64,000 bases of DNA, taken from assembly GCF_037095755.1 (NCBI RefSeq), contig NZ_JBAWKJ010000002.1, positions 868,001 through 932,000 on the forward strand. The letters run 5' to 3'. Origin of the DNA: Sphingopyxis sp. CCNWLW2. GTDB lineage: Bacteria; Pseudomonadota; Alphaproteobacteria; Sphingomonadales; Sphingomonadaceae. The position numbers and the translations under genes were made by a program. Positions 1 to 64,000 of the stretch are shown piece after piece; the first letter of the stretch is position 1, and each line of letters begins with the position of its first letter. The notes beneath the pieces were generated by a model. The model did no database searches, had not been told where the DNA came from, and worked only from the letters and a program-made list of their open reading frames with translations.

Positions 1-1567
1 CCTGGAATTCGGCATAAGGCGCCTCGCCGAACACGACGATCGCAACGTCGGGTTTTTCCTTATAGACGCCGCCGTCGGACAGCGTCGCGACGCCGCCCGC
101 ATCGCGGACCGCCTTGTCCAGCGCCTCCCAGATCGTCTGGCCGTTGGGGAAGTCGGCGTGGGTAACATCGGTCCCCTGCCAGCTGATCGTCCAGCCGCCC
201 GACTGGATCGCCATGCTGTCGGCCGCGGGACCGGTGACGAGCACGCGCGCGCCGGGCTTGATCGGCAGGACGCTGCCGTTGTTCTTGAGCAGGACGAGCG
301 ACTTGGCGACCGCTTCGCGCGCGACCGCCAGATGCTCGGGCGTGCCGACGGCTTTCACGATGCTGCGGTCGACATGGCCTTCGGGGAACAGGCCGAGCTT
401 GTATTTGACGCGCAGGATGCGCCGCACCGCATCGTCGAGGCGCGCCGCTGATATCGTCCCGTCCTTCGCATGTTTCAGCGTGCTGTCGTAAAGCCCTTTC
501 CAGCTGTCGGGGGCCATGAACATGTCGAGCCCGGCGTTGATCGACTGCGCGCAGTCGGTGACGCTGCATCCCGCAACCTGCCCATGCCCGTTCCAGTCGC
601 CGACGACGAAGCCCGCAAAGCCCATCCTGTCCTTGAGCGCGTCGGTCAGCAGCCCTTTGTTGCCGTGATGCTTGACGCCCTGCCAGCTCGAGAAGCTGGC
701 CATCACGGTCAGCGCCCCGGCGTCGATCGCGGCGGGATAGCCCATCGCATGTTTCGCGATCAGTTCCTTCTCGTCGACCTTGGCATCGCCCTGGTCCTTG
801 CCCTCGAACGTCCCGCCATCGGCGAGGAAATGCTTGGCGGTCGCGGCAACATGTGTGCCGTCGACCGTTTTGCCCGCGGCCAGCGGCCCCTGCAGCCCCA
901 GCACCATCGCCTTGGCATATTCGGCGATCAGCTTCGGGTCGGAGGCATAGCCTTCGTAGCTCCGCCCCCAGCGCAGATCCTGGGGCACCGCGAGTGTCGG
1001 GGCAAAGGTCCATTCGATCCCGCTGCCCGCGATTTCCGCGGCGGTGACCGCGCCGATGCGCTGGATCAGCTCGGGATCGCGCGCGGCGCCGAGGCCGATA
1101 TTGTGCGGAAACAGCGTCGCGCCGGGGATATTATTGTGGCCGTGGACGGCATCGACGCCAAAGATGATCGGGATCGCGACGCCGTTCGCCTGCGGGCGCG
1201 AGGACACCGCGCGGAAATCGCCGACCAGCTTCGCCCAGTCGGCGGCGGTCGAGCGTTCATTGCCGTTCGGGCCGCTGTTTCCACCGGCGAGGATCGAGCC
1301 GAGCGGATAGGTTTCGAGATCCTTGGGCGTGATCGTGCTGATGTCGCCCTGGATCAGCTGGCCGACCTTTTGCTCGATCGTCATCTTCTTGATCAGCGCG
1401 TCGATCCGCGCCTCGGTCGCAGCGTCGGTGATGGCCGCGGGACTTTTGGCCGCGGGCCACAATTCGGGATGGACCTTGGCCGCTTCGGCTCCAGTGGTTT
1501 GCGCGGTCGCGGTTGCCGTTCCTGCCAGCAGCAGCGCGGTCGCCATACCCATTGCCTGTCGGCGCAT
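1..1567 (-). CDS. GH3 family beta-glucosidase, 3' end cut by window
   Basis: Exported glycoside hydrolase family 3 enzyme that should release glucose from beta-glucosides or beta-glucan oligomers, probably in the periplasm. A signal peptide of about 22 residues ending near TATAQ is followed by the GH3 N-terminal barrel, with motifs IIFGVDAVHGHNN, AATAKHFLADG and GFVVGDWNGHG; the Asp of GDW is the expected nucleophile. About 522 codons are visible and the C-terminal part lies outside the window. The chosen ATG at 1567 follows a GGGAGAG Shine-Dalgarno stretch; an in-frame ATG at 1588 overlaps a putative operator and is less likely. It is the last visible gene of the sugar locus, downstream of the MFS transporter. 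Family is certain; the exact substrate is inferred. Confidence 0.93.
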   Translation of the reverse strand, partial: MRRQAMGMATALLLAGTATATAQTTGAEAAKVHPELWPAAKSPAAITDAATEARIDALIKKMTIEQKVGQLIQGDISTITPKDLETYPLGSILAGGNSGPNGNERSTAADWAKLVGDFRAVSSRPQANGVAIPIIFGVDAVHGHNNIPGATLFPHNIGLGAARDPELIQRIGAVTAAEIAGSGIEWTFAPTLAVPQDLRWGRSYEGYASDPKLIAEYAKAMVLGLQGPLAAGKTVDGTHVAATAKHFLADGGTFEGKDQGDAKVDEKELIAKHAMGYPAAIDAGALTVMASFSSWQGVKHHGNKGLLTDALKDRMGFAGFVVGDWNGHGQVAGCSVTDCAQSINAGLDMFMAPDSWKGLYDSTLKHAKDGTISAARLDDAVRRILRVKYKLGLFPEGHVDRSIVKAVGTPEHLAVAREAVAKSLVLLKNNGSVLPIKPGARVLVTGPAADSMAIQSGGWTISWQGTDVTHADFPNGQTIWEALDKAVRDAGGVATLSDGGVYKEKPDVAIVVFGEAPYAEFQ

Positions 1568-1587
1568 CGTCTCTCCCATTCCTCGCA

Positions 1588-1601
1588 TGTGAACGTTATC
1601 A
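1588..1601. promoter_or_regulatory. Putative LacI-family operator in front of the GH3 gene
   Basis: The 14-mer TGTGAACGTTATCA is a near-palindrome around AACGTT. The same core, differing only in the last base, lies at the -10 element of the TonB receptor gene at 11925-11938. Its place 20 bases before the GH3 start suits a repressor site. The likely binder is the LacI-type protein encoded at 2847-3911. Confidence 0.6.
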
Positions 1602-1657
1602 ATATTCATTTCGCATAGCGGGTGGATGAAAGCAAGCGCTCTGTTTTTTGAGTTATA

Positions 1658-2854
1658 TCAGCGCAGGCGCGGCATCGTCGCGAGCAGCAGCACCGCGATC
1701 GCGGAGAGCCCTGCGAGCAATAGGAAAAGCGCGTCGAACCCGAACCCCGGGACGAGCGAGATCGTCAGCCACGGCATGATCAGCGACGGTACGGTGTTGG
1801 TCAGATTGAAGATGCCAAGGTCGCGCCCGCGCCGGTCCGACCGCGGCAGGATGCGCAACGTCTGGCTGCTATGCAGCGACAGGAACACCGTCGACGCGAT
1901 GCCGAAAACGAGATAGCTCGCCTTCGCCGCGTCGAGCCCCGTCGCCAGCGCCATCCCGACCATCCCGAGGCTCGACACCGCCGCCGCGGCGACAAGCGGC
2001 ACGAAGGGTCGGTCGGTGCGGTCCGCCCAGCGGCCGGCCGCCAGCGCGATCGGGATCGCGATCGTCAGCGCCATGCCGAACAATCGCGCCTTTTCATTGT
2101 CGTGCATGCCGGGATCGATCGAGCGGAACCAGAAATAGAGATAGGCAAACAGCGCCGCCTCGGCGATCTGGACGAGCAGGCGCGCCAGCCACATCCGCAC
2201 CGCCGGGCCGGTCGGCCGCCGCCGCGCCTCCCCAACTGCGCTCGCAGCGGGCGGCGCGGTGAGATCGGGGAATGCGCGCGGGCGGCCAAGCAGCAGCACC
2301 GGCAGGACGGCGCTTGCCACCAGCAGCGCGATGACCACCAGCCGCTGCTCCGCCGACACCAGCCCCGGCCAGGTGACGAGCCATCCCGACCAGCCGCCGA
2401 GCGCCGGCGAAAAGGCGAGCAACCCACCAAGCAGCCCCTTCTGTTCGTCGGGAACGAGGTCGCCCGCCCATGCGGCGAGCGGCCCGAGCATCATGTTGAG
2501 CGTGAGCTGCCAGGCGACGATGATCGCGACGAGCGACCAGATATTATGCGCCAGCGGAACGACCAGCAGCAAGGCGATCGTCAGGACCAGCCCCGCCAAT
2601 ATCCAGCCGCGCCGATTGCGCGTCAGATCGCTGAGCCAGCCGAAACCGATGCCGCCGGCGCTCGCCGCGACGGCACCGAAAAAGGTGACATAGCCCAGCG
2701 TCTGGACGTCGGCCGTCCCCGCCAGCTCGGTCATGCGCCCGGGCAGCCAGATCGTCAGGAAGGGAACATAGGCGATCGCCCCGCCCGCCGACGCGAGCGC
2801 ATAAAGCAGGAGGAAAGGGAGAGACTGGCGGCGCGGAGGCGCGGCTTCAGCCAT
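1658..2854 (-). CDS. MFS transporter, probable sugar importer
   Basis: Inner-membrane major facilitator protein of 398 residues, the usual length for a 12-helix carrier. Hydrophobic segments run throughout, and the loop between helices 2 and 3 carries GFGWLSDLTRNRRGW, a form of the MFS G-x-x-x-D-R/K loop motif. It overlaps the end of the LacI gene by 8 bases, so the two are co-transcribed and probably translationally coupled. In sphingomonad sugar loci such carriers move the mono- or disaccharide made by the periplasmic hydrolase across the inner membrane; that role here is inferred from position between lacI and the GH3 gene. Confidence 0.88.
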   Translation of the reverse strand: MAEAAPPRRQSLPFLLLYALASAGGAIAYVPFLTIWLPGRMTELAGTADVQTLGYVTFFGAVAASAGGIGFGWLSDLTRNRRGWILAGLVLTIALLLVVPLAHNIWSLVAIIVAWQLTLNMMLGPLAAWAGDLVPDEQKGLLGGLLAFSPALGGWSGWLVTWPGLVSAEQRLVVIALLVASAVLPVLLLGRPRAFPDLTAPPAASAVGEARRRPTGPAVRMWLARLLVQIAEAALFAYLYFWFRSIDPGMHDNEKARLFGMALTIAIPIALAAGRWADRTDRPFVPLVAAAAVSSLGMVGMALATGLDAAKASYLVFGIASTVFLSLHSSQTLRILPRSDRRGRDLGIFNLTNTVPSLIMPWLTISLVPGFGFDALFLLLAGLSAIAVLLLATMPRLR

Positions 2855-3911
2855 CGACGGCGACAGGCGGCGCGGCGGTCGATCCGCGCTGGACGAGGCC
2901 GCCCTGCACGCGCGTCGGTTCGGTCGGGCGCGGCGCCCCGCGCTGCGCCGCGATGATCAGCTCGACCGCGCGCGACGCGGTTTCGGCGACCGGCTGGTCG
3001 ACCGCGGTCAGCGCCGGCTGGGTGAAGCGGACGACCGGCGTGTTGTCGAAACTGACGATCGACAATTGTCCCGGCACATCGATGCCGAGGTCGCGCGCGA
3101 CCTCCAAGGTCGCGAGCGCCATCTGGTCGCTGCTCGCGATGATCGCCGTCGGCGGATTGGCGCCGCCCAGCAAGTCCCGCGCCGCGGCGGCGCCCGACGC
3201 ATAGGTAAAATCACCCTCGGCAAGCAGCCCGTCGGTAGAAAGCCCCGCCGCCGCCATTTCGCCTTCCCAGCCGTCGATGCGCCAGCGGCTGAGGCTATAT
3301 TCGGGCGAGCCGGGAATGAACCCGATGCGCTGGTGGCCAAGGTCGATCAGGTGCCGCGTCGCGCGCCGCGCCGATCCTTCGTCATCCATCGTCAGCGCGA
3401 TGCCTGCCGCGCCGCCGCGCGATCCGATGCGCGCGAACGGGATCTTCTGCTGGTCGAGCAGCCCGACGATCAGCGGATTGTCCGAATGCGGCGGGGTCAG
3501 GATCACCCCGTCGGGCTGGAGCGCCGCGATCGCCGCGCGCAGTTCGCGCTCGACATGATCATTGTGCGTGTCGACCAGCTCGAAGATCATGCGGTAGCCA
3601 TATTCGGCGCATTTCAGCATCCCGCCGAGCAGCATCTGGTCGACCCAGTCGACACCCTGCCGCCCCTGCCAGTCGGCGATCGTGCGTTCGCGGTCGTTGA
3701 TCGCGAGGATCAGGTAAGAGCGCGACCCGCTCATCCGCTGCGCCGCGATCGACGGGACATAGCCGAGCTTGTCGATCGACGCCTGGACGCGTTCCTTCAT
3801 TTCGGGCCGGACATTGGGCTCGTTGTTGATGACGCGGCTCACCGTTTGCAGCGACACCCCCGCGTCGGCTGCAACATGCTTGATCGTAACCGACTGCCGC
3901 CGACGCCCCAT
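2847..3911 (-). CDS. LacI-family transcriptional regulator
   Basis: DNA-binding repressor with an N-terminal helix-turn-helix (TIKHVAADAGVSLQTVSRV, near residues 9-27) followed by the hinge segment YVPSIAAQRMSG and a periplasmic-binding-protein-like sugar domain ending in a dimer/effector fold. The ATG at 3911 is chosen because the only longer alternative is a TTG at 3941; GGGAAAG sits a few bases upstream. It lies inside the sugar locus and overlaps the MFS gene. The probable operators are the AACGTT palindromes at 1588, 11925 and 11942. The effector is likely a glucose-containing oligosaccharide, which is inference. Confidence 0.93.
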   Translation of the reverse strand: MGRRRQSVTIKHVAADAGVSLQTVSRVINNEPNVRPEMKERVQASIDKLGYVPSIAAQRMSGSRSYLILAINDRERTIADWQGRQGVDWVDQMLLGGMLKCAEYGYRMIFELVDTHNDHVERELRAAIAALQPDGVILTPPHSDNPLIVGLLDQQKIPFARIGSRGGAAGIALTMDDEGSARRATRHLIDLGHQRIGFIPGSPEYSLSRWRIDGWEGEMAAAGLSTDGLLAEGDFTYASGAAAARDLLGGANPPTAIIASSDQMALATLEVARDLGIDVPGQLSIVSFDNTPVVRFTQPALTAVDQPVAETASRAVELIIAAQRGAPRPTEPTRVQGGLVQRGSTAAPPVAVDG

Positions 3912-4006
3912 TATCTTTCCCGGCCCCCTATCGTGTCGCAATCGCTAACCGCATCGTCGCCACAATGCCAGCCACTAACCCGTTCTGCTTCCATAATTTC
4001 CGCCAT

Positions 4007-5509
4007 TTACGCCGCTTGCGGGACGGCCGCGCCGCAATAGCGGGCGACATAATCCTGATGCGCGGGCAGGCCGGCGACCGTCTGGCGCACCTCGCTGCGG
4101 ATCGCCTCGAGCAACCGGTCGAGCTCGTCGTCGCGCAGCTTTTCGGCGATCGGGTGATGGCTTTGCGGCTCGATCCCCTGCCCCATCATCACCTGCACCC
4201 AGCTGTTTTCGGCGAACAATTCCTCATTCTTGCGGAACACGCGGCCGGTTTCGCGGAACAGCTCGATCTTCTGCGCCAGCGTGTCGGGGATCGGCATCGC
4301 CGCGCAATGACGCCAGAACGGGCTGTCGCGGCGGTTGGTCACCTTGTAATGGAGGACCAGGAAATCGCGGATTTGCAGCATGTCCTGCATCTGCTGCTCG
4401 TTGAATTCGGCGACGTCGCGCTCGCTGACCCGCCCCGCGGGCAGCATACGGATGAAGCGCAGCACCGAACGCTGGATCAGGTGGATCGCGGTCGATTCCA
4501 GCGGCTCCATGAAACCCGCCGACAGCCCGACGGCGACGCAGTTACGATACCATTGCTTGCGCCGCGTGCCCGCGGTGAAGCGCAGGACATTGGGCTCGGT
4601 CAGCACATCGCCCTCGATATTGCCGAGCATACGGTCGAGTGCCGCATCCCTGCCCAGATAGCGGCTGCAATAGACGATGCCGTTGCCGGTACGGTGCTGG
4701 AGCGGGATGCGCCATTGCCAGCCCGCGTCGTGCGCCATCACGCGCGTATAGGGGACCGGCGGATGGACGTTCGGGGTCTGCAGCGCGATCGCACTGTCGC
4801 ACGGCAGGAAGTTACTCCAGTCGTCGAACCCGGCGTGGAGCGCGCCTTCCATCAACAGCGCGCGGAACCCCGTGCAGTCGATGAACATATCGCCCTCGAT
4901 CCGCCGGTCGCCGTCGAGGACGAGCGCCGCGATATCGCCGCTTGTCCCATCGAGCTCGACGCGCGCGATCTTGCCCTCGATGCGCTTCGCTCCGTCGGCC
5001 TCGGCCAGCTCGCGCAGGAAGCCCGCGTAGAGCCCGGAATCGAGCTGATAGGCGTAATTCATGCGATCTTCGGGCAAATGCGCGAACTTGCCCGCGATCG
5101 CGGCCTTCAGCTCCATGCAATAATCGTCATAGGGCTGATCGTGCCCCTTGGTGCGGCCATAGAGCCAGAAATGCTGGAAGCCCGCCGACCAGTGATCCTT
5201 GCCGGTCAGGCCGAAGCTGTGGAAATATTGCGTCCCCAGATCCTTCCAGTCGTCGAACAAGATGCCGAGCTTGAAGGTCGCCTGCGTCGCACGCATGAAA
5301 TCGGCTTCGTTGATGCGCAGGATGCGGTTGAAATTGACCAGCGGCGGAATGGTGGACTCGCCGACGCCGATGGTCCCGATCGCTTCGGATTCGACGAGGG
5401 TCAGGTCGACCGCCTGCCCCAGCGTGCGCGCGATCGCCGCCGCGGCCATCCAACCCGCGGTGCCGCCGCCCGCAATCACGATGCGCTGGACGCGTTTATC
5501 TTCATTCAT
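4007..5509 (-). CDS. Tryptophan 7-halogenase-like FAD protein (copy 1)
   Basis: Flavin-dependent halogenase superfamily protein of 500 residues. The FAD-binding GGGTAGW is at residues 14-20, GVGESTIPP follows near residue 47, and TFKLG holds a Lys at the place of the catalytic Lys79 of PrnA. The halogenase signature W-x-W-x-I-P is intact as WQWRIP, so the fold and active site look complete. The start ATG overlaps the stop of the upstream JmjC gene (ATGA). Proteins of this group are common in TonB-receptor sugar loci of Caulobacterales and Sphingomonadales, where their substrate is unknown; tryptophan halogenation should not be assumed. Confidence 0.88.
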   Translation of the reverse strand: MNEDKRVQRIVIAGGGTAGWMAAAAIARTLGQAVDLTLVESEAIGTIGVGESTIPPLVNFNRILRINEADFMRATQATFKLGILFDDWKDLGTQYFHSFGLTGKDHWSAGFQHFWLYGRTKGHDQPYDDYCMELKAAIAGKFAHLPEDRMNYAYQLDSGLYAGFLRELAEADGAKRIEGKIARVELDGTSGDIAALVLDGDRRIEGDMFIDCTGFRALLMEGALHAGFDDWSNFLPCDSAIALQTPNVHPPVPYTRVMAHDAGWQWRIPLQHRTGNGIVYCSRYLGRDAALDRMLGNIEGDVLTEPNVLRFTAGTRRKQWYRNCVAVGLSAGFMEPLESTAIHLIQRSVLRFIRMLPAGRVSERDVAEFNEQQMQDMLQIRDFLVLHYKVTNRRDSPFWRHCAAMPIPDTLAQKIELFRETGRVFRKNEELFAENSWVQVMMGQGIEPQSHHPIAEKLRDDELDRLLEAIRSEVRQTVAGLPAHQDYVARYCGAAVPQAA

Positions 5510-6537
5510 CGGCTGAGTGTCCTCAACAGGAAAGCGCGGAGACGCCCGGCGCTTTCGGGGGTGAGCCGCGCGAGGATGCTGCGCGCCTTTTCGGGAATAT
5601 GGTGGGTGACCCGGTCGTCATTCTCGAACACATAATGGTCGAACAGCTCGCGCCAGATCGCCTTGTCGTCGGGCGGCAGGTCGCGGATCGCGAGGATTGC
5701 GTGGTTGAGCGCGACCTGCGGCTGCCCCAGCCAGGCGGGCGTGCTGCGCCACCAGTAATTGACCAATACATTGAAGCCGGCGAGCCCTTCGACATGGTGC
5801 CACCACATCGACGGGATGAAGATCGCGTCGCCGGGTTCGAGTTCGATCGTCTGCGCCTCGGCCATCGCATCGACGAAGCGCGGGAAGGCCGCGAGGTCGG
5901 GCGCGTCGAAGTCGACCATGCTCACCGCGCGGCCCGCGGGCGTGTTGTCGATCGGGCCGAGATAGAGGTTGCGGAACTGGTGCGGCGGAAAGAGCGTAAA
6001 GCGGCGTCGTCCGACCGCGCAGCAGGCGAGATTGTCAGGAAAATCATTGTGCGCGGCGATCTTCGTACGCGTGCCGATCCAGATGCTCTTCAGCGGATCG
6101 CGCGTGCCGAGGTCGACCGAATTCGCTTCGTCGAGCCTATCGAAATGCGACGGGATGTCGATCGACGCGAGATAGACGGTGCGGCTTTCGCCCTGTTCCT
6201 CGGCGGCATCGATGCCGCCGAAGATGTCGGCGAGCTTGCCCGTTCCGATGCGGAAATTCATCTCCATCTCGGCGTCGTAGAACAGCCGCCCGTCGTGGCC
6301 GGGCGCGCCGATCGACACCTTGAACGGACGGTCGCGCGCATGACCCAGCAGATAGCGCCGTGCGTCGCGCGCCGACCGTTTGCCCGCCTCGACCAGCGGC
6401 CAGTCGGCCACGAGGCCGCGGAGGACAAAGGGCTCGCGCGCGCCTTCCAGCAACGCGTCGAGCCCCGCCCCCTTATTCCATTCGCGCTCGGCCACCGGCG
6501 CGAGGCGGTCGTATATGGCGCGGTCGCGCTCAGCCAC
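5506..6537 (-). CDS. Cupin-8/JmjC-type oxygenase-like protein
   Basis: Cytosolic protein of 343 residues with a JmjC/cupin-8 fold. The iron-binding HxD is visible in AAHNDFPDN and the distal His in MWWHHVEG, so an Fe(II)/2-oxoglutarate hydroxylase active site looks intact. SIWIGTRTK before the HxD and FTLFPPHQ after it are typical of factor-inhibiting-HIF-like members. It overlaps SapC by 8 bases and the downstream halogenase-like gene by 4, so the three are translated as one unit. The target could be a protein side chain or a small molecule; nothing in the sequence decides this. Confidence 0.85.
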   Translation of the reverse strand: MAERDRAIYDRLAPVAEREWNKGAGLDALLEGAREPFVLRGLVADWPLVEAGKRSARDARRYLLGHARDRPFKVSIGAPGHDGRLFYDAEMEMNFRIGTGKLADIFGGIDAAEEQGESRTVYLASIDIPSHFDRLDEANSVDLGTRDPLKSIWIGTRTKIAAHNDFPDNLACCAVGRRRFTLFPPHQFRNLYLGPIDNTPAGRAVSMVDFDAPDLAAFPRFVDAMAEAQTIELEPGDAIFIPSMWWHHVEGLAGFNVLVNYWWRSTPAWLGQPQVALNHAILAIRDLPPDDKAIWRELFDHYVFENDDRVTHHIPEKARSILARLTPESAGRLRAFLLRTLSR

Positions 6538-7249
6538 CGGCTAGCCTGCGGTTCTTGCGCGCGACGAGCACCGACAACTGCGACAGCGAGGCGAGCGCCA
6601 TGAACATCGGCATCAAATGCCCCGCCGCGTGGAGCGCGCCAAGGGCCTCGCCATCCAGCGCGCGCAGCTTCGCCTCGTCGATGATGTGGAAGCCGACGAG
6701 CGAATGGATCGCCCCGTCGTCGAGCGTGACTTCGAGGCTGAAGGGTTCGAACAGGTCATAGGCGAGCAGCGCGTCGTAAAAGGCACCGCTCTCGCGATAG
6801 CCTTCGTCGAGGTCGCCGAGCCGCTCCGCGATATCGTCGAGATAGGGCGTCGCCATGCCGTCGGTATCGAACAGCCGGATGCCCTCGCCGGTCGCGGCGA
6901 TGCGCGGATGGTCCATATCGATGTGAATCTGCCCCGGACCGCCGCCACTCGCGGGCCGCCCGATCAGGAACGGCTGGATCGCGGCCGACAGCGGGCGATA
7001 GCGCGCATCCCAGCGGTCGCCATCGAGGAACAGATTCTCGCCATTCTCGAACCCGAACATCGCGAGCGCGGTAAATTCCTCGCGCCCGGTTTCGCGGCGG
7101 AAGAGGATCGGGAAATGCGCCTGCACGCGGCGGAACTCGCTCGGCACCGTCAGCGTCGCCATGATGTCGTCACCCAGCTCTGCTCCCGCGTCGGTCCTTA
7201 TACGCAGGTCGCGATGGGTCTTGTTGTCGAGGACGGCGTGACGGGTCAT
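6530..7249 (-). CDS. SapC family protein
   Basis: Protein of 239 residues matching the SapC family first named in Campylobacter S-layer work; its biochemical role is not known. Family-like segments are FPILFRRETGREEFTALAMF, ENLFLDGDRWDARY and YDLFEPFSLEVTL. No signal peptide or membrane helix is seen. The ATG at 7249 is preceded by AGGAAAGG at good spacing; a TTG one codon earlier is less likely. It sits between a halogenase-like gene and a JmjC gene, the order usually found beside TonB receptors in sphingomonads, so it probably works with them on the same substrate or envelope component. Confidence 0.85.
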   Translation of the reverse strand: MTRHAVLDNKTHRDLRIRTDAGAELGDDIMATLTVPSEFRRVQAHFPILFRRETGREEFTALAMFGFENGENLFLDGDRWDARYRPLSAAIQPFLIGRPASGGGPGQIHIDMDHPRIAATGEGIRLFDTDGMATPYLDDIAERLGDLDEGYRESGAFYDALLAYDLFEPFSLEVTLDDGAIHSLVGFHIIDEAKLRALDGEALGALHAAGHLMPMFMALASLSQLSVLVARKNRRLAGG

Positions 7250-7261
7250 CAAATTCCTTTC

Positions 7262-8788
7262 CTATCGCGCCGCGGCTTGGGCACCGGGCGCGAGGGCGTC
7301 GAGATAGTCGCGATTGGCGGGCAGCGCCGCGGCGAGCGCGCGGGCGCGCTGCCGGTTCTCGGCGAGCAAGGCGGCGGCGCGCGCGCTCGCGGGCAGATCG
7401 GCGGGCACCGGATAGCCCATGCCATAGAGGATATATTGGTGGCTTTCGGCCGAGAAAATCTCGTCGACGCGCGGGAAGTCCCATGCCGACGGCGGCTGGT
7501 CGCGCCACAGCTGCAGCATCTCCGTCAGGCGCGGCGGCATATGCGCGGGGTCGCGCTGCGCGCGCCAATAGGGTTCTTCGCGCCGGCTGAGAGCATAGTG
7601 GAGCTTAAGGAACTCGACGATGCGATCCCAGCGATAGCGGAATAGCTCGTTGAACCGATCGGCATGGATCGGCATCGCCGCGCGGCTTGCTGGAAAATTG
7701 TCGATGAGCGCCTTCAGCGACAATTCGATCATCACGATCGCCGACGCCTCCAGCGGTTCGATGAAACCCGCCGACAGGCCGACGGCGACGCAATTGCCTT
7801 CCCAAAACCGCGCACGGTGCCCGGTCGGAAAGGTCAAGCGCCGCGCCGGGACGTCGGGTGCATCGGGCAGGACGCGCGCGATATAGGCGCGCAGCTCCGC
7901 CTCCGCCGCATCGTCTTCCATGAAACGGCTGGCATAGACGCAGCCGATGCCGCGGCGGCCCGGCAGGCCGATGTCCCAGATCCAGCCTGCAGCGTGCGCG
8001 GTCGACACCGTCTGCGACGCGATCGGGCTGCCCGGCGCGACCGGAACCTGCGCCGCGAGCGCGCGGTCGTTGAACAGGACATCGCCGCGATCGATCCACT
8101 CGACGCCGAGATGATTGCCAATCAGCAGCGCCGCATGCCCACTGCAATCGATGAACAGGTCGCCCGCAATGTCACCGTTCTGACGCGTTGCGACCGATGC
8201 GATGCCCCCCGCACCGTCGCGCGCCACATCGACAACATGATCCGCTATATGGCGCACCCCGAGCCGCTGGACGGCATGCGCCGAAAGCAGCGCCGCAAAC
8301 TTCCCCGCATCGAGGTGATAGGCGTAATTCGCCGCCCCCTGATAGTCGGGCATCGCGCGCTGTCGTGGAGCCAGATCAAGGTCGCAGATATGCGCCTGCG
8401 CGGTCATCGCCGCCGCGAACGGCAGGTCGGGCGCGCCGGTCTGCCAGGCCGCGAGCAGCTCGGCGGTCGATGCGGAGGGAGGCGACGTGAACGGGTGCAG
8501 ATAGCGGTCATCCGCGGAGCCGGTCATCCAGCCGTCAAAGCGCGATCCCTGTTTGAACGATCCGTCGCAGGCGGCGAGAAATTCACCCTCGCCGATCCCG
8601 ATCGCCGCCAATGTCGCGCGCATCGTCGGCCAGGTGCCCTCGCCAACCCCGATCGTCGGAATGTCGGGCGCCTCGATCAGCGTGACGTCCAGCTTTGCGG
8701 CGCGGCGCGCGCGGGCGATAAGGCAAGCCGCGAGCCAGCCGGCGGTGCCGCCGCCCACGATGACAACCCTCTCGATCCCGCTATTCAT
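7262..8788 (-). CDS. Tryptophan 7-halogenase-like FAD protein (copy 2)
   Basis: Second flavin-dependent halogenase-like protein, 508 residues, only moderately similar to copy 1. It has GGGTAGW for FAD at residues 13-19, GVGEGTWPT, and SFKQG with the expected catalytic Lys. The W-x-W-x-I-P signature is altered to WIWDIG, so the Pro is replaced by Gly; the chemistry may therefore differ from true halogenases. A hairpin separates it from the TonB receptor gene upstream, and the SapC gene starts 12 bases after its stop. A pair of unlike halogenase paralogues in one operon suggests two successive or alternative steps. Confidence 0.87.
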
Positions 8789-8827
8789 TACCGTCGATCC
8801 TAAGCCAGCTTATCACCGCCGTCACGC

Positions 8828-8861
8828 AAAAGAGCCGCACCCCGAAAGGTGCGACCCTCTT
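8828..8861 (-). terminator. Terminator-like hairpin after the TonB receptor gene
   Basis: An imperfect stem (outer AAGAG/CTCTT, inner GCACC/GGTGC) is followed by TTTT when read on the minus strand. It lies between the receptor stop and the second halogenase gene, so it may set a higher level for the receptor than for the enzymes behind it. Confidence 0.65.
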
Positions 8862-8892
8862 GCCTGCGACCCGGCGGACATGGCCCACCGCC

Positions 8893-11877
8893 TTAGAAGC
8901 TGAACCTGACCCCTGCCGCGTAGCGGGCGAAGCCCGGCTGCACGAAGGTGACATTGTTCTTGTGACGAAGATGCCCGCGGCGCCCCTCGCCGGTGAGGTT
9001 GATCGCCTCGACGAAGCCGGTCAGGCCGGGGATGAACTCGTAGCTCGCGCTCGCGTCGATCTGCCAATATTCCTCGGTATAGAAGGGGTTGGGCCCCGTT
9101 CCCGCGAGAAATTCATCGCGCCAGTTCCACGCGACACGCGCCTGAAGCCCGTTCTTGTCGTAATAGGCGACCGCGTTGGCGCTGTCGCTGAGCCCGGTCA
9201 ACGCGAATTGCGGCACCGACGACGGCTGGGTGTTGTCGTATGTCGCGTCGCCGTCGACCTTCGTATAGTTCAGGATCACGCCGAAACCCGTATCCCAGAA
9301 GCTGTGCTGGAGCGCGAACTCCCAGCCGTTGAGCGAGGCCTTTTGATCGCTGTTGATCGGTGTCGTGATCTCGAAATTGACGAGCGGATCACCCGGCGCG
9401 GCGTTGATGATATTGCCCGTGACCGTGCTCGGGAAATTGGTGATGATATATTGCCGGATTTGGCCGACCGTCGCATTCGCGCCGAGCGCGGCCAGCGCCG
9501 CGTTCCAGCGCGGTCCGCCGATCGGGGTTGTCAATCCGAAGGCATTGGCGTCGATGCGCGTCGACGAGATGAAATTGCTCACATCCTTGTGGAAATAGCC
9601 CACCGAAATATAGCTGTCGCGCGCATAATACCATTCGGCCGACAGATCGATATTCTTCGACTTATAGGGGATCAGCCCCGGGTTGCCCTGCGCACCCGTG
9701 CCGCCGCCGACGCGGAACAGCGTATCGATCGTGCGTCCACCCTGCATGCTGGCATAGTCGGGGCGCGTGATCGTGTGGCTGTACGAGGCGCGCAGCTTGA
9801 CATTCTCCATCGGCGAGATGTCGAAATCGACCGCGGGCAGCCAATTGTCGTAGGACCCTTTGAAGCGCGTGAAATCGCTGTCGCCCGAAAAGACGACGTT
9901 GAGCTCATTGTCGCCGACCCAGCGTGTGGTCGTCGGCACCGGCACCAGCGCCGACGACGCAATGTCGGTCGTTTCGTACCGGATGCCCGCGACGAAATGC
10001 GCCGGGTTCTGGAACAGGTCGAACACGGTCGCGACTTGCAGATAGGGCGCCAGCGTCTTTTCCGAAATACGCCGGTCGGTGTTGAAATTGGCAAGGCACG
10101 TGCCCGGCTGAGCCGAACCAGTGGCGGGATTGCTGCACGTCTGGAAATTCTGTTCGACCAGATCGGCCATGCGCTCAAAATCGAAGCTGTAGAAGCTCTG
10201 GATCATCCCCGTCTGGGCGAGTCCGGGGAATTTGTCGGGCAGCGTGACGAGCGTGAAGATATCGTCGGGAATGCTCGACGCCGGCCCCGCTCCGCCCCAT
10301 GTGTCGTCGTTCTGGATCGTGCCGAACGCCGAGCGCACCTTGCTGTCGACGTAAGACACGCCGAAATCGATGCTGTCGAGGAAGCCGCCGTCATGGTCAT
10401 ATTGACCACGCAGCTGCACCTGGTTGATCCGGTTGCGGAAGAAAGCGTTGCGGAACGCATTGCCGGTCGGCGTGATCAGCGACGGGTTCAGCGGATCGAT
10501 ACCGGGGAACATATTATAGGAAATGACCGGCAGATCGTTCTCGAAATTGACCGTCTGGTTCTGGACGCCGAAGACCGCATTGCCCAGCGACATGCTCGAC
10601 CCGAACCGGTTGACCGGATTCACCTCGGCGGTCGAATGATGGCCGTCGAGTTCGAAGGTGACGCCGCCCGGCCCCTTCCATTCGAGGTTGACGCCCAGCG
10701 AATTGTTCTCGGCGCGATTTTCGATCAGCGCGCCGCTGTACGACAAATCCTTGCCGCCATAGAGCGCGTTCGGGCCGGGAACGCCAGTGGGCGCGGCGAA
10801 CCGCTCGGTGTAGAAGAGCGGGCCGGCGACGGGGCCGTCGGTCCATGCGCTCGACGTGTCTTCGTGGTTGAACCACACGCCGACATTGCTGTTGCGCGTT
10901 TCGACGGTGTTGCGCGAATAGATATAATCGACCGTCGCGGTGAACGCGTCGCTCGGGCGGAACTGCAATACCGCCTGGCCGTTGATGCGCTCGCGATTAA
11001 TGTCCTCAAGAGCGTAGGACGCATTCTGCGGCACCTGATAGACGTCGGTCGGATCGGGACGGTTGGTAATGTTCGCCGCGCGCGGCGTGCCGGGCTGCGC
11101 GAGCGAGCCCCAGTTATTCTCGCTGCCGAGATAGCCGTCGCGCCAACCGACGCTGGCAGTGTTCGTGCTCGACTTGCGCTTCTGGTACGAACCGACGAGC
11201 GCAATGCCGATCGTATCATCGGCAAAGGTGGTGCTGAAGATGCCCGATACTTCGGGAGTGATCGGCTTGCCTTCGTTACGCGAGCTGTCGTACACACCCT
11301 TCATCGACAGGCTGCCACGCATCCCGGGATTGTCGAGCGGGCGCGGCGTGCGGATGTTGACGACCGAGCCGATCCCGCCCGATTCCATCGTCGCGCGGCC
11401 GCTCTTATAGACTTCGACCGCCGCAATGCCTTCGGACGCGAGATTGGCGAAGTCGAACGAACGCGACGACGGGGCGCTACCACCGTCACCGATCAGCGCG
11501 GTCGGCATCTGGCGGCCGTTGACGGTCACCAGGTTGAACTCGGGACCGAAGCCGCGAACGGTGATCAGCGAGCCTTCGCCATTCTGTCGGTCGATCGACA
11601 CGCCGGTGATGCGCTGCAGCGATTCGGCGAGGTTGGTGTCGGGGAATTTGCCGATGTCTTCGGCCGAGATCGCGTCGACGACGCCCTGCGCCTCGCGCTT
11701 GATATCGGCTGATGCGGCGAGGCTGGCGCGGATGCCAGTGACGACGATCTCGTCGCCGTTCACTTCGCCTTCGGCCGGCGCTTCCTGCGCGGCGGCCGCT
11801 TGCGCCATGCCCATCAAGGACAGCGCCGACGTGCCGACCAGAAATTTGGCAAACCACTGCTTTTGAGACGCCCGCAT
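8893..11877 (-). CDS. TonB-dependent receptor, Caulobacter type
   Basis: Outer-membrane active transporter of about 994 residues. A signal peptide ends near AAAAQE, then comes the plug domain with DEIVVTGIRASL, DIGKFPDTNLAESLQRI and TVRGFGPEFNLVTVNGRQMP, then a 22-strand barrel region, and the C-terminus ends in a typical aromatic strand (AGVRFSF). ATG at 11877 is chosen since GGAGG lies 7 bases upstream; an ATG at 11883 and a TTG at 11892 are in frame. It leads the sugar locus behind a strong promoter with two operator-like sites. The ligand is probably a beta-glucan oligosaccharide, inferred from the GH3 gene. Confidence 0.95.
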   Translation of the reverse strand: MRASQKQWFAKFLVGTSALSLMGMAQAAAAQEAPAEGEVNGDEIVVTGIRASLAASADIKREAQGVVDAISAEDIGKFPDTNLAESLQRITGVSIDRQNGEGSLITVRGFGPEFNLVTVNGRQMPTALIGDGGSAPSSRSFDFANLASEGIAAVEVYKSGRATMESGGIGSVVNIRTPRPLDNPGMRGSLSMKGVYDSSRNEGKPITPEVSGIFSTTFADDTIGIALVGSYQKRKSSTNTASVGWRDGYLGSENNWGSLAQPGTPRAANITNRPDPTDVYQVPQNASYALEDINRERINGQAVLQFRPSDAFTATVDYIYSRNTVETRNSNVGVWFNHEDTSSAWTDGPVAGPLFYTERFAAPTGVPGPNALYGGKDLSYSGALIENRAENNSLGVNLEWKGPGGVTFELDGHHSTAEVNPVNRFGSSMSLGNAVFGVQNQTVNFENDLPVISYNMFPGIDPLNPSLITPTGNAFRNAFFRNRINQVQLRGQYDHDGGFLDSIDFGVSYVDSKVRSAFGTIQNDDTWGGAGPASSIPDDIFTLVTLPDKFPGLAQTGMIQSFYSFDFERMADLVEQNFQTCSNPATGSAQPGTCLANFNTDRRISEKTLAPYLQVATVFDLFQNPAHFVAGIRYETTDIASSALVPVPTTTRWVGDNELNVVFSGDSDFTRFKGSYDNWLPAVDFDISPMENVKLRASYSHTITRPDYASMQGGRTIDTLFRVGGGTGAQGNPGLIPYKSKNIDLSAEWYYARDSYISVGYFHKDVSNFISSTRIDANAFGLTTPIGGPRWNAALAALGANATVGQIRQYIITNFPSTVTGNIINAAPGDPLVNFEITTPINSDQKASLNGWEFALQHSFWDTGFGVILNYTKVDGDATYDNTQPSSVPQFALTGLSDSANAVAYYDKNGLQARVAWNWRDEFLAGTGPNPFYTEEYWQIDASASYEFIPGLTGFVEAINLTGEGRRGHLRHKNNVTFVQPGFARYAAGVRFSF

Positions 11878-11924
11878 CCCCATTCCTCCCAAATAGCCGC
11901 TCTTTTTTTGGCAGCATTCCGTTA

Positions 11925-11938
11925 TGTGAACGTTATCT
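11925..11938. promoter_or_regulatory. Putative LacI-family operator O2 (receptor promoter)
   Basis: TGTGAACGTTATCT, near-palindromic, overlaps the -10 hexamer of the receptor promoter and differs by one base from the site before the GH3 gene. Its centre is 17 bases from the next operator. Confidence 0.65.
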
Positions 11939-11962
11939 AAATGGGAACGTTCTCATTGTCAA
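11934..11962 (-). promoter_or_regulatory. Strong sigma-70-type promoter of the TonB receptor gene
   Basis: Read on the minus strand, TTGACA (11957-11962) and TAGATA (11934-11939) are separated by exactly 17 bases. The spacer is filled by one operator-like palindrome and the -10 box is overlapped by another, an arrangement expected for repression by promoter occlusion. Confidence 0.75.
11942..11955. promoter_or_regulatory. Putative LacI-family operator O1 (receptor promoter)
   Basis: TGGGAACGTTCTCA is an almost perfect palindrome around AACGTT and lies wholly between the -35 and -10 elements of the receptor promoter. Confidence 0.68.
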
Positions 11963-12044
11963 CGCAAAGGCTGTGGCATTTCGGTCACAATATTACAGAT
12001 TCTGTGCCGCAAACGTATGCAACATAATAAGGGAAAGTCCGCTA

Positions 12045-12935
12045 TCAGCGGCTCCAGCGTGCGAAAATCGCGGTCGGGAGCAGCAATCCCCGCGCCTCTT
12101 CGCGCACCGCGAGTTCGCCGCACTCGACCTTGCCGGGCAGGTCGGCGAAAAGCTGCGCCAGCAACTCGCCGATCGCGAGCGCCGACATGCGCACCGCATA
12201 GACGGTGAGGAAGAGCGCGCGGCTGTCGGCGTCGAGCAACTGGCGGCAATCGGTGAGCAATGGCGCCAACCCCTCCTCGAGCTGCCAGCGTTCGCCGGTC
12301 GGGCCGCGGCCGAATTTGGGCGGATCGAGCAGGATCGCATCGTAGCGCTTCTCGCGCCGGACCTCGCGCGCGGTGAACTTGCCTGCATCGTCGAGGATCC
12401 AGCGGACAGGCTTGTCGGCCATATCCGCGAGCGCGGCATTCTCGCGCGCCTGCCCCACCGACTTCTTCGACGCATCGACATGCGTGACCGATGCGCCCAC
12501 CGCGGCGAGCGCCTGGCTGCCGACGCCGGTATAGCCGAACAGGTTCAGGAAGGCGGGGTCGGGCTTGTCGGCGACTTGGCTGCGCAGCCAGTCCCACACC
12601 GGCGCCATGTCGGGGAAAAAGCCGAGGTGGCGAAAAGGCGTGCACTGCGCGGTGAAGCGCGTTTCGCGCCATGCGAGCGGCCAGCCTTCGGCGGGCACGG
12701 GCTTGTTATAATACCAGCGGCCGCCGCCGTCGTCGTCCGACGCCGGGACGAACTCGCCATCGGCGGCGTCCCACTCGCTGGCGGGCAGCGCAGGCGCCCA
12801 CATCGCCTGCGGTTCGGGACGGATGAAGCGATAGCGGCCATAGCGTTCGAGCTTGCGCCCGTTCCCGCTGTCGACCAGACCATAATCGTCCCACGCCTCA
12901 CCGACGAGCGTGACGAGGGGCAGAAGATCAGCCAC
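12045..12935 (-). CDS. Class I SAM-dependent methyltransferase (rRNA-type)
   Basis: Cytosolic methyltransferase of 296 residues. The SAM site is visible as FLNLFGYTGVGSQ, the acidic loop as THVDASKKS, and the catalytic-side motif as ILLDPPKFGRG, which matches RlmI/RlmK-like RNA m5C or m2G methyltransferases (D-P-P motif). It lacks the PUA domain of RlmI. The GTG start at 12935, giving MADLLPLV, overlaps the thrC stop by 8 bases; a TTG at 12956 is possible but overlaps more. It is the last gene of the run that starts with the cytochrome oxidase genes. The exact rRNA target is unknown. Confidence 0.82.
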   Translation of the reverse strand: MADLLPLVTLVGEAWDDYGLVDSGNGRKLERYGRYRFIRPEPQAMWAPALPASEWDAADGEFVPASDDDGGGRWYYNKPVPAEGWPLAWRETRFTAQCTPFRHLGFFPDMAPVWDWLRSQVADKPDPAFLNLFGYTGVGSQALAAVGASVTHVDASKKSVGQARENAALADMADKPVRWILDDAGKFTAREVRREKRYDAILLDPPKFGRGPTGERWQLEEGLAPLLTDCRQLLDADSRALFLTVYAVRMSALAIGELLAQLFADLPGKVECGELAVREEARGLLLPTAIFARWSR

Positions 12936-14325
12936 GCGCCGCTTCCGCGAGGACAAAGGCCTTTACCGCGTCATAGTCGCCCGGCAGGCGCGTATAGCGT
13001 TCCTCGCGGTCGAACAGATTGCCGAGCCGCGCGGGGAGCGGCGGGCGCACGCCGGTCGCGCGCTCGACGGCTTCGCGGAACTTCGCCGGATGCGCGGTCG
13101 CGAGCGTGACGACGGGAATATCGGCATCGATCTCGAGCGCGCGCGCCGCCGCGAGGCCGACCGCGCTGTGCGGATCGATGATCTGCCCGCCATGTTCCTG
13201 CGCCCAGCGCAGCGCGAGCGCCATCGCATCGCCGTCGATGCTCGCGCTGGAGAAGAGCCCGCGTGCGCCCGCGAGCATGTCGGCGGGGATCGTCATCGCG
13301 CGGTTCGTGTCGAATTCGCCCATCATGCCGGTGATCGCAGCGCCGTCGCGGCCCGCGAGGTCGAACAGCAGCCGTTCGAAATTGCTGCTGACCTGAATGT
13401 CCATGCTGGGGGTCGCAGTGGCGGTGACCGTGCCCGCGCTATAGTCGCCGCGGGTGAGCGCGCGGTGGAGGATGTCGTTGACGTTCGTCGCGACGACGAG
13501 CTTTGCGATCGGCAGGCCCATCTGCGCCGCGACATAGCCCGCGAACACGTCGCCGAAATTGCCCGTCGGGACGCTGAACGCGATGGGGCGGTCGGGACCG
13601 CCAAGCCGGACGGCAGCGTAGAAATAATAGACGACCTGCGCCATCAGCCGCGCCCAGTTGATGCTGTTCACTGCCGACAGTGTGACCTGGCTCCGCGCCT
13701 CTTCGTCGCCGAACAGCCGCTTCACCATCGCCTGCGCGTCGTCGAAGCTGCCGTCGATCGCGATATTATGGACGTTCGGCGCGAGCACCGTCGTCATCTG
13801 GCGGCGCTGGACGTCGCTGACCCGGCCTTCGGGGTGGAGCATAAATATCTGGATATGTTCGCGCCCCGCGACCGCCTCGATCGCCGCCGACCCGGTGTCG
13901 CCCGAGGTCGCGCCGACGATCGTGATGTTCGTATCGCCGCCGGCGAGGAACTTTTCGAACAGCTCGCCGAGCAGCTGCAACGCGACATCCTTGAACGCGA
14001 GCGTTGGACCGTGGAACAGTTCTAGCAGCCAATGGCGGTGATCCAGCTGGACCAGCGGCGTCACCGCATCATGGCTGAAGCGGCCGTACGCGGCGCGGCA
14101 AAGCGCGCGCAGTTCGTCCTCGGTCAGCACGCCCTCGACGAAGGGCCGCATGATCCGCACCGCGGTTTCGGCATAATCGAGCCCCGCGAGCGCGCGGATT
14201 TCGTCGATCGACATCTGCGGCCATTTCGCCGGCACATAGAGGCCGCCGTCGCTGGCAAGGCCGGCCAGCGTTGCGGCACGAAAGTCGAGGGTCGGCGCAG
14301 AGCCGCGGGTGCTGATATAGTCCAT
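12928..14325 (-). CDS. thrC: Threonine synthase
   Basis: PLP enzyme converting O-phosphohomoserine to threonine, the last step of threonine synthesis. It has 465 residues, the usual length for the bacterial long form. The N-terminus (MDYISTRG) is typical, PLP Lys lies in GPTLAFKDVALQ, and the phosphate loop is VGATSGDTGSAAIE, followed by PTGNFGD. The gene follows SURF1 after a gap of 26 bases and overlaps the methyltransferase gene. Confidence 0.96.
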   Translation of the reverse strand: MDYISTRGSAPTLDFRAATLAGLASDGGLYVPAKWPQMSIDEIRALAGLDYAETAVRIMRPFVEGVLTEDELRALCRAAYGRFSHDAVTPLVQLDHRHWLLELFHGPTLAFKDVALQLLGELFEKFLAGGDTNITIVGATSGDTGSAAIEAVAGREHIQIFMLHPEGRVSDVQRRQMTTVLAPNVHNIAIDGSFDDAQAMVKRLFGDEEARSQVTLSAVNSINWARLMAQVVYYFYAAVRLGGPDRPIAFSVPTGNFGDVFAGYVAAQMGLPIAKLVVATNVNDILHRALTRGDYSAGTVTATATPSMDIQVSSNFERLLFDLAGRDGAAITGMMGEFDTNRAMTIPADMLAGARGLFSSASIDGDAMALALRWAQEHGGQIIDPHSAVGLAAARALEIDADIPVVTLATAHPAKFREAVERATGVRPPLPARLGNLFDREERYTRLPGDYDAVKAFVLAEAARG

Positions 14326-14351
14326 GACGGACAGCGCCTAGCGGCGCGCCG

Positions 14352-14996
14352 TCACGGCTGCAAGCGGCGGCGGACCGCGAGGATGTAGATAATCAGCGCA
14401 ACGATCGCGAAGAAGAACCATTGGAATGCATAGGCAAGGTGATTGTTCGGCGTATCGTCGGCCGAGGGCACCGCGCTGGCCCGCAATCCCGCGACCGGTT
14501 GATCGGCGATCAGCATCGCGCGCGCGGGCATCGCCTTGCCCATCGCGCGTTCCATCACCGTCGGCTGCCCGGGTCCGGGAACGATCGTCCCCTGCACCGT
14601 CCCGCCCGTCCATTCGGGCGGCGTGAAATTGTCGCCGATCCCGACATCGACAAGCACGCCCGGCCCTTCGGCGCCGGTCCGGCAATCGGCGATCATGCGA
14701 ATGCCCGACTTGCCTTTGATGTCGGTGCCGCTGCGCGGGTCCCAGTGCACGGGTTCGAGGCAGACGACGCTGCTCTTGCGATAGAGGAAGGCGTCGGGAA
14801 CGGGCGGCAGCTCGGGATAAGCGACCATCGACGACATCGCCACATTGCGCTGGTAGAGCGCGATCAACGCTTCCTTCTCGCTCTTGCGCTGCAACTGCCA
14901 GACGCCGAGCGCGATCATCACTGCGACTGCGGCGAGCACGAGGATCGTCGGGATCAGCGGCCAGCGCCGCGTCGGCTGTTGGGCAGGTTCAGTCAT
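14352..14996 (-). CDS. SURF1 family cytochrome oxidase assembly protein
   Basis: Inner-membrane protein of 214 residues that helps place heme a in subunit I of cytochrome c oxidase. A hydrophobic helix lies near residues 16-36 and a second near the C-terminus (FQWFFFAIVALIIYILAV), with a periplasmic domain between them containing the SURF1-like stretch GVLVDVGIGDNFTPPEW. The ATG at 14996 overlaps the stop of the DUF983 gene by 8 bases. The place at the end of the oxidase gene set supports the assignment. Confidence 0.88.
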   Translation of the reverse strand: MTEPAQQPTRRWPLIPTILVLAAVAVMIALGVWQLQRKSEKEALIALYQRNVAMSSMVAYPELPPVPDAFLYRKSSVVCLEPVHWDPRSGTDIKGKSGIRMIADCRTGAEGPGVLVDVGIGDNFTPPEWTGGTVQGTIVPGPGQPTVMERAMGKAMPARAMLIADQPVAGLRASAVPSADDTPNNHLAYAFQWFFFAIVALIIYILAVRRRLQP

Positions 14997-15381
14997 TCTT
15001 GTCCACCTTACGGCCTTCGGCGGCCTGACGCTGATGCTCGCTTGCCAAAAGCGCACCCTTGCCGACGCGCAGGCCATAGATCACCGCAGCGGCGGTGAGC
15101 GGCACCCACAGGATGATATGCACCCACAAAGGCGGCCGCACCATGGCATCGAGCGTCAGCGCGATGGCGATGAGCAGCGCGCCGATGATCAAGGTCAGGA
15201 ACGCCGCGGGGCCGTCGCCGACATTGTAGCGGCCATAATCGAGCCCGCAGCTTTCGCATTTCGCGCGGAACTTCACCGGTCCGTCGAACAGCGTCGGCGC
15301 GCCGCATTCGGGGCAGAGACCAAAAAGGGCAGCGCGCCAGACCGGCGGCTGCCCCTTTTGAATGTGATCGCCAGCCGGCAA
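14989..15381 (-). CDS. DUF983 family membrane protein
   Basis: Small protein of about 130 residues. An N-terminal zinc-ribbon-like pair of Cys motifs (CPECG and CESCG) is followed by two strongly hydrophobic helices (AAFLTLIIGALLIAIALTL and HIILWVPLTAAAVIYGL). DUF983 genes are regularly found between the COX3 and SURF1 genes in alphaproteobacteria; function is not established, but oxidase assembly is likely. The TTG at 15381 starts just after the COX3 stop; an ATG at 15423 would overlap COX3 by 41 bases. Neither has a clear ribosome binding site, so the start is uncertain. Confidence 0.8.
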   Translation of the reverse strand: MPAGDHIQKGQPPVWRAALFGLCPECGAPTLFDGPVKFRAKCESCGLDYGRYNVGDGPAAFLTLIIGALLIAIALTLDAMVRPPLWVHIILWVPLTAAAVIYGLRVGKGALLASEHQRQAAEGRKVDKND

Positions 15382-15382
15382 T

Positions 15383-16258
15383 TTAGTGCGCGGCGATCGG
15401 CGCGCCCCAGCCGCCCCAGACATAGACGATGATGAAGAGGAACAGCCACACCACGTCGACGAAGTGCCAATACCAGGCGGCGGCTTCGAAACCGAAATGC
15501 TGCTGCGGGGTGAAGTGGCCCTTGTAGGTGCGCACCAGGCAGACGATCAGGAAGATCGTGCCGACGAGCACGTGGAAACCGTGGAAGCCGGTCGCCATGT
15601 AGAAGGCCGAGCTGTAGTTGCTCTGACCGAAGCCCCACGGCGCGTGCATATATTCATACGCCTGGATCGACGAGAAGACCGCGCCGAGGATGATCGTCAG
15701 CCACAGGCCCTTCTTGAGCCCTTCGCGGTCGCCGTGGATCAGCGCGTGGTGCGCCCAGGTGATCGTCGTGCCCGAGCAGAGCAGAATCAGCGTGTTGAGC
15801 AAAGGCAGCGAGAAGGGATCGATGACTTCGATGCCCTTCGGCGGCCACATGGTGATCGCGGCGGCGCCATCCTGGCCGAAGAGCGAGGTGACCGCGCCTT
15901 CGGCATATTCGATCGGCACCGGGAAGAGCGAGAAGTCGAACCACGCCCAGAACCAGCCGACGAAGAACATGACTTCGGACGCGATGAACAGGATCATGCC
16001 GTAGCGCAGATGAAGCTGGACGACCGGAGTGTGGTCGCCGGCATGCGCTTCGTTGATGACGTCCGACCACCAGCTGAAGAAGGTCGCGATCACGCCCATG
16101 AAGCCGAGGCCGAGGACCCACTTGCCGATGCCGCCGAAATAGTCGGCGTGCATCGCCATGACGAGCCCGAAGAACATCACGAGTGCAGCGAACGAGCCGA
16201 TGAGCGGCCAGACGCTGGGATTTACGAGGTGGTAGTCATGATGTTTCGCACCGGACAT
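15383..16258 (-). CDS. ctaE: Cytochrome c oxidase subunit III
   Basis: Seven-helix core subunit III of aa3-type cytochrome c oxidase in the inner membrane. Family marks include NPSVWPLIGSF near the start, FFVGWFWAWFDFSLFP, GTTITWAHHALI and TGFHGFHVLVGTIFL. The ATG at 16258 (MSGAKHHDYH) follows GGGAAA and gives 291 residues; an ATG at 16306 would add 16 residues. It lies between ctaG and the DUF983 gene. Confidence 0.96.
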   Translation of the reverse strand: MSGAKHHDYHLVNPSVWPLIGSFAALVMFFGLVMAMHADYFGGIGKWVLGLGFMGVIATFFSWWSDVINEAHAGDHTPVVQLHLRYGMILFIASEVMFFVGWFWAWFDFSLFPVPIEYAEGAVTSLFGQDGAAAITMWPPKGIEVIDPFSLPLLNTLILLCSGTTITWAHHALIHGDREGLKKGLWLTIILGAVFSSIQAYEYMHAPWGFGQSNYSSAFYMATGFHGFHVLVGTIFLIVCLVRTYKGHFTPQQHFGFEAAAWYWHFVDVVWLFLFIIVYVWGGWGAPIAAH

Positions 16259-16338
16259 GGCGTGTTTCCCGTTTTTAGCAGCCCCAGCATGATGATTCCC
16301 CATCATCTGCCGGTCTTGTTAGACTCTTGTTCGCGGCC

Positions 16339-16899
16339 TTAGCTCGCCTTTTTACCCTCGTCTACAGGGTGGAAGGTGTAGCTGAGGGTGATTTCCTGCA
16401 CGTCGCGCGCGTCGGGGTCGTCCATGATCTTGGGATCGACGAAGAACAGCACCGGCATGCGCATCTGCTGCCCCGGCTCGAGCCGTTGCTCGGTGAAGCA
16501 GAAGCATTGGATCTTGGTAAAATATTTGCCCGCCTGATCGGGCGTGACGTTGAAGCTGGCGGTCCCGACGACGGGATGCGCCGAATTATTCTCGGCGATA
16601 AAGATCGCCATGTCGCGCGCGCCAATGCTCACCGTATCGGTCGGATGCTCGGGATAGAATTTCCACGGCAGGCTCGGCGAGACATTGGCGTCGAAGCGGA
16701 CCGAGACCGTCTGGCTTAATATTTCGGGCTCGGCCGCCGCCGCGACCGGATCGTAACGCTGCGTCGTACCGCCGAAGCCGGTGACGCGGCAGAACAGGTC
16801 GTAGAGCGGCACCGCCGCGAACCCGAGTCCGGTCATCGCGAGCGCCATCAACGCCGCGAGGCTTGCGGTCTTCGCGTTCGGGGACATGCGCCCGATCAT
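16339..16899 (-). CDS. ctaG: Cytochrome c oxidase assembly protein CtaG/Cox11
   Basis: Membrane-anchored copper chaperone that delivers copper to the CuB site of subunit I. One N-terminal helix (SLAALMALAMTGLGFAAVPL) precedes the periplasmic immunoglobulin-like domain. The copper-binding CFCF motif is present in KIQCFCFTEQ, and YDLFCRVTGFGG is conserved in the family. The ATG at 16899 overlaps the stop of the upstream small ORF as ATGA, which fixes the start. It has 186 residues, normal for the family. Confidence 0.96.
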   Translation of the reverse strand: MIGRMSPNAKTASLAALMALAMTGLGFAAVPLYDLFCRVTGFGGTTQRYDPVAAAAEPEILSQTVSVRFDANVSPSLPWKFYPEHPTDTVSIGARDMAIFIAENNSAHPVVGTASFNVTPDQAGKYFTKIQCFCFTEQRLEPGQQMRMPVLFFVDPKIMDDPDARDVQEITLSYTFHPVDEGKKAS

Positions 16900-17045
16900 G
16901 AGAAAATCTGCATCTTGGCGATGGTGATGAAGAAAAAGAGGATCGCCAATGCGCCCAGCATCCACGCCATCAGGTTCGCGCGGCTGCGCTGACGGCGGCG
17001 ATATTCGACCTCGTCAAACGGTTCGTTCGGAGTTTCTTCGGTCAT
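16896..17045 (-). CDS. Small single-helix membrane protein of the oxidase cluster
   Basis: A 49-residue ORF starting [18 protein letters not shown] and ending in one transmembrane helix ([19 protein letters not shown]). Its start overlaps the ctaB stop and its stop overlaps the ctaG start, both as ATGA, so it is very likely translated. Tiny proteins of this layout sit between ctaB and ctaG in many sphingomonads; their role is unknown but probably linked to oxidase assembly. Confidence 0.85.
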
Positions 17046-17953
17046 AGCGGCCACCAATGGTCGGCGACGACAGCGCCGAACAGAATGAAAAGATAGGCGA
17101 TCGAATAAGCGAACAGGCGCTTTTCCGGTTGCATCAGGTCGCCCTCGCCCGTGGTGCGCGTGCCGACCTGGACCGACAGCAGGACGAACACAGCCGAGAG
17201 CACCACCGCGGTCCAGCCGTAAAGCGCGCCGGTATAGCCGAGCGGCCAGGGCGCGATCGCGGCGGCGGCCATGATCAGCGCATAAAAGAGGATCTGGCGC
17301 CGCGTCGATTTCTCGCCTGCGACGACAGGCATCATCGGAATGCCCGCGGCGGCATAGTCCGAGCGCATGAACAGCGCGAGCGCCCAGAAATGCGGCGGCG
17401 TCCACAAGAAGATCAAGAGGAAGAGCAGCACCGGCAGCGGCGCGATCGAACCCGTCGCGGCGACCCAGCCGATCAGCGGCGGGAAGGCGCCCGCCGCACC
17501 GCCGATGACGATATTCTGCGGCGTCCGCGGCTTCAGCCACATCGTATAGACGAAGACGTAAAAAAGGATCGAGGCGGCGAGCAGCAAGGTCGCCTGCCAG
17601 TTCGATGCGAACAGCATCAGGAACAACGAAAAAGCGGCAAGCCCGACGCCGAACTGCAACGCAGTCTGCGGGTCGAGGCGCCCGGCGGGAAGTGGCCGGC
17701 CCGCGGTCCGCTTCATCTTCGCGTCGAGTCCGGCCTCATACCATTGGTTGAGCGCGCCCGAAGCCCCTGCCCCCAGCGCGATCGCGAGGATCGACGAGAA
17801 AGCGAGCACCGGCGGCACATGACCCGGCGCCGCGAGCAGGCCGCATAAGGCGGTGAACACCACCAGCGACATGACGCGCGGCTTCGTCAGCGCGAACAGG
17901 TCGCGCCAATCGGCGGGAAGTGCCGTTTCGCCGTGGGTCAGGCTCTGCGCCAT
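17042..17953 (-). CDS. ctaB: Protoheme IX farnesyltransferase (heme o synthase)
   Basis: Multi-helix inner-membrane prenyltransferase that adds a farnesyl group to heme b to make heme o, precursor of the heme a used by the neighbouring oxidase. It has 303 residues. The first Asp-rich site is seen in [21 protein letters not shown], the UbiA-type motif for prenyl diphosphate binding, and [14 protein letters not shown] is a second conserved segment. It overlaps the following small ORF by 4 bases. Confidence 0.96.
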
Positions 17954-17977
17954 ATTTACTCCGGCCCGAAGGGCTAA

Positions 17978-18004
17978 GCCCCCTGCCGGATGTCAGCAGG
18001 GGGC
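17978..18004. other. Intercistronic hairpin between ctaD and ctaB
   Basis: Perfect 9-bp arms (GCCCCCTGC and GCAGGGGGC) enclose a 9-base loop. There is no T-run on the minus strand, so it looks like an mRNA processing or stability stem that lets the structural subunits be made in excess of CtaB, rather than a full terminator. Confidence 0.6.
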
Positions 18005-18026
18005 GAAACCAATCAGGCGATAAACG

Positions 18027-19697
18027 TCACGCGATCCGGGGCAGTTCGTTGAACTGGTGGAACGGCGGCGGGCTCGACAGCGTCCATTCGAGCGTCGTCG
18101 CGCCTTCGCCCCACGGATTGTCGGCGGCCTTCTTGCCCGCGAACAGCGAGTAGCCGATGTTCAGGAAGAAGAAGAGCATGCCGACGCCCATGATCACATA
18201 GCCGAACGACGAGACGTAATGCCAATAGGCATAGGCTTCCGCATAGTCGGGGTAACGGCGCGGCATGCCCTGCTGGCCCAGGAAGTGCTGGGGGAAGAAC
18301 ATGACGTTCACGCCGATGAAGAAGACCCAGAAGTGCAGCTGGCCGAGCAGCTCGCTGTACATCCGGCCCGACATCTTCGGGAACCAGTAATAGAAGCCGG
18401 CGAAGAGCGAGAAGACCGCGCCCAGCGACAGCACATAGTGGAAGTGCGCGACGACATAATAGGTGTCGTGCAAATTGGTGTCGACGCCGCCATTGGCGAG
18501 CACGACGCCGGTCACGCCGCCGACGGTGAACATGAAGATGAAGCCGAGCGACCACATCATCGGCGTCTTGAACGTCATCGAGCCGCCCCACATGGTGGCG
18601 ATCCAGCTGAAGATCTTGATGCCCGTTGGGACCGCGATGACCATCGTCGCGGCGGTGAAGTACATCTTGAGGTTCACGCTCATGCCGACCGTGAACATGT
18701 GGTGCGCCCACACGATGAAGCCGACGACGCCGATCGCGACCATGGCGTATGCCATGCCGAGGTAACCGAACACCGGCTTCTTGCTGAAGGTCGAGATGAT
18801 CTGGCTGACGATGCCGAAGCCCGGCAGGATCATAATGTACACTTCGGGGTGGCCGAAGAACCAGAAGAGATGCTGATAGAGGACGGGATCGCCGCCGCCG
18901 GCCGCATCATAGAAGGTGGTGCCGAAGTTGCGGTCGGTCAGCAGCATCGTGATCGCCGCAGCGAGCACCGGCAGCGCGAGCAACAGCAGGAAGGCGGTGA
19001 CGAGCACCGACCACACGAACAACGGCATCTTGTGCAGCGTCATGCCCGGCGCGCGCATGTTGAAGATGGTGGTGATGAAGTTGATCGCACCAAGGATCGA
19101 CGCCGCGCCCGCGAGGTGGAGCGAGAAGATCGCCATGTCGACCGCGGGACCGGCCGAACCGCTGGTCGACAGCGGAGCATAGACCGTCCAGCCGGTGCCG
19201 GCGCCGTTGCCGCTGCCGCCCGGAACGAACATCGAACCGAAGAGCATGACGAACGCAACCGCAGTCAGCCAGAAACTGACGTTGTTCATGCGCGGGAACG
19301 CCATGTCGGGCGCGCCGATCATCAGCGGCACGAACCAGTTGCCGAAGCCGCCGATCATCGCGGGCATGACCATGAAGAACACCATGATCAGGCCGTGCGC
19401 GGTGATCATCACGTTCCAGAAATGCTTGCCCGCAACCTCGTCGCCCGCGCCGCCCAGCATATGGGCCCAGCCCGAAAGATACTGAACGCCGGGTTCGGCG
19501 AGTTCGAGGCGCATCATGCCGGAAAGCGCGCCGCCGATGATGCCCGCGAGGATCGCGAAGATCAGGTAGAGCGTGCCGATGTCCTTGTGGTTCGTCGACA
19601 TGAACCAGCGGACAAAGAAGCCGGGCGTATCGTGATCATGGTCGTCGTGCGCATGGGTGTGGCCGTGCGCGGGTGCAGTCGCTGCGATATCGGTCAT
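18027..19697 (-). CDS. ctaD: Cytochrome c oxidase subunit I
   Basis: Catalytic heme-copper subunit of an aa3-type oxidase, 556 residues, 12 helices. The N-terminus is rich in His and Asp ([13 protein letters not shown]), then [11 protein letters not shown] begins the conserved core. The CuB and cross-linked His-Tyr site is seen in [16 protein letters not shown], followed by the heme-a3 region [11 protein letters not shown], and the K-channel and D-channel segments look normal. It is 16 bases downstream of ctaC. The His/Asp-rich tail could hold metal but similar tails occur in relatives. Confidence 0.98.
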
Positions 19698-19713
19698 CTG
19701 TCGGACCCCTTAA

Positions 19714-20805
19714 TTAATTCTTGGCGGCCGGCGCGGCGGCGGGCGCCGCTGCCGGAGCAGCTTCGGTCGTGACGGCGGCCGGCGTCGCAGCCGGAGCGGC
19801 GGCAGCGGGTGCCGGTGCGGCAGCGGCGGGAGCCGCGGCGACCGGACCGGCCGGGTTGCCGCCCTTCGAGCGGACCCACGCTTCCCACTTGTCGACCGGA
19901 AGCACTTCGACGGCGATCGGCATATAGCCATGATCGACACCGCACAGTTCCGAGCACTGGCCGTAATAGACGCCGACCTTGTTCGCGGTGAACGTCGTTT
20001 CGTTGGCACGGCCGGGGACCGCGTCCATCTTGGTCCAGAAGGCGGGAACAGCGAAGCTGTGGATGACGTCGGCGCCGGTGATGATCAGCTTCACCTGGCG
20101 GCCGACCGGAACGACCATGCGGTTGTCGACGGCGAGGTGATAGGGCTCGCCAGCGGCCTTCGCCTTGTCTTCGGGCAGGATCTTCGAGACAAATTCGCCG
20201 ATGCCCTGGTCGGGATAGGCATAGCCCCAATACCACTGGTAACCCGTGACCTTGATCGTCAGCGCTTCCTTCTTCGGCGGTTCATATTGCGCCGCGAGCA
20301 GGCGGATCGACGGCACCGCGATCACCGCGAGGATAAGGACCGGGATCGCGGTCCAGATGATTTCGATGAAGGTGTTGTGCGTCGTCTTCGACGCCACCGG
20401 GTTCGCCTTGGCGCGAAAGCGGAACATCACCCAAAGCAGGAGGCCGAGGACGATCAGCGTGATCACCGTGATGACGGGCAGCAGGATGACATGGTTGAAC
20501 CAGTAAGCCTGTTCGCCGATCGGGCTGACCTGCGGCTGGAAATCGATGCCCGCGTCGACCGGCTGGCCAACCCCGGGGGTCGGCTTCATCGGGACGTAGG
20601 TTGCATCGCCAGCCGGCGCCGCAGCGGTCGTCGCGACCGGTGCCGCCGCCGGAGCAGCCGCATCGGTGGCGACCGGAGCCGGATTCGCCGGAGCCGTTGC
20701 GGCGGGTGCTTCGGCCGGAGCCGTTGCGGGTGCCTGCGCATGGCCGGCGCCCACCGCGCCCAGCGACAATGCCGCCGCAATTACAAGGGTTTTCAAGCTC
20801 TTCAT
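19714..20805 (-). CDS. ctaC: Cytochrome c oxidase subunit II
   Basis: Subunit II accepts electrons from cytochrome c at its CuA centre. A signal peptide (to about AGHAQ) is followed by an Ala/Pro-rich spacer, two helices, and the cupredoxin domain with KVTGYQWYWGY and the CuA motif CSELCGVDHGYMPI. At 363 residues it is longer than usual because of Ala/Pro-rich stretches at both the N-terminus (residues about 24-65) and the C-terminus (last 45 residues). It is the first gene of the oxidase operon. Confidence 0.97.
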   Translation of the reverse strand: MKSLKTLVIAAALSLGAVGAGHAQAPATAPAEAPAATAPANPAPVATDAAAPAAAPVATTAAAPAGDATYVPMKPTPGVGQPVDAGIDFQPQVSPIGEQAYWFNHVILLPVITVITLIVLGLLLWVMFRFRAKANPVASKTTHNTFIEIIWTAIPVLILAVIAVPSIRLLAAQYEPPKKEALTIKVTGYQWYWGYAYPDQGIGEFVSKILPEDKAKAAGEPYHLAVDNRMVVPVGRQVKLIITGADVIHSFAVPAFWTKMDAVPGRANETTFTANKVGVYYGQCSELCGVDHGYMPIAVEVLPVDKWEAWVRSKGGNPAGPVAAAPAAAAPAPAAAAPAATPAAVTTEAAPAAAPAAAPAAKN

Positions 20806-20914
20806 AAGGATAGTGCCGCCCGTTGCCTGTTGTTCTTATTGATGCCCCATCCCCTCTTCGACAGCCGCCGGACACGCGTCGCGGCAGCCTGCCAAGGGGC
20901 TGAATCTCGCGGGC

Positions 20915-20943
20915 GCTATAGACCCGCTTGCCGCTTGCCTCAA
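20915..20943 (-). promoter_or_regulatory. Candidate promoter of the cytochrome oxidase operon
   Basis: On the minus strand TTGAGG (20938-20943) and TATAGC (20915-20920) lie 17 bases apart, about 110 bases before ctaC. Four of six bases fit the consensus in each box. No other good candidate was seen in the ctaC-pyrE gap. Confidence 0.4.
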
Positions 20944-21038
20944 GCATCTCTAACACTATTTTGCGGCTGGATAATCTTCGCCGCCAAAACCCGGTCGCCC
21001 ATGATGAGCGACGCACAGGACAAAAGAACAACTCCTCC

Positions 21039-21626
21039 ATGACCGATGATGAAATCCTGGCCGAATTCCGCGCCGCCGACGCCCTGCTCCAGGGCCACTT
21101 CCTGCTCTCCTCGGGCCGCCACAGCGAATATTATCTGCAGTGCGCGCGCGTATTGATGGACACCGAGCGCGCCGGACGGCTCGCCGTCGCGCTCGCCGCG
21201 AAGCTGCCGCGCGACCTGAAACAGGCAATCGACATCGTCGTCTCGCCCGCGATGGGCGGCGTCATCATCGGGCATGAAATGGGCCGCGCGCTCGGCAAGC
21301 CCGCGATTTTCGTCGAGCGCCCGACGGGCACCTTCGAACTGCGCCGCGGCTTTACGATCGACCCCGGCGCCAAGGTGCTGATGGTCGAGGATGTCGTGAC
21401 CACCGGCCTGTCGTCGCGCGAGGCGATGGAGGCGGTGCGCGCCGCGGGCGGCGAAGTCGTCGCCGAAGCCGCGCTCGTCGACCGTTCGGCGGGCAATGTC
21501 GAACTCGGCGTGCCCTTCTATCCGCTCGTCGCGATCAATTTCCCGACCTATGCGGCGGATGAATTGCCCGAGACGCTGGCAGGAAGTGAAGCGGTGAAGC
21601 CCGGCAGCCGGAGCAAGGCGGCTTGA
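21039..21626 (+). CDS. pyrE: Orotate phosphoribosyltransferase
   Basis: Transfers phosphoribose from PRPP to orotate to form OMP in pyrimidine synthesis. The 195-residue protein has [11 protein letters not shown] for orotate, the [10 protein letters not shown] loop, and the PRPP-binding signature [11 protein letters not shown] with acidic pair ED. ATG at 21039 is chosen because homology begins at [10 protein letters not shown]; the open frame extends further upstream without support. It is divergent from ctaC and overlaps pdxJ by 4 bases. Confidence 0.97.
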
Positions 21627-22372
21627 CCGGCGCCTCCCCTGCCCGTCTGCGGCTCGGCGTCAACATCGACCATGTCGCGACGATCCGCAACGCACGCGGG
21701 GGCGAGCATCCCGACCCGGTGCGCGCGGCCGAAATCGTCGCGGCGGTCGGCGGCGACGGCATCACCGCGCATCTGCGCGAAGACCGGCGCCATATCCGCG
21801 ACGACGATCTCGCGCGCATCCAGGCCGCGACCGACCTGCCGCTGAATCTCGAAATGGCGGCGACCGACGAGATGCTCGAGATCGCGCTGCGCCATATGCC
21901 GCATGCGGCATGCATCGTCCCCGAAAAACGCGAGGAACGCACGACCGAGGGCGGGCTCGACGCGGCGGGACAGCACAATCATCTCGCGCCGATCGTCTCG
22001 CGGCTTAACGATGCCGGCATCCGTGTCAGCCTGTTTATCGAACCCGACGCGCGCCAGATCGAGGCGGCGATGCGCCTCCGCGCGCCCGTCGTCGAATTCC
22101 ACACCGGCCGCTACGCGCATGTCGAGGGCGAGGAACGCGCCGCGGAACTCCGCCGCCTCGCCGACGCCGCCGCGCTCGCGTGGAAAAATGGCATCGAGCC
22201 GCACGCGGGCCACGGCTTGACCTATGAGAATGTCGTCCCCGTCGCCGCGATCCCGCAGCTCGCCGAGCTCAACATCGGCCATTATCTGATCGGCGAGGCC
22301 ATCTTTACCGGGCTCGATCCCGCGGTGCGCCGAATGCGCGCGTTGATGGACGAGGCGCGAGGCGCGCTGTGA
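21623..22372 (+). CDS. pdxJ: Pyridoxine 5'-phosphate synthase
   Basis: Condenses 1-deoxyxylulose 5-phosphate with 3-amino-1-hydroxyacetone phosphate to give pyridoxine 5'-phosphate. The 249-residue barrel shows [32 protein letters not shown] and [11 protein letters not shown], all typical. The start is a TTG that overlaps the pyrE stop (TTGA), so translation is probably coupled to pyrE. Its own stop overlaps the acpS start. Confidence 0.97.
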
Positions 22373-22770
22373 TCATCGGCCTCGGCTCCGACCTCTGTAA
22401 TATTGAGCGTATCCAGAAATCGCTCGACCGCTTCGGCGAGCGCTTCGAGAATCGCGTCTTTACCGAGGTGGAAAAGGCCAAAGCAGCGCGGCGGCCGTTC
22501 ACCCGCGCTGGAACCTATGCCAAGCGCTTCGCCGCGAAGGAAGCCTTTTCGAAAGCCGTCGGCACGGGCTTCAAGCGCGGCGTGTTTATGAAGGACATCG
22601 GTGTCGTCAACGCACCGTCGGGCGCCCCGACCCTGGCGCTCACCGGCGGCGCCGCCGAACGGCTCGCGCAAATGATCCCATCGGGTCACACCGCGCATAT
22701 CCATTTGACGCTGACCGACGACCATCCGTGGGCGCAGGCTTTCGTCATCATCGAAGCAATCAAGGACTGA
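22369..22770 (+). CDS. acpS: Holo-[acyl-carrier-protein] synthase
   Basis: Attaches 4'-phosphopantetheine from CoA to apo-ACP for fatty acid synthesis. The 133-residue protein has [12 protein letters not shown] with the Mg-binding Asp and [15 protein letters not shown] with the conserved Glu and Lys. The start is GTG overlapping the pdxJ stop (GTGA). Conserved partnership with pdxJ and lepB supports the call. Confidence 0.97.
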
Positions 22771-22776
22771 CAATAT

Positions 22777-23613
22777 ATGGCGAAGGACAAGACAAAGGAT
22801 GACGGGAGTTGGGGCAAGCTGATCCGCGATGTCGTGGTGATATTGCTGCTCGTGCTCGGCATCCATAGCTGCGTCGCCAAGCCCTTTTATATCCCGTCTG
22901 ATTCGATGATGCCGGTGCTGCGCAACGGCGACCGGCTGATCGTCAGCAAATATCCCTATGGCTGGTCCTATTCGTCGGTGAGCTTCCACCTGGCGCCCAA
23001 GGTCGCGGGCCGGCTGTTCGGCAAGTTGCCCGAACGCGGCGACATCGTCGTGCTCGAACATCCGGTGACGCGTATCGACTATATCAAACGCGTGATCGGC
23101 CTGCCCGGCGACACGATCCAGCTCCGCAACGGCGAACTCAGCATCAACGGCAAGCCGGTGAAGCGCGAGGTCCAGCCGATGCTGCCGATCCCCGTCGATC
23201 CCAATCTGCCCGGCCCCGACAGCAGCCTGTTCCGCTTCGTGAACCGCGATGCGAAAGGCAAGGAAGTGCTCGAACTGCCGATCGTGCGAGAGACGCTGCC
23301 CGGCGGCGCGACGTTCGACACAATCGACATGGGCCCCGGCTATGCGACCGACGATTATGGTCCGGTTACCGTGCCTGCCAATCATGTCTTCCTGATGGGC
23401 GACAACCGCGACGGCAGCGCCGACAGCCGCGTCGGAACGAACCAGAAAGGCCTCGGCGGCCCCGTCCCCTTCGACGCGATCGCCGGACGCGCCGAGATCA
23501 TCAGTTTTTCGACCGACGGAACCGCCGAGTGGTATAACCCATTGAGCTGGTTTAATGCCTTGCGATCGGGGCGCGCGGGAACCGACCTGCGCCCCGAGCG
23601 TCAGGGCAGCTAA
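22777..23613 (+). CDS. lepB: Signal peptidase I
   Basis: Inner-membrane protease that removes signal peptides from exported proteins. One N-terminal helix (VVVILLLVLGIHSCVA) precedes the catalytic domain. The nucleophile Ser is in IPSDSMMP, the general-base Lys in YIKRVIGLPGD, and the box E motif is GDNRDGSADSR. At 278 residues it is normal. It starts 6 bases after acpS. In many alphaproteobacteria rnc and era follow; here a permease gene does. Confidence 0.97.
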   Translation: MAKDKTKDDGSWGKLIRDVVVILLLVLGIHSCVAKPFYIPSDSMMPVLRNGDRLIVSKYPYGWSYSSVSFHLAPKVAGRLFGKLPERGDIVVLEHPVTRIDYIKRVIGLPGDTIQLRNGELSINGKPVKREVQPMLPIPVDPNLPGPDSSLFRFVNRDAKGKEVLELPIVRETLPGGATFDTIDMGPGYATDDYGPVTVPANHVFLMGDNRDGSADSRVGTNQKGLGGPVPFDAIAGRAEIISFSTDGTAEWYNPLSWFNALRSGRAGTDLRPERQGS

Positions 23614-23631
23614 CACAACGGGGAACACGAC

Positions 23632-24753
23632 ATGGCGGCGACAAGGAAGACAACCGGAACGCGCGCCGCCACCGCCGCCGCGAAGGCCGATGCGCACAGG
23701 GAGGCCCCCGGCCCCACCGAGATCCGCAGCCAGTTGGTCCGCACCGAGCTGTTGAAAGCCGGTGTCTGGATCGGCCTCGCGCTGCTTATCGGCCTGTGCA
23801 TCGTCCTGATCCAGCCGATCCTGCTGATCTTTGCCGGCATCGTCATGGCGTCGATGCTCGACGGCGGGGCTCGCCTGCTCGGCCGCGTGCTGCCAATCGC
23901 GCGCGGCTGGCGGCTGCTCATCGTCTGCCTGTCGCTGCTCGCCTTCCTTGTCTGGACGATCATGTTCGCGGGTTCGCAGATCGCCGATCAGGCCGCGACC
24001 TTGCAAACCGTCGTGATGGCACAGATCGAACGCATCGCCGCCTGGGCCAGCGATCATGGCATGGGCAATCTGGAACTCGATACCAAGACGATCACCGACA
24101 ATATCGCGGGCACCGTCGGCCGCGTCACCGCGGCGGTGGGCACCGTGCTCGGCGGACTCACCAGCCTGATTATGATCCTCGTCCTCGGCATCTTTATCGC
24201 GATCGAGCCGCGGCTCTACGAGCGCGGCGTCGCGTGGATGCTGCCGATGAAAAGCCGCGAGAATTTCTACATCACCACCGCGCGCATGGGCTTCACGCTG
24301 CGCCGCCTGATGGCGGGCCGCCTGCTCGGGATGCTCGTCGAGGGGATCGGGACGTGGCTCGCCTGCCTTGCCGTCGGCATCCCGATGGCCGCGCTGATGG
24401 GGCTGCTCACCGGCCTGCTCGCCTTCATCCCCAATATCGGCGCGATCGTGTCGGGCGTACTGCTCGTCCTCGTCGGTTTCTCGGCGGGGACCGACACCGG
24501 CTTCTATGCGATCCTGATCTATTTCGTCGTCCAGACGGTCGACGGCTATCTGATCGTCCCGATGGTCGCCAAGAAGACGGTCGACCTCGCCCCCGCGCTC
24601 GTGCTCGGCGCGCAGATCCTGTTCGGCGCGCTGCTCGGCCTCATGGGACTGTTCCTCGCCGACCCGATTATCGCGATGATCAAGGTCGCGCTCGAACGCG
24701 AAGCCGAGCGCAATGCCGACACGGCCAATACGAAAACGGCGGCGGGCACCTGA
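23632..24753 (+). CDS. AI-2E family transporter
   Basis: Polytopic inner-membrane protein of 373 residues in the AI-2E/TqsA-PerM family. Family marks are the N-terminal helix pair (WIGLALLIGLCIVLIQPILL), the long middle amphipathic stretch, and the C-terminal GLLAFIPNIGAIVSGV and FGALLGLMGLFLADPI helices. Substrates differ among members and several are Na/H antiporters, so autoinducer transport is not implied. It lies 18 bases after lepB and may share its transcript. Confidence 0.88.
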   Translation: MAATRKTTGTRAATAAAKADAHREAPGPTEIRSQLVRTELLKAGVWIGLALLIGLCIVLIQPILLIFAGIVMASMLDGGARLLGRVLPIARGWRLLIVCLSLLAFLVWTIMFAGSQIADQAATLQTVVMAQIERIAAWASDHGMGNLELDTKTITDNIAGTVGRVTAAVGTVLGGLTSLIMILVLGIFIAIEPRLYERGVAWMLPMKSRENFYITTARMGFTLRRLMAGRLLGMLVEGIGTWLACLAVGIPMAALMGLLTGLLAFIPNIGAIVSGVLLVLVGFSAGTDTGFYAILIYFVVQTVDGYLIVPMVAKKTVDLAPALVLGAQILFGALLGLMGLFLADPIIAMIKVALEREAERNADTANTKTAAGT

Positions 24754-24789
24754 GCCCACCGCCGCTTCGATTTCGTCGAGACCCCTCGC

Positions 24790-25335
24790 TTATTGCTGCG
24801 GGGGCATACCCGGCGGCGGACCAGCCGGGCCACCGGGGCCACCCTGCATCATCTGTTGCTGCTGCATCATCTGCTGCTGTTGCTGCATCTGCTGCTGCAT
24901 CGCGCGAACCTCGGCCTCCGAACGGAAGTCGAGCAGCGTAACAGTAAAGTGCAGCGTACTGTTCGGGGGGATCGGCCCGGTCTCCCGGTCACCATAACCA
25001 AGCTGCGGCGGAATGGTGATCTTGTATTCGCCGCCCTTTTTCATGCGGATCAGTGCGTCGGAAAAGCCCTGAACGACCCCTGCGACCTGCATCGGCGCCT
25101 GTTCGTTGGCGTCGAAGACGGTGCCGTCGTCGAGCTTGCCTTCATATTTGACCAGCACGACGTCGGCCTTGGTCGGGCTCGGCCCGGTGCCTTCCTTCAC
25201 GACCTCAAACCCGATGCGCGGGGTCATGTGCCAGGCGAAGGCCGCGCCCGCGACCAACAGCGCCGCGAGGCCAAACCACATCAGCCACAGGCCGCCCTTG
25301 CTCACCGGACGCAATGGAACCGTCGTTACGCTCAT
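24790..25335 (-). CDS. FKBP-type peptidyl-prolyl isomerase, membrane anchored
   Basis: Prolyl isomerase of 181 residues. An N-terminal helix (GLWLMWFGLAALLVAGAAFAW) anchors it in the inner membrane or acts as a signal, then the FKBP domain follows with VLVKYEGKLDDGTVFDANE, VVQGFSDALIRMKKGG and YGDRETGPIPPNSTLHF, which contain the usual binding-site aromatics and Ile. The C-terminal 40 residues are a Gln/Met run followed by a Gly/Pro tail. It probably assists folding of exported proteins. It is transcribed alone, opposite to the AI-2E gene. Confidence 0.92.
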   Translation of the reverse strand: MSVTTVPLRPVSKGGLWLMWFGLAALLVAGAAFAWHMTPRIGFEVVKEGTGPSPTKADVVLVKYEGKLDDGTVFDANEQAPMQVAGVVQGFSDALIRMKKGGEYKITIPPQLGYGDRETGPIPPNSTLHFTVTLLDFRSEAEVRAMQQQMQQQQQMMQQQQMMQGGPGGPAGPPPGMPPQQ

Positions 25336-25620
25336 CTTGGATGATCCTTCCGCTGCCCCGGCCGGGGCGAAAATGCTGGCGAGGCCTATAGGCCGTGCGG
25401 CGCGGACCGGTCCAGAGGCAATATGCGAGGGCAGCGTTTATCGCCAATGTCGGTTTTGGGGTGGGAAGCGGTCGTAGCGCCACTCCACTTACGTCATCCC
25501 GGGCTTGACCCGGGACCCGCCTTTTCCTTCAAGAAGGCAGGCCCCGGATCAAGTCCGGGGTGACGATGATCGATAAGGCACCTTCCGGTCGAAAACCGCC
25601 ACCCCGCCCCGCGCAAACGA
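25336..25620. other. Gap with repeat, no gene seen
   Basis: The stretch between the FKBP gene and the rpsU terminator holds the likely FKBP promoter and the palindromic repeat at 25492-25565. No convincing ORF or RNA gene is present. Confidence 0.7.
25492..25565. repeat. REP-like double palindrome
   Basis: The element begins CGTCATCCCGGGCTTGACC and ends with GATCAAGTCCGGGGTGACG, so its two ends are inverted copies, and each arm is itself palindromic. An inner hairpin (GCCTT/AAGGC) sits between them. A related copy lies at 51015-51078. Confidence 0.8.
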
Positions 25621-25652
25621 AAAAGGGCGCCGCGTTGCCGCGGCGCCCTTTT
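25621..25652 (-). terminator. Strong terminator after rpsU
   Basis: Fourteen-base arms (AAAAGGGCGCCGCG and its complement) around a 4-base loop, with a run of five T on the minus strand. It lies 30 bases after the rpsU stop and is also U-rich enough to act in the other direction. Confidence 0.9.
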
Positions 25653-25682
25653 CACGATCAGGATCCCGAACGGGAGACGGTC

Positions 25683-25889
25683 TTACTTGATGCCGTCGCG
25701 CTCCATCCGCTTGCGCTCCATCTTGCGGGCGCGGCGGACAGCGGCGGCGTGCTCACGCGCGCGCTTTTCGCTGGGCTTCTCGTAATGACGGCGCAGCTTC
25801 ATTTCGCGATACACGCCCTCACGCTGCAGCTTCTTCTTGAGCGCGCGAAGGGCCTGGTCGACATTATTGTCGCGAACGATGATCTGCAT
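25683..25889 (-). CDS. rpsU: 30S ribosomal protein S21
   Basis: Basic 68-residue protein of the small ribosomal subunit, near the mRNA exit channel. [20 protein letters not shown] at the start is the family signature and the C-terminal half is rich in Arg and Lys ([19 protein letters not shown]). The ATG at 25889 is set by homology; upstream sequence in frame has no support. A 15-base hairpin (25930-25944, ACCGGG/CCCGGT) sits in its probable leader. Confidence 0.97.
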
Positions 25890-25929
25890 ACGCCGTGTCG
25901 TCTCCTGTTCGTCAAAACGATTTGGGGCC

Positions 25930-25944
25930 ACCGGGTAACCCGGT
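25930..25944. other. Small hairpin in rpsU leader
   Basis: ACCGGG-TAA-CCCGGT, a 6-bp perfect stem about 40 bases before the rpsU start. It could affect leader stability; this is only a structural observation. Confidence 0.35.
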
Positions 25945-26169
25945 TTGCCGTAAATCGCCGATATTCGGGCAATAAAAAGAGCGCCGCGATCACGCGACGT
26001 TCCGATGAAGCGCCAACTAGAGGGATTCGCGCCGAAATGCAAGCCCCCGCGCGGCGAACCGCGCCCGCCGCGCTCCCGGACCGCCCTGCCCGCTCGCGGG
26101 ATTGTGTCCGACCCGTGCCTTATGGCATAGGTAGCAGGACGAAACTAACATCATAATGAGGGACAGGCC

Positions 26170-26934
26170 ATGGCGACCCAGCTCAAGCGCAACAGCAAAT
26201 ATAGCGAAGCCGAATGGACGGCGCGGCAGGAGCTTGCCGCCTGCTACCGGATCTTCGCGATGATGGGCTGGGACGAGATGATCTTCAACCATATCACGGT
26301 GAAGGTCCCCGACGAGGAAGGTGCCTTCCTGATCAACCCCTATGGCTTGCATTTCAGCGAAGTGACGGCGTCGAACTTGATCAAGATCGACATCGACGGC
26401 AACAAGGTCGACGAGGATAATCCCTGGCACGTCAACAAGGCGGGCTTTGTCCAGCACAGCCTGTTCCACCGCGTCCTCCCCGACGCGCATGCGATCATCC
26501 ACACGCACACCACTGCAACGATGGCCGTCTGCGGGCTCGAGGGCGGGTTGCAGCCGACCAACTTCTATGCCTGTAACTTCATGGGCCAGCTCGCCTACCA
26601 TGATTTCGAAGGCATCACCGTACGCGAGGAAGAGGGCGAGCGGCTGGTCCAGAACCTCGGCGACAAGCGCATCCTGATGCTGCGCAACCATGGCCCCGTC
26701 GTGATGGGCAAGTCGCTTCCCGAAGCCTTCCTGAAATATTGGGTGCTCCAGCGCGCGTGCGAGATCCAGCTCGCGACGATGAGCATGGGCCAGCCGATCC
26801 TGGTCGGCGACGATGTGGTCAAGGTCCACCAGCGCGACCTTTACATGGCACAGATTCCGGGCGGCGCAGGCCGCGCCGAATTCGACGCGATGGTGCGCAA
26901 GGTCGACAAGATCGACACGAGCTGGCGTGACTAA
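26170..26934 (+). CDS. Class II aldolase/adducin family protein
   Basis: Cytosolic zinc-dependent lyase-like protein of 254 residues. The metal-binding HTHT is seen in AIIHTHTTATMAV and the third His in MLRNHGPVVMG; the N-terminal MGWDEMIFNHITVKVP is typical of the FucA/adducin-like group. The substrate is unknown; this branch is often annotated only as class II aldolase. The next gene starts 27 bases after its stop and may be co-transcribed, but no metabolic link is obvious. Confidence 0.9.
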   Translation: MATQLKRNSKYSEAEWTARQELAACYRIFAMMGWDEMIFNHITVKVPDEEGAFLINPYGLHFSEVTASNLIKIDIDGNKVDEDNPWHVNKAGFVQHSLFHRVLPDAHAIIHTHTTATMAVCGLEGGLQPTNFYACNFMGQLAYHDFEGITVREEEGERLVQNLGDKRILMLRNHGPVVMGKSLPEAFLKYWVLQRACEIQLATMSMGQPILVGDDVVKVHQRDLYMAQIPGGAGRAEFDAMVRKVDKIDTSWRD

Positions 26935-26961
26935 TCCCACCGCTGCGCTAACAGGGGCGGC

Positions 26962-27507
26962 ATGACGCGATTCTCGGTCAACGACCGCCCGGTCGAATAT
27001 CGCATGGAACCCGAAACGCCCCTGCTGTGGGCGCTGCGCGACGCGTCGAATTTGACGGGGACCAAATATGGCTGCGGCACCGGCGAGTGCGGCGCGTGCA
27101 CCGTCGACATCGACGGCGAGGCGATTCGCAGCTGCATGGTCACCATATCCGAGTGCGAGGGGCGCTTCGTAACGACGATCGAGGGACTGGCGCGCGATCG
27201 CAGCCATCCGGTGCAGCAAGCGTGGGTCGCCGAACAGGTGCCGCAATGCGGTTTCTGCCAGTCGGGCATGATCATGGCGGCCGCCGCCCTCCTCCGGTCG
27301 AACAGCAATCCCAGCGATGCCGAGATCGACGCGGCGATGACCAATATCTGCCGCTGCGGCACCTATCCGCGCATCCGTACCGCGATCCGGCTCGCCGGTC
27401 GCGTGATCCGCGGCGAGGAACGCATTGCTGCCGCGCCGCCGCCGGGAATCCGCCCCGAAGACGCAGCGCAGGCTGTCCCCGCGCTGCGTCTGCCGCCGGG
27501 TAGCTGA
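26962..27507 (+). CDS. 2Fe-2S subunit of a molybdenum hydroxylase (orphan)
   Basis: Protein of 181 residues like the alpha subunit of isoquinoline 1-oxidoreductase. The plant-ferredoxin cluster site is GTKYGCGTGECGACTV plus a later Cys in IRSCMV, and the second cluster site is QCGFCQSG with CRCGTYPRI. It should carry electrons from a molybdopterin subunit, but no large (beta) subunit gene is next to it; the following gene encodes an RcnB-like protein. Either the partner is elsewhere or this is a remnant. The C-terminal extension (last 35 residues) is Pro/Ala rich. Confidence 0.9.
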   Translation: MTRFSVNDRPVEYRMEPETPLLWALRDASNLTGTKYGCGTGECGACTVDIDGEAIRSCMVTISECEGRFVTTIEGLARDRSHPVQQAWVAEQVPQCGFCQSGMIMAAAALLRSNSNPSDAEIDAAMTNICRCGTYPRIRTAIRLAGRVIRGEERIAAAPPPGIRPEDAAQAVPALRLPPGS

Positions 27508-27640
27508 ACGCACCTGTTCATCTAGCTGAACAGCAGGCAACAGCGCGGTCAGCCATCGATCATCTTGCGAAGAGTAAGAATCGATTCATCATCCCGGCTG
27601 GCGTCTCCAGCACACGGGACATGAGTTGGAGAATGGCGAG

Positions 27641-28705
27641 ATGAAGAAGATGTTCGGAGGGTTGCTGATCGCTGCGACGATCCTGACTCCCATCGCCCCG
27701 GCGGCTGCACAGGCGTCGGGCGAGCGGGTGCAGATCGCGCAGCGTGGCGACCGCGGAGAGCGCGGCGACCGCGGCGACCGAGGACCACGCGGTCCCGAAG
27801 TGCGCCGCGGCGGCGGAAACTGGGGCGGTCAGGCCCGGCCCGAGCGCCAGCAGAGCGAGCAGCCGCGCGCCGAGCGCCAGCAGCGCAGCGAAATGCGCCA
27901 GCAATGGCGAGAGCAGCGCGGCAATGACCAGCAGCGCCAGGCGCAGCGCGAACAATGGCGACAGCAGCGCGGGAACGACCAGCAGCGGCAACAATGGCAA
28001 CAGCGCAGCAACGAGCAGCGCCAGCAATGGCAGCAGCGCGAGGCGCAGCGTCAGGCGCAGCAGGTCGATCGCCAACGCGGCGGAGTTTACGACCGCAACA
28101 ACGATGGTCGCATCGACCGCCGGTGGGACCGCAACCGCAATGGCGAGGTCGATCGGCGTTATGATCGCAACGACAATAATCGCGTCGACCGGCGTTACGA
28201 CCGCAATCGCAACGGCGACCTCGATCGCCGCTGGGATCGCAACAACAACAACCGCATCGACCAGCGCGACCGGCGTTACGATCGCAACCGTGACGGCCAG
28301 ATCGATCGGCGGTACGACCGCAACAACAACGACCGCGTAGACCGGCGCTATCGCGACGGGCGCAATGATCGCTGGGACCGCGGCGACCGCCACAATCGCT
28401 GGAACCGCGACTGGCGCAGCGACCGCCGTTACGACTGGCACAGCTATCGCGAGCGGAACCGGCACTATTACCGCATGCCGCGCTATTACAACCCGTATCG
28501 CGGCTATGGCTACACGCGGTTCAGCATCGGTTTCTCGCTGAACTCGCTGTTCTACAGCCAGCGCTACTGGATCAACGATCCCGGCTATTACCGCCTGCCG
28601 CCCGCTTACGGGGGTTATCGCTGGATCCGCTATTATGACGACGCACTTCTGGTCGACACTTATTCGGGCGAAGTGGTCGACGTGATCTACGATTTCTTCT
28701 GGTAA
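27641..28705 (+). CDS. RcnB-like exported protein with EF-loop-like repeats
   Basis: Exported 354-residue protein. A signal peptide (MKKMFGGLLIAATILTPI, cut near AAAQ) is followed by an Arg/Asp/Gly segment, then a Gln/Arg-rich coiled region, then seven 12-residue repeats of the form YDRNxDGxIDRR (28088-28348), then an Arg/Tyr-rich stretch and a C-terminal RcnB-type domain (YYRLPPAYGGYRW and an acidic-aromatic end). The repeat spacing and D-x-N-x-D-G-x-I-D pattern resemble EF-hand loops without the flanking helices, suggesting calcium or other metal binding. The ATG at 27641 has GGAGA upstream. Function is unknown; RcnB relatives act in periplasmic metal homeostasis. Confidence 0.85.
   Translation: MKKMFGGLLIAATILTPIAPAAAQASGERVQIAQRGDRGERGDRGDRGPRGPEVRRGGGNWGGQARPERQQSEQPRAERQQRSEMRQQWREQRGNDQQRQAQREQWRQQRGNDQQRQQWQQRSNEQRQQWQQREAQRQAQQVDRQRGGVYDRNNDGRIDRRWDRNRNGEVDRRYDRNDNNRVDRRYDRNRNGDLDRRWDRNNNNRIDQRDRRYDRNRDGQIDRRYDRNNNDRVDRRYRDGRNDRWDRGDRHNRWNRDWRSDRRYDWHSYRERNRHYYRMPRYYNPYRGYGYTRFSIGFSLNSLFYSQRYWINDPGYYRLPPAYGGYRWIRYYDDALLVDTYSGEVVDVIYDFFW
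28088..28348 (+). repeat. Seven 36-bp in-gene tandem repeats
   Basis: Imperfect 36-bp units each encode one 12-residue [YW]DRNxxxxhDRR repeat; the fifth unit carries three extra residues. They lie wholly inside the RcnB-like gene and keep the reading frame. Confidence 0.85.
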
Positions 28706-28736
28706 TATTCCTTTCGGTTATCAGATGACAAACTGA

Positions 28737-28763
28737 GGGGTCGGTTCGCCGGCCCCTTTTTTT
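28737..28763 (+). terminator. Terminator after the RcnB-like gene
   Basis: An 8-bp stem (GGGGTCGG/CCGGCCCC, one G-T pair) with a TTCG loop is followed by seven T. It stands between two convergent genes. Confidence 0.92.
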
Positions 28764-28812
28764 GGTGGTGGCCGCTAACGACCGATCGCAAACTTTTGCC
28801 GTGGGCCTCTTT

Positions 28813-29643
28813 TCATAAGAACTGGTCGGGGGCGCCCAAGAGGATACGAGCACCTTCGTGGAAGTGGTCTACTTGCGGTTGCTTCAATCTGAACTGCCGC
28901 AGCACAACCTCATCCGCCGCCGCCTTCAATCTGAAATTGCCGCTCTCCAACAATCGCGCGACCCAGTCGAGGAACTGACCGAGAGATTCCGCGAGCACGA
29001 CTTTCACATCCTCGTCGCGCCCGTAGAGGATCACTTGCCCAGCCCTGCCGCCGGGCCATGGGTCAAAGTCGAGACCGATATGTCCGCTTGAGCCATCATT
29101 GGTCAACGGTATCCAACCGGGATTGGTGTAGGCTGGGTCGACTGCGCCTTCAGGCCACCCTCCTCCTGGAATAGCGTAACGATTGCCGCCAAACTCGGTC
29201 AATGTGCTCGTCCAAGCCTTCCAATCCGCCGTCGCATGTTCCAGCGTCAGCAGCGGAAGTCCGTAGATGTGACCCCAGCGATCGTCGTTCTCGCCATTAT
29301 GCCACTTGTACAGTTGGCGATATGAGCGCGGCATCCTGAAGCCGACCAGATGCTCAAAGGCATCGAGCTGCGCATCGGTGGCCGGCGGATTGAACACATA
29401 TTTGTCTGCTGCCAGATTCGCGGCATACCACGCGTCGAGCCGCGCGAGCACCGGCGCAATGTCTTCATCCAGCATCGGCTTCGCTTCGCCCTCTGGACGC
29501 TTGGGGATGGCGTTCGGCGACATCGCTGGCTTCCTGGTCAACTGGCGCATGGCGCAGACGGACGGCAGCAGCCCACCTATGGCGCAGGCACCAAAGATGG
29601 AACCGCTGATCAGCAGGTTGCGCCTACTCCGATCCATGTTCAT
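28813..29643 (-). CDS. Exported SMI1/KNR4 (SUKH) family protein
   Basis: Protein of 276 residues with an SMI1/KNR4 domain, seen from the stretch ending FRMPRSYRQLYKWHNGE, then YGLPLLTLE and GWIPLTNDGSSGHIGLDFDP, near residues 85-225. The N-terminus MNMDRSRRNLLISG with a following hydrophobic segment looks like a twin-arginine or ordinary signal, so the domain is probably outside the cytoplasm. SUKH proteins are often toxin immunity proteins, but no toxin gene is adjacent. Local base composition looks less GC-rich than its neighbours, hinting at acquisition. An ATG two codons later is an equal start candidate. Confidence 0.82.
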   Translation of the reverse strand: MNMDRSRRNLLISGSIFGACAIGGLLPSVCAMRQLTRKPAMSPNAIPKRPEGEAKPMLDEDIAPVLARLDAWYAANLAADKYVFNPPATDAQLDAFEHLVGFRMPRSYRQLYKWHNGENDDRWGHIYGLPLLTLEHATADWKAWTSTLTEFGGNRYAIPGGGWPEGAVDPAYTNPGWIPLTNDGSSGHIGLDFDPWPGGRAGQVILYGRDEDVKVVLAESLGQFLDWVARLLESGNFRLKAAADEVVLRQFRLKQPQVDHFHEGARILLGAPDQFL

Positions 29644-29777
29644 CCATGCGGACCATATACGGGGGTAATTGCTAACATCCGCTTTCCTCCCATTCCGGGC
29701 GGCGGCGGAACGGCAGTTCCCCCTTGCCCTCCCCCGCCCGCCGCGCCACGGTGGCTCGATCAGACAGGGGAGACTTC

Positions 29778-31049
29778 ATGCGTAAATTGGGAATGGTCGC
29801 GGCAGCGACGCTCGCGCTGCTCGGCACGACAGCCTATGCGAAAACCACTATCGTTTATGCGGGCCGCGTCATCACCGACGCCAGCAAGCCCGCACAGGGC
29901 CAGTCGACCGTCACCATCACCGACGACCGCATCACCTCGATCGTCGCCGGTCGCGCCGAAGCGCCCGCCGGCGCCGAGGTTGTCGACCTTGGCGACAAGA
30001 CCTTGCTGCCCGGCCTCATCGACCTCCACGTCCACCTGACCGGCGATCCAGGTGAGGATTATCGCGCCGCGACGGTCGACCCCGACGAATGGGGCGTCGT
30101 CGTCGGCGCGAAAAATGCCGCGATCACGCTGCGTGCGGGCTTCACCACCGTACGCGAGGCGGGGTCGGCGCAATATACTGCCTATTCGCTCCGCCGCGGC
30201 ACGGCCAACGGCTTTATCGAAGGGCCGCGAATCGTCGCGGCGGGACCCTCATTGTCGATCATCGGCGGGCATGGCGACGTGACCGGGTTCCGCGAGGACA
30301 TTCACGACGTGCTCGACCAAGGCTATACCTGCACCGGCGCGCTCGAATGCGCCGAAAAGGTGCGCAAGGCGTCGCGCGCCGGCGCCGACGTCATCAAGAT
30401 CACCGCGACCGGCGGCGTGCTGTCGCAGCAGGGGCGCGGGCTCGAAGGCCATTTCACCAGCCCCGAATTGCAGAGCATCGCCGACACCGCGCACTCGCTG
30501 GGCCTGAAAGTCATGGCGCACGCGCATGGTGCGGGCGGGATCACCGCCTCGGCCGCCGCGGGCATCGACAGCATCGAGCACGGCACCTTCGCCGACGATG
30601 CGACGCTGAAGGTGATGAAGGCGAAGGGCACCTATCTCGTCCCCACGCTGATGGCGTTCGAGGGCATCCGCGAGCGGCTCGGCAAGGGCATCTATACCCC
30701 GACCGTCGAGAACAAGGTGCGCATGACGCTGAATGACGTCGGCAAAGCGGTGACGCGTGCCAAGGCGCTCGGCGTGCCGGTCGCCTTCGGCACCGACGCC
30801 GGCGTGTTCGAACATGGCCGCAACGGGCAGGAGTTCGCGCTGCTCGTCAAACATGGGCTGACCCCGCGCGAGGCGCTGGCGAGCGCGACGACAGTTGCGG
30901 CGAAACTGCTGTCGCTCGAAAACGAGATCGGCCGCATCGCGCCCGGCATGTCGGCGGACATGATCGCAGTCAGCGGCGACCCGCTGAGCGACGTCACCGT
31001 GCTGGAAAAGGTCGATTGGGTGATGGCGCGCGGCCGCATCGCCGATTGA
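29778..31049 (+). CDS. Exported amidohydrolase family protein
   Basis: Periplasmic metal-dependent hydrolase of 423 residues. A signal peptide (MRKLGMVAAATLALLGTTA) precedes the beta-domain and barrel. Metal ligands are visible as DLHVHLTG, the Lys in VIKITATGG, the His pair in MAHAHGAG and IEHGTF, and the Asp in FGTDAGV. This set resembles the imidazolonepropionase-like group that includes Xaa-Pro/Arg dipeptidases of Caulobacter and Sgx9260-type enzymes. The ATG at 29778 follows GGGGAG. The substrate is probably an N-acylated amino acid or a dipeptide, by family only. Confidence 0.9.
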   Translation: MRKLGMVAAATLALLGTTAYAKTTIVYAGRVITDASKPAQGQSTVTITDDRITSIVAGRAEAPAGAEVVDLGDKTLLPGLIDLHVHLTGDPGEDYRAATVDPDEWGVVVGAKNAAITLRAGFTTVREAGSAQYTAYSLRRGTANGFIEGPRIVAAGPSLSIIGGHGDVTGFREDIHDVLDQGYTCTGALECAEKVRKASRAGADVIKITATGGVLSQQGRGLEGHFTSPELQSIADTAHSLGLKVMAHAHGAGGITASAAAGIDSIEHGTFADDATLKVMKAKGTYLVPTLMAFEGIRERLGKGIYTPTVENKVRMTLNDVGKAVTRAKALGVPVAFGTDAGVFEHGRNGQEFALLVKHGLTPREALASATTVAAKLLSLENEIGRIAPGMSADMIAVSGDPLSDVTVLEKVDWVMARGRIAD

Positions 31050-31058
31050 TCGCGGCCG

Positions 31059-33602
31059 TCACGCGGCGCGGCGGATACGTCCCCGCGCCGGCGTGACCGT
31101 CTTCGGACCGGTCAGCCCGTCGATCTCGACCGCCTCGGCAAACTTCACGCCGACGCGGTTGCCCGCCGACCAGCGCGCCTCGGCATCGAAGGTCTGGTCG
31201 GCGCCGAATTCGAGCGTCAGCACCGTCCCGGGCGGGACATTCCATAGCCCCTCGATCAGCGCCCCGCGCGACGATATGTTGCGGACGATCCCCTCATATC
31301 GATACCCGCCGCTGCCGACCTGGATCGTGCGGAAAGTCGTCAGCCGCGCCTCGCGCGCGCTCTTGTATCCCTTCGCCTCGACGCGCCCGCCGCCCTCGCG
31401 GAGCAGGGCCAGCACCTCGACCAGATCCATCGGACGCCCATAGATATAGCCCTGGACATGGCTGCACCCGAGCCCGCGGATCAGCGCGAGGTCGTCGTGC
31501 GTTTCGACGCCTTCGGCGGTCGTTTCCATGTCGAGCGCGGCGGCCAGCCCGACGATTGACGAAATGATCGCGGCATTCATGCTGCTGGGGTCGGCGGCGC
31601 CGAGGACGAAGCTCTGGTCGATCTTGATCTTGTCGAACGGCGCCTTCTTCAGATAGCCGAGCGCCGAATAGCCGGTGCCGAAATCGTCGAGCGCCAGCCG
31701 CACCCCGGTGCGCTTCAATTTCTGGAACATCGCGAGATTTTCGGGACTTTCGTCGAGGAAGACGCCCTCGGTGATCTCGAGCTCGAGCTGCTCGGGACGG
31801 ATGCCCGCCGCCGACACCGCGCTCATAATCGTCGCCGGCAGCTTTTCATTGGCGAACTGGCGCGGCGAGACATTGACCGCGACGCGATATCCCGGGCCGA
31901 GATGCGCGATGGCGGCGCAGGCGGACCGGATGATCCATTCGCCGATCGGCACGATGAGGTTCGACTCCTCGGCGATCGGAATGAATTTCGAGGGGCTGAT
32001 CAGCCCGTCGGTCGCATGATGCCAGCGGATCAGCGCCTCGAACCCGGTGATCCGCTCGCTCGCGACGTCGACGATCGGTTGATAAAGAAGCCTGAGTTCG
32101 TCCTTTGCCAGCGCGTCGCGCAGCGCATCCTCGATCGCCTTGCGCTCGCTCGCCTGGTTGTGCATCGCGTCGGCATAGAAACGATAGACGCCGCGCCCCG
32201 CATCCTTCGCGGCGTAAAGCGCGAGGTCGGCGTTGCGGACGAGCGCCGACGCCGGCACCCCCTGCCCGTCCGATACCGCGATGCCAAGCGACGATCCGAT
32301 ACGCACCTGCTCGCCCTCGATCGAAAAGGGCTTGGCGAGGCTGAGGATGATCGCATTGGCGATGCCCGCGAGCTTTTCGGGCTGGCTGAGCTGCGGCACG
32401 ACGATCTGGAACTCGTCGCCGCCGAGACGCCCAACCTGTCCCTTGTCACCGACGATCTGCGTCAGGCGCCCCGCGACCTGTTGCAGCAACTGGTCGCCGA
32501 CCGGATGCCCCAGCGTGTCGTTGACCGCCTTGAACCGGTCGAGATCCATCAGCAGCAGCGCGCAGGGCTGCGGCTGCCCGCTATGGCTCTTGAGCGCGCG
32601 TTCGAGCAGGTCGGTGATGTGGCGCCGGTTCGCGAGGCCCGTCAGCGTGTCGTAGCGCGCGAGCTGGTTGATCTCGCGCTCGGACCTTTTCTTGTCGGTG
32701 AGGTCGGTGCCGCTGCCGCGAAAGCCCTGAAAATTGCCAAGCTCGTTGCTGATCGGCTGGCCCGAAATCGACCACCAGCGCTCCTCGCCCGGCACCGCGG
32801 CCTGCACCGTCAGCTCCTTGAACGGAGTGCGCGACGACAGGCTGAACCCCAGCGTCCGCTCTTCGCTCTCGTCGTTGCCGATCCGCTTGCGGATGATGTC
32901 GGTAAAGGGATGGCCGAGCAGGTCGGCGAGCGGCCGGTCGAGCCGCGCCGCGACGGTCGGCGAGATATAGACGAGCTGGCCATAGCGATCGGTTTCCCAG
33001 AACCAGCCGCGCCCCGCGCGCTCGAAATCGCGCATCAGGTTCAGCGCGCGCTGCTGGTCGCTGACGCCGAGCCGCGCGGCGCGCGTCGCGCGCCGCTGAT
33101 GCCGGACGTCCTCGCGCATCATGACGATCAGCAGGCCGAGGAAGACGAAGCCTGCGACAGCGAACGGCCAGGAGGCAACGCCAATGGCCCCGCCTAGCGC
33201 CGTCGCACCCGCGAAGGCGAAAAAGGCGGGGCGGTCCACCGCGACCGCCGACGCCGCGACGAGCAGCGAGCCGATGTGGATCGCGGTAAAGGCATCGAAA
33301 TGGCGGCTGCCGTCGGGGACCGCGATCGCGTCGAACATCGCCGCGGCGTTGAGCAACGTGCCGAGCGCGATCAGCGCCATGCACAGCATCGCCATCAGCC
33401 GCACTCGGCTGTGCGCGATCGGACGCGGTTTACGCATCGCCTGCCCGATCACCGTCAGCGCGATATCGCATGGCAAGCCGGCGGCCATGACCAGCCAGTG
33501 CGAAGGATGATCGAGGAAGCCCGCAAGGCCCGGCACGAAAGCGAAGGTCAGAAACGCAAGGACGCGGCCGATCAGCACATAGTGCCACAGCTTCGCCACA
33601 CG
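31059..33602 (-). CDS. Diguanylate cyclase/phosphodiesterase with PAS and PilZ domains
   Basis: Membrane protein of about 847 residues controlling cyclic di-GMP. In order: about six N-terminal helices, a PAS-like domain (GWFWETDRYGQLVYISP), GGDEF with an intact RLGGDEFQIV, EAL with intact GFEALIRWHH, NVSPRQF, DDFGTGYSALGYLKK, TTAEGVET and HVQGYIYGRP, and a C-terminal PilZ-like domain with NISSRGALIEG. Both catalytic sites look active. The PilZ D/N-x-S-x-x-G motif is present, with Asn in the first place, and could sense product. ATG at 33602 is preferred over a TTG at 33800 that would run into the promoter of the divergent desaturase gene. Confidence 0.93.
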   Translation of the reverse strand, partial: RVAKLWHYVLIGRVLAFLTFAFVPGLAGFLDHPSHWLVMAAGLPCDIALTVIGQAMRKPRPIAHSRVRLMAMLCMALIALGTLLNAAAMFDAIAVPDGSRHFDAFTAIHIGSLLVAASAVAVDRPAFFAFAGATALGGAIGVASWPFAVAGFVFLGLLIVMMREDVRHQRRATRAARLGVSDQQRALNLMRDFERAGRGWFWETDRYGQLVYISPTVAARLDRPLADLLGHPFTDIIRKRIGNDESEERTLGFSLSSRTPFKELTVQAAVPGEERWWSISGQPISNELGNFQGFRGSGTDLTDKKRSEREINQLARYDTLTGLANRRHITDLLERALKSHSGQPQPCALLLMDLDRFKAVNDTLGHPVGDQLLQQVAGRLTQIVGDKGQVGRLGGDEFQIVVPQLSQPEKLAGIANAIILSLAKPFSIEGEQVRIGSSLGIAVSDGQGVPASALVRNADLALYAAKDAGRGVYRFYADAMHNQASERKAIEDALRDALAKDELRLLYQPIVDVASERITGFEALIRWHHATDGLISPSKFIPIAEESNLIVPIGEWIIRSACAAIAHLGPGYRVAVNVSPRQFANEKLPATIMSAVSAAGIRPEQLELEITEGVFLDESPENLAMFQKLKRTGVRLALDDFGTGYSALGYLKKAPFDKIKIDQSFVLGAADPSSMNAAIISSIVGLAAALDMETTAEGVETHDDLALIRGLGCSHVQGYIYGRPMDLVEVLALLREGGGRVEAKGYKSAREARLTTFRTIQVGSGGYRYEGIVRNISSRGALIEGLWNVPPGTVLTLEFGADQTFDAEARWSAGNRVGVKFAEAVEIDGLTGPKTVTPARGRIRRAA

Positions 33603-33846
33603 CATCAGGTGTGTGACGAATTCCGGTGAATCGAACAGCGATTCGCCCGCTGGCAAATCGCCGCCTCCCGGCCGGATGATGTTACGCCGAACCCCCAATG
33701 TTCCGAACTTCCCCGCTTTTCTGGTCGCGGCGACCAGTGGCCAAAAAGGGGTTTCCAAATCCTTACCGCAAGCCGGTGATTTCCGCCGATATTGTGCCAA
33801 AACGGAAGGGGTTACGTTTCGGATCGCAACTTGTTATAGTCGAGCC

Positions 33847-34878
33847 ATGCCTGCTGTTCGCCTGTTCCCGCCCGACCGCTTTTTCGACCGTGCCGAATGG
33901 TCGGCGATCACGCGTGCCTCGTCATGGCGCGGGATCTGGCTCGTCGCGCACGCGTGGATCGTCAGCATCGCGCTTGTCGGCCTTGCCGCCTGGTCGCAAA
34001 ACCCGCTGGGGTGGCTGCTGGCGGTCATCTTCGTCGGCGGACGCCAGCTCGGGCTCGCGATCCTGATGCACGACGCGGCGCATGGCGCGCTCCATCCGAA
34101 CCGGAAAATCAACAATTTCCTTGGCCAATGGCTGACCGGCGCGGCGGTCGGATCGGACCTGATCGCCTATCGCACCTATCATCTCCAGCATCATAAGTTC
34201 ACCCAGCAGCCCGAAGACCCCGACCTGTCGCTGTCGAAACCCTTCCCCACCACGCGCGCCAGCCTGTGGCGCAAGATACTGCGCGACATGACGGGCCAGA
34301 CCTTCTTCAAACAGCGCATGGCGCAATTCGGATTCGCCTTCGTCGGCTTGAAAGCGATGCTGCGCGGCGAACAGGGGCAGAAAAGCGGCGCGAGCACCAA
34401 GGCCGGGACGCCGTTCAACAAGCAGTCCGACGACGGCATGACGTCACCGACGATCGACGTCGCGGGCGCGATGGCGGTAGCGCGCGCGGTCGGGCGTTTC
34501 CTGATCGTGCAGGCGGTGCTGCTCGCGGCGTCGCTCGCGCTCTATGGCTGGACGCCGTACCTGCTCTGGCTCGCCGGGCTCGCGACGACCTTTCAGCTCT
34601 ATCTGCGTATTCGCAACATCGCCGAACATGCCTGCACGACGACGGGCAGCGACGATCCTTTCACCCACGCGCGCACCACCCACGCCGGCTGGTTGGCGCG
34701 CGCGACGGTTGCTCCATATTGGGTGAATTATCACGCCGAGCATCACCTGTTCATGGGTGTGCCCTGCTACCGGCTGCCGGAGGTACACGCGGCACTCGGC
34801 CGCGCCGGACGGCACGCGGAGATGACGATCGCGCCAAATTATGCCGCGGTGCTGCGGCAGGTCACCGCAAAAGGCTGA
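33847..34878 (+). CDS. Membrane fatty acid desaturase family protein
   Basis: Integral-membrane di-iron oxygenase of 343 residues. Three His boxes are present: HDAAHG, HLQHHKF and HAEHHLF, with hydrophobic helices between (WIVSIALVGLAAW, LIVQAVLLAASLALYGW). It may desaturate acyl chains or, as in some sphingomonads, act on carotenoids or hopanoids; the sequence does not decide. It is divergent from the GGDEF-EAL gene, and its stop codon abuts that of the convergent asparaginase-like gene. Confidence 0.9.
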   Translation: MPAVRLFPPDRFFDRAEWSAITRASSWRGIWLVAHAWIVSIALVGLAAWSQNPLGWLLAVIFVGGRQLGLAILMHDAAHGALHPNRKINNFLGQWLTGAAVGSDLIAYRTYHLQHHKFTQQPEDPDLSLSKPFPTTRASLWRKILRDMTGQTFFKQRMAQFGFAFVGLKAMLRGEQGQKSGASTKAGTPFNKQSDDGMTSPTIDVAGAMAVARAVGRFLIVQAVLLAASLALYGWTPYLLWLAGLATTFQLYLRIRNIAEHACTTTGSDDPFTHARTTHAGWLARATVAPYWVNYHAEHHLFMGVPCYRLPEVHAALGRAGRHAEMTIAPNYAAVLRQVTAKG

Positions 34879-35370
34879 TCAGCCCTCCTGCACGAAACGC
34901 GCGCCGGCGCGGTCCTTGACCGTCTTTTCGGGGTCGAAGATCATCCCGTTCATCGCGACATAGACCCCGGGCGGCAGCGTCTGCGCCGCCGCAAGCGCGA
35001 AGCCGACGTTGAATTCGGCATCGCTCGCGCGCACCGACGCCGGCTGCATCGCGCCGGTCATCACGATCGTCTTGCCCGCGATTCCTGCGAGCACACGCCC
35101 GGTGACGACCATCGTGTCGGTGCCGTGGGTGACGAGGATGCGCGAGGCATCGCTCGCGGTGACCGCGGCGCGGATCGCCTCGCGGTCGGCATCGTCGAGT
35201 TCGAGGCTGTCCTTGCGCATCAGTTGCGTGACGCGGTGCGGGACGTGGACGTTGTTTTCGCGCAGCATGTCGGGGATCGCCGCGGGGCCGATCTGGAATT
35301 CCGAAAGCGCGTCGAAATAGACTTTGTCGATCGTCCCGCCGGTCGTGAAGATATCGATCACGTCGCTCAT
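34879..35370 (-). CDS. Asparaginase-like protein, N-terminal domain only
   Basis: Protein of 163 residues matching the N-terminal half of type I/II asparaginases. Catalytic motifs are present: IFTTGGTID with the nucleophile Thr, LVTHGTDTM with the second Thr and Asp, and IVMTGAMQP with the Lys position replaced in context. Full enzymes are about 330 residues and have a second domain, which is missing here with a clean stop. The ATG at 35370 overlaps the stop of the DUF3291 gene (ATGA). Single-domain members are recurrent in proteobacteria, so it is probably not debris. Confidence 0.85.
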   Translation of the reverse strand: MSDVIDIFTTGGTIDKVYFDALSEFQIGPAAIPDMLRENNVHVPHRVTQLMRKDSLELDDADREAIRAAVTASDASRILVTHGTDTMVVTGRVLAGIAGKTIVMTGAMQPASVRASDAEFNVGFALAAAQTLPPGVYVAMNGMIFDPEKTVKDRAGARFVQEG

Positions 35371-35861
35371 GCGCACTCATCCTGGATCGGCAGCGCCGGA
35401 GTGCCGTCGGGCGCGGCGAAGGGCTGCTTGAAAGTGAAAGCCTCCGCCGTCGGCCCATTCGTTTCGAGCATCGCGATCCGCGCCATGCCCTCCGCAACAC
35501 TCGGGCGATGCCCCGCGGGAACCCACCACAAAGCCTGATAGACCGCCATATGGTCGAACCATTCCTTGCGCCGCTTCATCACCGTCAGATGATCGGGGGT
35601 GCGATAGACATAGGCCGCGAGTGCATCAATATCGCGCCACACCGACATGTTCGCGATCAAGTGCGGGTCGTCGGTCACCGGCACATCGGTCGCGTTGTTA
35701 CCCTCGCCGGTCAGCCGCCAGACGAAGCCGTCGGCGGCCTCGGCCACCGCGTTCACATGATCGAGCGCGTCCATGAAATCGCGGTTCGCGACATGCTCGG
35801 GCGGCAGGCGGAAACGGCCGATATTGATCTGCGCGAGTTGGAAAGCAGGCACTACAGGCAT
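35367..35861 (-). CDS. DUF3291 domain protein
   Basis: Protein of 164 residues of the DUF3291 family, related to the dimeric alpha-beta barrel fold (ABM-like monooxygenases). Recognisable stretches are FQLAQINIGRFRLP, DFMDALDHVNAVAEAADGFVWRL and MAVYQALWWVPAGHRPS. Role unknown. It overlaps the asparaginase-like gene by 4 bases, so the pair is co-translated. The ATG at 35861 is set by the start of similarity; upstream sequence contains an inverted repeat rather than coding DNA. Confidence 0.88.
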   Translation of the reverse strand: MPVVPAFQLAQINIGRFRLPPEHVANRDFMDALDHVNAVAEAADGFVWRLTGEGNNATDVPVTDDPHLIANMSVWRDIDALAAYVYRTPDHLTVMKRRKEWFDHMAVYQALWWVPAGHRPSVAEGMARIAMLETNGPTAEAFTFKQPFAAPDGTPALPIQDECA

Positions 35862-35888
35862 GAAACCACTCCCTAATTCCCGCTCGTG

Positions 35889-35952
35889 TCGAGCGAAGTC
35901 GAGACACCCATCGGCATCGAGCAAGGTCGAGGGGCATCTCGACTTCGCTCGA
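35889..35952. repeat. Inverted repeat upstream of the DUF3291 gene
   Basis: Two exact 16-base inverted arms, TCGAGCGAAGTCGAGA (35889-35904) and TCTCGACTTCGCTCGA (35937-35952), with a partial third copy between them. This motif is common between genes in sphingomonads and lies in the space between lysS and the DUF3291 gene, where it could end lysS-opposed transcripts. Confidence 0.8.
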
Positions 35953-35965
35953 TGCGAACGGAATT

Positions 35966-37567
35966 TTATGCAAGCGCCTCGGCGATCAGTCGCCGCGTGT
36001 TGTCGATCCCGAACAGCGCGATGAAGCTGCCCATGCGCGGGCCCGCGCTCGACCCGAGCAAAGTCTCGTAGAGCGCCTTGAACCAATCGCGCAGGTTTTC
36101 AAAACCATAGGCCTCGTTCTTGCCGATCGCATACACGATGTTCTGAATATCGTCGGCCGAGGCGTCGGCGGGGAGCGCCGCGAGTTCGCCGTCGAGTTCC
36201 TTCAGCGCCGCACCCTCGCCGCCCTGCGGCTTGCGGCGCTTCAGCGTCGGCGCGACATAGTCGCGGTTATACGCCATGGCGTTGTCGATCAGCCGGTCGA
36301 GCTCGGGATAGGTCGTCGCATTCGCGCCGTCGACATATTGGCCGAGGTAGCGCCAGATCTGATCCTTCGACGCGTCGGCGCCCATCACCCCGACGAGGTT
36401 GAGCAGCAAGCCGAACGTCACGGGCAGTTCGGTCGCCGGAATCGCCTCGCCGCGCGCGACATGGACATGATGCGCGGGGTTGCCGAGCCGCTTGTCAGGC
36501 TCCTGCGACGGATAATTGCCGCGCATCTGGAGATATTCGTCGACCGCCTTCGGGATCACGCCGATGTGGAGCTGCTTCGCCGCCTTGGGCTCGCGATAGG
36601 CGAAAAAGGCGAGGCTCTCCTCGCTGCCATAGTCGAGCCACTGCTCGAGGCTGAGGCCATTGCCCTTCGACTTCGAAATCTTCTCGCCCTTTTCGTCGAG
36701 GAACATCTCGTAGATCAGCCCCTCGGGCTTGCGCCCGCCAAGCGCCTTCGCGATCTTGCCCGACTGTACGCCGCTGTCGGTCAGGTCCTTGCCGTACATT
36801 TCGTAATCAACGCCAAGCGCGACCCAGCGCATCGCCCAGTCGACCTTCCACTGCAGCTTTGCACCGCCGCCGAGGATCGAGTGGGTGATCGTCTCGCCCT
36901 CATCCTCGAACGACACGAGGCCCGCGTCGGCATCGACGACGGTCACCGGTACCTGCAGCACGATCCCCGACTTGGGACTGACCGGCAGGATCGGCGAATA
37001 AGTCGCGGCACGCTCGGCACGCAGCGTCGGCAGCATGATGTCGAGAATGTCCTGATTGTGGCGAAGGACATTCTTCAACGCCTCGTCGAACGCGCCCGAC
37101 TTATACTTCTCGGTCGAACTCACAAACTCGTACTGGAAGCCGAACCGGTCGAGAAACTCGCGCAGCATCGCATTGTTATGATGCGCAAAACTTTCATACT
37201 TTCCGAACGGATCGGGGATCGCGGTGAGCGGCTTGCCCAGATATTCGCGCAGCATGTCGCCGTTCGGCACATTGTCGGGAACCTTCCGCAGCCCATCCAG
37301 GTCATCGCTGAACGCGACGAGCCGCGTCGGCGCGCCGCCGGTCAGCGCCTCATAGGCGCGGCGGACCATCGTCGTGCGCAGCACTTCGTTGAAGGTGCCG
37401 ATATGCGGCAGACCCGACGGACCATAGCCCGTCTCGAAAAGGATCGCCTCGCCCCCGGGCTTGCCATCGGGATAGCGTTTGACGATCTTGCGCGCTTCCT
37501 CGAACGGCCAGGCCTTGGACGTTTGCGCGGGTTCGCGCAGCGAAGGGTGAAGGTGCAAGTCAGTCAT
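35966..37567 (-). CDS. lysS: Lysyl-tRNA synthetase, class I
   Basis: Charges tRNA-Lys. It is the class I (archaeal-type) enzyme of 533 residues, not the class II form of enterobacteria. The HIGH motif is seen in GLPHIGTFNEV and KMSKS in GEKISKSKGNGLS; the Rossmann core and the alpha-helical C-terminal end follow. Class I LysRS is usual in alphaproteobacteria. The ATG at 37567 (MTDLHLHPSLREP) is chosen by homology over one seven codons upstream. Confidence 0.96.
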   Translation of the reverse strand: MTDLHLHPSLREPAQTSKAWPFEEARKIVKRYPDGKPGGEAILFETGYGPSGLPHIGTFNEVLRTTMVRRAYEALTGGAPTRLVAFSDDLDGLRKVPDNVPNGDMLREYLGKPLTAIPDPFGKYESFAHHNNAMLREFLDRFGFQYEFVSSTEKYKSGAFDEALKNVLRHNQDILDIMLPTLRAERAATYSPILPVSPKSGIVLQVPVTVVDADAGLVSFEDEGETITHSILGGGAKLQWKVDWAMRWVALGVDYEMYGKDLTDSGVQSGKIAKALGGRKPEGLIYEMFLDEKGEKISKSKGNGLSLEQWLDYGSEESLAFFAYREPKAAKQLHIGVIPKAVDEYLQMRGNYPSQEPDKRLGNPAHHVHVARGEAIPATELPVTFGLLLNLVGVMGADASKDQIWRYLGQYVDGANATTYPELDRLIDNAMAYNRDYVAPTLKRRKPQGGEGAALKELDGELAALPADASADDIQNIVYAIGKNEAYGFENLRDWFKALYETLLGSSAGPRMGSFIALFGIDNTRRLIAEALA

Positions 37568-37668
37568 AGCTGCGCCCCATAGCGACAAGAAGCGCCGATG
37601 GAAAGGAACACGGAAAACTGCGCAACTTCACTCGTGAATCGCCAACATCGTTCGGCTCTTCCGGGCTT

Positions 37669-37712
37669 AAGGAGACAAAGGATACGCATGCGCACATCCA
37701 TTTTGTCTCCTT
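37669..37712. repeat. Inverted repeat in lysS upstream region
   Basis: Eleven-base arms AAGGAGACAAA and TTTGTCTCCTT are separated by 22 bases containing GCATGCGC. Role unknown; it could be a leader stem or a regulator site. Confidence 0.6.
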
Positions 37713-37784
37713 TGTCGCTTTATCGCGAGAGGCAGCTGTCGATCGCATCGGACAGTATCAAGCATGCCGGTGCAATGTAGGAAA

Positions 37785-37798
37785 GCCGATATATCGGC
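37785..37798. promoter_or_regulatory. Perfect 14-base palindrome
   Basis: GCCGATATATCGGC lies 30 bases after the DUF4199 stop. It could be an operator for lysS or part of a weak stem; no other copy was noticed. Confidence 0.35.
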
Positions 37799-37828
37799 CG
37801 ATACCGGTCTGTGCCGCCGCGTCTAAAT

Positions 37829-38365
37829 TCAGCCCCGCGATTGCAGCGCCGGCATGAAGCTGCTCCGGCGCAGCAGCGCGGCCGACACGAGCGACACCAG
37901 CAGCGCGACCGGGAATATCTCGGTCAGCGTGAGCGCCATGCGGAACAGCGGATTTTTATATTGCTCCGCCAGCGCCCCCATCTCGGCCGAAAATCTCGCG
38001 ATCTCGGCCGCCGATTTGCCGGCGGCGCGCATATCCTCGACACTCTTCGCGATATAGTCGGCCATGAAGGTCCCACCGGTCTGCCACATATAGAGTTCCC
38101 AGCCAAAGACGTAGAAAAGCGACGCGACGAGCCCGATGCCGAGGCCGACGCCGAGCGCCTTCCAGAAGGTGATCACGCCGCCCAGATTGACGTCGCGATA
38201 GCGCTTCACGCCAATGAACACGAAAAGCAGCGCGACGAGCATCGACAGATAGCCCGCGACCATGCCCATCGTGCCATGATCGGCGACGAAGGTGATGCTG
38301 ATAAACATGCCGATAATGACGATGACGCCCGCGACGGCGCCGTAAACCGCAATGATCCTGCCCAT
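37829..38365 (-). CDS. DUF4199 membrane protein
   Basis: Inner-membrane protein of 178 residues with four predicted helices (IAVYGAVAGVIVIIGMF, GYLSMLVALLFVFIGV, ALGVGLGIGLVASLFYVFGW and a C-terminal FPVALLVSLVSAALL). The stretch EDMRAAGKSAAEIARFSAEM before the last helix is typical of DUF4199. The ATG at 38365 has GGGGAGA upstream. It follows a membrane LuxR-type regulator gene on the same strand at 99 bases, a pairing that suggests the regulator controls it. Function unknown. Confidence 0.86.
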   Translation of the reverse strand: MGRIIAVYGAVAGVIVIIGMFISITFVADHGTMGMVAGYLSMLVALLFVFIGVKRYRDVNLGGVITFWKALGVGLGIGLVASLFYVFGWELYMWQTGGTFMADYIAKSVEDMRAAGKSAAEIARFSAEMGALAEQYKNPLFRMALTLTEIFPVALLVSLVSAALLRRSSFMPALQSRG

Positions 38366-38464
38366 GACCCTGTCTCCCCATCTGATGAATGCCATGCGCG
38401 ATGGACCGGAACAACGGGCGAAATCTATCGCCCAAATGGGTGATTTGACGCCCGTCGCCCGATT

Positions 38465-38875
38465 TTACGGCAGGATGTCGAGCGTCCGCGCCTTTTGCAC
38501 CGCCTGCGTGCGGCTGGCGACCGCCAGCTTTTCATAAACGCGCGCGACATGCGTCTTCACCGTGTTCGGCGAGATATCGAGCTGGCGCGCGATCACCTTG
38601 TTGGCGTGCCCTGCCGCCAGCATTTCCAGCACCTCGCATTCGCGCGCGCTGAGCCCCAGCGCCGCGATCGCCGCGTCGTTGCGCGCAAAAGCCCGACGCG
38701 GCCGCGCGGTCAGCCGGTTGCCGGCCCATATGCCGAGCGCAACGCAATTGACCGCGACGCAGACAATATAAAATTCGGTCGACCAGCGGTGCACGACATG
38801 TTTGTAGTTCAGCCACTCGAGCAGGAACGCCGCGGCGGCGAGACCGATGCCATAGAGGATGATCGGACGGACCAT
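38465..38875 (-). CDS. Membrane-anchored LuxR-type regulator
   Basis: Protein of 136 residues with two N-terminal helices (PIILYGIGLAAAAFLLEW and FYIVCVAVNCVALGIW) and a C-terminal LuxR/FixJ helix-turn-helix (LSARECEVLEMLAAGHANK and ISPNTVKTHVARVYEKL). It has no receiver or acyl-homoserine-lactone domain. Regulators of this layout are usually found next to small membrane proteins, here DUF4199. DNA binding from a membrane anchor suggests sensing of the envelope state, which is inference. Confidence 0.9.
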   Translation of the reverse strand: MVRPIILYGIGLAAAAFLLEWLNYKHVVHRWSTEFYIVCVAVNCVALGIWAGNRLTARPRRAFARNDAAIAALGLSARECEVLEMLAAGHANKVIARQLDISPNTVKTHVARVYEKLAVASRTQAVQKARTLDILP

Positions 38876-38975
38876 GATCCGCGTAGATCATTGTCGGCGA
38901 TCGCTTGCAACATTGTCCCGGCGCGAGCCAACATCGTTACCGGAAAATTTACCATGTGGGCGTAGCGTCCCGGAC

Positions 38976-39344
38976 ATGGACAATTTTCGCACCCCCGCCG
39001 CCCGCGGCCACAAGCGCACCCAGGTATCGATCGAGGTCACGATCAACGGCGTCCTCAACTTCATCGACGGCCGGATCACCGACTTGTCCGAAGGCGGCGC
39101 GCGCATCGACGGGGCGAGCATGCCCGCGCGCTCGCGCTGCGAAATTCACTATGGCGGCGAGGTTACCTATGCGGTGGTGATGTGGTCGGAATTCGACCGT
39201 ATGGGCGTGCGCTTCCCCTACGAGCTCACGCACGGCCCGCTCTACAACGCCCTGAAACGCGCGCGGACGGCTTCGATGGTTCAGCCCGCGCAGATATTCA
39301 TGGGCAGCCGCCCTTCGACGTTTGGGCGCCGCGGGCTAAGTTAA
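38976..39344 (+). CDS. PilZ domain protein
   Basis: Cytosolic protein of 122 residues built almost only of a PilZ domain, a cyclic di-GMP sensor fold. The Arg-rich start ARGHKRTQVSIEV stands for RxxxR and ITDLSEGGARIDG contains the D-x-S-x-x-G motif. The ATG at 38976 is chosen by the domain start. It may respond to enzymes such as the GGDEF-EAL protein at 31059-33602. Confidence 0.88.
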   Translation: MDNFRTPAARGHKRTQVSIEVTINGVLNFIDGRITDLSEGGARIDGASMPARSRCEIHYGGEVTYAVVMWSEFDRMGVRFPYELTHGPLYNALKRARTASMVQPAQIFMGSRPSTFGRRGLS

Positions 39345-39362
39345 ACATCAGGGAGCCAAGCG

Positions 39363-39797
39363 TCAGAAGGGCGCGATCACCACGCCCGTGCGCTCATTGT
39401 CCCAGATCATCGCCATGATCCGCCAGCCAAGATCCGGATCCTTGAACAGCTGAATCGAATTGATCCCGCGTCGTTCGGGCTCTGCGTCGTCCAGCGCAGC
39501 GCGTGCTTCATAGGCGCTCCAGGCATGGGCGATATTGCCCAGGACATCGACCCGCCGCCCGATCTCGATCTCGAAAAAATCATTTGCGGCGAAGAAAGGC
39601 GTAGTGTCGCGCGCATAATCTTCGAGTCCCATGCTGCGGAACGTCGCGCGGCCGTCGGCATCGATCGACGTCCGGATCTGCCGTGCGTCGGGATGAAAGC
39701 AATTCGTCTGTCGCGACCAGTCGCGCGGCCCCTTGGGGCCCGAGATCATCGCGTACATCTCGTCGATCACCGCACCGATCGCCGCCTCTTCGCTCAT
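39363..39797 (-). CDS. NTF2-like/SnoaL-like protein
   Basis: Protein of 144 residues with the cone-shaped NTF2-like fold. Features are the N-terminal helix AIGAVIDEMYAMISGP, the WSRQTNCFHPDARQI strand region and the C-terminal INSIQLFKDPDLGWRIMAMIWDN. Such proteins can be small enzymes or binding modules; no catalytic set is recognised. It is convergent with the PilZ gene. Confidence 0.8.
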   Translation of the reverse strand: MSEEAAIGAVIDEMYAMISGPKGPRDWSRQTNCFHPDARQIRTSIDADGRATFRSMGLEDYARDTTPFFAANDFFEIEIGRRVDVLGNIAHAWSAYEARAALDDAEPERRGINSIQLFKDPDLGWRIMAMIWDNERTGVVIAPF

Positions 39798-39919
39798 CCG
39801 GTCTGTCCTTTCATATGGTTGGGTCCAGCGTCGCCGAACCTCCCCACAACCGCAAGAGGAAAGCTGGCGATCGACCGGATCGCCTTGCCGCGTTCGCCTT
39901 TTGTCCCTAGCGTGGGGCG

Positions 39920-42655
39920 ATGGCTCCCGACCCGCTTACCCTGCCCGCGATTCATGCGAGCCATATCGGCATCTGGATCGCCGACACGCATGGCCGCGTC
40001 CAGCGTGTGGGGCGCGGTGAAGCGATTGCCGCGGTCGCGGCGACGCCGCATTTGCTGCTCAACGCGACGCTGACCGGCGACCGTCTCGGCTATCCCGAAT
40101 TGTCCGGCCTCGACCTGCTCGAGCTGTTCGCTTTCCTCTATCCCGCGCGCTTTGCTGTGCCGACCCCCGCAGGGATCGCCGCCGCGATCGGCCTGACGCC
40201 GCCGAAAGGCGAAGAGGATATCGCCGCTTTCCTGTCGAAAGCCGCCGCGGCGATGCTCGGCAGCATCGACGACTCCGACTGGCCCGAGCGCGAGGGCGCG
40301 TGGCACGGCGTGCAGGCGCTATCCCGCCAGCGCTGGTCATGGTCGCCGCTAGTCCAGCCGCGGCTGTCGCAGCCCGACGCAAACGAACGCTGGCTGTTCG
40401 CGCGCCTGCCCGAGTGGGAGGAGGAGTCCCCGCGCGGCGCGCCGCGACAGGTGACGATCAATGCGGACGATGTGTCGGCGCGGCTCGACCGGCTGACCGG
40501 CGACGGCGCCGAGCGGCGGCCCGGGCAGCAGGATTATGCGCGCGCGACCGCCGCAATCTTTGCCCCGCGCGATCGCAAGGATGCGCCGCAGATGCTCGTT
40601 GCCGAGGCGGGGACGGGCATCGGCAAGACGCTCGGCTATCTCGCGCCGGCGAAACAATGGATCGACCAGTCGGCGGGCGCCGTCTGCATCTCAACCTTCA
40701 CCAAGGCGCTGCAGCGCCAATTGTCGCGCGAGACCGAGCGCCTCTACCCCGACGCCGCGACGCACCGCGAAAAGGTCGTGGTGCGCAAGGGGCGCGAGAA
40801 TTACCTCTGCCTGCTCAATCTGGAAGACGCGTTGCAGGGCGGCTTTTCGGGGCGCGCCGCGATCCTCGCGCAGCTTGTGGCGCGCTGGGCCGCGTATACG
40901 CGCGACGGCGACATGGTCGGCGGCGATTTGCCCGGGTGGCTCCCCGCCCTGTTCCGCCGCAACGGCACGACGGCGCTCACCGACCGGCGCGGCGAGTGCA
41001 TCTATGCGGGCTGCCCGCATTTCCGCAAATGCTTCATCGAGCATTCGGCGCGCGCCGCGACGCAGGCCGAGATCGTCATCGCCAACCATGCGCTGACGAT
41101 GGTGCAGGCGGCGCGGCCGCGCGACGGCGGCGCGCCCGCGACGCGGCTGATCTTCGATGAGGGCCATCATCTGTGGGACGCCGCCGACAGCATGTTCGCC
41201 GCGGCGCTGACGGGGCAGGAAGCGGTCGAAATCCGCCGCTGGGTGCTGGGCCCCGAGGGTAAGTCGCGCGGGCGGCGGCGCGGGCTCGCGGCGCGGCTCG
41301 CCGATGTCGCGAGCTATGACGAGGCCGGCGACCGCGCGATCCAGGCCGCGATCGCCGCAGCCGCCGAACTGCCCGGCGACGGCTGGCTCGGCCGACTATC
41401 CGAAAACGACCCGTGGGGCGCGATCGAGCGGCTGCTCGTCGCGGTGCGCGGACAGGTTTATGCGCGCGCGGTCGACACGCGCACCGCCGACGCGGGCTAT
41501 GGGCTCGAAACCGAGCTCGCCGATCCCGATTCCGAGCTGGTGACCGCAGCCGCGGCGGCGAGCGACGCGGTCGAGGCGTTGCTCCGCCCACTGATGGCGC
41601 TCGGCAAGCGGCTCGAGGCGTTGATCGAGGATCCACCCGACTGGCTCGACGGGCAAGCCCGGGCAAGGGTCGACGGCGCGCGGCATAGCCTCGGCACGCG
41701 AATCGACACGCTTGGCGGCTGGCTCTCGCTGCTCGGGCGCGTCGGCGGCCCCGCCGATCCCGATTTCGTCGACTGGCTGGCGGTCGATCGGTACGACGGG
41801 CGCGAGTTCGACTGCGGGCTGCACCGCCACTGGCTTGATCCGGCAAAGCCCATCGCCGACGTCGTGTACCGCCCGGCGCAGGGTGTGCTTGTCACCTCGG
41901 CGACGCTGCGCAACGGCGGGCACGGGCGCGGCGGCTGGACCGACGCCGATATCCGCACCGGCGCGCGTCACATGGACGGCGGCGTACAGCATTTCGCGGT
42001 CCCCAGCCCGTTCGACTATGCGCGCCAGTCTGAAGTGCTGATCGTCACCGACATTCCGCGCGGCGACCTGCCCGCGCTGGCGGGCGCATACAGCCGCCTG
42101 ATCGAGGCGTCGGGTGGCGGCGCACTGGGGCTGTTCAGCGCGATCCGCCGGCTGCGCATCGTCCATTCGCGTATCGCCGACCGGCTGGCGCGCGCGGGGC
42201 TGCCGCTGTTCGCACAGCATGTCGATCCGCTCGACACCGGGACGCTCGTCGACATTTTCCGCGCCGACCCGCACGCCTCGCTGCTCGGCACCGATGCCTT
42301 GCGCGACGGGGTCGACGTTCCCGGCGATTCGCTGCGGCTCGTCGTGATGGAGGGGGTGCCCTGGCCGCGCCCGACGATCCTCCACGCGGCAAGGCGCGCG
42401 GCGCAGGGCGGCAGCGCCTATGACGACATGGTCATCCGTGCGCGCATCGGGCAGGCGTTCGGGCGACTGATCCGCCGCGCCGACGATTTCGGTCAGTTCG
42501 TGATGCTCTCACCCAGCTTCCCGTCGCGCCTGCTCAGCGCCTTTCCCGAAGGCACCCCGATCCGCCGCCTGCCGCTCGACGAAGCGGTCAACCATGTCGC
42601 CGCGGCGAATGTCGAGCGCAGAAAAACCGCCTTTCCAGCCTTTTCACCGTCATAA
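39920..42655 (+). CDS. ATP-dependent DNA helicase, DinG/XPD type
   Basis: Superfamily 2 helicase of 911 residues. Walker A is in VAEAGTGIGKTLGY, Walker B in LIFDEGHHLWD (DEGH in place of DEAH), and four Cys that fit an XPD-type iron-sulfur cluster are seen in ENYLC, RGECIYAGC and FRKCF, with motif VIANHALT between. Later motifs VTSATL, LLGTDALRDGVDVPGDSL and QAFGRLIRR are intact. It probably unwinds 5'-tailed, forked or R-loop DNA in repair. It has an extra N-terminal region of about 200 residues. The ATG at 39920 follows GGGGCG. Confidence 0.93.
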   Translation: MAPDPLTLPAIHASHIGIWIADTHGRVQRVGRGEAIAAVAATPHLLLNATLTGDRLGYPELSGLDLLELFAFLYPARFAVPTPAGIAAAIGLTPPKGEEDIAAFLSKAAAAMLGSIDDSDWPEREGAWHGVQALSRQRWSWSPLVQPRLSQPDANERWLFARLPEWEEESPRGAPRQVTINADDVSARLDRLTGDGAERRPGQQDYARATAAIFAPRDRKDAPQMLVAEAGTGIGKTLGYLAPAKQWIDQSAGAVCISTFTKALQRQLSRETERLYPDAATHREKVVVRKGRENYLCLLNLEDALQGGFSGRAAILAQLVARWAAYTRDGDMVGGDLPGWLPALFRRNGTTALTDRRGECIYAGCPHFRKCFIEHSARAATQAEIVIANHALTMVQAARPRDGGAPATRLIFDEGHHLWDAADSMFAAALTGQEAVEIRRWVLGPEGKSRGRRRGLAARLADVASYDEAGDRAIQAAIAAAAELPGDGWLGRLSENDPWGAIERLLVAVRGQVYARAVDTRTADAGYGLETELADPDSELVTAAAAASDAVEALLRPLMALGKRLEALIEDPPDWLDGQARARVDGARHSLGTRIDTLGGWLSLLGRVGGPADPDFVDWLAVDRYDGREFDCGLHRHWLDPAKPIADVVYRPAQGVLVTSATLRNGGHGRGGWTDADIRTGARHMDGGVQHFAVPSPFDYARQSEVLIVTDIPRGDLPALAGAYSRLIEASGGGALGLFSAIRRLRIVHSRIADRLARAGLPLFAQHVDPLDTGTLVDIFRADPHASLLGTDALRDGVDVPGDSLRLVVMEGVPWPRPTILHAARRAAQGGSAYDDMVIRARIGQAFGRLIRRADDFGQFVMLSPSFPSRLLSAFPEGTPIRRLPLDEAVNHVAAANVERRKTAFPAFSPS

Positions 42656-42712
42656 GTTTCCGGCACAAGGCCCGCGAACGAGGACAAGAGCGTGGGAGCG
42701 CGGGGAGAGATT

Positions 42713-43264
42713 TTGAAGACTTTGACCATCCTGCGCCATGCCAAATCGGGTTGGGACGTGCAGGTCGAGCGCGATTTCGACCGCCCGATCAACAAACGCG
42801 GGGCGCGCGGCGCCGAACTGATCGGACAATGGCTGAAACGCCAGAAGCTGCCCGTCGACCGCATCATTGCCTCGCCCGCGGTGCGCGTGACCGAAACGCT
42901 CGATATCTTCCAGCCCGCCGCAGACCTCGACACACTCGAGCCGCACTGGGACCGGCGCATCTATCTTGCGTCGGCCGCGACGCTGATCGACGTGATCCGC
43001 GACACCGGCAAGGATTCCGAACATCTGCTGATTTCGGGACATAATCCGGGGCTCGAGGATCTGATCCTGATGCTCGTCCCCGAATCGGCGGACGATGACC
43101 TGCGCGCAAAGGTCGAGGAAAAGCTGCCGACGTCGGCGCTGGCGCGGCTCGAACTCGACATCGGCAACTGGCACGATCTCGATACGAACAGCGCGCGGTT
43201 CGTGGGCTTCATCCGCCCGCGCGATCTCGACCCGGCGCTCGCGCCGGCGATGGATAATGACTGA
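42713..43264 (+). CDS. SixA-like histidine phosphatase
   Basis: Histidine phosphatase of 183 residues. The phosphorylated His is in LTILRHAKSGW and the second catalytic His in LLISGHNPGLEDL. Similar proteins are annotated as phosphohistidine phosphatase SixA, but members also act on small phosphate esters. The TTG start at 42713 is chosen because GGGGAGAG lies just upstream and homology begins at KTLTILRHAKS; a GTG at 42692 would add seven residues. It follows the helicase gene on the same strand. Confidence 0.88.
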   Translation: MKTLTILRHAKSGWDVQVERDFDRPINKRGARGAELIGQWLKRQKLPVDRIIASPAVRVTETLDIFQPAADLDTLEPHWDRRIYLASAATLIDVIRDTGKDSEHLLISGHNPGLEDLILMLVPESADDDLRAKVEEKLPTSALARLELDIGNWHDLDTNSARFVGFIRPRDLDPALAPAMDND

Positions 43265-43267
43265 AAC

Positions 43268-43666
43268 CTAGCCTATCGCCGCGGCGAGCCGCTGGCGGAG
43301 CGCGACCAGCGCCTCGACCGGAATTCCCTTCACCACGCGCATCGGCGCGGCGCTGTCGAGCGCCTCGCGGGTCAACGGTGCGCGCGCCGTCGGTGCGGCA
43401 CCCGGCTCGGACAGCGCCTTGCGCGCGCCTTCGACGGTAAAGCCCTGGACATGCAGCAGATGGTGGATGCGCTCGGCAAGCGCGACGTCCTCGGCGCGGT
43501 AGTAGCGGCGGCGGCCCGAGCGCTGGAGCGGCTTCAGCTGCGGGAAACGCGTTTCCCAATAGCGAAGCACATGCGTCGGAACGCCGATGCGCACCGCCAG
43601 TTCGCCGATGGCGAGCATTGCGCCGGACGCCTTGCCGCCATCGTCGGTCATCTCAAAACCCGACAT
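43268..43666 (-). CDS. MerR-family transcriptional regulator
   Basis: DNA-binding protein of 132 residues. MLAIGELAVRIGVPTHVLRY, then WETRFPQLKP and RRRYYRAEDVALAERIHHLL, form the MerR winged helix-turn-helix. The C-terminal part is short and has no Cys cluster, so it is not a metal sensor of MerR type. It directly follows ihfA (14-base gap), the order conserved in many alphaproteobacteria. Confidence 0.93.
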   Translation of the reverse strand: MSGFEMTDDGGKASGAMLAIGELAVRIGVPTHVLRYWETRFPQLKPLQRSGRRRYYRAEDVALAERIHHLLHVQGFTVEGARKALSEPGAAPTARAPLTREALDSAAPMRVVKGIPVEALVALRQRLAAAIG

Positions 43667-43680
43667 GGGTCAGGTGCGGT

Positions 43681-43974
43681 CTATTTGCCGGCAACGCGGG
43701 CTCGCATCGTCTGGCTGGCGCGAAAGGTCATCACACGCCGCGGCAGGATCGGCACTTCGATGCCGGTCTTGGGGTTGCGGCCGATCCGCTCCGCCTTGTC
43801 GCGGAGGACGAAGGTGCCGAAACCCGAGATTTTCACATTCTGACCGACCGCGAGCGCGTCGGACATATGATCGAGAATCGATTCGACGATTGCGGCCGAT
43901 TCATTGCGCGACAGCCCGATCTGCTGGTTGATCCGCGTCGCAATGTCGGCCCGCGTAAGAGTCCCTGCGGTCAT
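43681..43974 (-). CDS. ihfA: Integration host factor subunit alpha
   Basis: DNA-bending HU/IHF family protein of 97 residues that pairs with IhfB. The DNA-intercalating arm [12 protein letters not shown] is the alpha-type signature and [14 protein letters not shown] precedes it. It lies downstream of fabH and just before the merR gene in the rpmF-plsX-fabH-ihfA run. Confidence 0.96.
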
Positions 43975-44126
43975 GTTGATCCCTTCCCCCTCTGAAGCGA
44001 AAATGCACGATGGGTTCTCTGACAGCCCCCACCGTCACGAGTCCCTGTACGCATATGTAACAAATGCGAATTAATCCGCCAAACTGAAACGGATGGAGCG
44101 AGAAGTTGACGCGCCGGAGCGAAGCG

Positions 44127-45092
44127 TCAGACGCGCAGAACCGCGGCGCCCCAGGTGAAGCCGCCGCCCATTGCTTCGAGCACCACCAGGTCGCCGCGCT
44201 TGATGCGCCCGTCGCGCACCGCGAGGTCGAGCGCGAGCGGCACCGAGGCCGCCGACGTATTGGCGTGCTGGTCGACGGTCAGCACGACGCGTTCGGGCGG
44301 CAAACCCAGCTTTTTGGCGGTTGCGTCAATGATCCGCTTATTCGCCTGATGCGGCACGACCCAGTCGATCGACTCGGCCGACAGGCCGACGTCGGCCATC
44401 ACCTCGGCGAGCACCGAGGCGAGGTTGGTGACGGCGTGGCGGAAGACTTCGCGGCCCTGCATCCGGACGTGGCCGACCGTCCCCGTCGTCGACGGCCCGC
44501 CGTCGACATAGAGCATATCTGCGTATTTTCCCTCCGCATGGAGGCGCGTCGCGAGGATGCCCCGGTCGTCGTCGACATCCTTGGCCGACAGTATGACCGC
44601 GCCCGCGCCGTCGCCGAAGAGAACGCAGGTCGTGCGATCTTCCCAGTCGAGGATGCGGCTGAAGGTTTCCGAACCGATCACCAGCGCATGCTTTGTGGCG
44701 CCGGTGCGGAGCATCGAGTCGGCGACCGACACGGCATAAAGGAAGCCCGAACAGACCGCCGCGACGTCAAACGCGATGCAATCGGGGATGCCGAGCAGCG
44801 CCTGCACCTTGGTGGCGCTGGCGGGGAATGTATTGTCGGGGGTCGCGGTGGCAACGATGATCAGGCCGATGTCGGCGGGCTCAAGCCCCGCGGCCGCCAG
44901 CGCCTGCTTTGCCGCAGCGGCGGCGAGCGTTGCCGTCGTCTCGTCGGGTTCGGCGATATGGCGGAAACGGATGCCCGTGCGTTCGACGATCCATTCGTCG
45001 CTGGTGTCAACGCGCTCGGCGAGTTCGGCGTTCGAGACCCGCGTGCGCGGCAGGGCCGACCCGGTGCCGGCCAATATGGCGCGGAGCGTCAT
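44127..45092 (-). CDS. fabH: 3-oxoacyl-ACP synthase III
   Basis: Starts fatty acid synthesis by condensing acetyl-CoA with malonyl-ACP. The 321-residue protein has the catalytic Cys in [13 protein letters not shown], the His in [11 protein letters not shown] and the Asn in the loop before the end ([13 protein letters not shown]). It overlaps the plsX stop by 4 bases, so the two are translated together. Confidence 0.97.
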
Positions 45093-46123
45093 GCTGCGGC
45101 GCCGCTACGGAAATTCGCGAGATCTTCGGTCACCTGACGCGTGATATCCTTCTCGATCAGTTCGGCGCAGAGGTGGACGCAATTGGCGACCCCCTTGGCA
45201 TCGGCGCTGCCATGGCTTTTGAGCACCACGCCGTTGAGGCCAAGGAACACCGCGCCATTATGGTTGTTGGGATCGAGATGATGCTTGAGCAGCTCGGTCG
45301 CGGGGCGCGAGATCAGAAAGCCGATCTTCGAGCGCGTCGAGCTGGTGAAGGCGCGGCGCAAGAGGTCGGTGACGAAACGCGCCGTCCCCTCGATCGTCTT
45401 CAGCGCAATATTGCCCGAAAAACCGTCGTGCACGATCACGTCGACATTGCCGCGCGACAATTTGTCGCCCTCGATGAAGCCGGTGAATTCCATCGGCAAG
45501 CCATGCGCCGAGCGCAGCCGCGTCGCGGCATCGCGAATCTCATCGGTACCCTTCAGCTCCTCGGTGCCGATGTTGAGTAGCGCGACGCGCGGCTTTTCCA
45601 GACCCATCGCGGTGCGCGCATAGGCCGCGCCCATGACGGCGAACTGGATCAGGTTGTTGGCGTCGCAATCGGTGTTGGCGCCAAGGTCGAGCATCACGAC
45701 GTCATTGTCGCCGAGCGTCGGCAGCAAGGCCGCGAGCGCGGGCCGGTCGATGCCCGGCATCGTGCGCAGCGCGAGCTTCGCCATCGCCATCAGCGCGCCG
45801 GTGTTGCCCGCGGACACGGCGCCGCCGGCATCGCCGCGCTTCACCGCGTCGATCGCGAGCCCCATCGAGGTGCTTTTTGCCTTGCGCAGCGCCTGGCTCG
45901 GCTTGTCCGAACCCGACACCACGCCGTCGGTGTGGATGATATCCGACGCCGCACGCAGATTGGGGTGATTTTCAAGCGCCGCCTTGATCTGCACCTCGTC
46001 GCCGACGAGGATGAAGCGGAGGCCGTCGTGCTTGTGGCGCGCCATCGCGGCGCCGGCGAGCATCATGCGCACGCCGACGTCACCGCCCATCGCATCGATT
46101 GCGATTCGCGGTGTCAGTGCCAT
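45089..46123 (-). CDS. plsX: Phosphate acyltransferase
   Basis: Converts acyl-ACP to acyl-phosphate for phospholipid synthesis. The 344-residue protein begins [10 protein letters not shown], the PlsX signature, and has [17 protein letters not shown] and [14 protein letters not shown] segments. It lies 22 bases after rpmF and overlaps fabH. Confidence 0.97.
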
Positions 46124-46145
46124 CAGGACGCCCTCCGGCTAATGC

Positions 46146-46325
46146 TTATGCGCCGACCGACACCACTTCACGGCCGTTATAATGGCCGCAGGCGTTGCAA
46201 AGATTGTGCGGGCGCTTCAGCTCGCCGCAGTTCGGGCATTCCTGAAAGGCTTCAACCTTCAGGCTGTCGTGGCTGCGACGCATGCCGCGCTTCGAGGGCG
46301 AGGTTTTTCGCTTGGGAACGGCCAT
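46146..46325 (-). CDS. rpmF: 50S ribosomal protein L32
   Basis: Basic 59-residue ribosomal protein starting [20 protein letters not shown]. The two CxxC zinc-finger pairs are present as CPNC and CNAC, giving the zinc-binding form. It heads the rpmF-plsX-fabH operon. The ORF is short and easily missed. Confidence 0.97.
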
Positions 46326-46642
46326 GATATTTCCTGCATTCTTAAAGTGTGTGTCACGAATCGGCTACCCGGATTTGTCACCGCCGTCGCCGGAAATGAC
46401 TGGCCCGCCCGCCACGCCGAAGCCCGTTCCCGGCCATGTGAGCCAGGAAAAGTCTTCCGCCGGAGGGTGCCTCAACGCCAGATGGTGTCGGGTGCCGGAT
46501 CGGGCGCGGCTATAGCGTTTTTGCCCGCAAAGGCAAGCCCATTGCGTCCATCGCCGTGCAGGCTTGCCGCCCCGGCCGGGGGATGTCACACCCTGCCCGC
46601 TGCCGGCAAGCGAAACGCGCCGGTCCATAAGGGGGAAACCAG
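46326..46642. other. Intergenic stretch upstream of rpmF, no gene seen
   Basis: This divergent gap between rpmF and the MAPEG gene holds the promoters of both. Open frames present have no recognisable protein content. No clear hairpin or sigma-70 pair was found. Confidence 0.6.
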
Positions 46643-47083
46643 ATGATAATCTTGCCGATCAGCCTGACGATTGCCGCCGGGGCGGCGCTGCTCAACCTGT
46701 GGCTTGCGGTGCGCGTCGGCCGCGTCCGCACGAAGGAAAAGGTCTTCATCGGCGATGGCGGCAACGACCTGCTGACGCGGCGCATGCGCGCGCACAGCAA
46801 TTTCGTCGAAAACACGGCGTTCGTGCTGATCCTGCTCGCGCTCATCGAACTCGGCCTTGGCTCCTCGCTCTGGCTCTGGGGCGTTGGCGCGCTCTATCTT
46901 GTCGGGCGCATCCTGCACGCGATCGGAATGGACGGGATGATGTGGGGCCGGATGGTCGGCACGATCATTACGATGCTGACGCAGCTCGGCCTCGCGATCG
47001 GCGCGCTCGCGATCGTCTATCTGACGCCGACGAGTATCACGACGACCGAGATCGAGGAAACGGCGGTAGCGGCGCCGGAGTGA
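46643..47083 (+). CDS. MAPEG family membrane protein
   Basis: Inner-membrane protein of 146 residues with four helices, in the MAPEG superfamily (glutathione-linked membrane enzymes). RVGRVRTKEKVFIGDGG and RRMRAHSNFVENTAFVLILLAL contain the family E-x-x-x-N-x-x-E like residues, here in HSNFVENTAF, and VGRILHAIGM follows. Enzymatic function is unproved. It stands alone, preceded by GGGGGA. Confidence 0.9.
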   Translation: MIILPISLTIAAGAALLNLWLAVRVGRVRTKEKVFIGDGGNDLLTRRMRAHSNFVENTAFVLILLALIELGLGSSLWLWGVGALYLVGRILHAIGMDGMMWGRMVGTIITMLTQLGLAIGALAIVYLTPTSITTTEIEETAVAAPE

Positions 47084-47089
47084 TCTTCT

Positions 47090-47176
47090 CCCCTCCCGCT
47101 TGCGGGAGGGATCGGGGGAGGGGCTAGCCGAGGGCCAAAACATGCCCTCCCCTAGCCCCTCCCGCAAGCGGGAGGG
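47090..47176. repeat. Complex inverted repeat between convergent genes
   Basis: CCCCTCCCGC arms recur at both ends (47090 and 47157-47176) and an internal pair GGGAGGGGCTAG (47116-47127) and CTAGCCCCTCCC (47152-47163) pairs as well. The whole can fold into a long stem and lies between the MAPEG and MBL stops, so it may end both transcripts. Confidence 0.82.
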
Positions 47177-47179
47177 GAA

Positions 47180-47854
47180 CTAACCCGCCGCCCCCAGCGC
47201 CATATCGCTAACGAACGGATTGGTCCGCCGTTCGTGGGCGAAATTGCTGTGCGCGCCATGCCCCGGCAGAAAGGTCGTGTCGCCGCCGAGCGGCCACAGC
47301 TTCTGCGTGATCGAATCGAGCAATTGCTGGTGATTGCCGCGCGGAAAGTCGGTGCGGCCGATCGATCCCTGAAAGATCACATCGCCGACGATCGCGAGCT
47401 TCGACGGCGCGTGGTGGAACACGACATGGCCCGGCGTGTGCCCCGGGCAATGGATGACGTCGATGGTGAGATTGCCAACGGTCACCGTGTCGCCGTCGAC
47501 GAGCCAGCGATCAGGCTCGAACGATTCGCCAACCATGCCGAAACGCGCGCCGTCCTCGGCGAAGGCATCGATCCAGAAGCGGTCGTCCTCGTGCGGCCCC
47601 TCGATCGGCACGCCGAGTTCCTTCGCGAGCATCCCCGCCTGTCCGCAATGGTCCATATGGCCGTGGGTGACGAGGAGCTTCTCGACCTCGACGCCAGTCT
47701 GCCGGACAGCGTCCTTGAGCTTGTCGAGATCGCCGCCGGGATCGACGAAGGCCGCCTTGTTTGTCTCGGTGCACCACAGGAGGGTGCAATTCTGCTGGAA
47801 AGCGGTGACGGGCACGATCGCCGCGCGCATCGGAGGATTGGGAGCGTTCATGGC
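47180..47854 (-). CDS. MBL-fold metallo-hydrolase (glyoxalase II-like)
   Basis: Zinc-dependent hydrolase of about 224 residues. The metal site THGHMDHCGQ is intact, with further ligands in HCPGHTPGHVVF and the Asp of IVGDVIFQGS, followed by FLPGHGAHSNF. It is like the YcbL/glyoxalase II-type hydrolases of thioesters. The ATG at 47854 is the likely start, though the binding site is weak. Confidence 0.92.
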   Translation of the reverse strand, partial: AMNAPNPPMRAAIVPVTAFQQNCTLLWCTETNKAAFVDPGGDLDKLKDAVRQTGVEVEKLLVTHGHMDHCGQAGMLAKELGVPIEGPHEDDRFWIDAFAEDGARFGMVGESFEPDRWLVDGDTVTVGNLTIDVIHCPGHTPGHVVFHHAPSKLAIVGDVIFQGSIGRTDFPRGNHQQLLDSITQKLWPLGGDTTFLPGHGAHSNFAHERRTNPFVSDMALGAAG

Positions 47855-47952
47855 GGCCGATGTGGGGAAATACGCCGGAAATGGCAAGAGCGGGAGCGAC
47901 CGCTGACGGCCGATACCAGTCGTCGCCGGCAGCTAACCACCCCTGAGCTGCC

Positions 47953-48513
47953 TCAGCGCAGCGTCATCGTGTCGCCTTCGACGTTCACCGCGGCGAGTTT
48001 CGAGAGGAAGCTCTGCCCGAGCAGCGACACGCCCATATCGGCATCGACCACCGCCGCCTGCACCTGCCCCACCTCGATCCCGTCGACCTCGACGCTGTCG
48101 AGCATGACCGTTCGCATCGGGACATCGCCGCCCGCGGTGCGCGCGGTGCCGCTGATGGGCAGGCTATCGACGTCGATGCCGATGGATTCGGCGTCGTCAC
48201 GCGTCAGCGCGACAATCGATGCGCCGCTGTCCACCATCATCCGGATATTCGTGCCATCGACTTCGGTGTCAGCATAGAAATGCGAGTCGCCTGACCGATC
48301 GAGGCGCACCGTTCCGCCCGAGGATTTGGGACTCGATGCCGAAGACCATGTGCCGCCCTTGCTACGCTGGGTCGTCCAGTTTCCGTTGTCATCGCTGCTG
48401 CTATCGGCAGGGCCCTGCGCATCGGCCATGCTTGTCGAGCGGCCGGCGATGCCCGCCATGCCGATCGACACCACCGCAATCCCGGCGGCCAACGTAAGAA
48501 ATCGCCCGATCAT
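47953..48513 (-). CDS. Retropepsin-like aspartic protease, clan AA
   Basis: Exported single-domain aspartic protease of 186 residues (TIGR02281-like). A signal peptide or anchor (MIGRFLTLAAGIAVVSIGMA) precedes a Ser-rich spacer and the protease domain with the active site MMVDSGASIVALT. The later VSLLGQSFLSKL is typical for the family, and homodimerisation is expected. ATG at 48513 is preferred to one six codons upstream. Confidence 0.88.
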   Translation of the reverse strand: MIGRFLTLAAGIAVVSIGMAGIAGRSTSMADAQGPADSSSDDNGNWTTQRSKGGTWSSASSPKSSGGTVRLDRSGDSHFYADTEVDGTNIRMMVDSGASIVALTRDDAESIGIDVDSLPISGTARTAGGDVPMRTVMLDSVEVDGIEVGQVQAAVVDADMGVSLLGQSFLSKLAAVNVEGDTMTLR

Positions 48514-48549
48514 TGGCCCCTCTTGTCGCAAAAGAGGGTTGGAGATTGG

Positions 48550-49206
48550 TTAAGCGGGCTCGCGCGGGGCGGCAGTGGCAAGAGCACCGCCTTCGCCTTG
48601 TTCGATGAACGCACGCCAGGCCGGAATTCCGCCACGAATGCTATAAGCGATCCGCGCGCAGGCATAGGATCGCCCCGGCCGATTATCGGCCTCGACCGCG
48701 GTCGCCGGCCATGACCCCGCGCCGTCGCTGCGCGCCGACCAGCAGACCAGCGCCTCCGCCTCCTGACCTCCCTCGATCGCCGCGCGTTCGTCCGCGCTCA
48801 GCGACGCGGGGGCGCTCCAGCCGAGGATCGCGCGGTGGGTAAAGTCTTTTGAGAAGAGCGCGTGAAGGAACGGGCCGTTCCGGTCGCCGAGCAGATTCTT
48901 GACGCGCACGCGATCCGCGGCGGACAGCCACCGCCCCCCGAGTAAAGGCCCCCATTGGGCCTCATCGCGCGAGCGTAGCGCCATCGCCAATTCGTCCGCC
49001 GCAGCTGTAAAGCGCGGCGTCCACACGGAATCCGGCGCGAGCGGCGCGAGTCTGGAAGAGGGTTGCGCCGCCTCCGGTTCGGTCGGCAGCAAGGATGTCG
49101 GCGCCGCAACGACGGGAGCCGACAGGGCGAAAGCGGCGGCGAGCGCCGACGAAATCAGCATAGCGCGCATGCCCGACACTCTAGCAGCAAAGGCTGCATC
49201 TGTCAT
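48550..49206 (-). CDS. Exported protein of unknown function
   Basis: Protein of about 218 residues not recognised as a family. It has a signal peptide (MLISSALAAAFALSAPVVA) preceded by 12-14 residues if the ATG at 49206, which overlaps the ygfZ stop as ATGA, is used; an ATG at 49170 would give a normal signal peptide. Downstream are segments RDEAQWGPLLGGRWLS and RIAYSIRGGIPAWRAFIEQG. It probably is a periplasmic protein made together with YgfZ. Confidence 0.72.
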   Translation of the reverse strand: MTDAAFAARVSGMRAMLISSALAAAFALSAPVVAAPTSLLPTEPEAAQPSSRLAPLAPDSVWTPRFTAAADELAMALRSRDEAQWGPLLGGRWLSAADRVRVKNLLGDRNGPFLHALFSKDFTHRAILGWSAPASLSADERAAIEGGQEAEALVCWSARSDGAGSWPATAVEADNRPGRSYACARIAYSIRGGIPAWRAFIEQGEGGALATAAPREPA

Positions 49207-49928
49207 GAACCCGCGGCAAGCCCCTCGCGGAGCCACGCGGGTGCGGCGGCCGCTTCGATATTCTCCACCCGCCGGTGCTCGACCGACCAGCCGAGGTCGG
49301 GATAGGCGATGACCTGCCGCTTTTCGTCGGCCTCGGCGATCGGGACGACGACCAGCCGCCGGTTGACCTTTTGCCGCCAGTTCATCCGCGCGGTGTTTTC
49401 CTGTCCGACATAGCAGCCCTTGGTGAAGCTGACGCCGTTCAGGTCGATGGCATTGCATTCGAGCCACAAGGTCGTGCCATCCCCCAATTCGGCGCGTCCC
49501 TCAGTGACGCCGAGCGCAAGGCGATGCGCACGCCAGGCAGCGTCGGCGCCCTCGCCTTCTCCGGCGGGGGCAAGCCAGCGCTGGCCGAGTTCGGGAAGGC
49601 GCGGGTCGACGACGCCGAGGTCGCCCTGCGGCGCCCAATGGACCGCGAGATCGGGTTCGGCCGCAATGGTGATCTCACGGCGCAGCCGATAGAGCGTCAG
49701 GCGCTTCGCCAGCGCTTCGGCCGCCTCGCGCTCGCAATCGATCAGCACGTCGCCTTCGTCGCCCCAGATCAGGAAATCGAACAGCGCCTTGCCTTGCGCG
49801 GTCAGCAGCGCCGCCCACACCGGCAGATTGCCCGAGGTGTCGTTGGTCACCAGCCCCTGAAGGAAGCCGCGAACATCCTCCCCCGACAGACGGATGAGGG
49901 CGCGGTCGTTGAGGGTGGTATTGGTCAT
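49203..49928 (-). CDS. ygfZ: Folate-binding protein YgfZ
   Basis: Tetrahydrofolate-dependent protein of 241 residues involved in maintenance of iron-sulfur enzymes, related to GcvT. The signature K-G-C-Y-x-G-Q-E is in [14 protein letters not shown]. It is divergent from pyrC, with only 57 bases between them. Confidence 0.93.
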
Positions 49929-49985
49929 GGCGATAATCTAGGGACGCCCCAGCCAAAACCAAGCCACAAGTTGACGAGTCCGACC

Positions 49986-51008
49986 ATGACCGACCGCCTG
50001 ACGATCCGCCGCCCTGACGACTGGCATGTCCATCTGCGCGATGGCGCGATGCTGGATCATGTCGCGCAATACACCGCGCGCCAGTTCGCGCGCGCGATCA
50101 TCATGCCGAACCTGTCGCCGCCGGTGACCACCGCCGAGGAAGGCGCCGCCTATCGCGAGCGGATCAACGCCGCCGTGCCCGCCGGGCTCGACTTCACCCC
50201 GCTGATCGTCGCTTATCTCACCGATCACAGCAGCCCCGACGAGATGGCGCGCGGCCATGCCGAGGGGGTTTTCACCGCGGCGAAACTCTATCCCGCGCAC
50301 GCGACCACCGGCAGCGCGCATGGCGTCACCGACGTCGCGAAGATCATGCCGGTGCTCGAGCGGATGGCCGACATCGGCATGCCGCTGCTCATCCACGGCG
50401 AGGTCACCGACCATGACGTCGACATCTTCGACCGCGAGGCGGTGTTCATCGAGCGCACGCTCAAGGGACTTGTCCGCGACCTGCCGGGACTGAAAATCGT
50501 GTTCGAACATATCACGACGTTGGAAGCGGTCGATTTTGTGACGGCTGCCCCCGCCAATGTCGCCGCGACGATCACGCCGCAGCATCTCCACACCAACCGC
50601 AACGCGATGCTCGTCGGCGGCATCCGGCCCCACGCTTATTGCCTGCCCGTCGCCAAGCGCGAGCAGCATCGGCTTGCCGTTCGCGCCGCCGCGGTATCGG
50701 GCTCGCCGAAATTCTTCCTTGGAACCGACAGCGCGCCGCATGCGGTGCACACGAAGGAAGCCGCGTGCGGCTGCGCGGGCATCTTCAACGCCCCCTATGC
50801 GCTTGAATCCTATATCCAGGTGTTCGACGAGGAAGGCGCGCTGGGCAGGTTCGAAGGCTTCGCCAGCGAGCATGGCCCGAATTTCTATGGTCTGCCGCTC
50901 AACACCGGCACGGTGACGCTCGAACGCGGAGAAACCGTCGTTCCAGACAAGATCGGCGAAGTCGTCCCCTTCCATGCCGGCGAAACGCTCGGCTGGCGGC
51001 TGGTTTAG
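49986..51008 (+). CDS. pyrC: Dihydroorotase
   Basis: Zinc enzyme that closes carbamoyl-aspartate to dihydroorotate in pyrimidine synthesis. The 340-residue type II form has the metal His pair in [10 protein letters not shown], the carboxylated Lys in [13 protein letters not shown], the His ligands in LLIHGEV and FEHITT, and the Asp in [12 protein letters not shown] at 49986 is chosen by homology ([13 protein letters not shown]). pyrE lies elsewhere in this window, so the pathway genes are dispersed. Confidence 0.97.
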
Positions 51009-51014
51009 TATTTT

Positions 51015-51078
51015 CGTCACCCCGGACTTGATCCGACCTCAGCGCCGCGGTGGATGCCGGATCAAGTCCGGCATGACG
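51015..51078. repeat. REP-like double palindrome, second copy
   Basis: It starts CGTCACCCCGGACTTGATCC and ends GGATCAAGTCCGGCATGACG, the same design as the element at 25492-25565. It fills the space between the stops of pyrC and rarD, which converge. Confidence 0.85.
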
Positions 51079-51085
51079 AGGAAGT

Positions 51086-52003
51086 CTAAGCGGCGGGCAA
51101 CATCCGCTCAGCGCGCATCTTGCGCAGCATGTCGAAGCTGAACACCGCGATGCTGACCCAGATCAGCAGGAAGCAGGCGAGCTGCACGGGCTTCAGCGGT
51201 TCGCCGAACACGAACAGGCTGAGCAGGAACTGCACCGTTGGTGCGAGATACTGGACGAAGCCGAGCGCCGCATAGCTCATCCGCCGCGCCGCGGTGGCGA
51301 AGAGCAGCAGCGGCACCGCGGTGACGATGCCTCCCGCCATCAGCAGCAGGCTGATCGATTGCTCCGAGCCAAAGCCGCGGCCGTCGCCGACCCACAGATA
51401 CCAGGCTGCAACCCCGATCGACGGCAGGAGAAGCACGGTCGTCTCGACCGCCAACCCAGGGAGCGACCCCACGGGCACAACCTTGCGGATGAGGCCATAG
51501 ATGCCGAACGAGAACGCGAGCGTCAGGCTGATCCACAAGGTATCGAGTGCGCCCGCGAGAAGGATCGCCACCCCCACGCCCGCGATGACCACCGCCACCA
51601 GTTGCAGCCGCGACAGACGTTCGCCGAGGAAGATCATCCCCAGCATCACATTGACGAGCGGGTTGAGATAATAGCCAAGGCTGGCCGCGAGCACATGGTC
51701 GGTGAAGATCGAGTAGATATAGACAAGCCAGTTGACCGCGATCAGCAGCGCACTCGCGAGCAGCAAGCGCAGCGTCCGCCAATCCTTCAGCGCGGTCAGA
51801 TATTCGCCGATCTGGCGGCGAAAGAGCATGATCACAAAACACAGCGGCAGCGACCAGATGATCCGCTGTGCCAGCACCTCGACCGGTGGAACCGTGCTGA
51901 GCAGCTTGAAGAAGAGCGGGACGAAGCCCCAGATGCCATAGGCGGCGAGTGCGTAGGGCAAGCCGCCCTGATTGCTCCCCGCGGGGGCCGCTGGCTGGTT
52001 CAT
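51086..52003 (-). CDS. rarD: EamA-family transporter RarD
   Basis: Polytopic inner-membrane protein of 305 residues with 10 helices of the drug/metabolite exporter superfamily. YALAAYGIWGFVPLFFKLL and VEVLAQRIIWSLPLC are characteristic of the RarD subgroup, and YAALGFVQYLAPTVQFLLSL is a typical C-terminal EamA stretch. Substrate unknown. Confidence 0.94.
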   Translation of the reverse strand: MNQPAAPAGSNQGGLPYALAAYGIWGFVPLFFKLLSTVPPVEVLAQRIIWSLPLCFVIMLFRRQIGEYLTALKDWRTLRLLLASALLIAVNWLVYIYSIFTDHVLAASLGYYLNPLVNVMLGMIFLGERLSRLQLVAVVIAGVGVAILLAGALDTLWISLTLAFSFGIYGLIRKVVPVGSLPGLAVETTVLLLPSIGVAAWYLWVGDGRGFGSEQSISLLLMAGGIVTAVPLLLFATAARRMSYAALGFVQYLAPTVQFLLSLFVFGEPLKPVQLACFLLIWVSIAVFSFDMLRKMRAERMLPAA

Positions 52004-52023
52004 GGTCGGCTAGTCCGGCTGGA

Positions 52024-52245
52024 TCAGATGATGCCGCCGCCGAGCATCAGGCGGATGACGCCGATGACGATGACGACGATGTTCAGGTTGCGCCCGCTCG
52101 TCTTGTCCGACATCGCACCAAGCGCCAAGCCGATGACCGCGAAGGGTATGATCACCCAGTTCGCCCAGCCGAGCAGCGGGATGAACGCAAAAACGGCCAG
52201 AACCAAGGCGATAGCGCCAATGACGAGCGATCCGATATTGAGCAT
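52024..52245 (-). CDS. Small membrane protein, unknown
   Basis: A 73-residue protein of two or three helices (MLNIGSLVIGAIALVLAVFA, ANWVIIPFAVIGLALGAM and IVVIVIGVIRLMLGGG). It is about 20 bases downstream of the rarD start on the same strand, so probably in front of rarD in one transcript. The ATG at 52245 is preferred to one at 52335, as the extra residues have no hydrophobic or family features. Confidence 0.7.
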   Translation of the reverse strand: MLNIGSLVIGAIALVLAVFAFIPLLGWANWVIIPFAVIGLALGAMSDKTSGRNLNIVVIVIGVIRLMLGGGII

Positions 52246-52427
52246 GCCGGGATTGTCGCATGCCGCCGCCGATGCGGCAAGGGCTTTCGGTTCGTCGATG
52301 GAAGCGGTCGGTTCATCTTGTTGCCTTGGGTTCATGCAACGGCTTTGCAGCCCGGCTCGTTTTCCCCATCGAAGCGCCCGGTCCTGTACAAGCGGGACGA
52401 GGCGCCGAGACCAGGAAAGGACTTTTT

Positions 52428-52817
52428 ATGCGTAATTTCAACAAGGGCATGATGGGCGCTTTTGCTGCCGCCAGTGTCGCCCTGACCGCGCCTGCCTATG
52501 CGGGTGTCGCGGCTCCTGCGAAGGCCGAAGGCTTCCATCAGCTCGACCAGTCGAGCAGCTTTCACAAGCGCAAAAAGCGCCATTACCATGACGAGCGCGT
52601 CAGTTCGGACACGCGCATCTGGCGCGACAATGACGGCCGTTATCGCTGCAAGAAGGATAATGGCACAACCGGCCTGCTGATCGGTGGCGCGGTCGGCGGT
52701 CTCGCGGGCCACGAAATCGCAGGCGGCGGCGACAAGCTGCTCGGCACCGTGCTCGGCGCCGCGGGTGGCGCGCTGCTCGGCCGTGAGATCGACCGCGACA
52801 AATATCGTTGCCGCTAA
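52428..52817 (+). CDS. Exported glycine-zipper protein
   Basis: Secreted or outer-membrane protein of 129 residues. A signal peptide (MRNFNKGMMGAFAAASVALT, cut near APAYA) is followed by a Lys/His-rich stretch (FHKRKKRHYHDE) and a glycine-zipper two-helix segment (LLIGGAVGGLAGHEIAGGG and LLGTVLGAAGGALLGREID). Such proteins insert in or line the envelope. AGGAAAGG precedes the ATG at 52428. Confidence 0.85.
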   Translation: MRNFNKGMMGAFAAASVALTAPAYAGVAAPAKAEGFHQLDQSSSFHKRKKRHYHDERVSSDTRIWRDNDGRYRCKKDNGTTGLLIGGAVGGLAGHEIAGGGDKLLGTVLGAAGGALLGREIDRDKYRCR

Positions 52818-52879
52818 GGCAAAAACGCAAACCGTCTCGCGTGTGAGTTTGGACCCCTCCGCTCACGCACGCTGATGGC

Positions 52880-52909
52880 GAGGACGCCGGTTTCACCACC
52901 GGCGTCCTC
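52880..52909 (+). terminator. Hairpin after the glycine-zipper gene
   Basis: A perfect 12-bp stem (GAGGACGCCGGT/ACCGGCGTCCTC) with a 6-base loop. There is no T-run, so termination may be weak or factor-aided; the stem may also protect mRNA ends. Confidence 0.6.
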
Positions 52910-52978
52910 AAGCGTATCCGCTTGCCCAAACCACCCTCTTGCCGCAGAAGCATCGGCCACTGCTGCGGGAGAGAGATT

Positions 52979-53536
52979 ATGTTGAATGGCCCCCTGCTCG
53001 TCACCGAGCGGCTGATCCTGCGCCCACCCGCGACCGAGGATTTCGACGGCTTCGCCGAAATGTGCGCCGAGGAAGAGACGATGCGCTTCATCGGCGGCAC
53101 CTGCCCGCGCTCGCAGGCGTGGCGCATGTGGTGCACGCTCGCCGGTGCCTGGCATATCCGCGGCTTTTCGATGTTCTCGGTGATCGAGCGCGCGACCGGC
53201 GAATGGGTCGGACGTCTCGGCCCGTGGGAGCCCGAGGGCTGGCCCGCCCCCGAGATCGGCTATGGCGTGCGCGCCAAATTCGCGGGTAAGGGCTATGCGC
53301 TCGAAGGCAGCGTCGCCGCCTGCGATTTCGCGGTCGAATTCCTGAAATGGCCCGAATTGATGCACAGCATCGACCCCGCGAACACGCGCTCGCAGGCGCT
53401 CGCGAAACGGCTCGGCGCGACGAACAGCGGCCCGACCCGTCTGCCCGCGCCTTTTCAGGATGCGCCGGTCGATGCATGGACGCAAAGCGCCGATGCGTGG
53501 CGCGTGAAGCGCAAGGAGTTTCTGCCCGGAGCGTGA
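52979..53536 (+). CDS. GNAT family N-acetyltransferase
   Basis: Acetyl-CoA-dependent acetyltransferase of 185 residues, RimJ/RimL-like. LLVTERLILRPPATEDFDGF at the start and AKFAGKGYALEGSVAACDF, with the acetyl-CoA R/Q-x-x-G-x-G/A like loop in KFAGKGYA, mark the family. Substrate unknown. GGGAGAGAG precedes the ATG at 52979. Confidence 0.9.
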   Translation: MLNGPLLVTERLILRPPATEDFDGFAEMCAEEETMRFIGGTCPRSQAWRMWCTLAGAWHIRGFSMFSVIERATGEWVGRLGPWEPEGWPAPEIGYGVRAKFAGKGYALEGSVAACDFAVEFLKWPELMHSIDPANTRSQALAKRLGATNSGPTRLPAPFQDAPVDAWTQSADAWRVKRKEFLPGA

Positions 53537-53552
53537 GCGAAAGCGCAAAAGC

Positions 53553-53574
53553 GTCTCGCTCCGAGACAGTTTTC
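53553..53574 (+). terminator. Short terminator-like hairpin after the acetyltransferase gene
   Basis: A 6-bp stem (GTCTCG/CGAGAC) with a 3-base loop is followed by AGTTTT, 16 bases after the stop. Confidence 0.45.
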
Positions 53575-53667
53575 GGCTAACAAAGCCCCGCCCGTTAACG
53601 CATTTTATTTGGGCCTTTTTGACCAGAATAGGGCATTCCCAAGCACAGGATTAAGGGAGTGTTAGCG

Positions 53668-54417
53668 ATGATGTTGCGCGGAAAATGGCTGGTGACCGGC
53701 TTGCTGATGGCCGCGGCGCCGCTCGCCGGGTGCCGGGACAATCCCCAAGCCAAGGCCGACCTCGCGCCGCTCGACGACGGGCTGACCGACGCCGACCCGG
53801 CGATCAAGGGCTCGCTCGAAGACAAGATCATGGTCGACCCCAAACTGGCGGGCCAATCGAACCGCAACGCGCTCGGTCCGGGCAACAAGCCCGTCAACGG
53901 CGGCGTTCCTGGCGTTGCGGGTGGCAAGGCCGCGACCGCCGCCGAAGCCGCCGCGGCACTGGCTGCCGGCAAATTGCTCGCCGCGCCGAAGGCTCTACCC
54001 TTCGAGGCCGGATGCGACGGCTGCGAAGCCAAGCAGCGCCCCGTCACGATCGGCGCGCTCGCGCGCGACCAGCAAAAGGGCAGCTGCGACGCCAAGCTGA
54101 CGTACGGCAACGCCTGGGCCGATCGCCTTCCCGCCGCGTTCAAGGTCTATCCGCGCGCGACGCTGCGCGAAGCCGCGGGGATCGCCGGCGGTAAGTGCAA
54201 CATCCGCGTCGTCAATTTCCAGACGGCGGCGTCGATGCAGGCGGTGCTCGATTATTATCACACGGTGGCGATCCGCGCCGGCTACACCAGCGACCACCGC
54301 GTCAACGGCAACGAGCATATGCTCGGCGGTACCAAGGGTGATCTCGCCTATGTGCTGATGATGCGCCGCGACGGCGCGATGACCGACGTCGATCTGGTGG
54401 CGTCGGGCGGCAAATAA
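53668..54417 (+). CDS. Putative lipoprotein of unknown function
   Basis: Protein of 249 residues with a lipobox LAGC near residue 22, so likely lipid-anchored in the envelope. A Gly/Pro/Ala-rich linker follows, then a C-terminal domain with a CDGC pair near residue 116, further Cys residues near 137 and 179, and YYHTVAIRAGYTSDHRVNGN. No family is recognised. The ATG at 53668 has GGGAG upstream; a GTG at 53659 is an alternative. Confidence 0.8.
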   Translation: MMLRGKWLVTGLLMAAAPLAGCRDNPQAKADLAPLDDGLTDADPAIKGSLEDKIMVDPKLAGQSNRNALGPGNKPVNGGVPGVAGGKAATAAEAAAALAAGKLLAAPKALPFEAGCDGCEAKQRPVTIGALARDQQKGSCDAKLTYGNAWADRLPAAFKVYPRATLREAAGIAGGKCNIRVVNFQTAASMQAVLDYYHTVAIRAGYTSDHRVNGNEHMLGGTKGDLAYVLMMRRDGAMTDVDLVASGGK

Positions 54418-54438
54418 GCCACGTTACGCTACACCATG

Positions 54439-54476
54439 AAAAAGGCCCCGGGGAGAGGGATACCCCGGGGCCTTTT
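54439..54476. terminator. Bidirectional terminator
   Basis: A perfect 10-bp stem (GGCCCCGGGG/CCCCGGGGCC) with a 9-base loop, preceded by five A and followed by four T. It separates the convergent lipoprotein and CsbD genes. Confidence 0.92.
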
Positions 54477-54501
54477 CATTGCTTGCGTGACGCGCAAGCG
54501 G

Positions 54502-54684
54502 TCAGATCTTGTCGCCGAGCGCGCCCTGGACCTTGCCCTTCAGATTCTGGGCTTCGCCCTTGCGCTCCTGCGCTTCGCCTTCGGCGCGAAGGCGCTCGTT
54601 GTTGGTCGCCCTGCCGGCCGCCTGCTTCGCATTGCCGGCGGCTTCGTTGGCGATGCCTTTCGCCTTTTCGGTGAATTCACCCAC
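54502..54684 (-). CDS. CsbD family stress protein
   Basis: Small 60-residue helical protein, MGEFTEKAKGIANEAAGNAK and onward, with the repeated Ala/Glu/Lys pattern and NLKGKVQGALGDK end of CsbD/YjbJ proteins. These accumulate in stationary phase or salt stress; function not known. GGAGAAACCCC precedes the ATG. Confidence 0.9.
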   Translation of the reverse strand: MGEFTEKAKGIANEAAGNAKQAAGRATNNERLRAEGEAQERKGEAQNLKGKVQGALGDKI

Positions 54685-54874
54685 GGGGTTTCTCCTTGGT
54701 TTTCAGAGGCGGGAGGGGCTCGCCTCTCGTCAAACCAACGGATCGCCGGAGAGTTTGTTCCGGGCACAAGGCAAAGCGTTCCAGGCAACGGACAGTCGGT
54801 CGATCGCTATAATTGTTCTTGATACGTTCCACGTCATTGCCTACTGCGTCGACCCGCGCAACGAGGGAAGAGAG

Positions 54875-55618
54875 ATGGCGATGAAACTCGAACCCGGCTG
54901 CATGATCGAAAACGCTGATCTTTCCGGCGTCGACTTCGCGGAGATCGATCTGGCCGGCGCGACGTTGACGCAATGCGTGCTGCGCGACGTCCAGCTTACG
55001 GGAACCTGCCTACAGGACGCGCGCTTGACCGAGGTCCGCCTGATCCGATGCCGCTTCGCGAATGTCGATATGCGCGATGCGATTTTCGAGGGCTGTTCCT
55101 TCATCGACGACGCGGGCCACACCGGCGCACAATTCGTCTTCTCGCGTCTCGACCAGACGCGTTTCAGGCGCTGCGACCTCTCCTTTGCGAAGATCGATCG
55201 TTCGACGCTGTTTGGCATCGAGTTCGATGCGTGCAACATGCGGGGCGCCGAGCTTCACAAGGCCGATTTCAGCCGAGCCTTCGGTCGCAAACTCGTCAAG
55301 ACGGCTGCCGCCTTTCGCGGATGCAATCTCGAATTCGCTGATCTGAACGGCGTCCGCATGCCCGATTGCGAGCTTTCGAACTCGAACCTTCGCGAAGCGG
55401 TCCTGTTCGATTCCGATTTGGAGGGCGCAGATCTGCGCGGGAGCGATCTGGTCCTCGCGCTCACCGCCGGCGCCAAATTCGCGCGCGCCGACCTTCGCGG
55501 CGCCGATGTCGCGGACCTGAACCTCAGGGAGCTTGCGACCCTCGACGGCATGATCGTGTCGGCGGGCCAGCAGCCGCATCTGCTGGCGGCGATGGGACTG
55601 GACGTCTATCCGGACTGA
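54875..55618 (+). CDS. Pentapeptide repeat protein
   Basis: Protein of 247 residues made mainly of pentapeptide repeats, A(D/N)LxG-like and xCxFx (for example MIENADLSGVDFAEIDLAGA, CDLSFAKID, NLREAVLFDSDLEGADLRGS). Such proteins form a right-handed beta-helix; some mimic DNA and protect gyrase, most have unknown partners. GAGGGAAGAG precedes the ATG at 54875. Confidence 0.88.
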   Translation: MAMKLEPGCMIENADLSGVDFAEIDLAGATLTQCVLRDVQLTGTCLQDARLTEVRLIRCRFANVDMRDAIFEGCSFIDDAGHTGAQFVFSRLDQTRFRRCDLSFAKIDRSTLFGIEFDACNMRGAELHKADFSRAFGRKLVKTAAAFRGCNLEFADLNGVRMPDCELSNSNLREAVLFDSDLEGADLRGSDLVLALTAGAKFARADLRGADVADLNLRELATLDGMIVSAGQQPHLLAAMGLDVYPD

Positions 55619-55623
55619 GCGGC

Positions 55624-56406
55624 TTAAATCAGCCCCGCCAGCGGGCTCGACGGATCGGCGTAGCGACGAACGCCCATGCGCCCCGCGAGATAGGAATCGC
55701 GCCCCGCCTCGACCGCCAGCTTCATCGCGCGCGCCATACGAATGGGGTCCTTGGCCTCCGCGATCGCGGTGTTCATCAGCACGCCGTCGCAGCCGAGTTC
55801 CATCGCCACCGCGGCGTCGCTCGCCGTCCCGACCCCTGCATCGACGAGCACCGGCACCGAAGCGCCCTCGACGATCAGGCGGATCGTGACGCGATTCTGG
55901 ATGCCGAGCCCCGAGCCGATCGGCGCGCCCAAAGGCATCACCGCGACCGCGCCCGCGTCTTCCAATTGCTTCGCGGCGATCGGGTCGTCGACGCAATAGA
56001 CCATCGGCAGGAAGCCTTCCTTAGCGAGGACTTCGGTCGCCTCCAGCGTCTCGCGCATGTTCGGATAGAGCGTCTTCGCCTCGCCGAGCACCTCGAGCTT
56101 CACCAGATCCCAGCCGCCCGCTTCGCGCGCCAGCCGCAGCGTGCGGATCGCGTCGTCAGCGTTGAAGCAGCCCGCGGTGTTGGGCAGGTAAGTGATTTTC
56201 TTCGGATCAATATAGTCGGTCAGCATCGGCGCATTGGGGTCCGAGACATTGACGCGGCGCACCGCGACGGTGACGATTTCCGCCCCCGACGCCGCGACCG
56301 CGGCGGCATTCTGCTCGAAATCCTTATATTTGCCGGTGCCGACAATCAGCCGCGATGTGAAGGTCCGGCCAGCGACGGTCCAACTGTCGATCTTGTCCAC
56401 ATTCAA
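55624..56406 (-). CDS. thiG: Thiazole synthase
   Basis: Forms the thiazole phosphate ring of thiamine from 1-deoxyxylulose 5-phosphate, a glycine- or tyrosine-derived imine and ThiS thiocarboxylate. The 260-residue barrel has the Schiff-base Lys in [11 protein letters not shown], the phosphate loop [15 protein letters not shown] and the C-terminal [18 protein letters not shown]. It overlaps the VOC gene by 4 bases. Confidence 0.97.
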
Positions 56407-56753
56407 TCCTTATTCTGTACCACATTCGCGATGTCGCCGAGCGGATCGCGAACGAAAAACCGGCGGACGCCCCACGGCTCGTCGCGCAGGGCGTATATGA
56501 TCTCGTGCCCCGCCGCGACCGCCCGCGCATGCACCGCATCGACATCGTCGACGCCGACCGAATAGGCGGGACGCAACCCCGACGGATCGTCGGTCAGGAT
56601 GCTGATCTGTGCCATCGGCTGGGTGCCGGAGCGATAGATGGTGATAAAATCCATCGCCATCGCGGTCTCCAGCCCCAGCACATCGTTGAAAAAGCCTTCG
56701 CCGGTCCGCGCGTCGTCGGCATAGCGATTGGGTATGATGCGACCGACCGACAT
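56403..56753 (-). CDS. VOC-family (glyoxalase-like) protein
   Basis: Protein of 116 residues with the paired beta-alpha-beta VOC fold. Seen are [20 protein letters not shown] and [20 protein letters not shown], the latter a classic VOC end. It lies between thiS and thiG with overlaps of 1 and 4 bases, so is co-translated with them. A role in thiazole formation or in removing a reactive side product is possible but unproved. Confidence 0.88.
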
Positions 56754-56953
56754 CAGCCGCCGCCCACGAAATGCACGATTTCCAGCGCGTCGCCCTCGGC
56801 GAGCGTCACATCGGCAAGCGTCGAGCGCGGCACGATTTCGCGATTGCGCTCGACCGCGACCTTCTTCACGTCGAGGCCGAGCGAGGCGACGAGGTCGGCG
56901 ATGCTGCCTTTGCGCACCTGCCTTGTTTCGCCGTTGAGGATGACCGAGATCAC
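56753..56953 (-). CDS. thiS: Sulfur carrier protein ThiS
   Basis: Ubiquitin-like sulfur carrier of 66 residues with the required C-terminal GG (HFVGGG). [13 protein letters not shown] opens the fold. The start is GTG at 56953 with AAGGCGGA upstream. It heads the thiS-VOC-thiG operon. The gap to aroQ is too short for a TPP riboswitch. Confidence 0.92.
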
Positions 56954-57034
56954 TGGGGAATCCGCCTTGCTTTGCCTTTTGCCGAGCAGCCCATATAGGG
57001 GGAGCGCGCGTCCTCGCAACCGAAAGCCAAACCC

Positions 57035-57487
57035 TTGACCAACGAGCGTCCCGACAAGCCGACCGTCTTTGTCTTTTCCGGCCCCAACCTCAACCTGCTC
57101 GGCACGCGCGAGCCCGAGATTTACGGGCACGACACGCTGAGCGACATCCATGCGCGGCTGGAAGCGCAGGCCGACGTGCTGGGGCTGCGCGTCGAATGCC
57201 GCCAGACGAACCATGAAGGCGTGCTGATCGACTGGCTGCACGAAGCCTATATCGCGGGCGCCAAGGCGGTGCTGCTCAATGCCGGCGGCTATACCCACAC
57301 CTCGATCGCGATCCACGATGCGATCAAGTCGATCAAGGTGCCGGTGATCGAGGTCCATCTGTCGGACCCGATGAAGCGCGAGGAATTCCGGCACATCAGC
57401 TATGTCGGCATGGCCGCGGTGGCGCATTTTGCCGGACATGGCGCGAACAGCTACACGCTGGCGCTGGACGCCGCCGCCCGTCTCTGA
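57035..57487 (+). CDS. aroQ: 3-dehydroquinate dehydratase, type II
   Basis: Shikimate-pathway enzyme of 150 residues. [17 protein letters not shown] holds the catalytic Tyr and the conserved loop, [13 protein letters not shown] and [16 protein letters not shown] follow, and VIEVHLSDP with the second Arg region ends the site. The start is a TTG at 57035 with no strong binding site. It is 70 bases upstream of accB; the aroQ-accB-accC order is common in proteobacteria. Confidence 0.96.
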
Positions 57488-57557
57488 CAATAGGGCGCAT
57501 CAAAAACGGGGTCAGAGCGCCGCATCCAACGGCGCCGCAACAACAGGAAATATTCTC

Positions 57558-58034
57558 ATGGGTGACCATAAAGACAATGGCATCAACGTCGATCCGGCAT
57601 ACGTCCGCGCGCTCGCCGAGCTGCTCGACGACACCGGATTGTCCGAAATCGAGGTCGAGGACGGCGAGCGCAAGATTCGTGTCGCGCGCACGCTGAACGC
57701 CGCGCCCGTCGCTTACGCTCCCACCGCCGCGCCGGTTGCAGCGGCTGCTCCGGCCGCACCCGCGGCGCCTGCCGCGGCAGCTCCGGCCGCGGACAGCTTC
57801 GCCGACGCCGTCAAATCGCCGATGGTCGGCACCGTCTATCTCTCGCCCGAACCCGGCGCGCCGAATTTCGCCGCCATCGGTTCGGCGGTGAAGGCCGGCG
57901 ACACGGTCCTCATCGTCGAGGCGATGAAGGTGATGAACCCGATCACCGCGCCGGCGTCGGGCACGCTGAAAGCCGTGCATGTCGAGAACAGCCAGCCGGT
58001 CGAGTTCGACCAGCCGCTGTTCACCATCGGCTGA
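57558..58034 (+). CDS. accB: Acetyl-CoA carboxylase biotin carboxyl carrier protein
   Basis: Carries carboxylated biotin in malonyl-CoA synthesis. The 158-residue protein has an N-terminal helical part, an Ala/Pro-rich linker (residues about 50-78), and the biotinyl domain with the target Lys in [14 protein letters not shown] precedes the ATG at 57558. accC follows after 10 bases. Confidence 0.97.
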
Positions 58035-58044
58035 GCCCTCACTT

Positions 58045-59406
58045 ATGGCCATTGAAAAGCTCCTGATCGCCAACCGCGGCGAGATCGCGCTGCGCATCCA
58101 TCGCGCGTGCCACGAAATGGGCATCAAGACCGTCGCGGTCCATTCGACCGCCGACGCCGACGCGATGCACGTCCGCCTTGCCGACGAAGCCGTGTGCATC
58201 GGCCCGCCCGCGGCGAAGGACAGCTATCTCAACATCCCTGCGATCATCTCGGCGGCCGAGATCACCGGCGCCGACGCGATCCACCCGGGCTATGGCTTCC
58301 TGTCCGAAAACGAGCGTTTCGCCGAGATCATCGAAGCGCATGACATGATCTTCGTCGGGCCGAAGCCCGAACATATCCGCACGATGGGCGACAAGGTCGA
58401 GGCGAAGCGCACCGCGGTGGCGCTGGGCCTGCCGGTCGTTCCGGGCTCGCCCGGCGCGGTCACCTATGGCGACGAATGCCGGAAAATGGCCGAGGAAATC
58501 GGTTATCCGGTGCTGATCAAGGCGGCGTCGGGCGGCGGCGGCAGGGGCATGAAGGTCGTGCCCGATGCCGACAGCCTCGAAAGCCTGATGGGCCAGGCGT
58601 CGAGCGAAGCCGCGGCGGCGTTCGGCGATCCGACCGTCTATATGGAAAAATATCTCGGTAATCCGCGCCACATCGAATTCCAGATATTCGGCGACGGCAA
58701 CGGCGGCGCGATTCACCTCGGCGAGCGCGACTGCTCGCTGCAACGCCGCCACCAGAAAGTGCTCGAAGAAGCCCCCTCGCCGATCATTTCGGCCGAGGAA
58801 CGCGCACGCATGGGCAAGGTGTGCGCCGACGCGATGGCGGCGATGCACTATCGCGGCGCCGGCACGATCGAATTCCTGTGGGAAAATGGCGAATTCTTCT
58901 TCATCGAGATGAACACGCGCATTCAGGTCGAGCATCCGGTGACCGAAATGATCACCGGTTTCGACCTCGTCCGCGAACAGATCCGCATCGCGGGCGGCAT
59001 GGGGCTGTCGGTGAAACAGGAAGACCTCGAATTCCGCGGCCACTCGATGGAATGCCGCATCAATGCCGAGGATCCGCGCACCTTCCTGCCCTCGCCGGGC
59101 AAGGTCACCAATTATCACGCCGCGGGCGGCATGCATGTGCGCGTCGATAGCGGGCTGTACGCCGGCTATTCGATCCCGCCCTATTACGACAGCATGATCG
59201 GCAAGCTGATCGTTTACGGCCGCACGCGCGAAAGCTGCATGATGCGGATGCGCCGCGCGCTCGAGGAAATGGTGATCAGCGGCGTGAAGACGAACATTCC
59301 GCTCCATCAGGCGCTGCTCGCCGACCCCGATGTCATCCACGGCGACTATACGATCAAGTGGCTCGAGGAATGGCTGGCAAAGCAGGATGAAGCGGCGAAG
59401 GCCTGA
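58045..59406 (+). CDS. accC: Biotin carboxylase
   Basis: ATP-dependent carboxylation of the biotin on AccB, first half of acetyl-CoA carboxylase. The 453-residue protein has [18 protein letters not shown], the Gly-rich ATP loop [10 protein letters not shown], the catalytic [16 protein letters not shown] and the [16 protein letters not shown] end of the ATP-grasp domain. Confidence 0.98.
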
Positions 59407-59478
59407 CATCTATTCTTGCGCCGAACTGTGCGGCAGCTCACTTTAACTGTGGATGCTTTTTGGCTATGGGCTTTAACC

Positions 59479-60843
59479 ATGGTCAAAAACTCCCCCTTTT
59501 CGGCGCGTCCTGCTGCGGCGCTTCTTCTTCCGCTGAGCCTGCTCGCGGTGCCCGCTTTCGCGCAACCGGGGGTCAAGGAGGATTCGGTGATCCTCCAGCC
59601 CGACAAGGTGCAGGACGACGCCCCCGTGGTCGAAACCGCGGCCGAAGCGAATTTGCCGAGCTGGTCGAAGCAGAATGCCGAGGCACTGCTGGTATCGATC
59701 GAGGGCATCGGTGCCGAAGGGCTGTTCGCGAAGGATTATAGCCCCGATGCGCTCGCCGCGGCGATCATGGGCGGCGATCAGGCGCGGCTCGACAAAACCG
59801 CGACCGATACCTTCCTGCTGCTCGCGACGCATCTGCGCGACGGCCGCACGCCCAACGCGGCGCGCAAACAGTGGTTCATGGTCGACAGCGACGGCGACAG
59901 CGAACCCCTGCTCTCGCTGCTCGCCGCGGCGCTCGGTGCTGGAACCGTCAGCGAGACGCTCGCGACGCTCGACCCCGTGCACCCCGATTTCGCGGCACTC
60001 AAGGCATCGCTCAAAAAAGCAAAGACCCCCGCCGACGCCAACGCGATCCGCGTCAACATGGAACGCTGGCGCTGGATGCCGCGCACGCTCGGCGAACGTT
60101 ATGTCGTCAGCAATGTCCCCGAATATCTGACCCGCGTCGTCCATGGCGGCACGATCATCGCGACGCACAAGGCCGTCGTCGGCAAGTCGGCGACCCCAAC
60201 GCCGCAGCTCAATCCGATGGCGACCGGCATCATCGTCAACCCGACCTGGACACTGCCGCGCAGCATCATCAACGAAGGCATCGGCGCCACGATCGCGCGC
60301 AATCCGGGCGCCGCGCGCGCGCAGGGCTATACCTGGACGGGCAGTGGCAAGACGCTGTCGGTCGTGCAAAAGGCCGGCGCGAACAACGCGCTGGGCGTGA
60401 TGAAGATGGAAATGCTCAATCCGCACGCCATCTATCTGCACGACACGCCGTCGAAGGGCGCCTTCGCCGCCGCAGCGCGCGCGTTCAGCCACGGCTGCAT
60501 CCGTACCGAGCGCGCCTTGCACTTCTCGGGCCTGATGGCAGTGATGTTCGCCGGGAAAAGCCCTGAGGAATTCGGCGAGGCGATCGCCAGCGGCGCGACA
60601 ACGCGCTTCGGCTTCGACAACCCCTTCCCCGTCTATGTCGCCTATTGGACCGTCATTCCCGACGGCAAGGGCGGCGTGAAGAAGCTCGCCGACATCTATG
60701 GCCGCGACGCGCCCGTCGTGGCGAGCTTTGCCAAGCCCGGCCGCCCGACCGCGACGATCATCGCGCCGACGCCGCCGCCCGTGGTTCCGACGGTGACGAC
60801 AACCGCGCGTGCGACGACGCCGGGGACAAGCGGGATTTATTGA
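59479..60843 (+). CDS. L,D-transpeptidase (YkuD/YcbB type)
   Basis: Exported enzyme of 454 residues that makes 3-3 cross-links or anchors proteins in peptidoglycan. A signal peptide (ALLLPLSLLAVPAFA) is followed by the scaffold domain, then VNMERWRWMPRTLGERYVV, typical of the YcbB/LdtD group, and the catalytic HDTPSKGAF with the nucleophile in FSHGCIRTERA. A Pro/Thr-rich tail ends it. The ATG at 59479 is set by the signal peptide. Confidence 0.94.
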   Translation: MVKNSPFSARPAAALLLPLSLLAVPAFAQPGVKEDSVILQPDKVQDDAPVVETAAEANLPSWSKQNAEALLVSIEGIGAEGLFAKDYSPDALAAAIMGGDQARLDKTATDTFLLLATHLRDGRTPNAARKQWFMVDSDGDSEPLLSLLAAALGAGTVSETLATLDPVHPDFAALKASLKKAKTPADANAIRVNMERWRWMPRTLGERYVVSNVPEYLTRVVHGGTIIATHKAVVGKSATPTPQLNPMATGIIVNPTWTLPRSIINEGIGATIARNPGAARAQGYTWTGSGKTLSVVQKAGANNALGVMKMEMLNPHAIYLHDTPSKGAFAAAARAFSHGCIRTERALHFSGLMAVMFAGKSPEEFGEAIASGATTRFGFDNPFPVYVAYWTVIPDGKGGVKKLADIYGRDAPVVASFAKPGRPTATIIAPTPPPVVPTVTTTARATTPGTSGIY

Positions 60844-60868
60844 GCAACAACGCGACTTTCTTCGGCAT

Positions 60869-60884
60869 TCCCGCTTTCGCGGGA
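60869..60884. terminator. Short hairpin after the L,D-transpeptidase gene
   Basis: TCCCGC-TTTC-GCGGGA, a 6-bp perfect stem 25 bases after the stop. There is no T-run; likely a weak terminator or mRNA-end stem. Confidence 0.45.
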
Positions 60885-61046
60885 CTACCGATATTATTGC
60901 TCGCTGGGCGCAATCACTTGAATCCCTTGGCCGGACGCCTTGCGTCGCTATCCCCAACTCCTTGTCAGAAATATGCAAGCGGAGATGGTCTTTACTGGAC
61001 AAGCGTTCTTTTTGACAGATAGGAGGTAGCTTCAAACGGGGGCTAA

Positions 61047-62411
61047 GTGATTACAATTCGGAAATTCGTAGCGACTATAGTCGCGGCGATCTTGACCACG
61101 GCCGGCAACGCGCAGGAAGCAACGAACCAGGGCGAGTTCGTCGCGCAGCGCTCAACCGAGCAATCGACCGATGTTACGCTTTCGGCCACACAGCTTTTCA
61201 AATTTGCCGATGACGCGCGCGCACGGGGCGACTTTTCGATGGCGGAAACAGCCTATCGCGCGCTCGCAAGGGATCCGGACATCGAACTGCGCACGGAGGC
61301 CAGGTTTCGCCTCGGCATGATGCTGGCCGACCACCTCAAGCGCTATTCGGATGCCGCGATCGAGTTTCGCCGCATCCTCGACGAAAAGCCGGATGTGGCA
61401 CGGGTACGGCTGGAACTGGCGCGCATGCAGGCTATGCTCGGCGATCTCAGCGCGGCGCGAAGGGAATTGCGCGCCGCCGAGGCCGCTGGCCTGCCGCCGG
61501 CAGTCGAGCAACTCGTCCGTTTCTATTCGCGCGCACTCGACGCCCGAAAGCCGCTGGGCGGCTCGATCAAGCTGGCGCTAGCGCCCGACAGCAACATCAA
61601 CCGCGCCACCCGGGCCGATACGCTAGGCACGGTGATCGGCGATTTCGTGCTCGACGAGAATGCACAGGCAAAGTCGGGTATCGGGCTCGATTTGCAGGGC
61701 CAGAGTTATTTCCGTCTCGGTATCGAACCCGGGGCGGATCTTATGGTGCGCGCGTCGGGTAGCGCGACGCTCTATCGCGAAGCCGACTTCAATGATGTCA
61801 CGATCGGCATTCAGGCCGGCCCGCAATATACATGGGGCAGTAACCAACTGACCTTTTCATTTGGGCCGTCGTGGCGTTGGTATGGACGCGATCCTTACAG
61901 CACGACGATCGGCGGCAATGTGAGTTGGCAGCGTCCGTTGGGCAAGCGAAGCCAATTGCGGCTCGAAGGCGGGATCGCGCATCAGACCAACAAGCGCAAC
62001 GCGCTGCAGACAGCCGACGACTTCACCCTCGCGGCGAGCTTCGACCGGGCGTTCAGCGCGCGAACGGGCGGAGGAATACAGGTTTACGGTTTCCGGGAGG
62101 CCGCGCGCGATCCCGGCTATTCGCTGGCAAGCGGTGGGACCACGATCTACCTGTTTCGCGAACTTGGGCGCGCCACTCTGGTCGGCACATTGGGGTACAG
62201 CCATCTCGAGGCCGACGCACGGCTGTTCCTCTATCCAAAACGCCGGGTCGAGGACCGCTATAATGCCAGTCTTGCGATGACGCTGCGGTCCCTGCGCCTC
62301 GGCAGTTTCGCACCGCTGATACGCCTCAAATGGGAGCGCAATCGCTCCTCGATCGAAATTTACGACTACCGCCGCGTTGCCGCCGAATTTGGCGTCACAT
62401 CGGCATTCTGA
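61047..62411 (+). CDS. Slam-type outer-membrane protein (surface lipoprotein assembly modifier)
   Basis: Exported protein of 454 residues. A signal peptide ([15 protein letters not shown]) is followed by TPR-like helices (residues about 45-150, including [19 protein letters not shown] and [19 protein letters not shown]) and then a 14-strand barrel-like C-terminal half ending in an aromatic strand ([11 protein letters not shown]). This layout is that of Slam proteins, which move lipoproteins to the cell surface. The GTG start at 61047 has GGGGG at good spacing. The next gene, 13 bases on, encodes a TbpB-like lipoprotein, its likely cargo. Confidence 0.86.
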
Positions 62412-62424
62412 CGGGGATATGTTT

Positions 62425-64000
62425 ATGCGATCGATACGTTCCAAAAAGGCGACGGCGATGGTTTCGTTGACGGCGCTGAGCTTGATGCTGGCTGGCTGCG
62501 GCGGCGGGAGCGGGGGCGTCAACTCAACACCCCCGCCGCCGACGTCTACGCCGACACCCACGCCGACGCCCACGCCCACGCCCGTGCCGACACCTACTCC
62601 GATCCCGACGCCCACGCCCACGCCTACACCTACGCCCGTGCCGACACCGACACCGACACCGACGCCCACACCCACGCCGACACCGACACCCACGCCGACA
62701 CCCACGCCTACTCCGATCCCGACGCCTACCCCAACGCCGCCCAAAATCTTGGGAAAGCCAACGGTCAGTTCGACATTTGCGGCCTTAGCCAACGCGGTCA
62801 GCGTCGATTATGATGCCGGCCGTGCCCAACCCGCGTCCGGCGGTGCGGTGACGGATGCCAGCCTGGCCTATGACGCTGGCACGGACAGCTTTACCCTCAA
62901 AGCCGGTTCCGAACAGCTCGTCTTCGGACCGGGCGATTTTAAGGTCCTGTCCTCCAAGGGGACGCGCCACGAGAAAATCGATGGGGACAAGATCACCCAA
63001 CTCGACCTCGATTGGGGCGCGCAGACTGACTTCACGACCACCCCTGGCTATGTGGTGCTTGCCCAGCTCATTTCCCGGCAGCGCGACGTTGCCACCAGTA
63101 TTGATCGCTATCGCGCGATCGATTTCGCTTTCGGCCTGCCCAGTGCCGCGTCCGCCGTGCCCAGGTCCGGCAATGCCGCCTATGACCTGACCTTCAGCGG
63201 CACCCGCTCCTCCAATGCCTCAGCCAATTTGCTGGATGTGGCAGGGCACGGAACCGCGCTGGTCGACTTCGGAACCGGACGGCTCGAAATCGCCGCCAAG
63301 ACTTTCACGTTCAATTTTTTCGGCGGCGGCGTCATCAGCACCGAAAGCGATGGAGAGGTGAAGGCTGTCGGCGCAATCGTCGCGGGCGAAAACCGTTTTA
63401 CGGGCAGGTTCATCGCACAGGCGGGCGCATCCGATAGTTATGCGGGCGACATGACCGGATCCTTTTTCGGACCTGCCGCCGAGGATATCGGCGGGGCGCT
63501 CTATGGCGCCTCGGGCTCGCTCTATTACAGCCTCGCCTTCGCCGGCTATGGCCTGCCGGAGACCGCGGCCGGCGATACGCTTGCCAATCTGAAAGGGGTG
63601 CCCCGCTTCCGAACGGTCAAGACGACCGTCTCGCTGCCTGGCTCGGGGCTCCTGTATCCGCCACCGTTGGCGGAAACGATCCGTTACAATGCCGACACCG
63701 GCACCTATACGTTCCCCGCCGGAGCAAATGTGGGGCTTTTTCTTGCAGTCGGCCCCGCCAATCGCGCTGCGGACAAGGATGCGGGCGACCTGCGCGCCTA
63801 TGCGGGGACAGAGACGGTCGCCGGTACGAAGATAGATTATTCGGTTGGCTTGTTCGATGGCAATACCGATGGCATCGAATTGACATATGCCAGCTTCATG
63901 CGTGTTTTCACGCATCGCGATAGCGGCGGCGACGGCCTCGAATATATCGGCTTCGGCAGCTTCACCCCGCCCGATCAATTGCCGCGGAGCGGCAGCGCCA
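62425..64000 (+). CDS. TbpB-like surface lipoprotein, cut by window end
   Basis: Lipoprotein with lipobox LAGC (Cys25) and a GGGSGG start after it, then a Pro-Thr stalk of about 75 residues (62524-62750), then a beta-rich region. The motif [19 protein letters not shown] is the signature of the TbpB beta-barrel (transferrin-binding-protein-like) domain. At least 525 codons are visible without a stop, so the gene continues. It is probably carried to the cell surface by the Slam protein encoded just upstream. The ATG at 62425 is spaced well from GGGG; one at 62419 is too close. The ligand is unknown. Confidence 0.85.
62524..62750 (+). repeat. Pro-Thr stalk repeat in the TbpB-like gene
   Basis: Short CCx-ACx codon pairs alternate to code Pro-Thr, with a few PV and PI interruptions. 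The period-6 DNA repeat (such as CCGACACCGACACC) may change length by slippage while keeping frame in steps of six. Confidence 0.85.

Follow-up and report, generated by a model that had tools for sequence, protein, structure and literature searches.

A LacI-family gene and a TonB-dependent receptor share one gene cluster

The window, by which we mean the whole stretch of 64,000 nucleotides of Sphingopyxis sp. CCNWLW2 DNA that was analysed, carries a gene cluster on its minus strand in the order receptor, halogenase-family protein 2, SapC, Cupin_8, halogenase-family protein 1, LacI, MFS and GH3:

8893..11883, minus strand: TonB-dependent receptor (Pfam Plug and TonB barrel; start at ATG 11883 or 11877)
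7262..8788, minus strand: tryptophan-halogenase-family protein 2 (Pfam Trp_halogenase, 402 bits)
6530..7252, minus strand: SapC-family protein (Pfam, 208 bits)
5506..6537, minus strand: Cupin_8 protein (Pfam, 226 bits)
4007..5509, minus strand: tryptophan-halogenase-family protein 1 (Pfam, 604 bits)
2847..3941, minus strand: LacI-family transcription factor, the presumed operator binder (longest frame; ATG 3911 is the likely start)
1658..2854, minus strand: MFS transporter, overlapping the LacI gene (Pfam MFS_1, 69.6 bits)
1..1567, minus strand: GH3 exo-glucanase (Pfam GH3 N, GH3 C and Exop_C; 827 aa from that start)

The receptor scores 621.8 bits against the NCBIfam model TonB-Xanth-Caul (cut-off 310), and the GH3 enzyme, whose gene extends past the left window edge, has an exo-1,3/1,4-beta-glucanase as its closest solved chain (3usz, 690 bits). 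For halogenase-family protein 1 the closest solved chain is 6y1w (663 bits), and the GWQWRIP stretch is kept. The preliminary description of this DNA had placed a LacI-family gene in the same locus as a pair of palindromes, and Pfam confirms it at 2847–3941. The family is recognised by an N-terminal LacI helix-turn-helix together with a periplasmic-binding-protein-like sensor domain, and this protein, which shares 98% identity with its counterparts in Sphingopyxis sp. LC81 and H053, has both (PF00356, 60.8 bits, cut-off 27; PF13377, Peripla_BP_3, 126.8 bits, cut-off 26.5). Aligned with LacI, the protein matches as far as LacI residue 333 of 360, and 5 residues remain; as the tetramer helix of LacI lies beyond that point, the protein should lack this helix and form dimers.

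Two palindromes lie within the presumed receptor promoter

Read 5' to 3' on the minus strand, the DNA upstream of the receptor contains the arrangement TTGACA-A-TGAGAACGTTCCCA-TTT-AGATAACGTTCACA, which we divide into the following elements:

11957..11962, minus strand: −35 element TTGACA of the presumed TonB-receptor promoter (from the sequence; 6/6 consensus positions)
11942..11955, minus strand: predicted operator 1, TGAGAACGTTCCCA, in the promoter spacer (12/12 half-site positions; kept in relatives)
11934..11939, minus strand: presumed −10 element TAGATA, weak (3/6 positions of TATAAT, without the final T)
11925..11938, minus strand: predicted operator 2, AGATAACGTTCACA, overlapping the −10 element (11/12 half-site positions)

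The coordinates of both palindromes, the filling of the spacer by one and the overlap of the other with the −10 element, and the 17-bp distance between their centres all agree with what had been described earlier. The same description had called the promoter close to consensus, which is right for the −35 element and overstated for the −10 element. The two hexamers stand 17 bases apart, where a sigma-70 promoter calls for TTGACA and a TATAAT-like hexamer at 16–18 bp, and an alternative −10 hexamer, GATAAC (4/6), is present at 19-bp spacing. A sigma-70 promoter scan did not report the twin-element promoter, because the scan requires the final T of the −10 element that TAGATA lacks. The centres of the two palindromes lie 49 and 66 bp upstream of ATG 11883, or 55 and 72 bp upstream of ATG 11877.

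Near-exact copies of the motif precede sugar genes

For the later counts we used the half-site TGNKAAC, a widening of the earlier TGNGAACGTTNTCA that was made after the sites in the organism's own genome had been seen. Only three 14-mers in the 64-kb window match this half-site at 11 or more of 12 positions, namely operators 1 and 2 and a further site upstream of the GH3 gene:

1588..1601, minus strand: predicted third operator, TGATAACGTTCACA, with its centre some 28 bp ahead of the GH3 start, just outside the positional range that we applied to operators

The preliminary description had proposed a whole-genome search for the motif, and the outcome favours its reading. The exact sequence TGNKAACGTTMNCA occurs three times in the 4,617,968 bases of the genome, compared with none for the reversed control and about 0.38 expected from the base composition of the window, and all three copies stand just upstream of sugar genes: the receptor and the GH3 glucanase, both in the window, and a GH5 glucanase on the same contig, some 0.8 Mb distant (site at C2:66258, gene start at C2:66232). 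The second receptor palindrome, one mismatch from TGNKAACGTTMNCA, is the fourth site in the genome. All four share an AACGTT core and are thus even palindromes with a central CG, the form that most LacI-family motifs take in the available text of PMC4052901.

Looser searches gave a different picture. With up to two mismatches, TGNGAACGTTNTCW has 6 matches in the window against a shuffle mean of 4.8, so that the motif is not unusual at this stringency, and the genome-wide count at up to two mismatches shows no excess (132, against 183 for the reversed control). We therefore regard only near-exact matches as meaningful and made no use of loose searches. A joint promoter pattern, TTGAC-N5-GAACGTT-NN-CA-N-TTAG-N-T, composed after the twin element and its relatives had been seen, matches once in the window and never in 100 shuffles.

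The sites recur upstream of the same genes in related loci

Conservation was analysed in loci encoding relatives of the LacI-family protein, from which the best 80 of 145 were kept (1,487,847 bases). The exact motif occurs 96 times in these best 80 of 145 loci, compared with no occurrence of the reversed control and a mean of 0.28 (maximum 4) for 60 permuted palindromes; allowing one mismatch gives 191 occurrences against 16 for the control. Sites were then assigned to gene classes if they had at most one mismatch, an intact AACGTT and a position no more than 300 bp upstream, leaving aside genes below 45% identity, matches starting after the first 60 residues and genes with less than 300 bp of upstream sequence. 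By this rule, and again among the best 80 of 145 loci, every receptor of at least 45% identity (38/38) and nearly every GH3 gene (74/76, the exceptions being L080 and L091) has an upstream site. The corresponding counts in the same best 80 of 145 loci are 0/74 for MFS, 0/40 for cupin, 1/40 for SapC, 2/79 for LacI, 4/65 for halogenase 1 and 7/34 for halogenase 2 genes, and the reversed control yields no upstream site in any class. Because the loci are related, these counts are not to be taken as independent events.

In 29 of the 80 loci the receptor is a distant one only (about 31–43% identity), and a site with one mismatch, at most 500 bp upstream of the matched part, was found in 5 of these 29; in 11 of the 80 there was no receptor match near the LacI gene. 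With 5 of 29 distant-receptor loci carrying a site, the evidence for control of the receptor extends only to clusters of the close-receptor type. In some distant-receptor loci (L073, L082, L084, L094 and L098) TGTGAACGTTCATA or TGAGAACGTTCATA stands upstream of the receptor. A shifted motif at distant receptors could explain why the other 24 loci were missed.

Spacing and promoter context of the paired sites

We next compared 39 receptor promoters, that of the window and those of 38 relatives at 55% identity or more; 38 of the 40 close-receptor loci were retained, L026 and L034 being left out as cut near a contig end. The centres are 17 bp apart in 19 of the 39, 18 bp in 15 and 32 bp in 2, and operator 2 is degenerate in L055 and L092, both of the 18-bp group. 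Three promoters have a single site (operator 1 only in two, operator 2 only in one), and together with the two at 32 bp they indicate that the twin arrangement is common and not required. In 38 of the 39, TTGAC is followed by an AACGTT core that begins 11 bases on from the first T of TTGAC. The exception, L059, has lost the upstream site (operator 1) and keeps TTGAC and TAGGTG at the same distance, so the −35 element seems to be held for its own sake. At the −10 distance the hexamer is TAGATA in 18, TAGGTG in 14 and another sequence in 7 of the 39. In both the 17- and the 18-bp group the hexamer found 17 bases after TTGACN starts with TA (CA in L055), and it is operator 2 that shifts by one base.

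The 18-bp group is the more informative of the two. Its 13 distinct sequences come from several genera, and in them the flanks show no conservation; TTGAC, both operators and the TTAG link are kept nearly throughout, a conservation limited to the stretch from TTGAC to operator 2, as for a protein-binding footprint. The 18 distinct sequences of the 17-bp group come from close relatives with partly conserved flanks, so that this group alone would prove less. A promoter entered these column counts if the pair came first among its listed sites, which excluded a few that have a spurious match upstream. Across 296 genomes of the order, the pattern TTGAC-N5-GAACGTT-NN-CA-N-TTAG has matches in 9, of which 7 are among the 16 same-genus genomes (the organism's own included), with a control of 0 among the matches listed.

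That the palindromes arose by chance is an explanation we hold to be negligible. It could draw on the commonness of loose matches in the window, on the missing two-mismatch excess genome-wide and on the AT-richness of the promoter region (41% GC over 11900–12000, against 65% for the whole window); yet it would have to account for 96 exact matches against 0 in the best 80 of 145 loci, at fixed positions before the same genes, and for conservation confined to the twin element in the 18-bp group.

At 10.5 bp per turn, 17–18 bp corresponds to about 1.6–1.7 turns of the helix, which would place the two dimers on roughly opposite faces and does not favour direct contact between them. Tandem sites suited to cooperative binding have centres near 22 or 32 bp, on the same helix face, and the 17 bp of the window differ from both. 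The pair might consequently act as two independent blocks rather than through contact-driven cooperation. In the available text of PMC4052901, multiple sites occur in about 20% of LacI-regulated operons and the spacings of tandem sites peak at 13, 22 and 32 bp; the promoters compared here, with 17 or 18 bp in 34/39 and 32 bp in 2, depart from this pattern, and the earlier designation of the pair as a textbook design does not quite hold.

The motif tracks the LacI-family orthologue

Across 149 genomes of the family, the exact motif is present in 40 of the 46 with a close orthologue of the LacI-family protein and in 7 of the 103 without one (Fisher p about 1e-22, in a test that ignores shared ancestry); orthologues were taken at a best E of 5e-90 or better, the next value being 5e-68, a cut-off set after the list had been seen. 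No exact site was found in the remaining six of the 46 orthologue-bearing genomes. In most of the best 80 of 145 loci the motif is also found close to the LacI gene, and the helix stretch VSLQTVSRVI is found in 78 of these 80; L080 reads VSLQTVSRVL, and in L075 the search pattern for this stretch found nothing. The proposal that the twin palindromes are operators of the LacI protein of the locus is supported in both respects, by a motif that recurs before the same genes in relatives and by a presence that follows the orthologue. A LacI-family regulon is expected to leave this combination in related genomes, with sites retained ahead of orthologous sugar genes and the regulator present alongside them; distant receptors are the exception. 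The 2847–3941 protein very probably uses these sites as its operators.

That they are real operators of another LacI-family protein of the same genome, or are common to two, appears unlikely. Similar motifs may be recognised by other LacI proteins too, given that seven genomes of the family carry the exact motif and no close orthologue, and the genome itself has eight LacI-family genes; a paralogous GH3/TonB divergon (G000:C2:1321969) has the related TGTCAACGTTGTCA, about 3.3 kb from a LacI paralogue at C2:1317701–1318717. The helix stretch of that paralogue, however, reads VSPKSVSR against VSLQTVSR and its gene lies beside a different motif, whereas the motif described here strongly tracks the 2847–3941 orthologue and, in most of the 80 loci, lies close to its gene. 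At the divergon itself (L006, L009), the GH3 protein is 59% and the TonB receptor 33% identical, and TGTCAACGTTGTCA is accompanied by TGTCAAGGTTGACA, with centres 63 bp apart.

Probable regulon targets and a model of repression

To these sites near the LacI gene the orthologue-bearing genomes, the organism's own apart, add 27 distant ones (located over 15 kb from the LacI gene or on a different contig). Their neighbours were typed by tblastn with 14 query proteins, five of them taken from the same loci: 24 of the 27 adjoin GH16 (10), a secreted 370-residue family (7), GH3 (3), zwf (2) or pckA (2), and 3 adjoin none of these classes. As the GH16, 370-residue, zwf and pckA classes were named from the same sites, the 24/27 is descriptive and tests no forecast. 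Pfam confirmed GH16 in two of the ten, G6PD in one and PEPCK in one. Seven sites lie in genomes without the orthologue, one adjoining a distant GH3 gene (29%) and six adjoining none of the queries. Taken family-wide, the targets GH3, GH5, GH16, receptor, zwf and pckA point to beta-glucans or their oligosaccharides as the likely substrate. Across the family no class is targeted at a distance more often than GH16, but the window's genome has no GH16 gene, so we do not claim laminarin as a substrate here.

Several of these neighbours merit separate mention. The motif precedes the secreted family of about 370 residues in L159, L162, L170, L171, L174, L183 and L201; one member tested has no Pfam match, and our guess is that the family is possibly a glucan-binding protein. 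In L160, L161, L163, L175 and L182 the motif lies between divergent GH16 and M1-peptidase-like genes (named by eye). An exact motif precedes zwf (glucose-6-phosphate dehydrogenase) in L166 and L168 and pckA (PEP carboxykinase) in L167 and L181, which suggests an extension of the local regulon to sugar flux in some relatives.

We consider it highly probable that the palindromes are tandem operators of the cluster's LacI repressor, which would co-control the receptor, GH3 and GH5 and be released by a beta-gluco-oligosaccharide or glucose. Sequence, conservation, genome-wide placement and co-occurrence with the LacI gene were obtained directly; from them we infer repression as the sign of control, the dimeric state, the class of ligand and 2847–3941 as the binder. 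Without ligand, one dimer would occupy the promoter spacer and another the −10 and start region, keeping RNA polymerase from the receptor promoter, and single operators of the same kind would hold down GH3 here and GH5 at its remote position. A beta-gluco-oligosaccharide, or glucose made from it, would release the repressor, and the outer-membrane receptor and the secreted glucanases would be switched on together.

It is very unlikely that the protein is instead an activator or a dual regulator at the receptor promoter. A weak −10 element (3/6 here, and 2/6 for the TAGGTG of many relatives) could call for an activator, and the zwf and pckA sites of some relatives resemble targets of the global alphaproteobacterial regulators described in the available text of PMC4052901. 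Both operators nevertheless lie inside the promoter, one between the −35 and −10 elements and the other over the −10 element, where a bound dimer should block the polymerase, and the GH3 and GH5 sites are also close to the start codon.

Halogenase-family genes in the cluster

Two halogenase-family proteins sit in this sugar-uptake cluster, and many of the best 80 of 145 loci have a relative of halogenase 1 close to the LacI gene. In eight loci (L035, L036, L037, L038, L039, L041, L044 and L050) there is a further one-mismatch site, TAGGAACGTTCCCA (TAGGAACGTTCTCA in L036), which precedes halogenase 2 in seven of them and SapC in L039. The window, with only three strong sites in its 64 kb, has none before halogenase 2 or SapC, so that the halogenase genes would come under the same control here only by transcriptional read-through. 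The gap that such transcription would cross holds one further feature:

8826..8863, minus strand: hairpin of seventeen pairs between the receptor and halogenase 2 (folded; −28.1 kcal/mol alone)

It has TTTT inside its 3' arm and no T run after it, and a terminator scan of the window did not list it; it is a possible terminator or processing site and may mark a divide between the receptor and the halogenase genes. A second halogenase gene is known next to BrvH in a metagenome cluster (PMC5945002), where the available text contains none of the words TonB, SapC or sugar; TonB, SapC, LacI and carbohydrate are likewise absent from the available text of PMC8269204.

Relation to described systems and significance

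Among described systems, the nearest by description are BglR1-3 and GluR of the Caulobacterales, predicted LacI-family regulons that have in common with the present one an alphaproteobacterial LacI-family regulator and predicted beta-glucoside use (available text of PMC4052901). GluR is predicted there to govern zwf, the gene that adjoins a site in two of our relatives, and neither "sphingo" nor "TonB" occurs in the main text of that paper. The sux locus of Xanthomonas campestris, with its regulator SuxR, similarly joins a LacI-family regulator, an MFS transporter and a TonB receptor in one carbohydrate-utilisation locus; its substrate is sucrose, and "halogenase" does not occur in the available text (PMC1790865). 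A literature search at the level of titles found no paper title naming the locus studied here. A sphingomonad counterpart of the regulon may already be listed in RegPrecise.

Judged by sequence comparison, the assignment of the sites as operators of a local LacI-family beta-glucan regulon is well supported, and the switch would be of an ordinary kind. More tentatively, and with rather less than even confidence, we propose a family-wide sphingomonad beta-glucan regulon that takes in both halogenase-family flavoenzymes, SapC and the cupin, which would then serve glycan uptake and not natural-product chemistry, and that uses an unusual 17/18-bp twin operator in which the −35 element and the start of the −10 element are fixed, operator 2 slides by one base, the −10 element is rebuilt (TAGATA or TAGGTG) and the dimers sit on opposite faces of the promoter.

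What had been an anonymous LacI gene with its neighbours becomes a defined, testable beta-glucan regulon, with a motif that finds targets across the Sphingomonadaceae. The halogenase-family, SapC and cupin genes are tied by position to a sugar-uptake receptor, and the natural operator arrangements (17, 18 and 32 bp, and the single site) offer material for studying the blocking of a single promoter by paired repressors.
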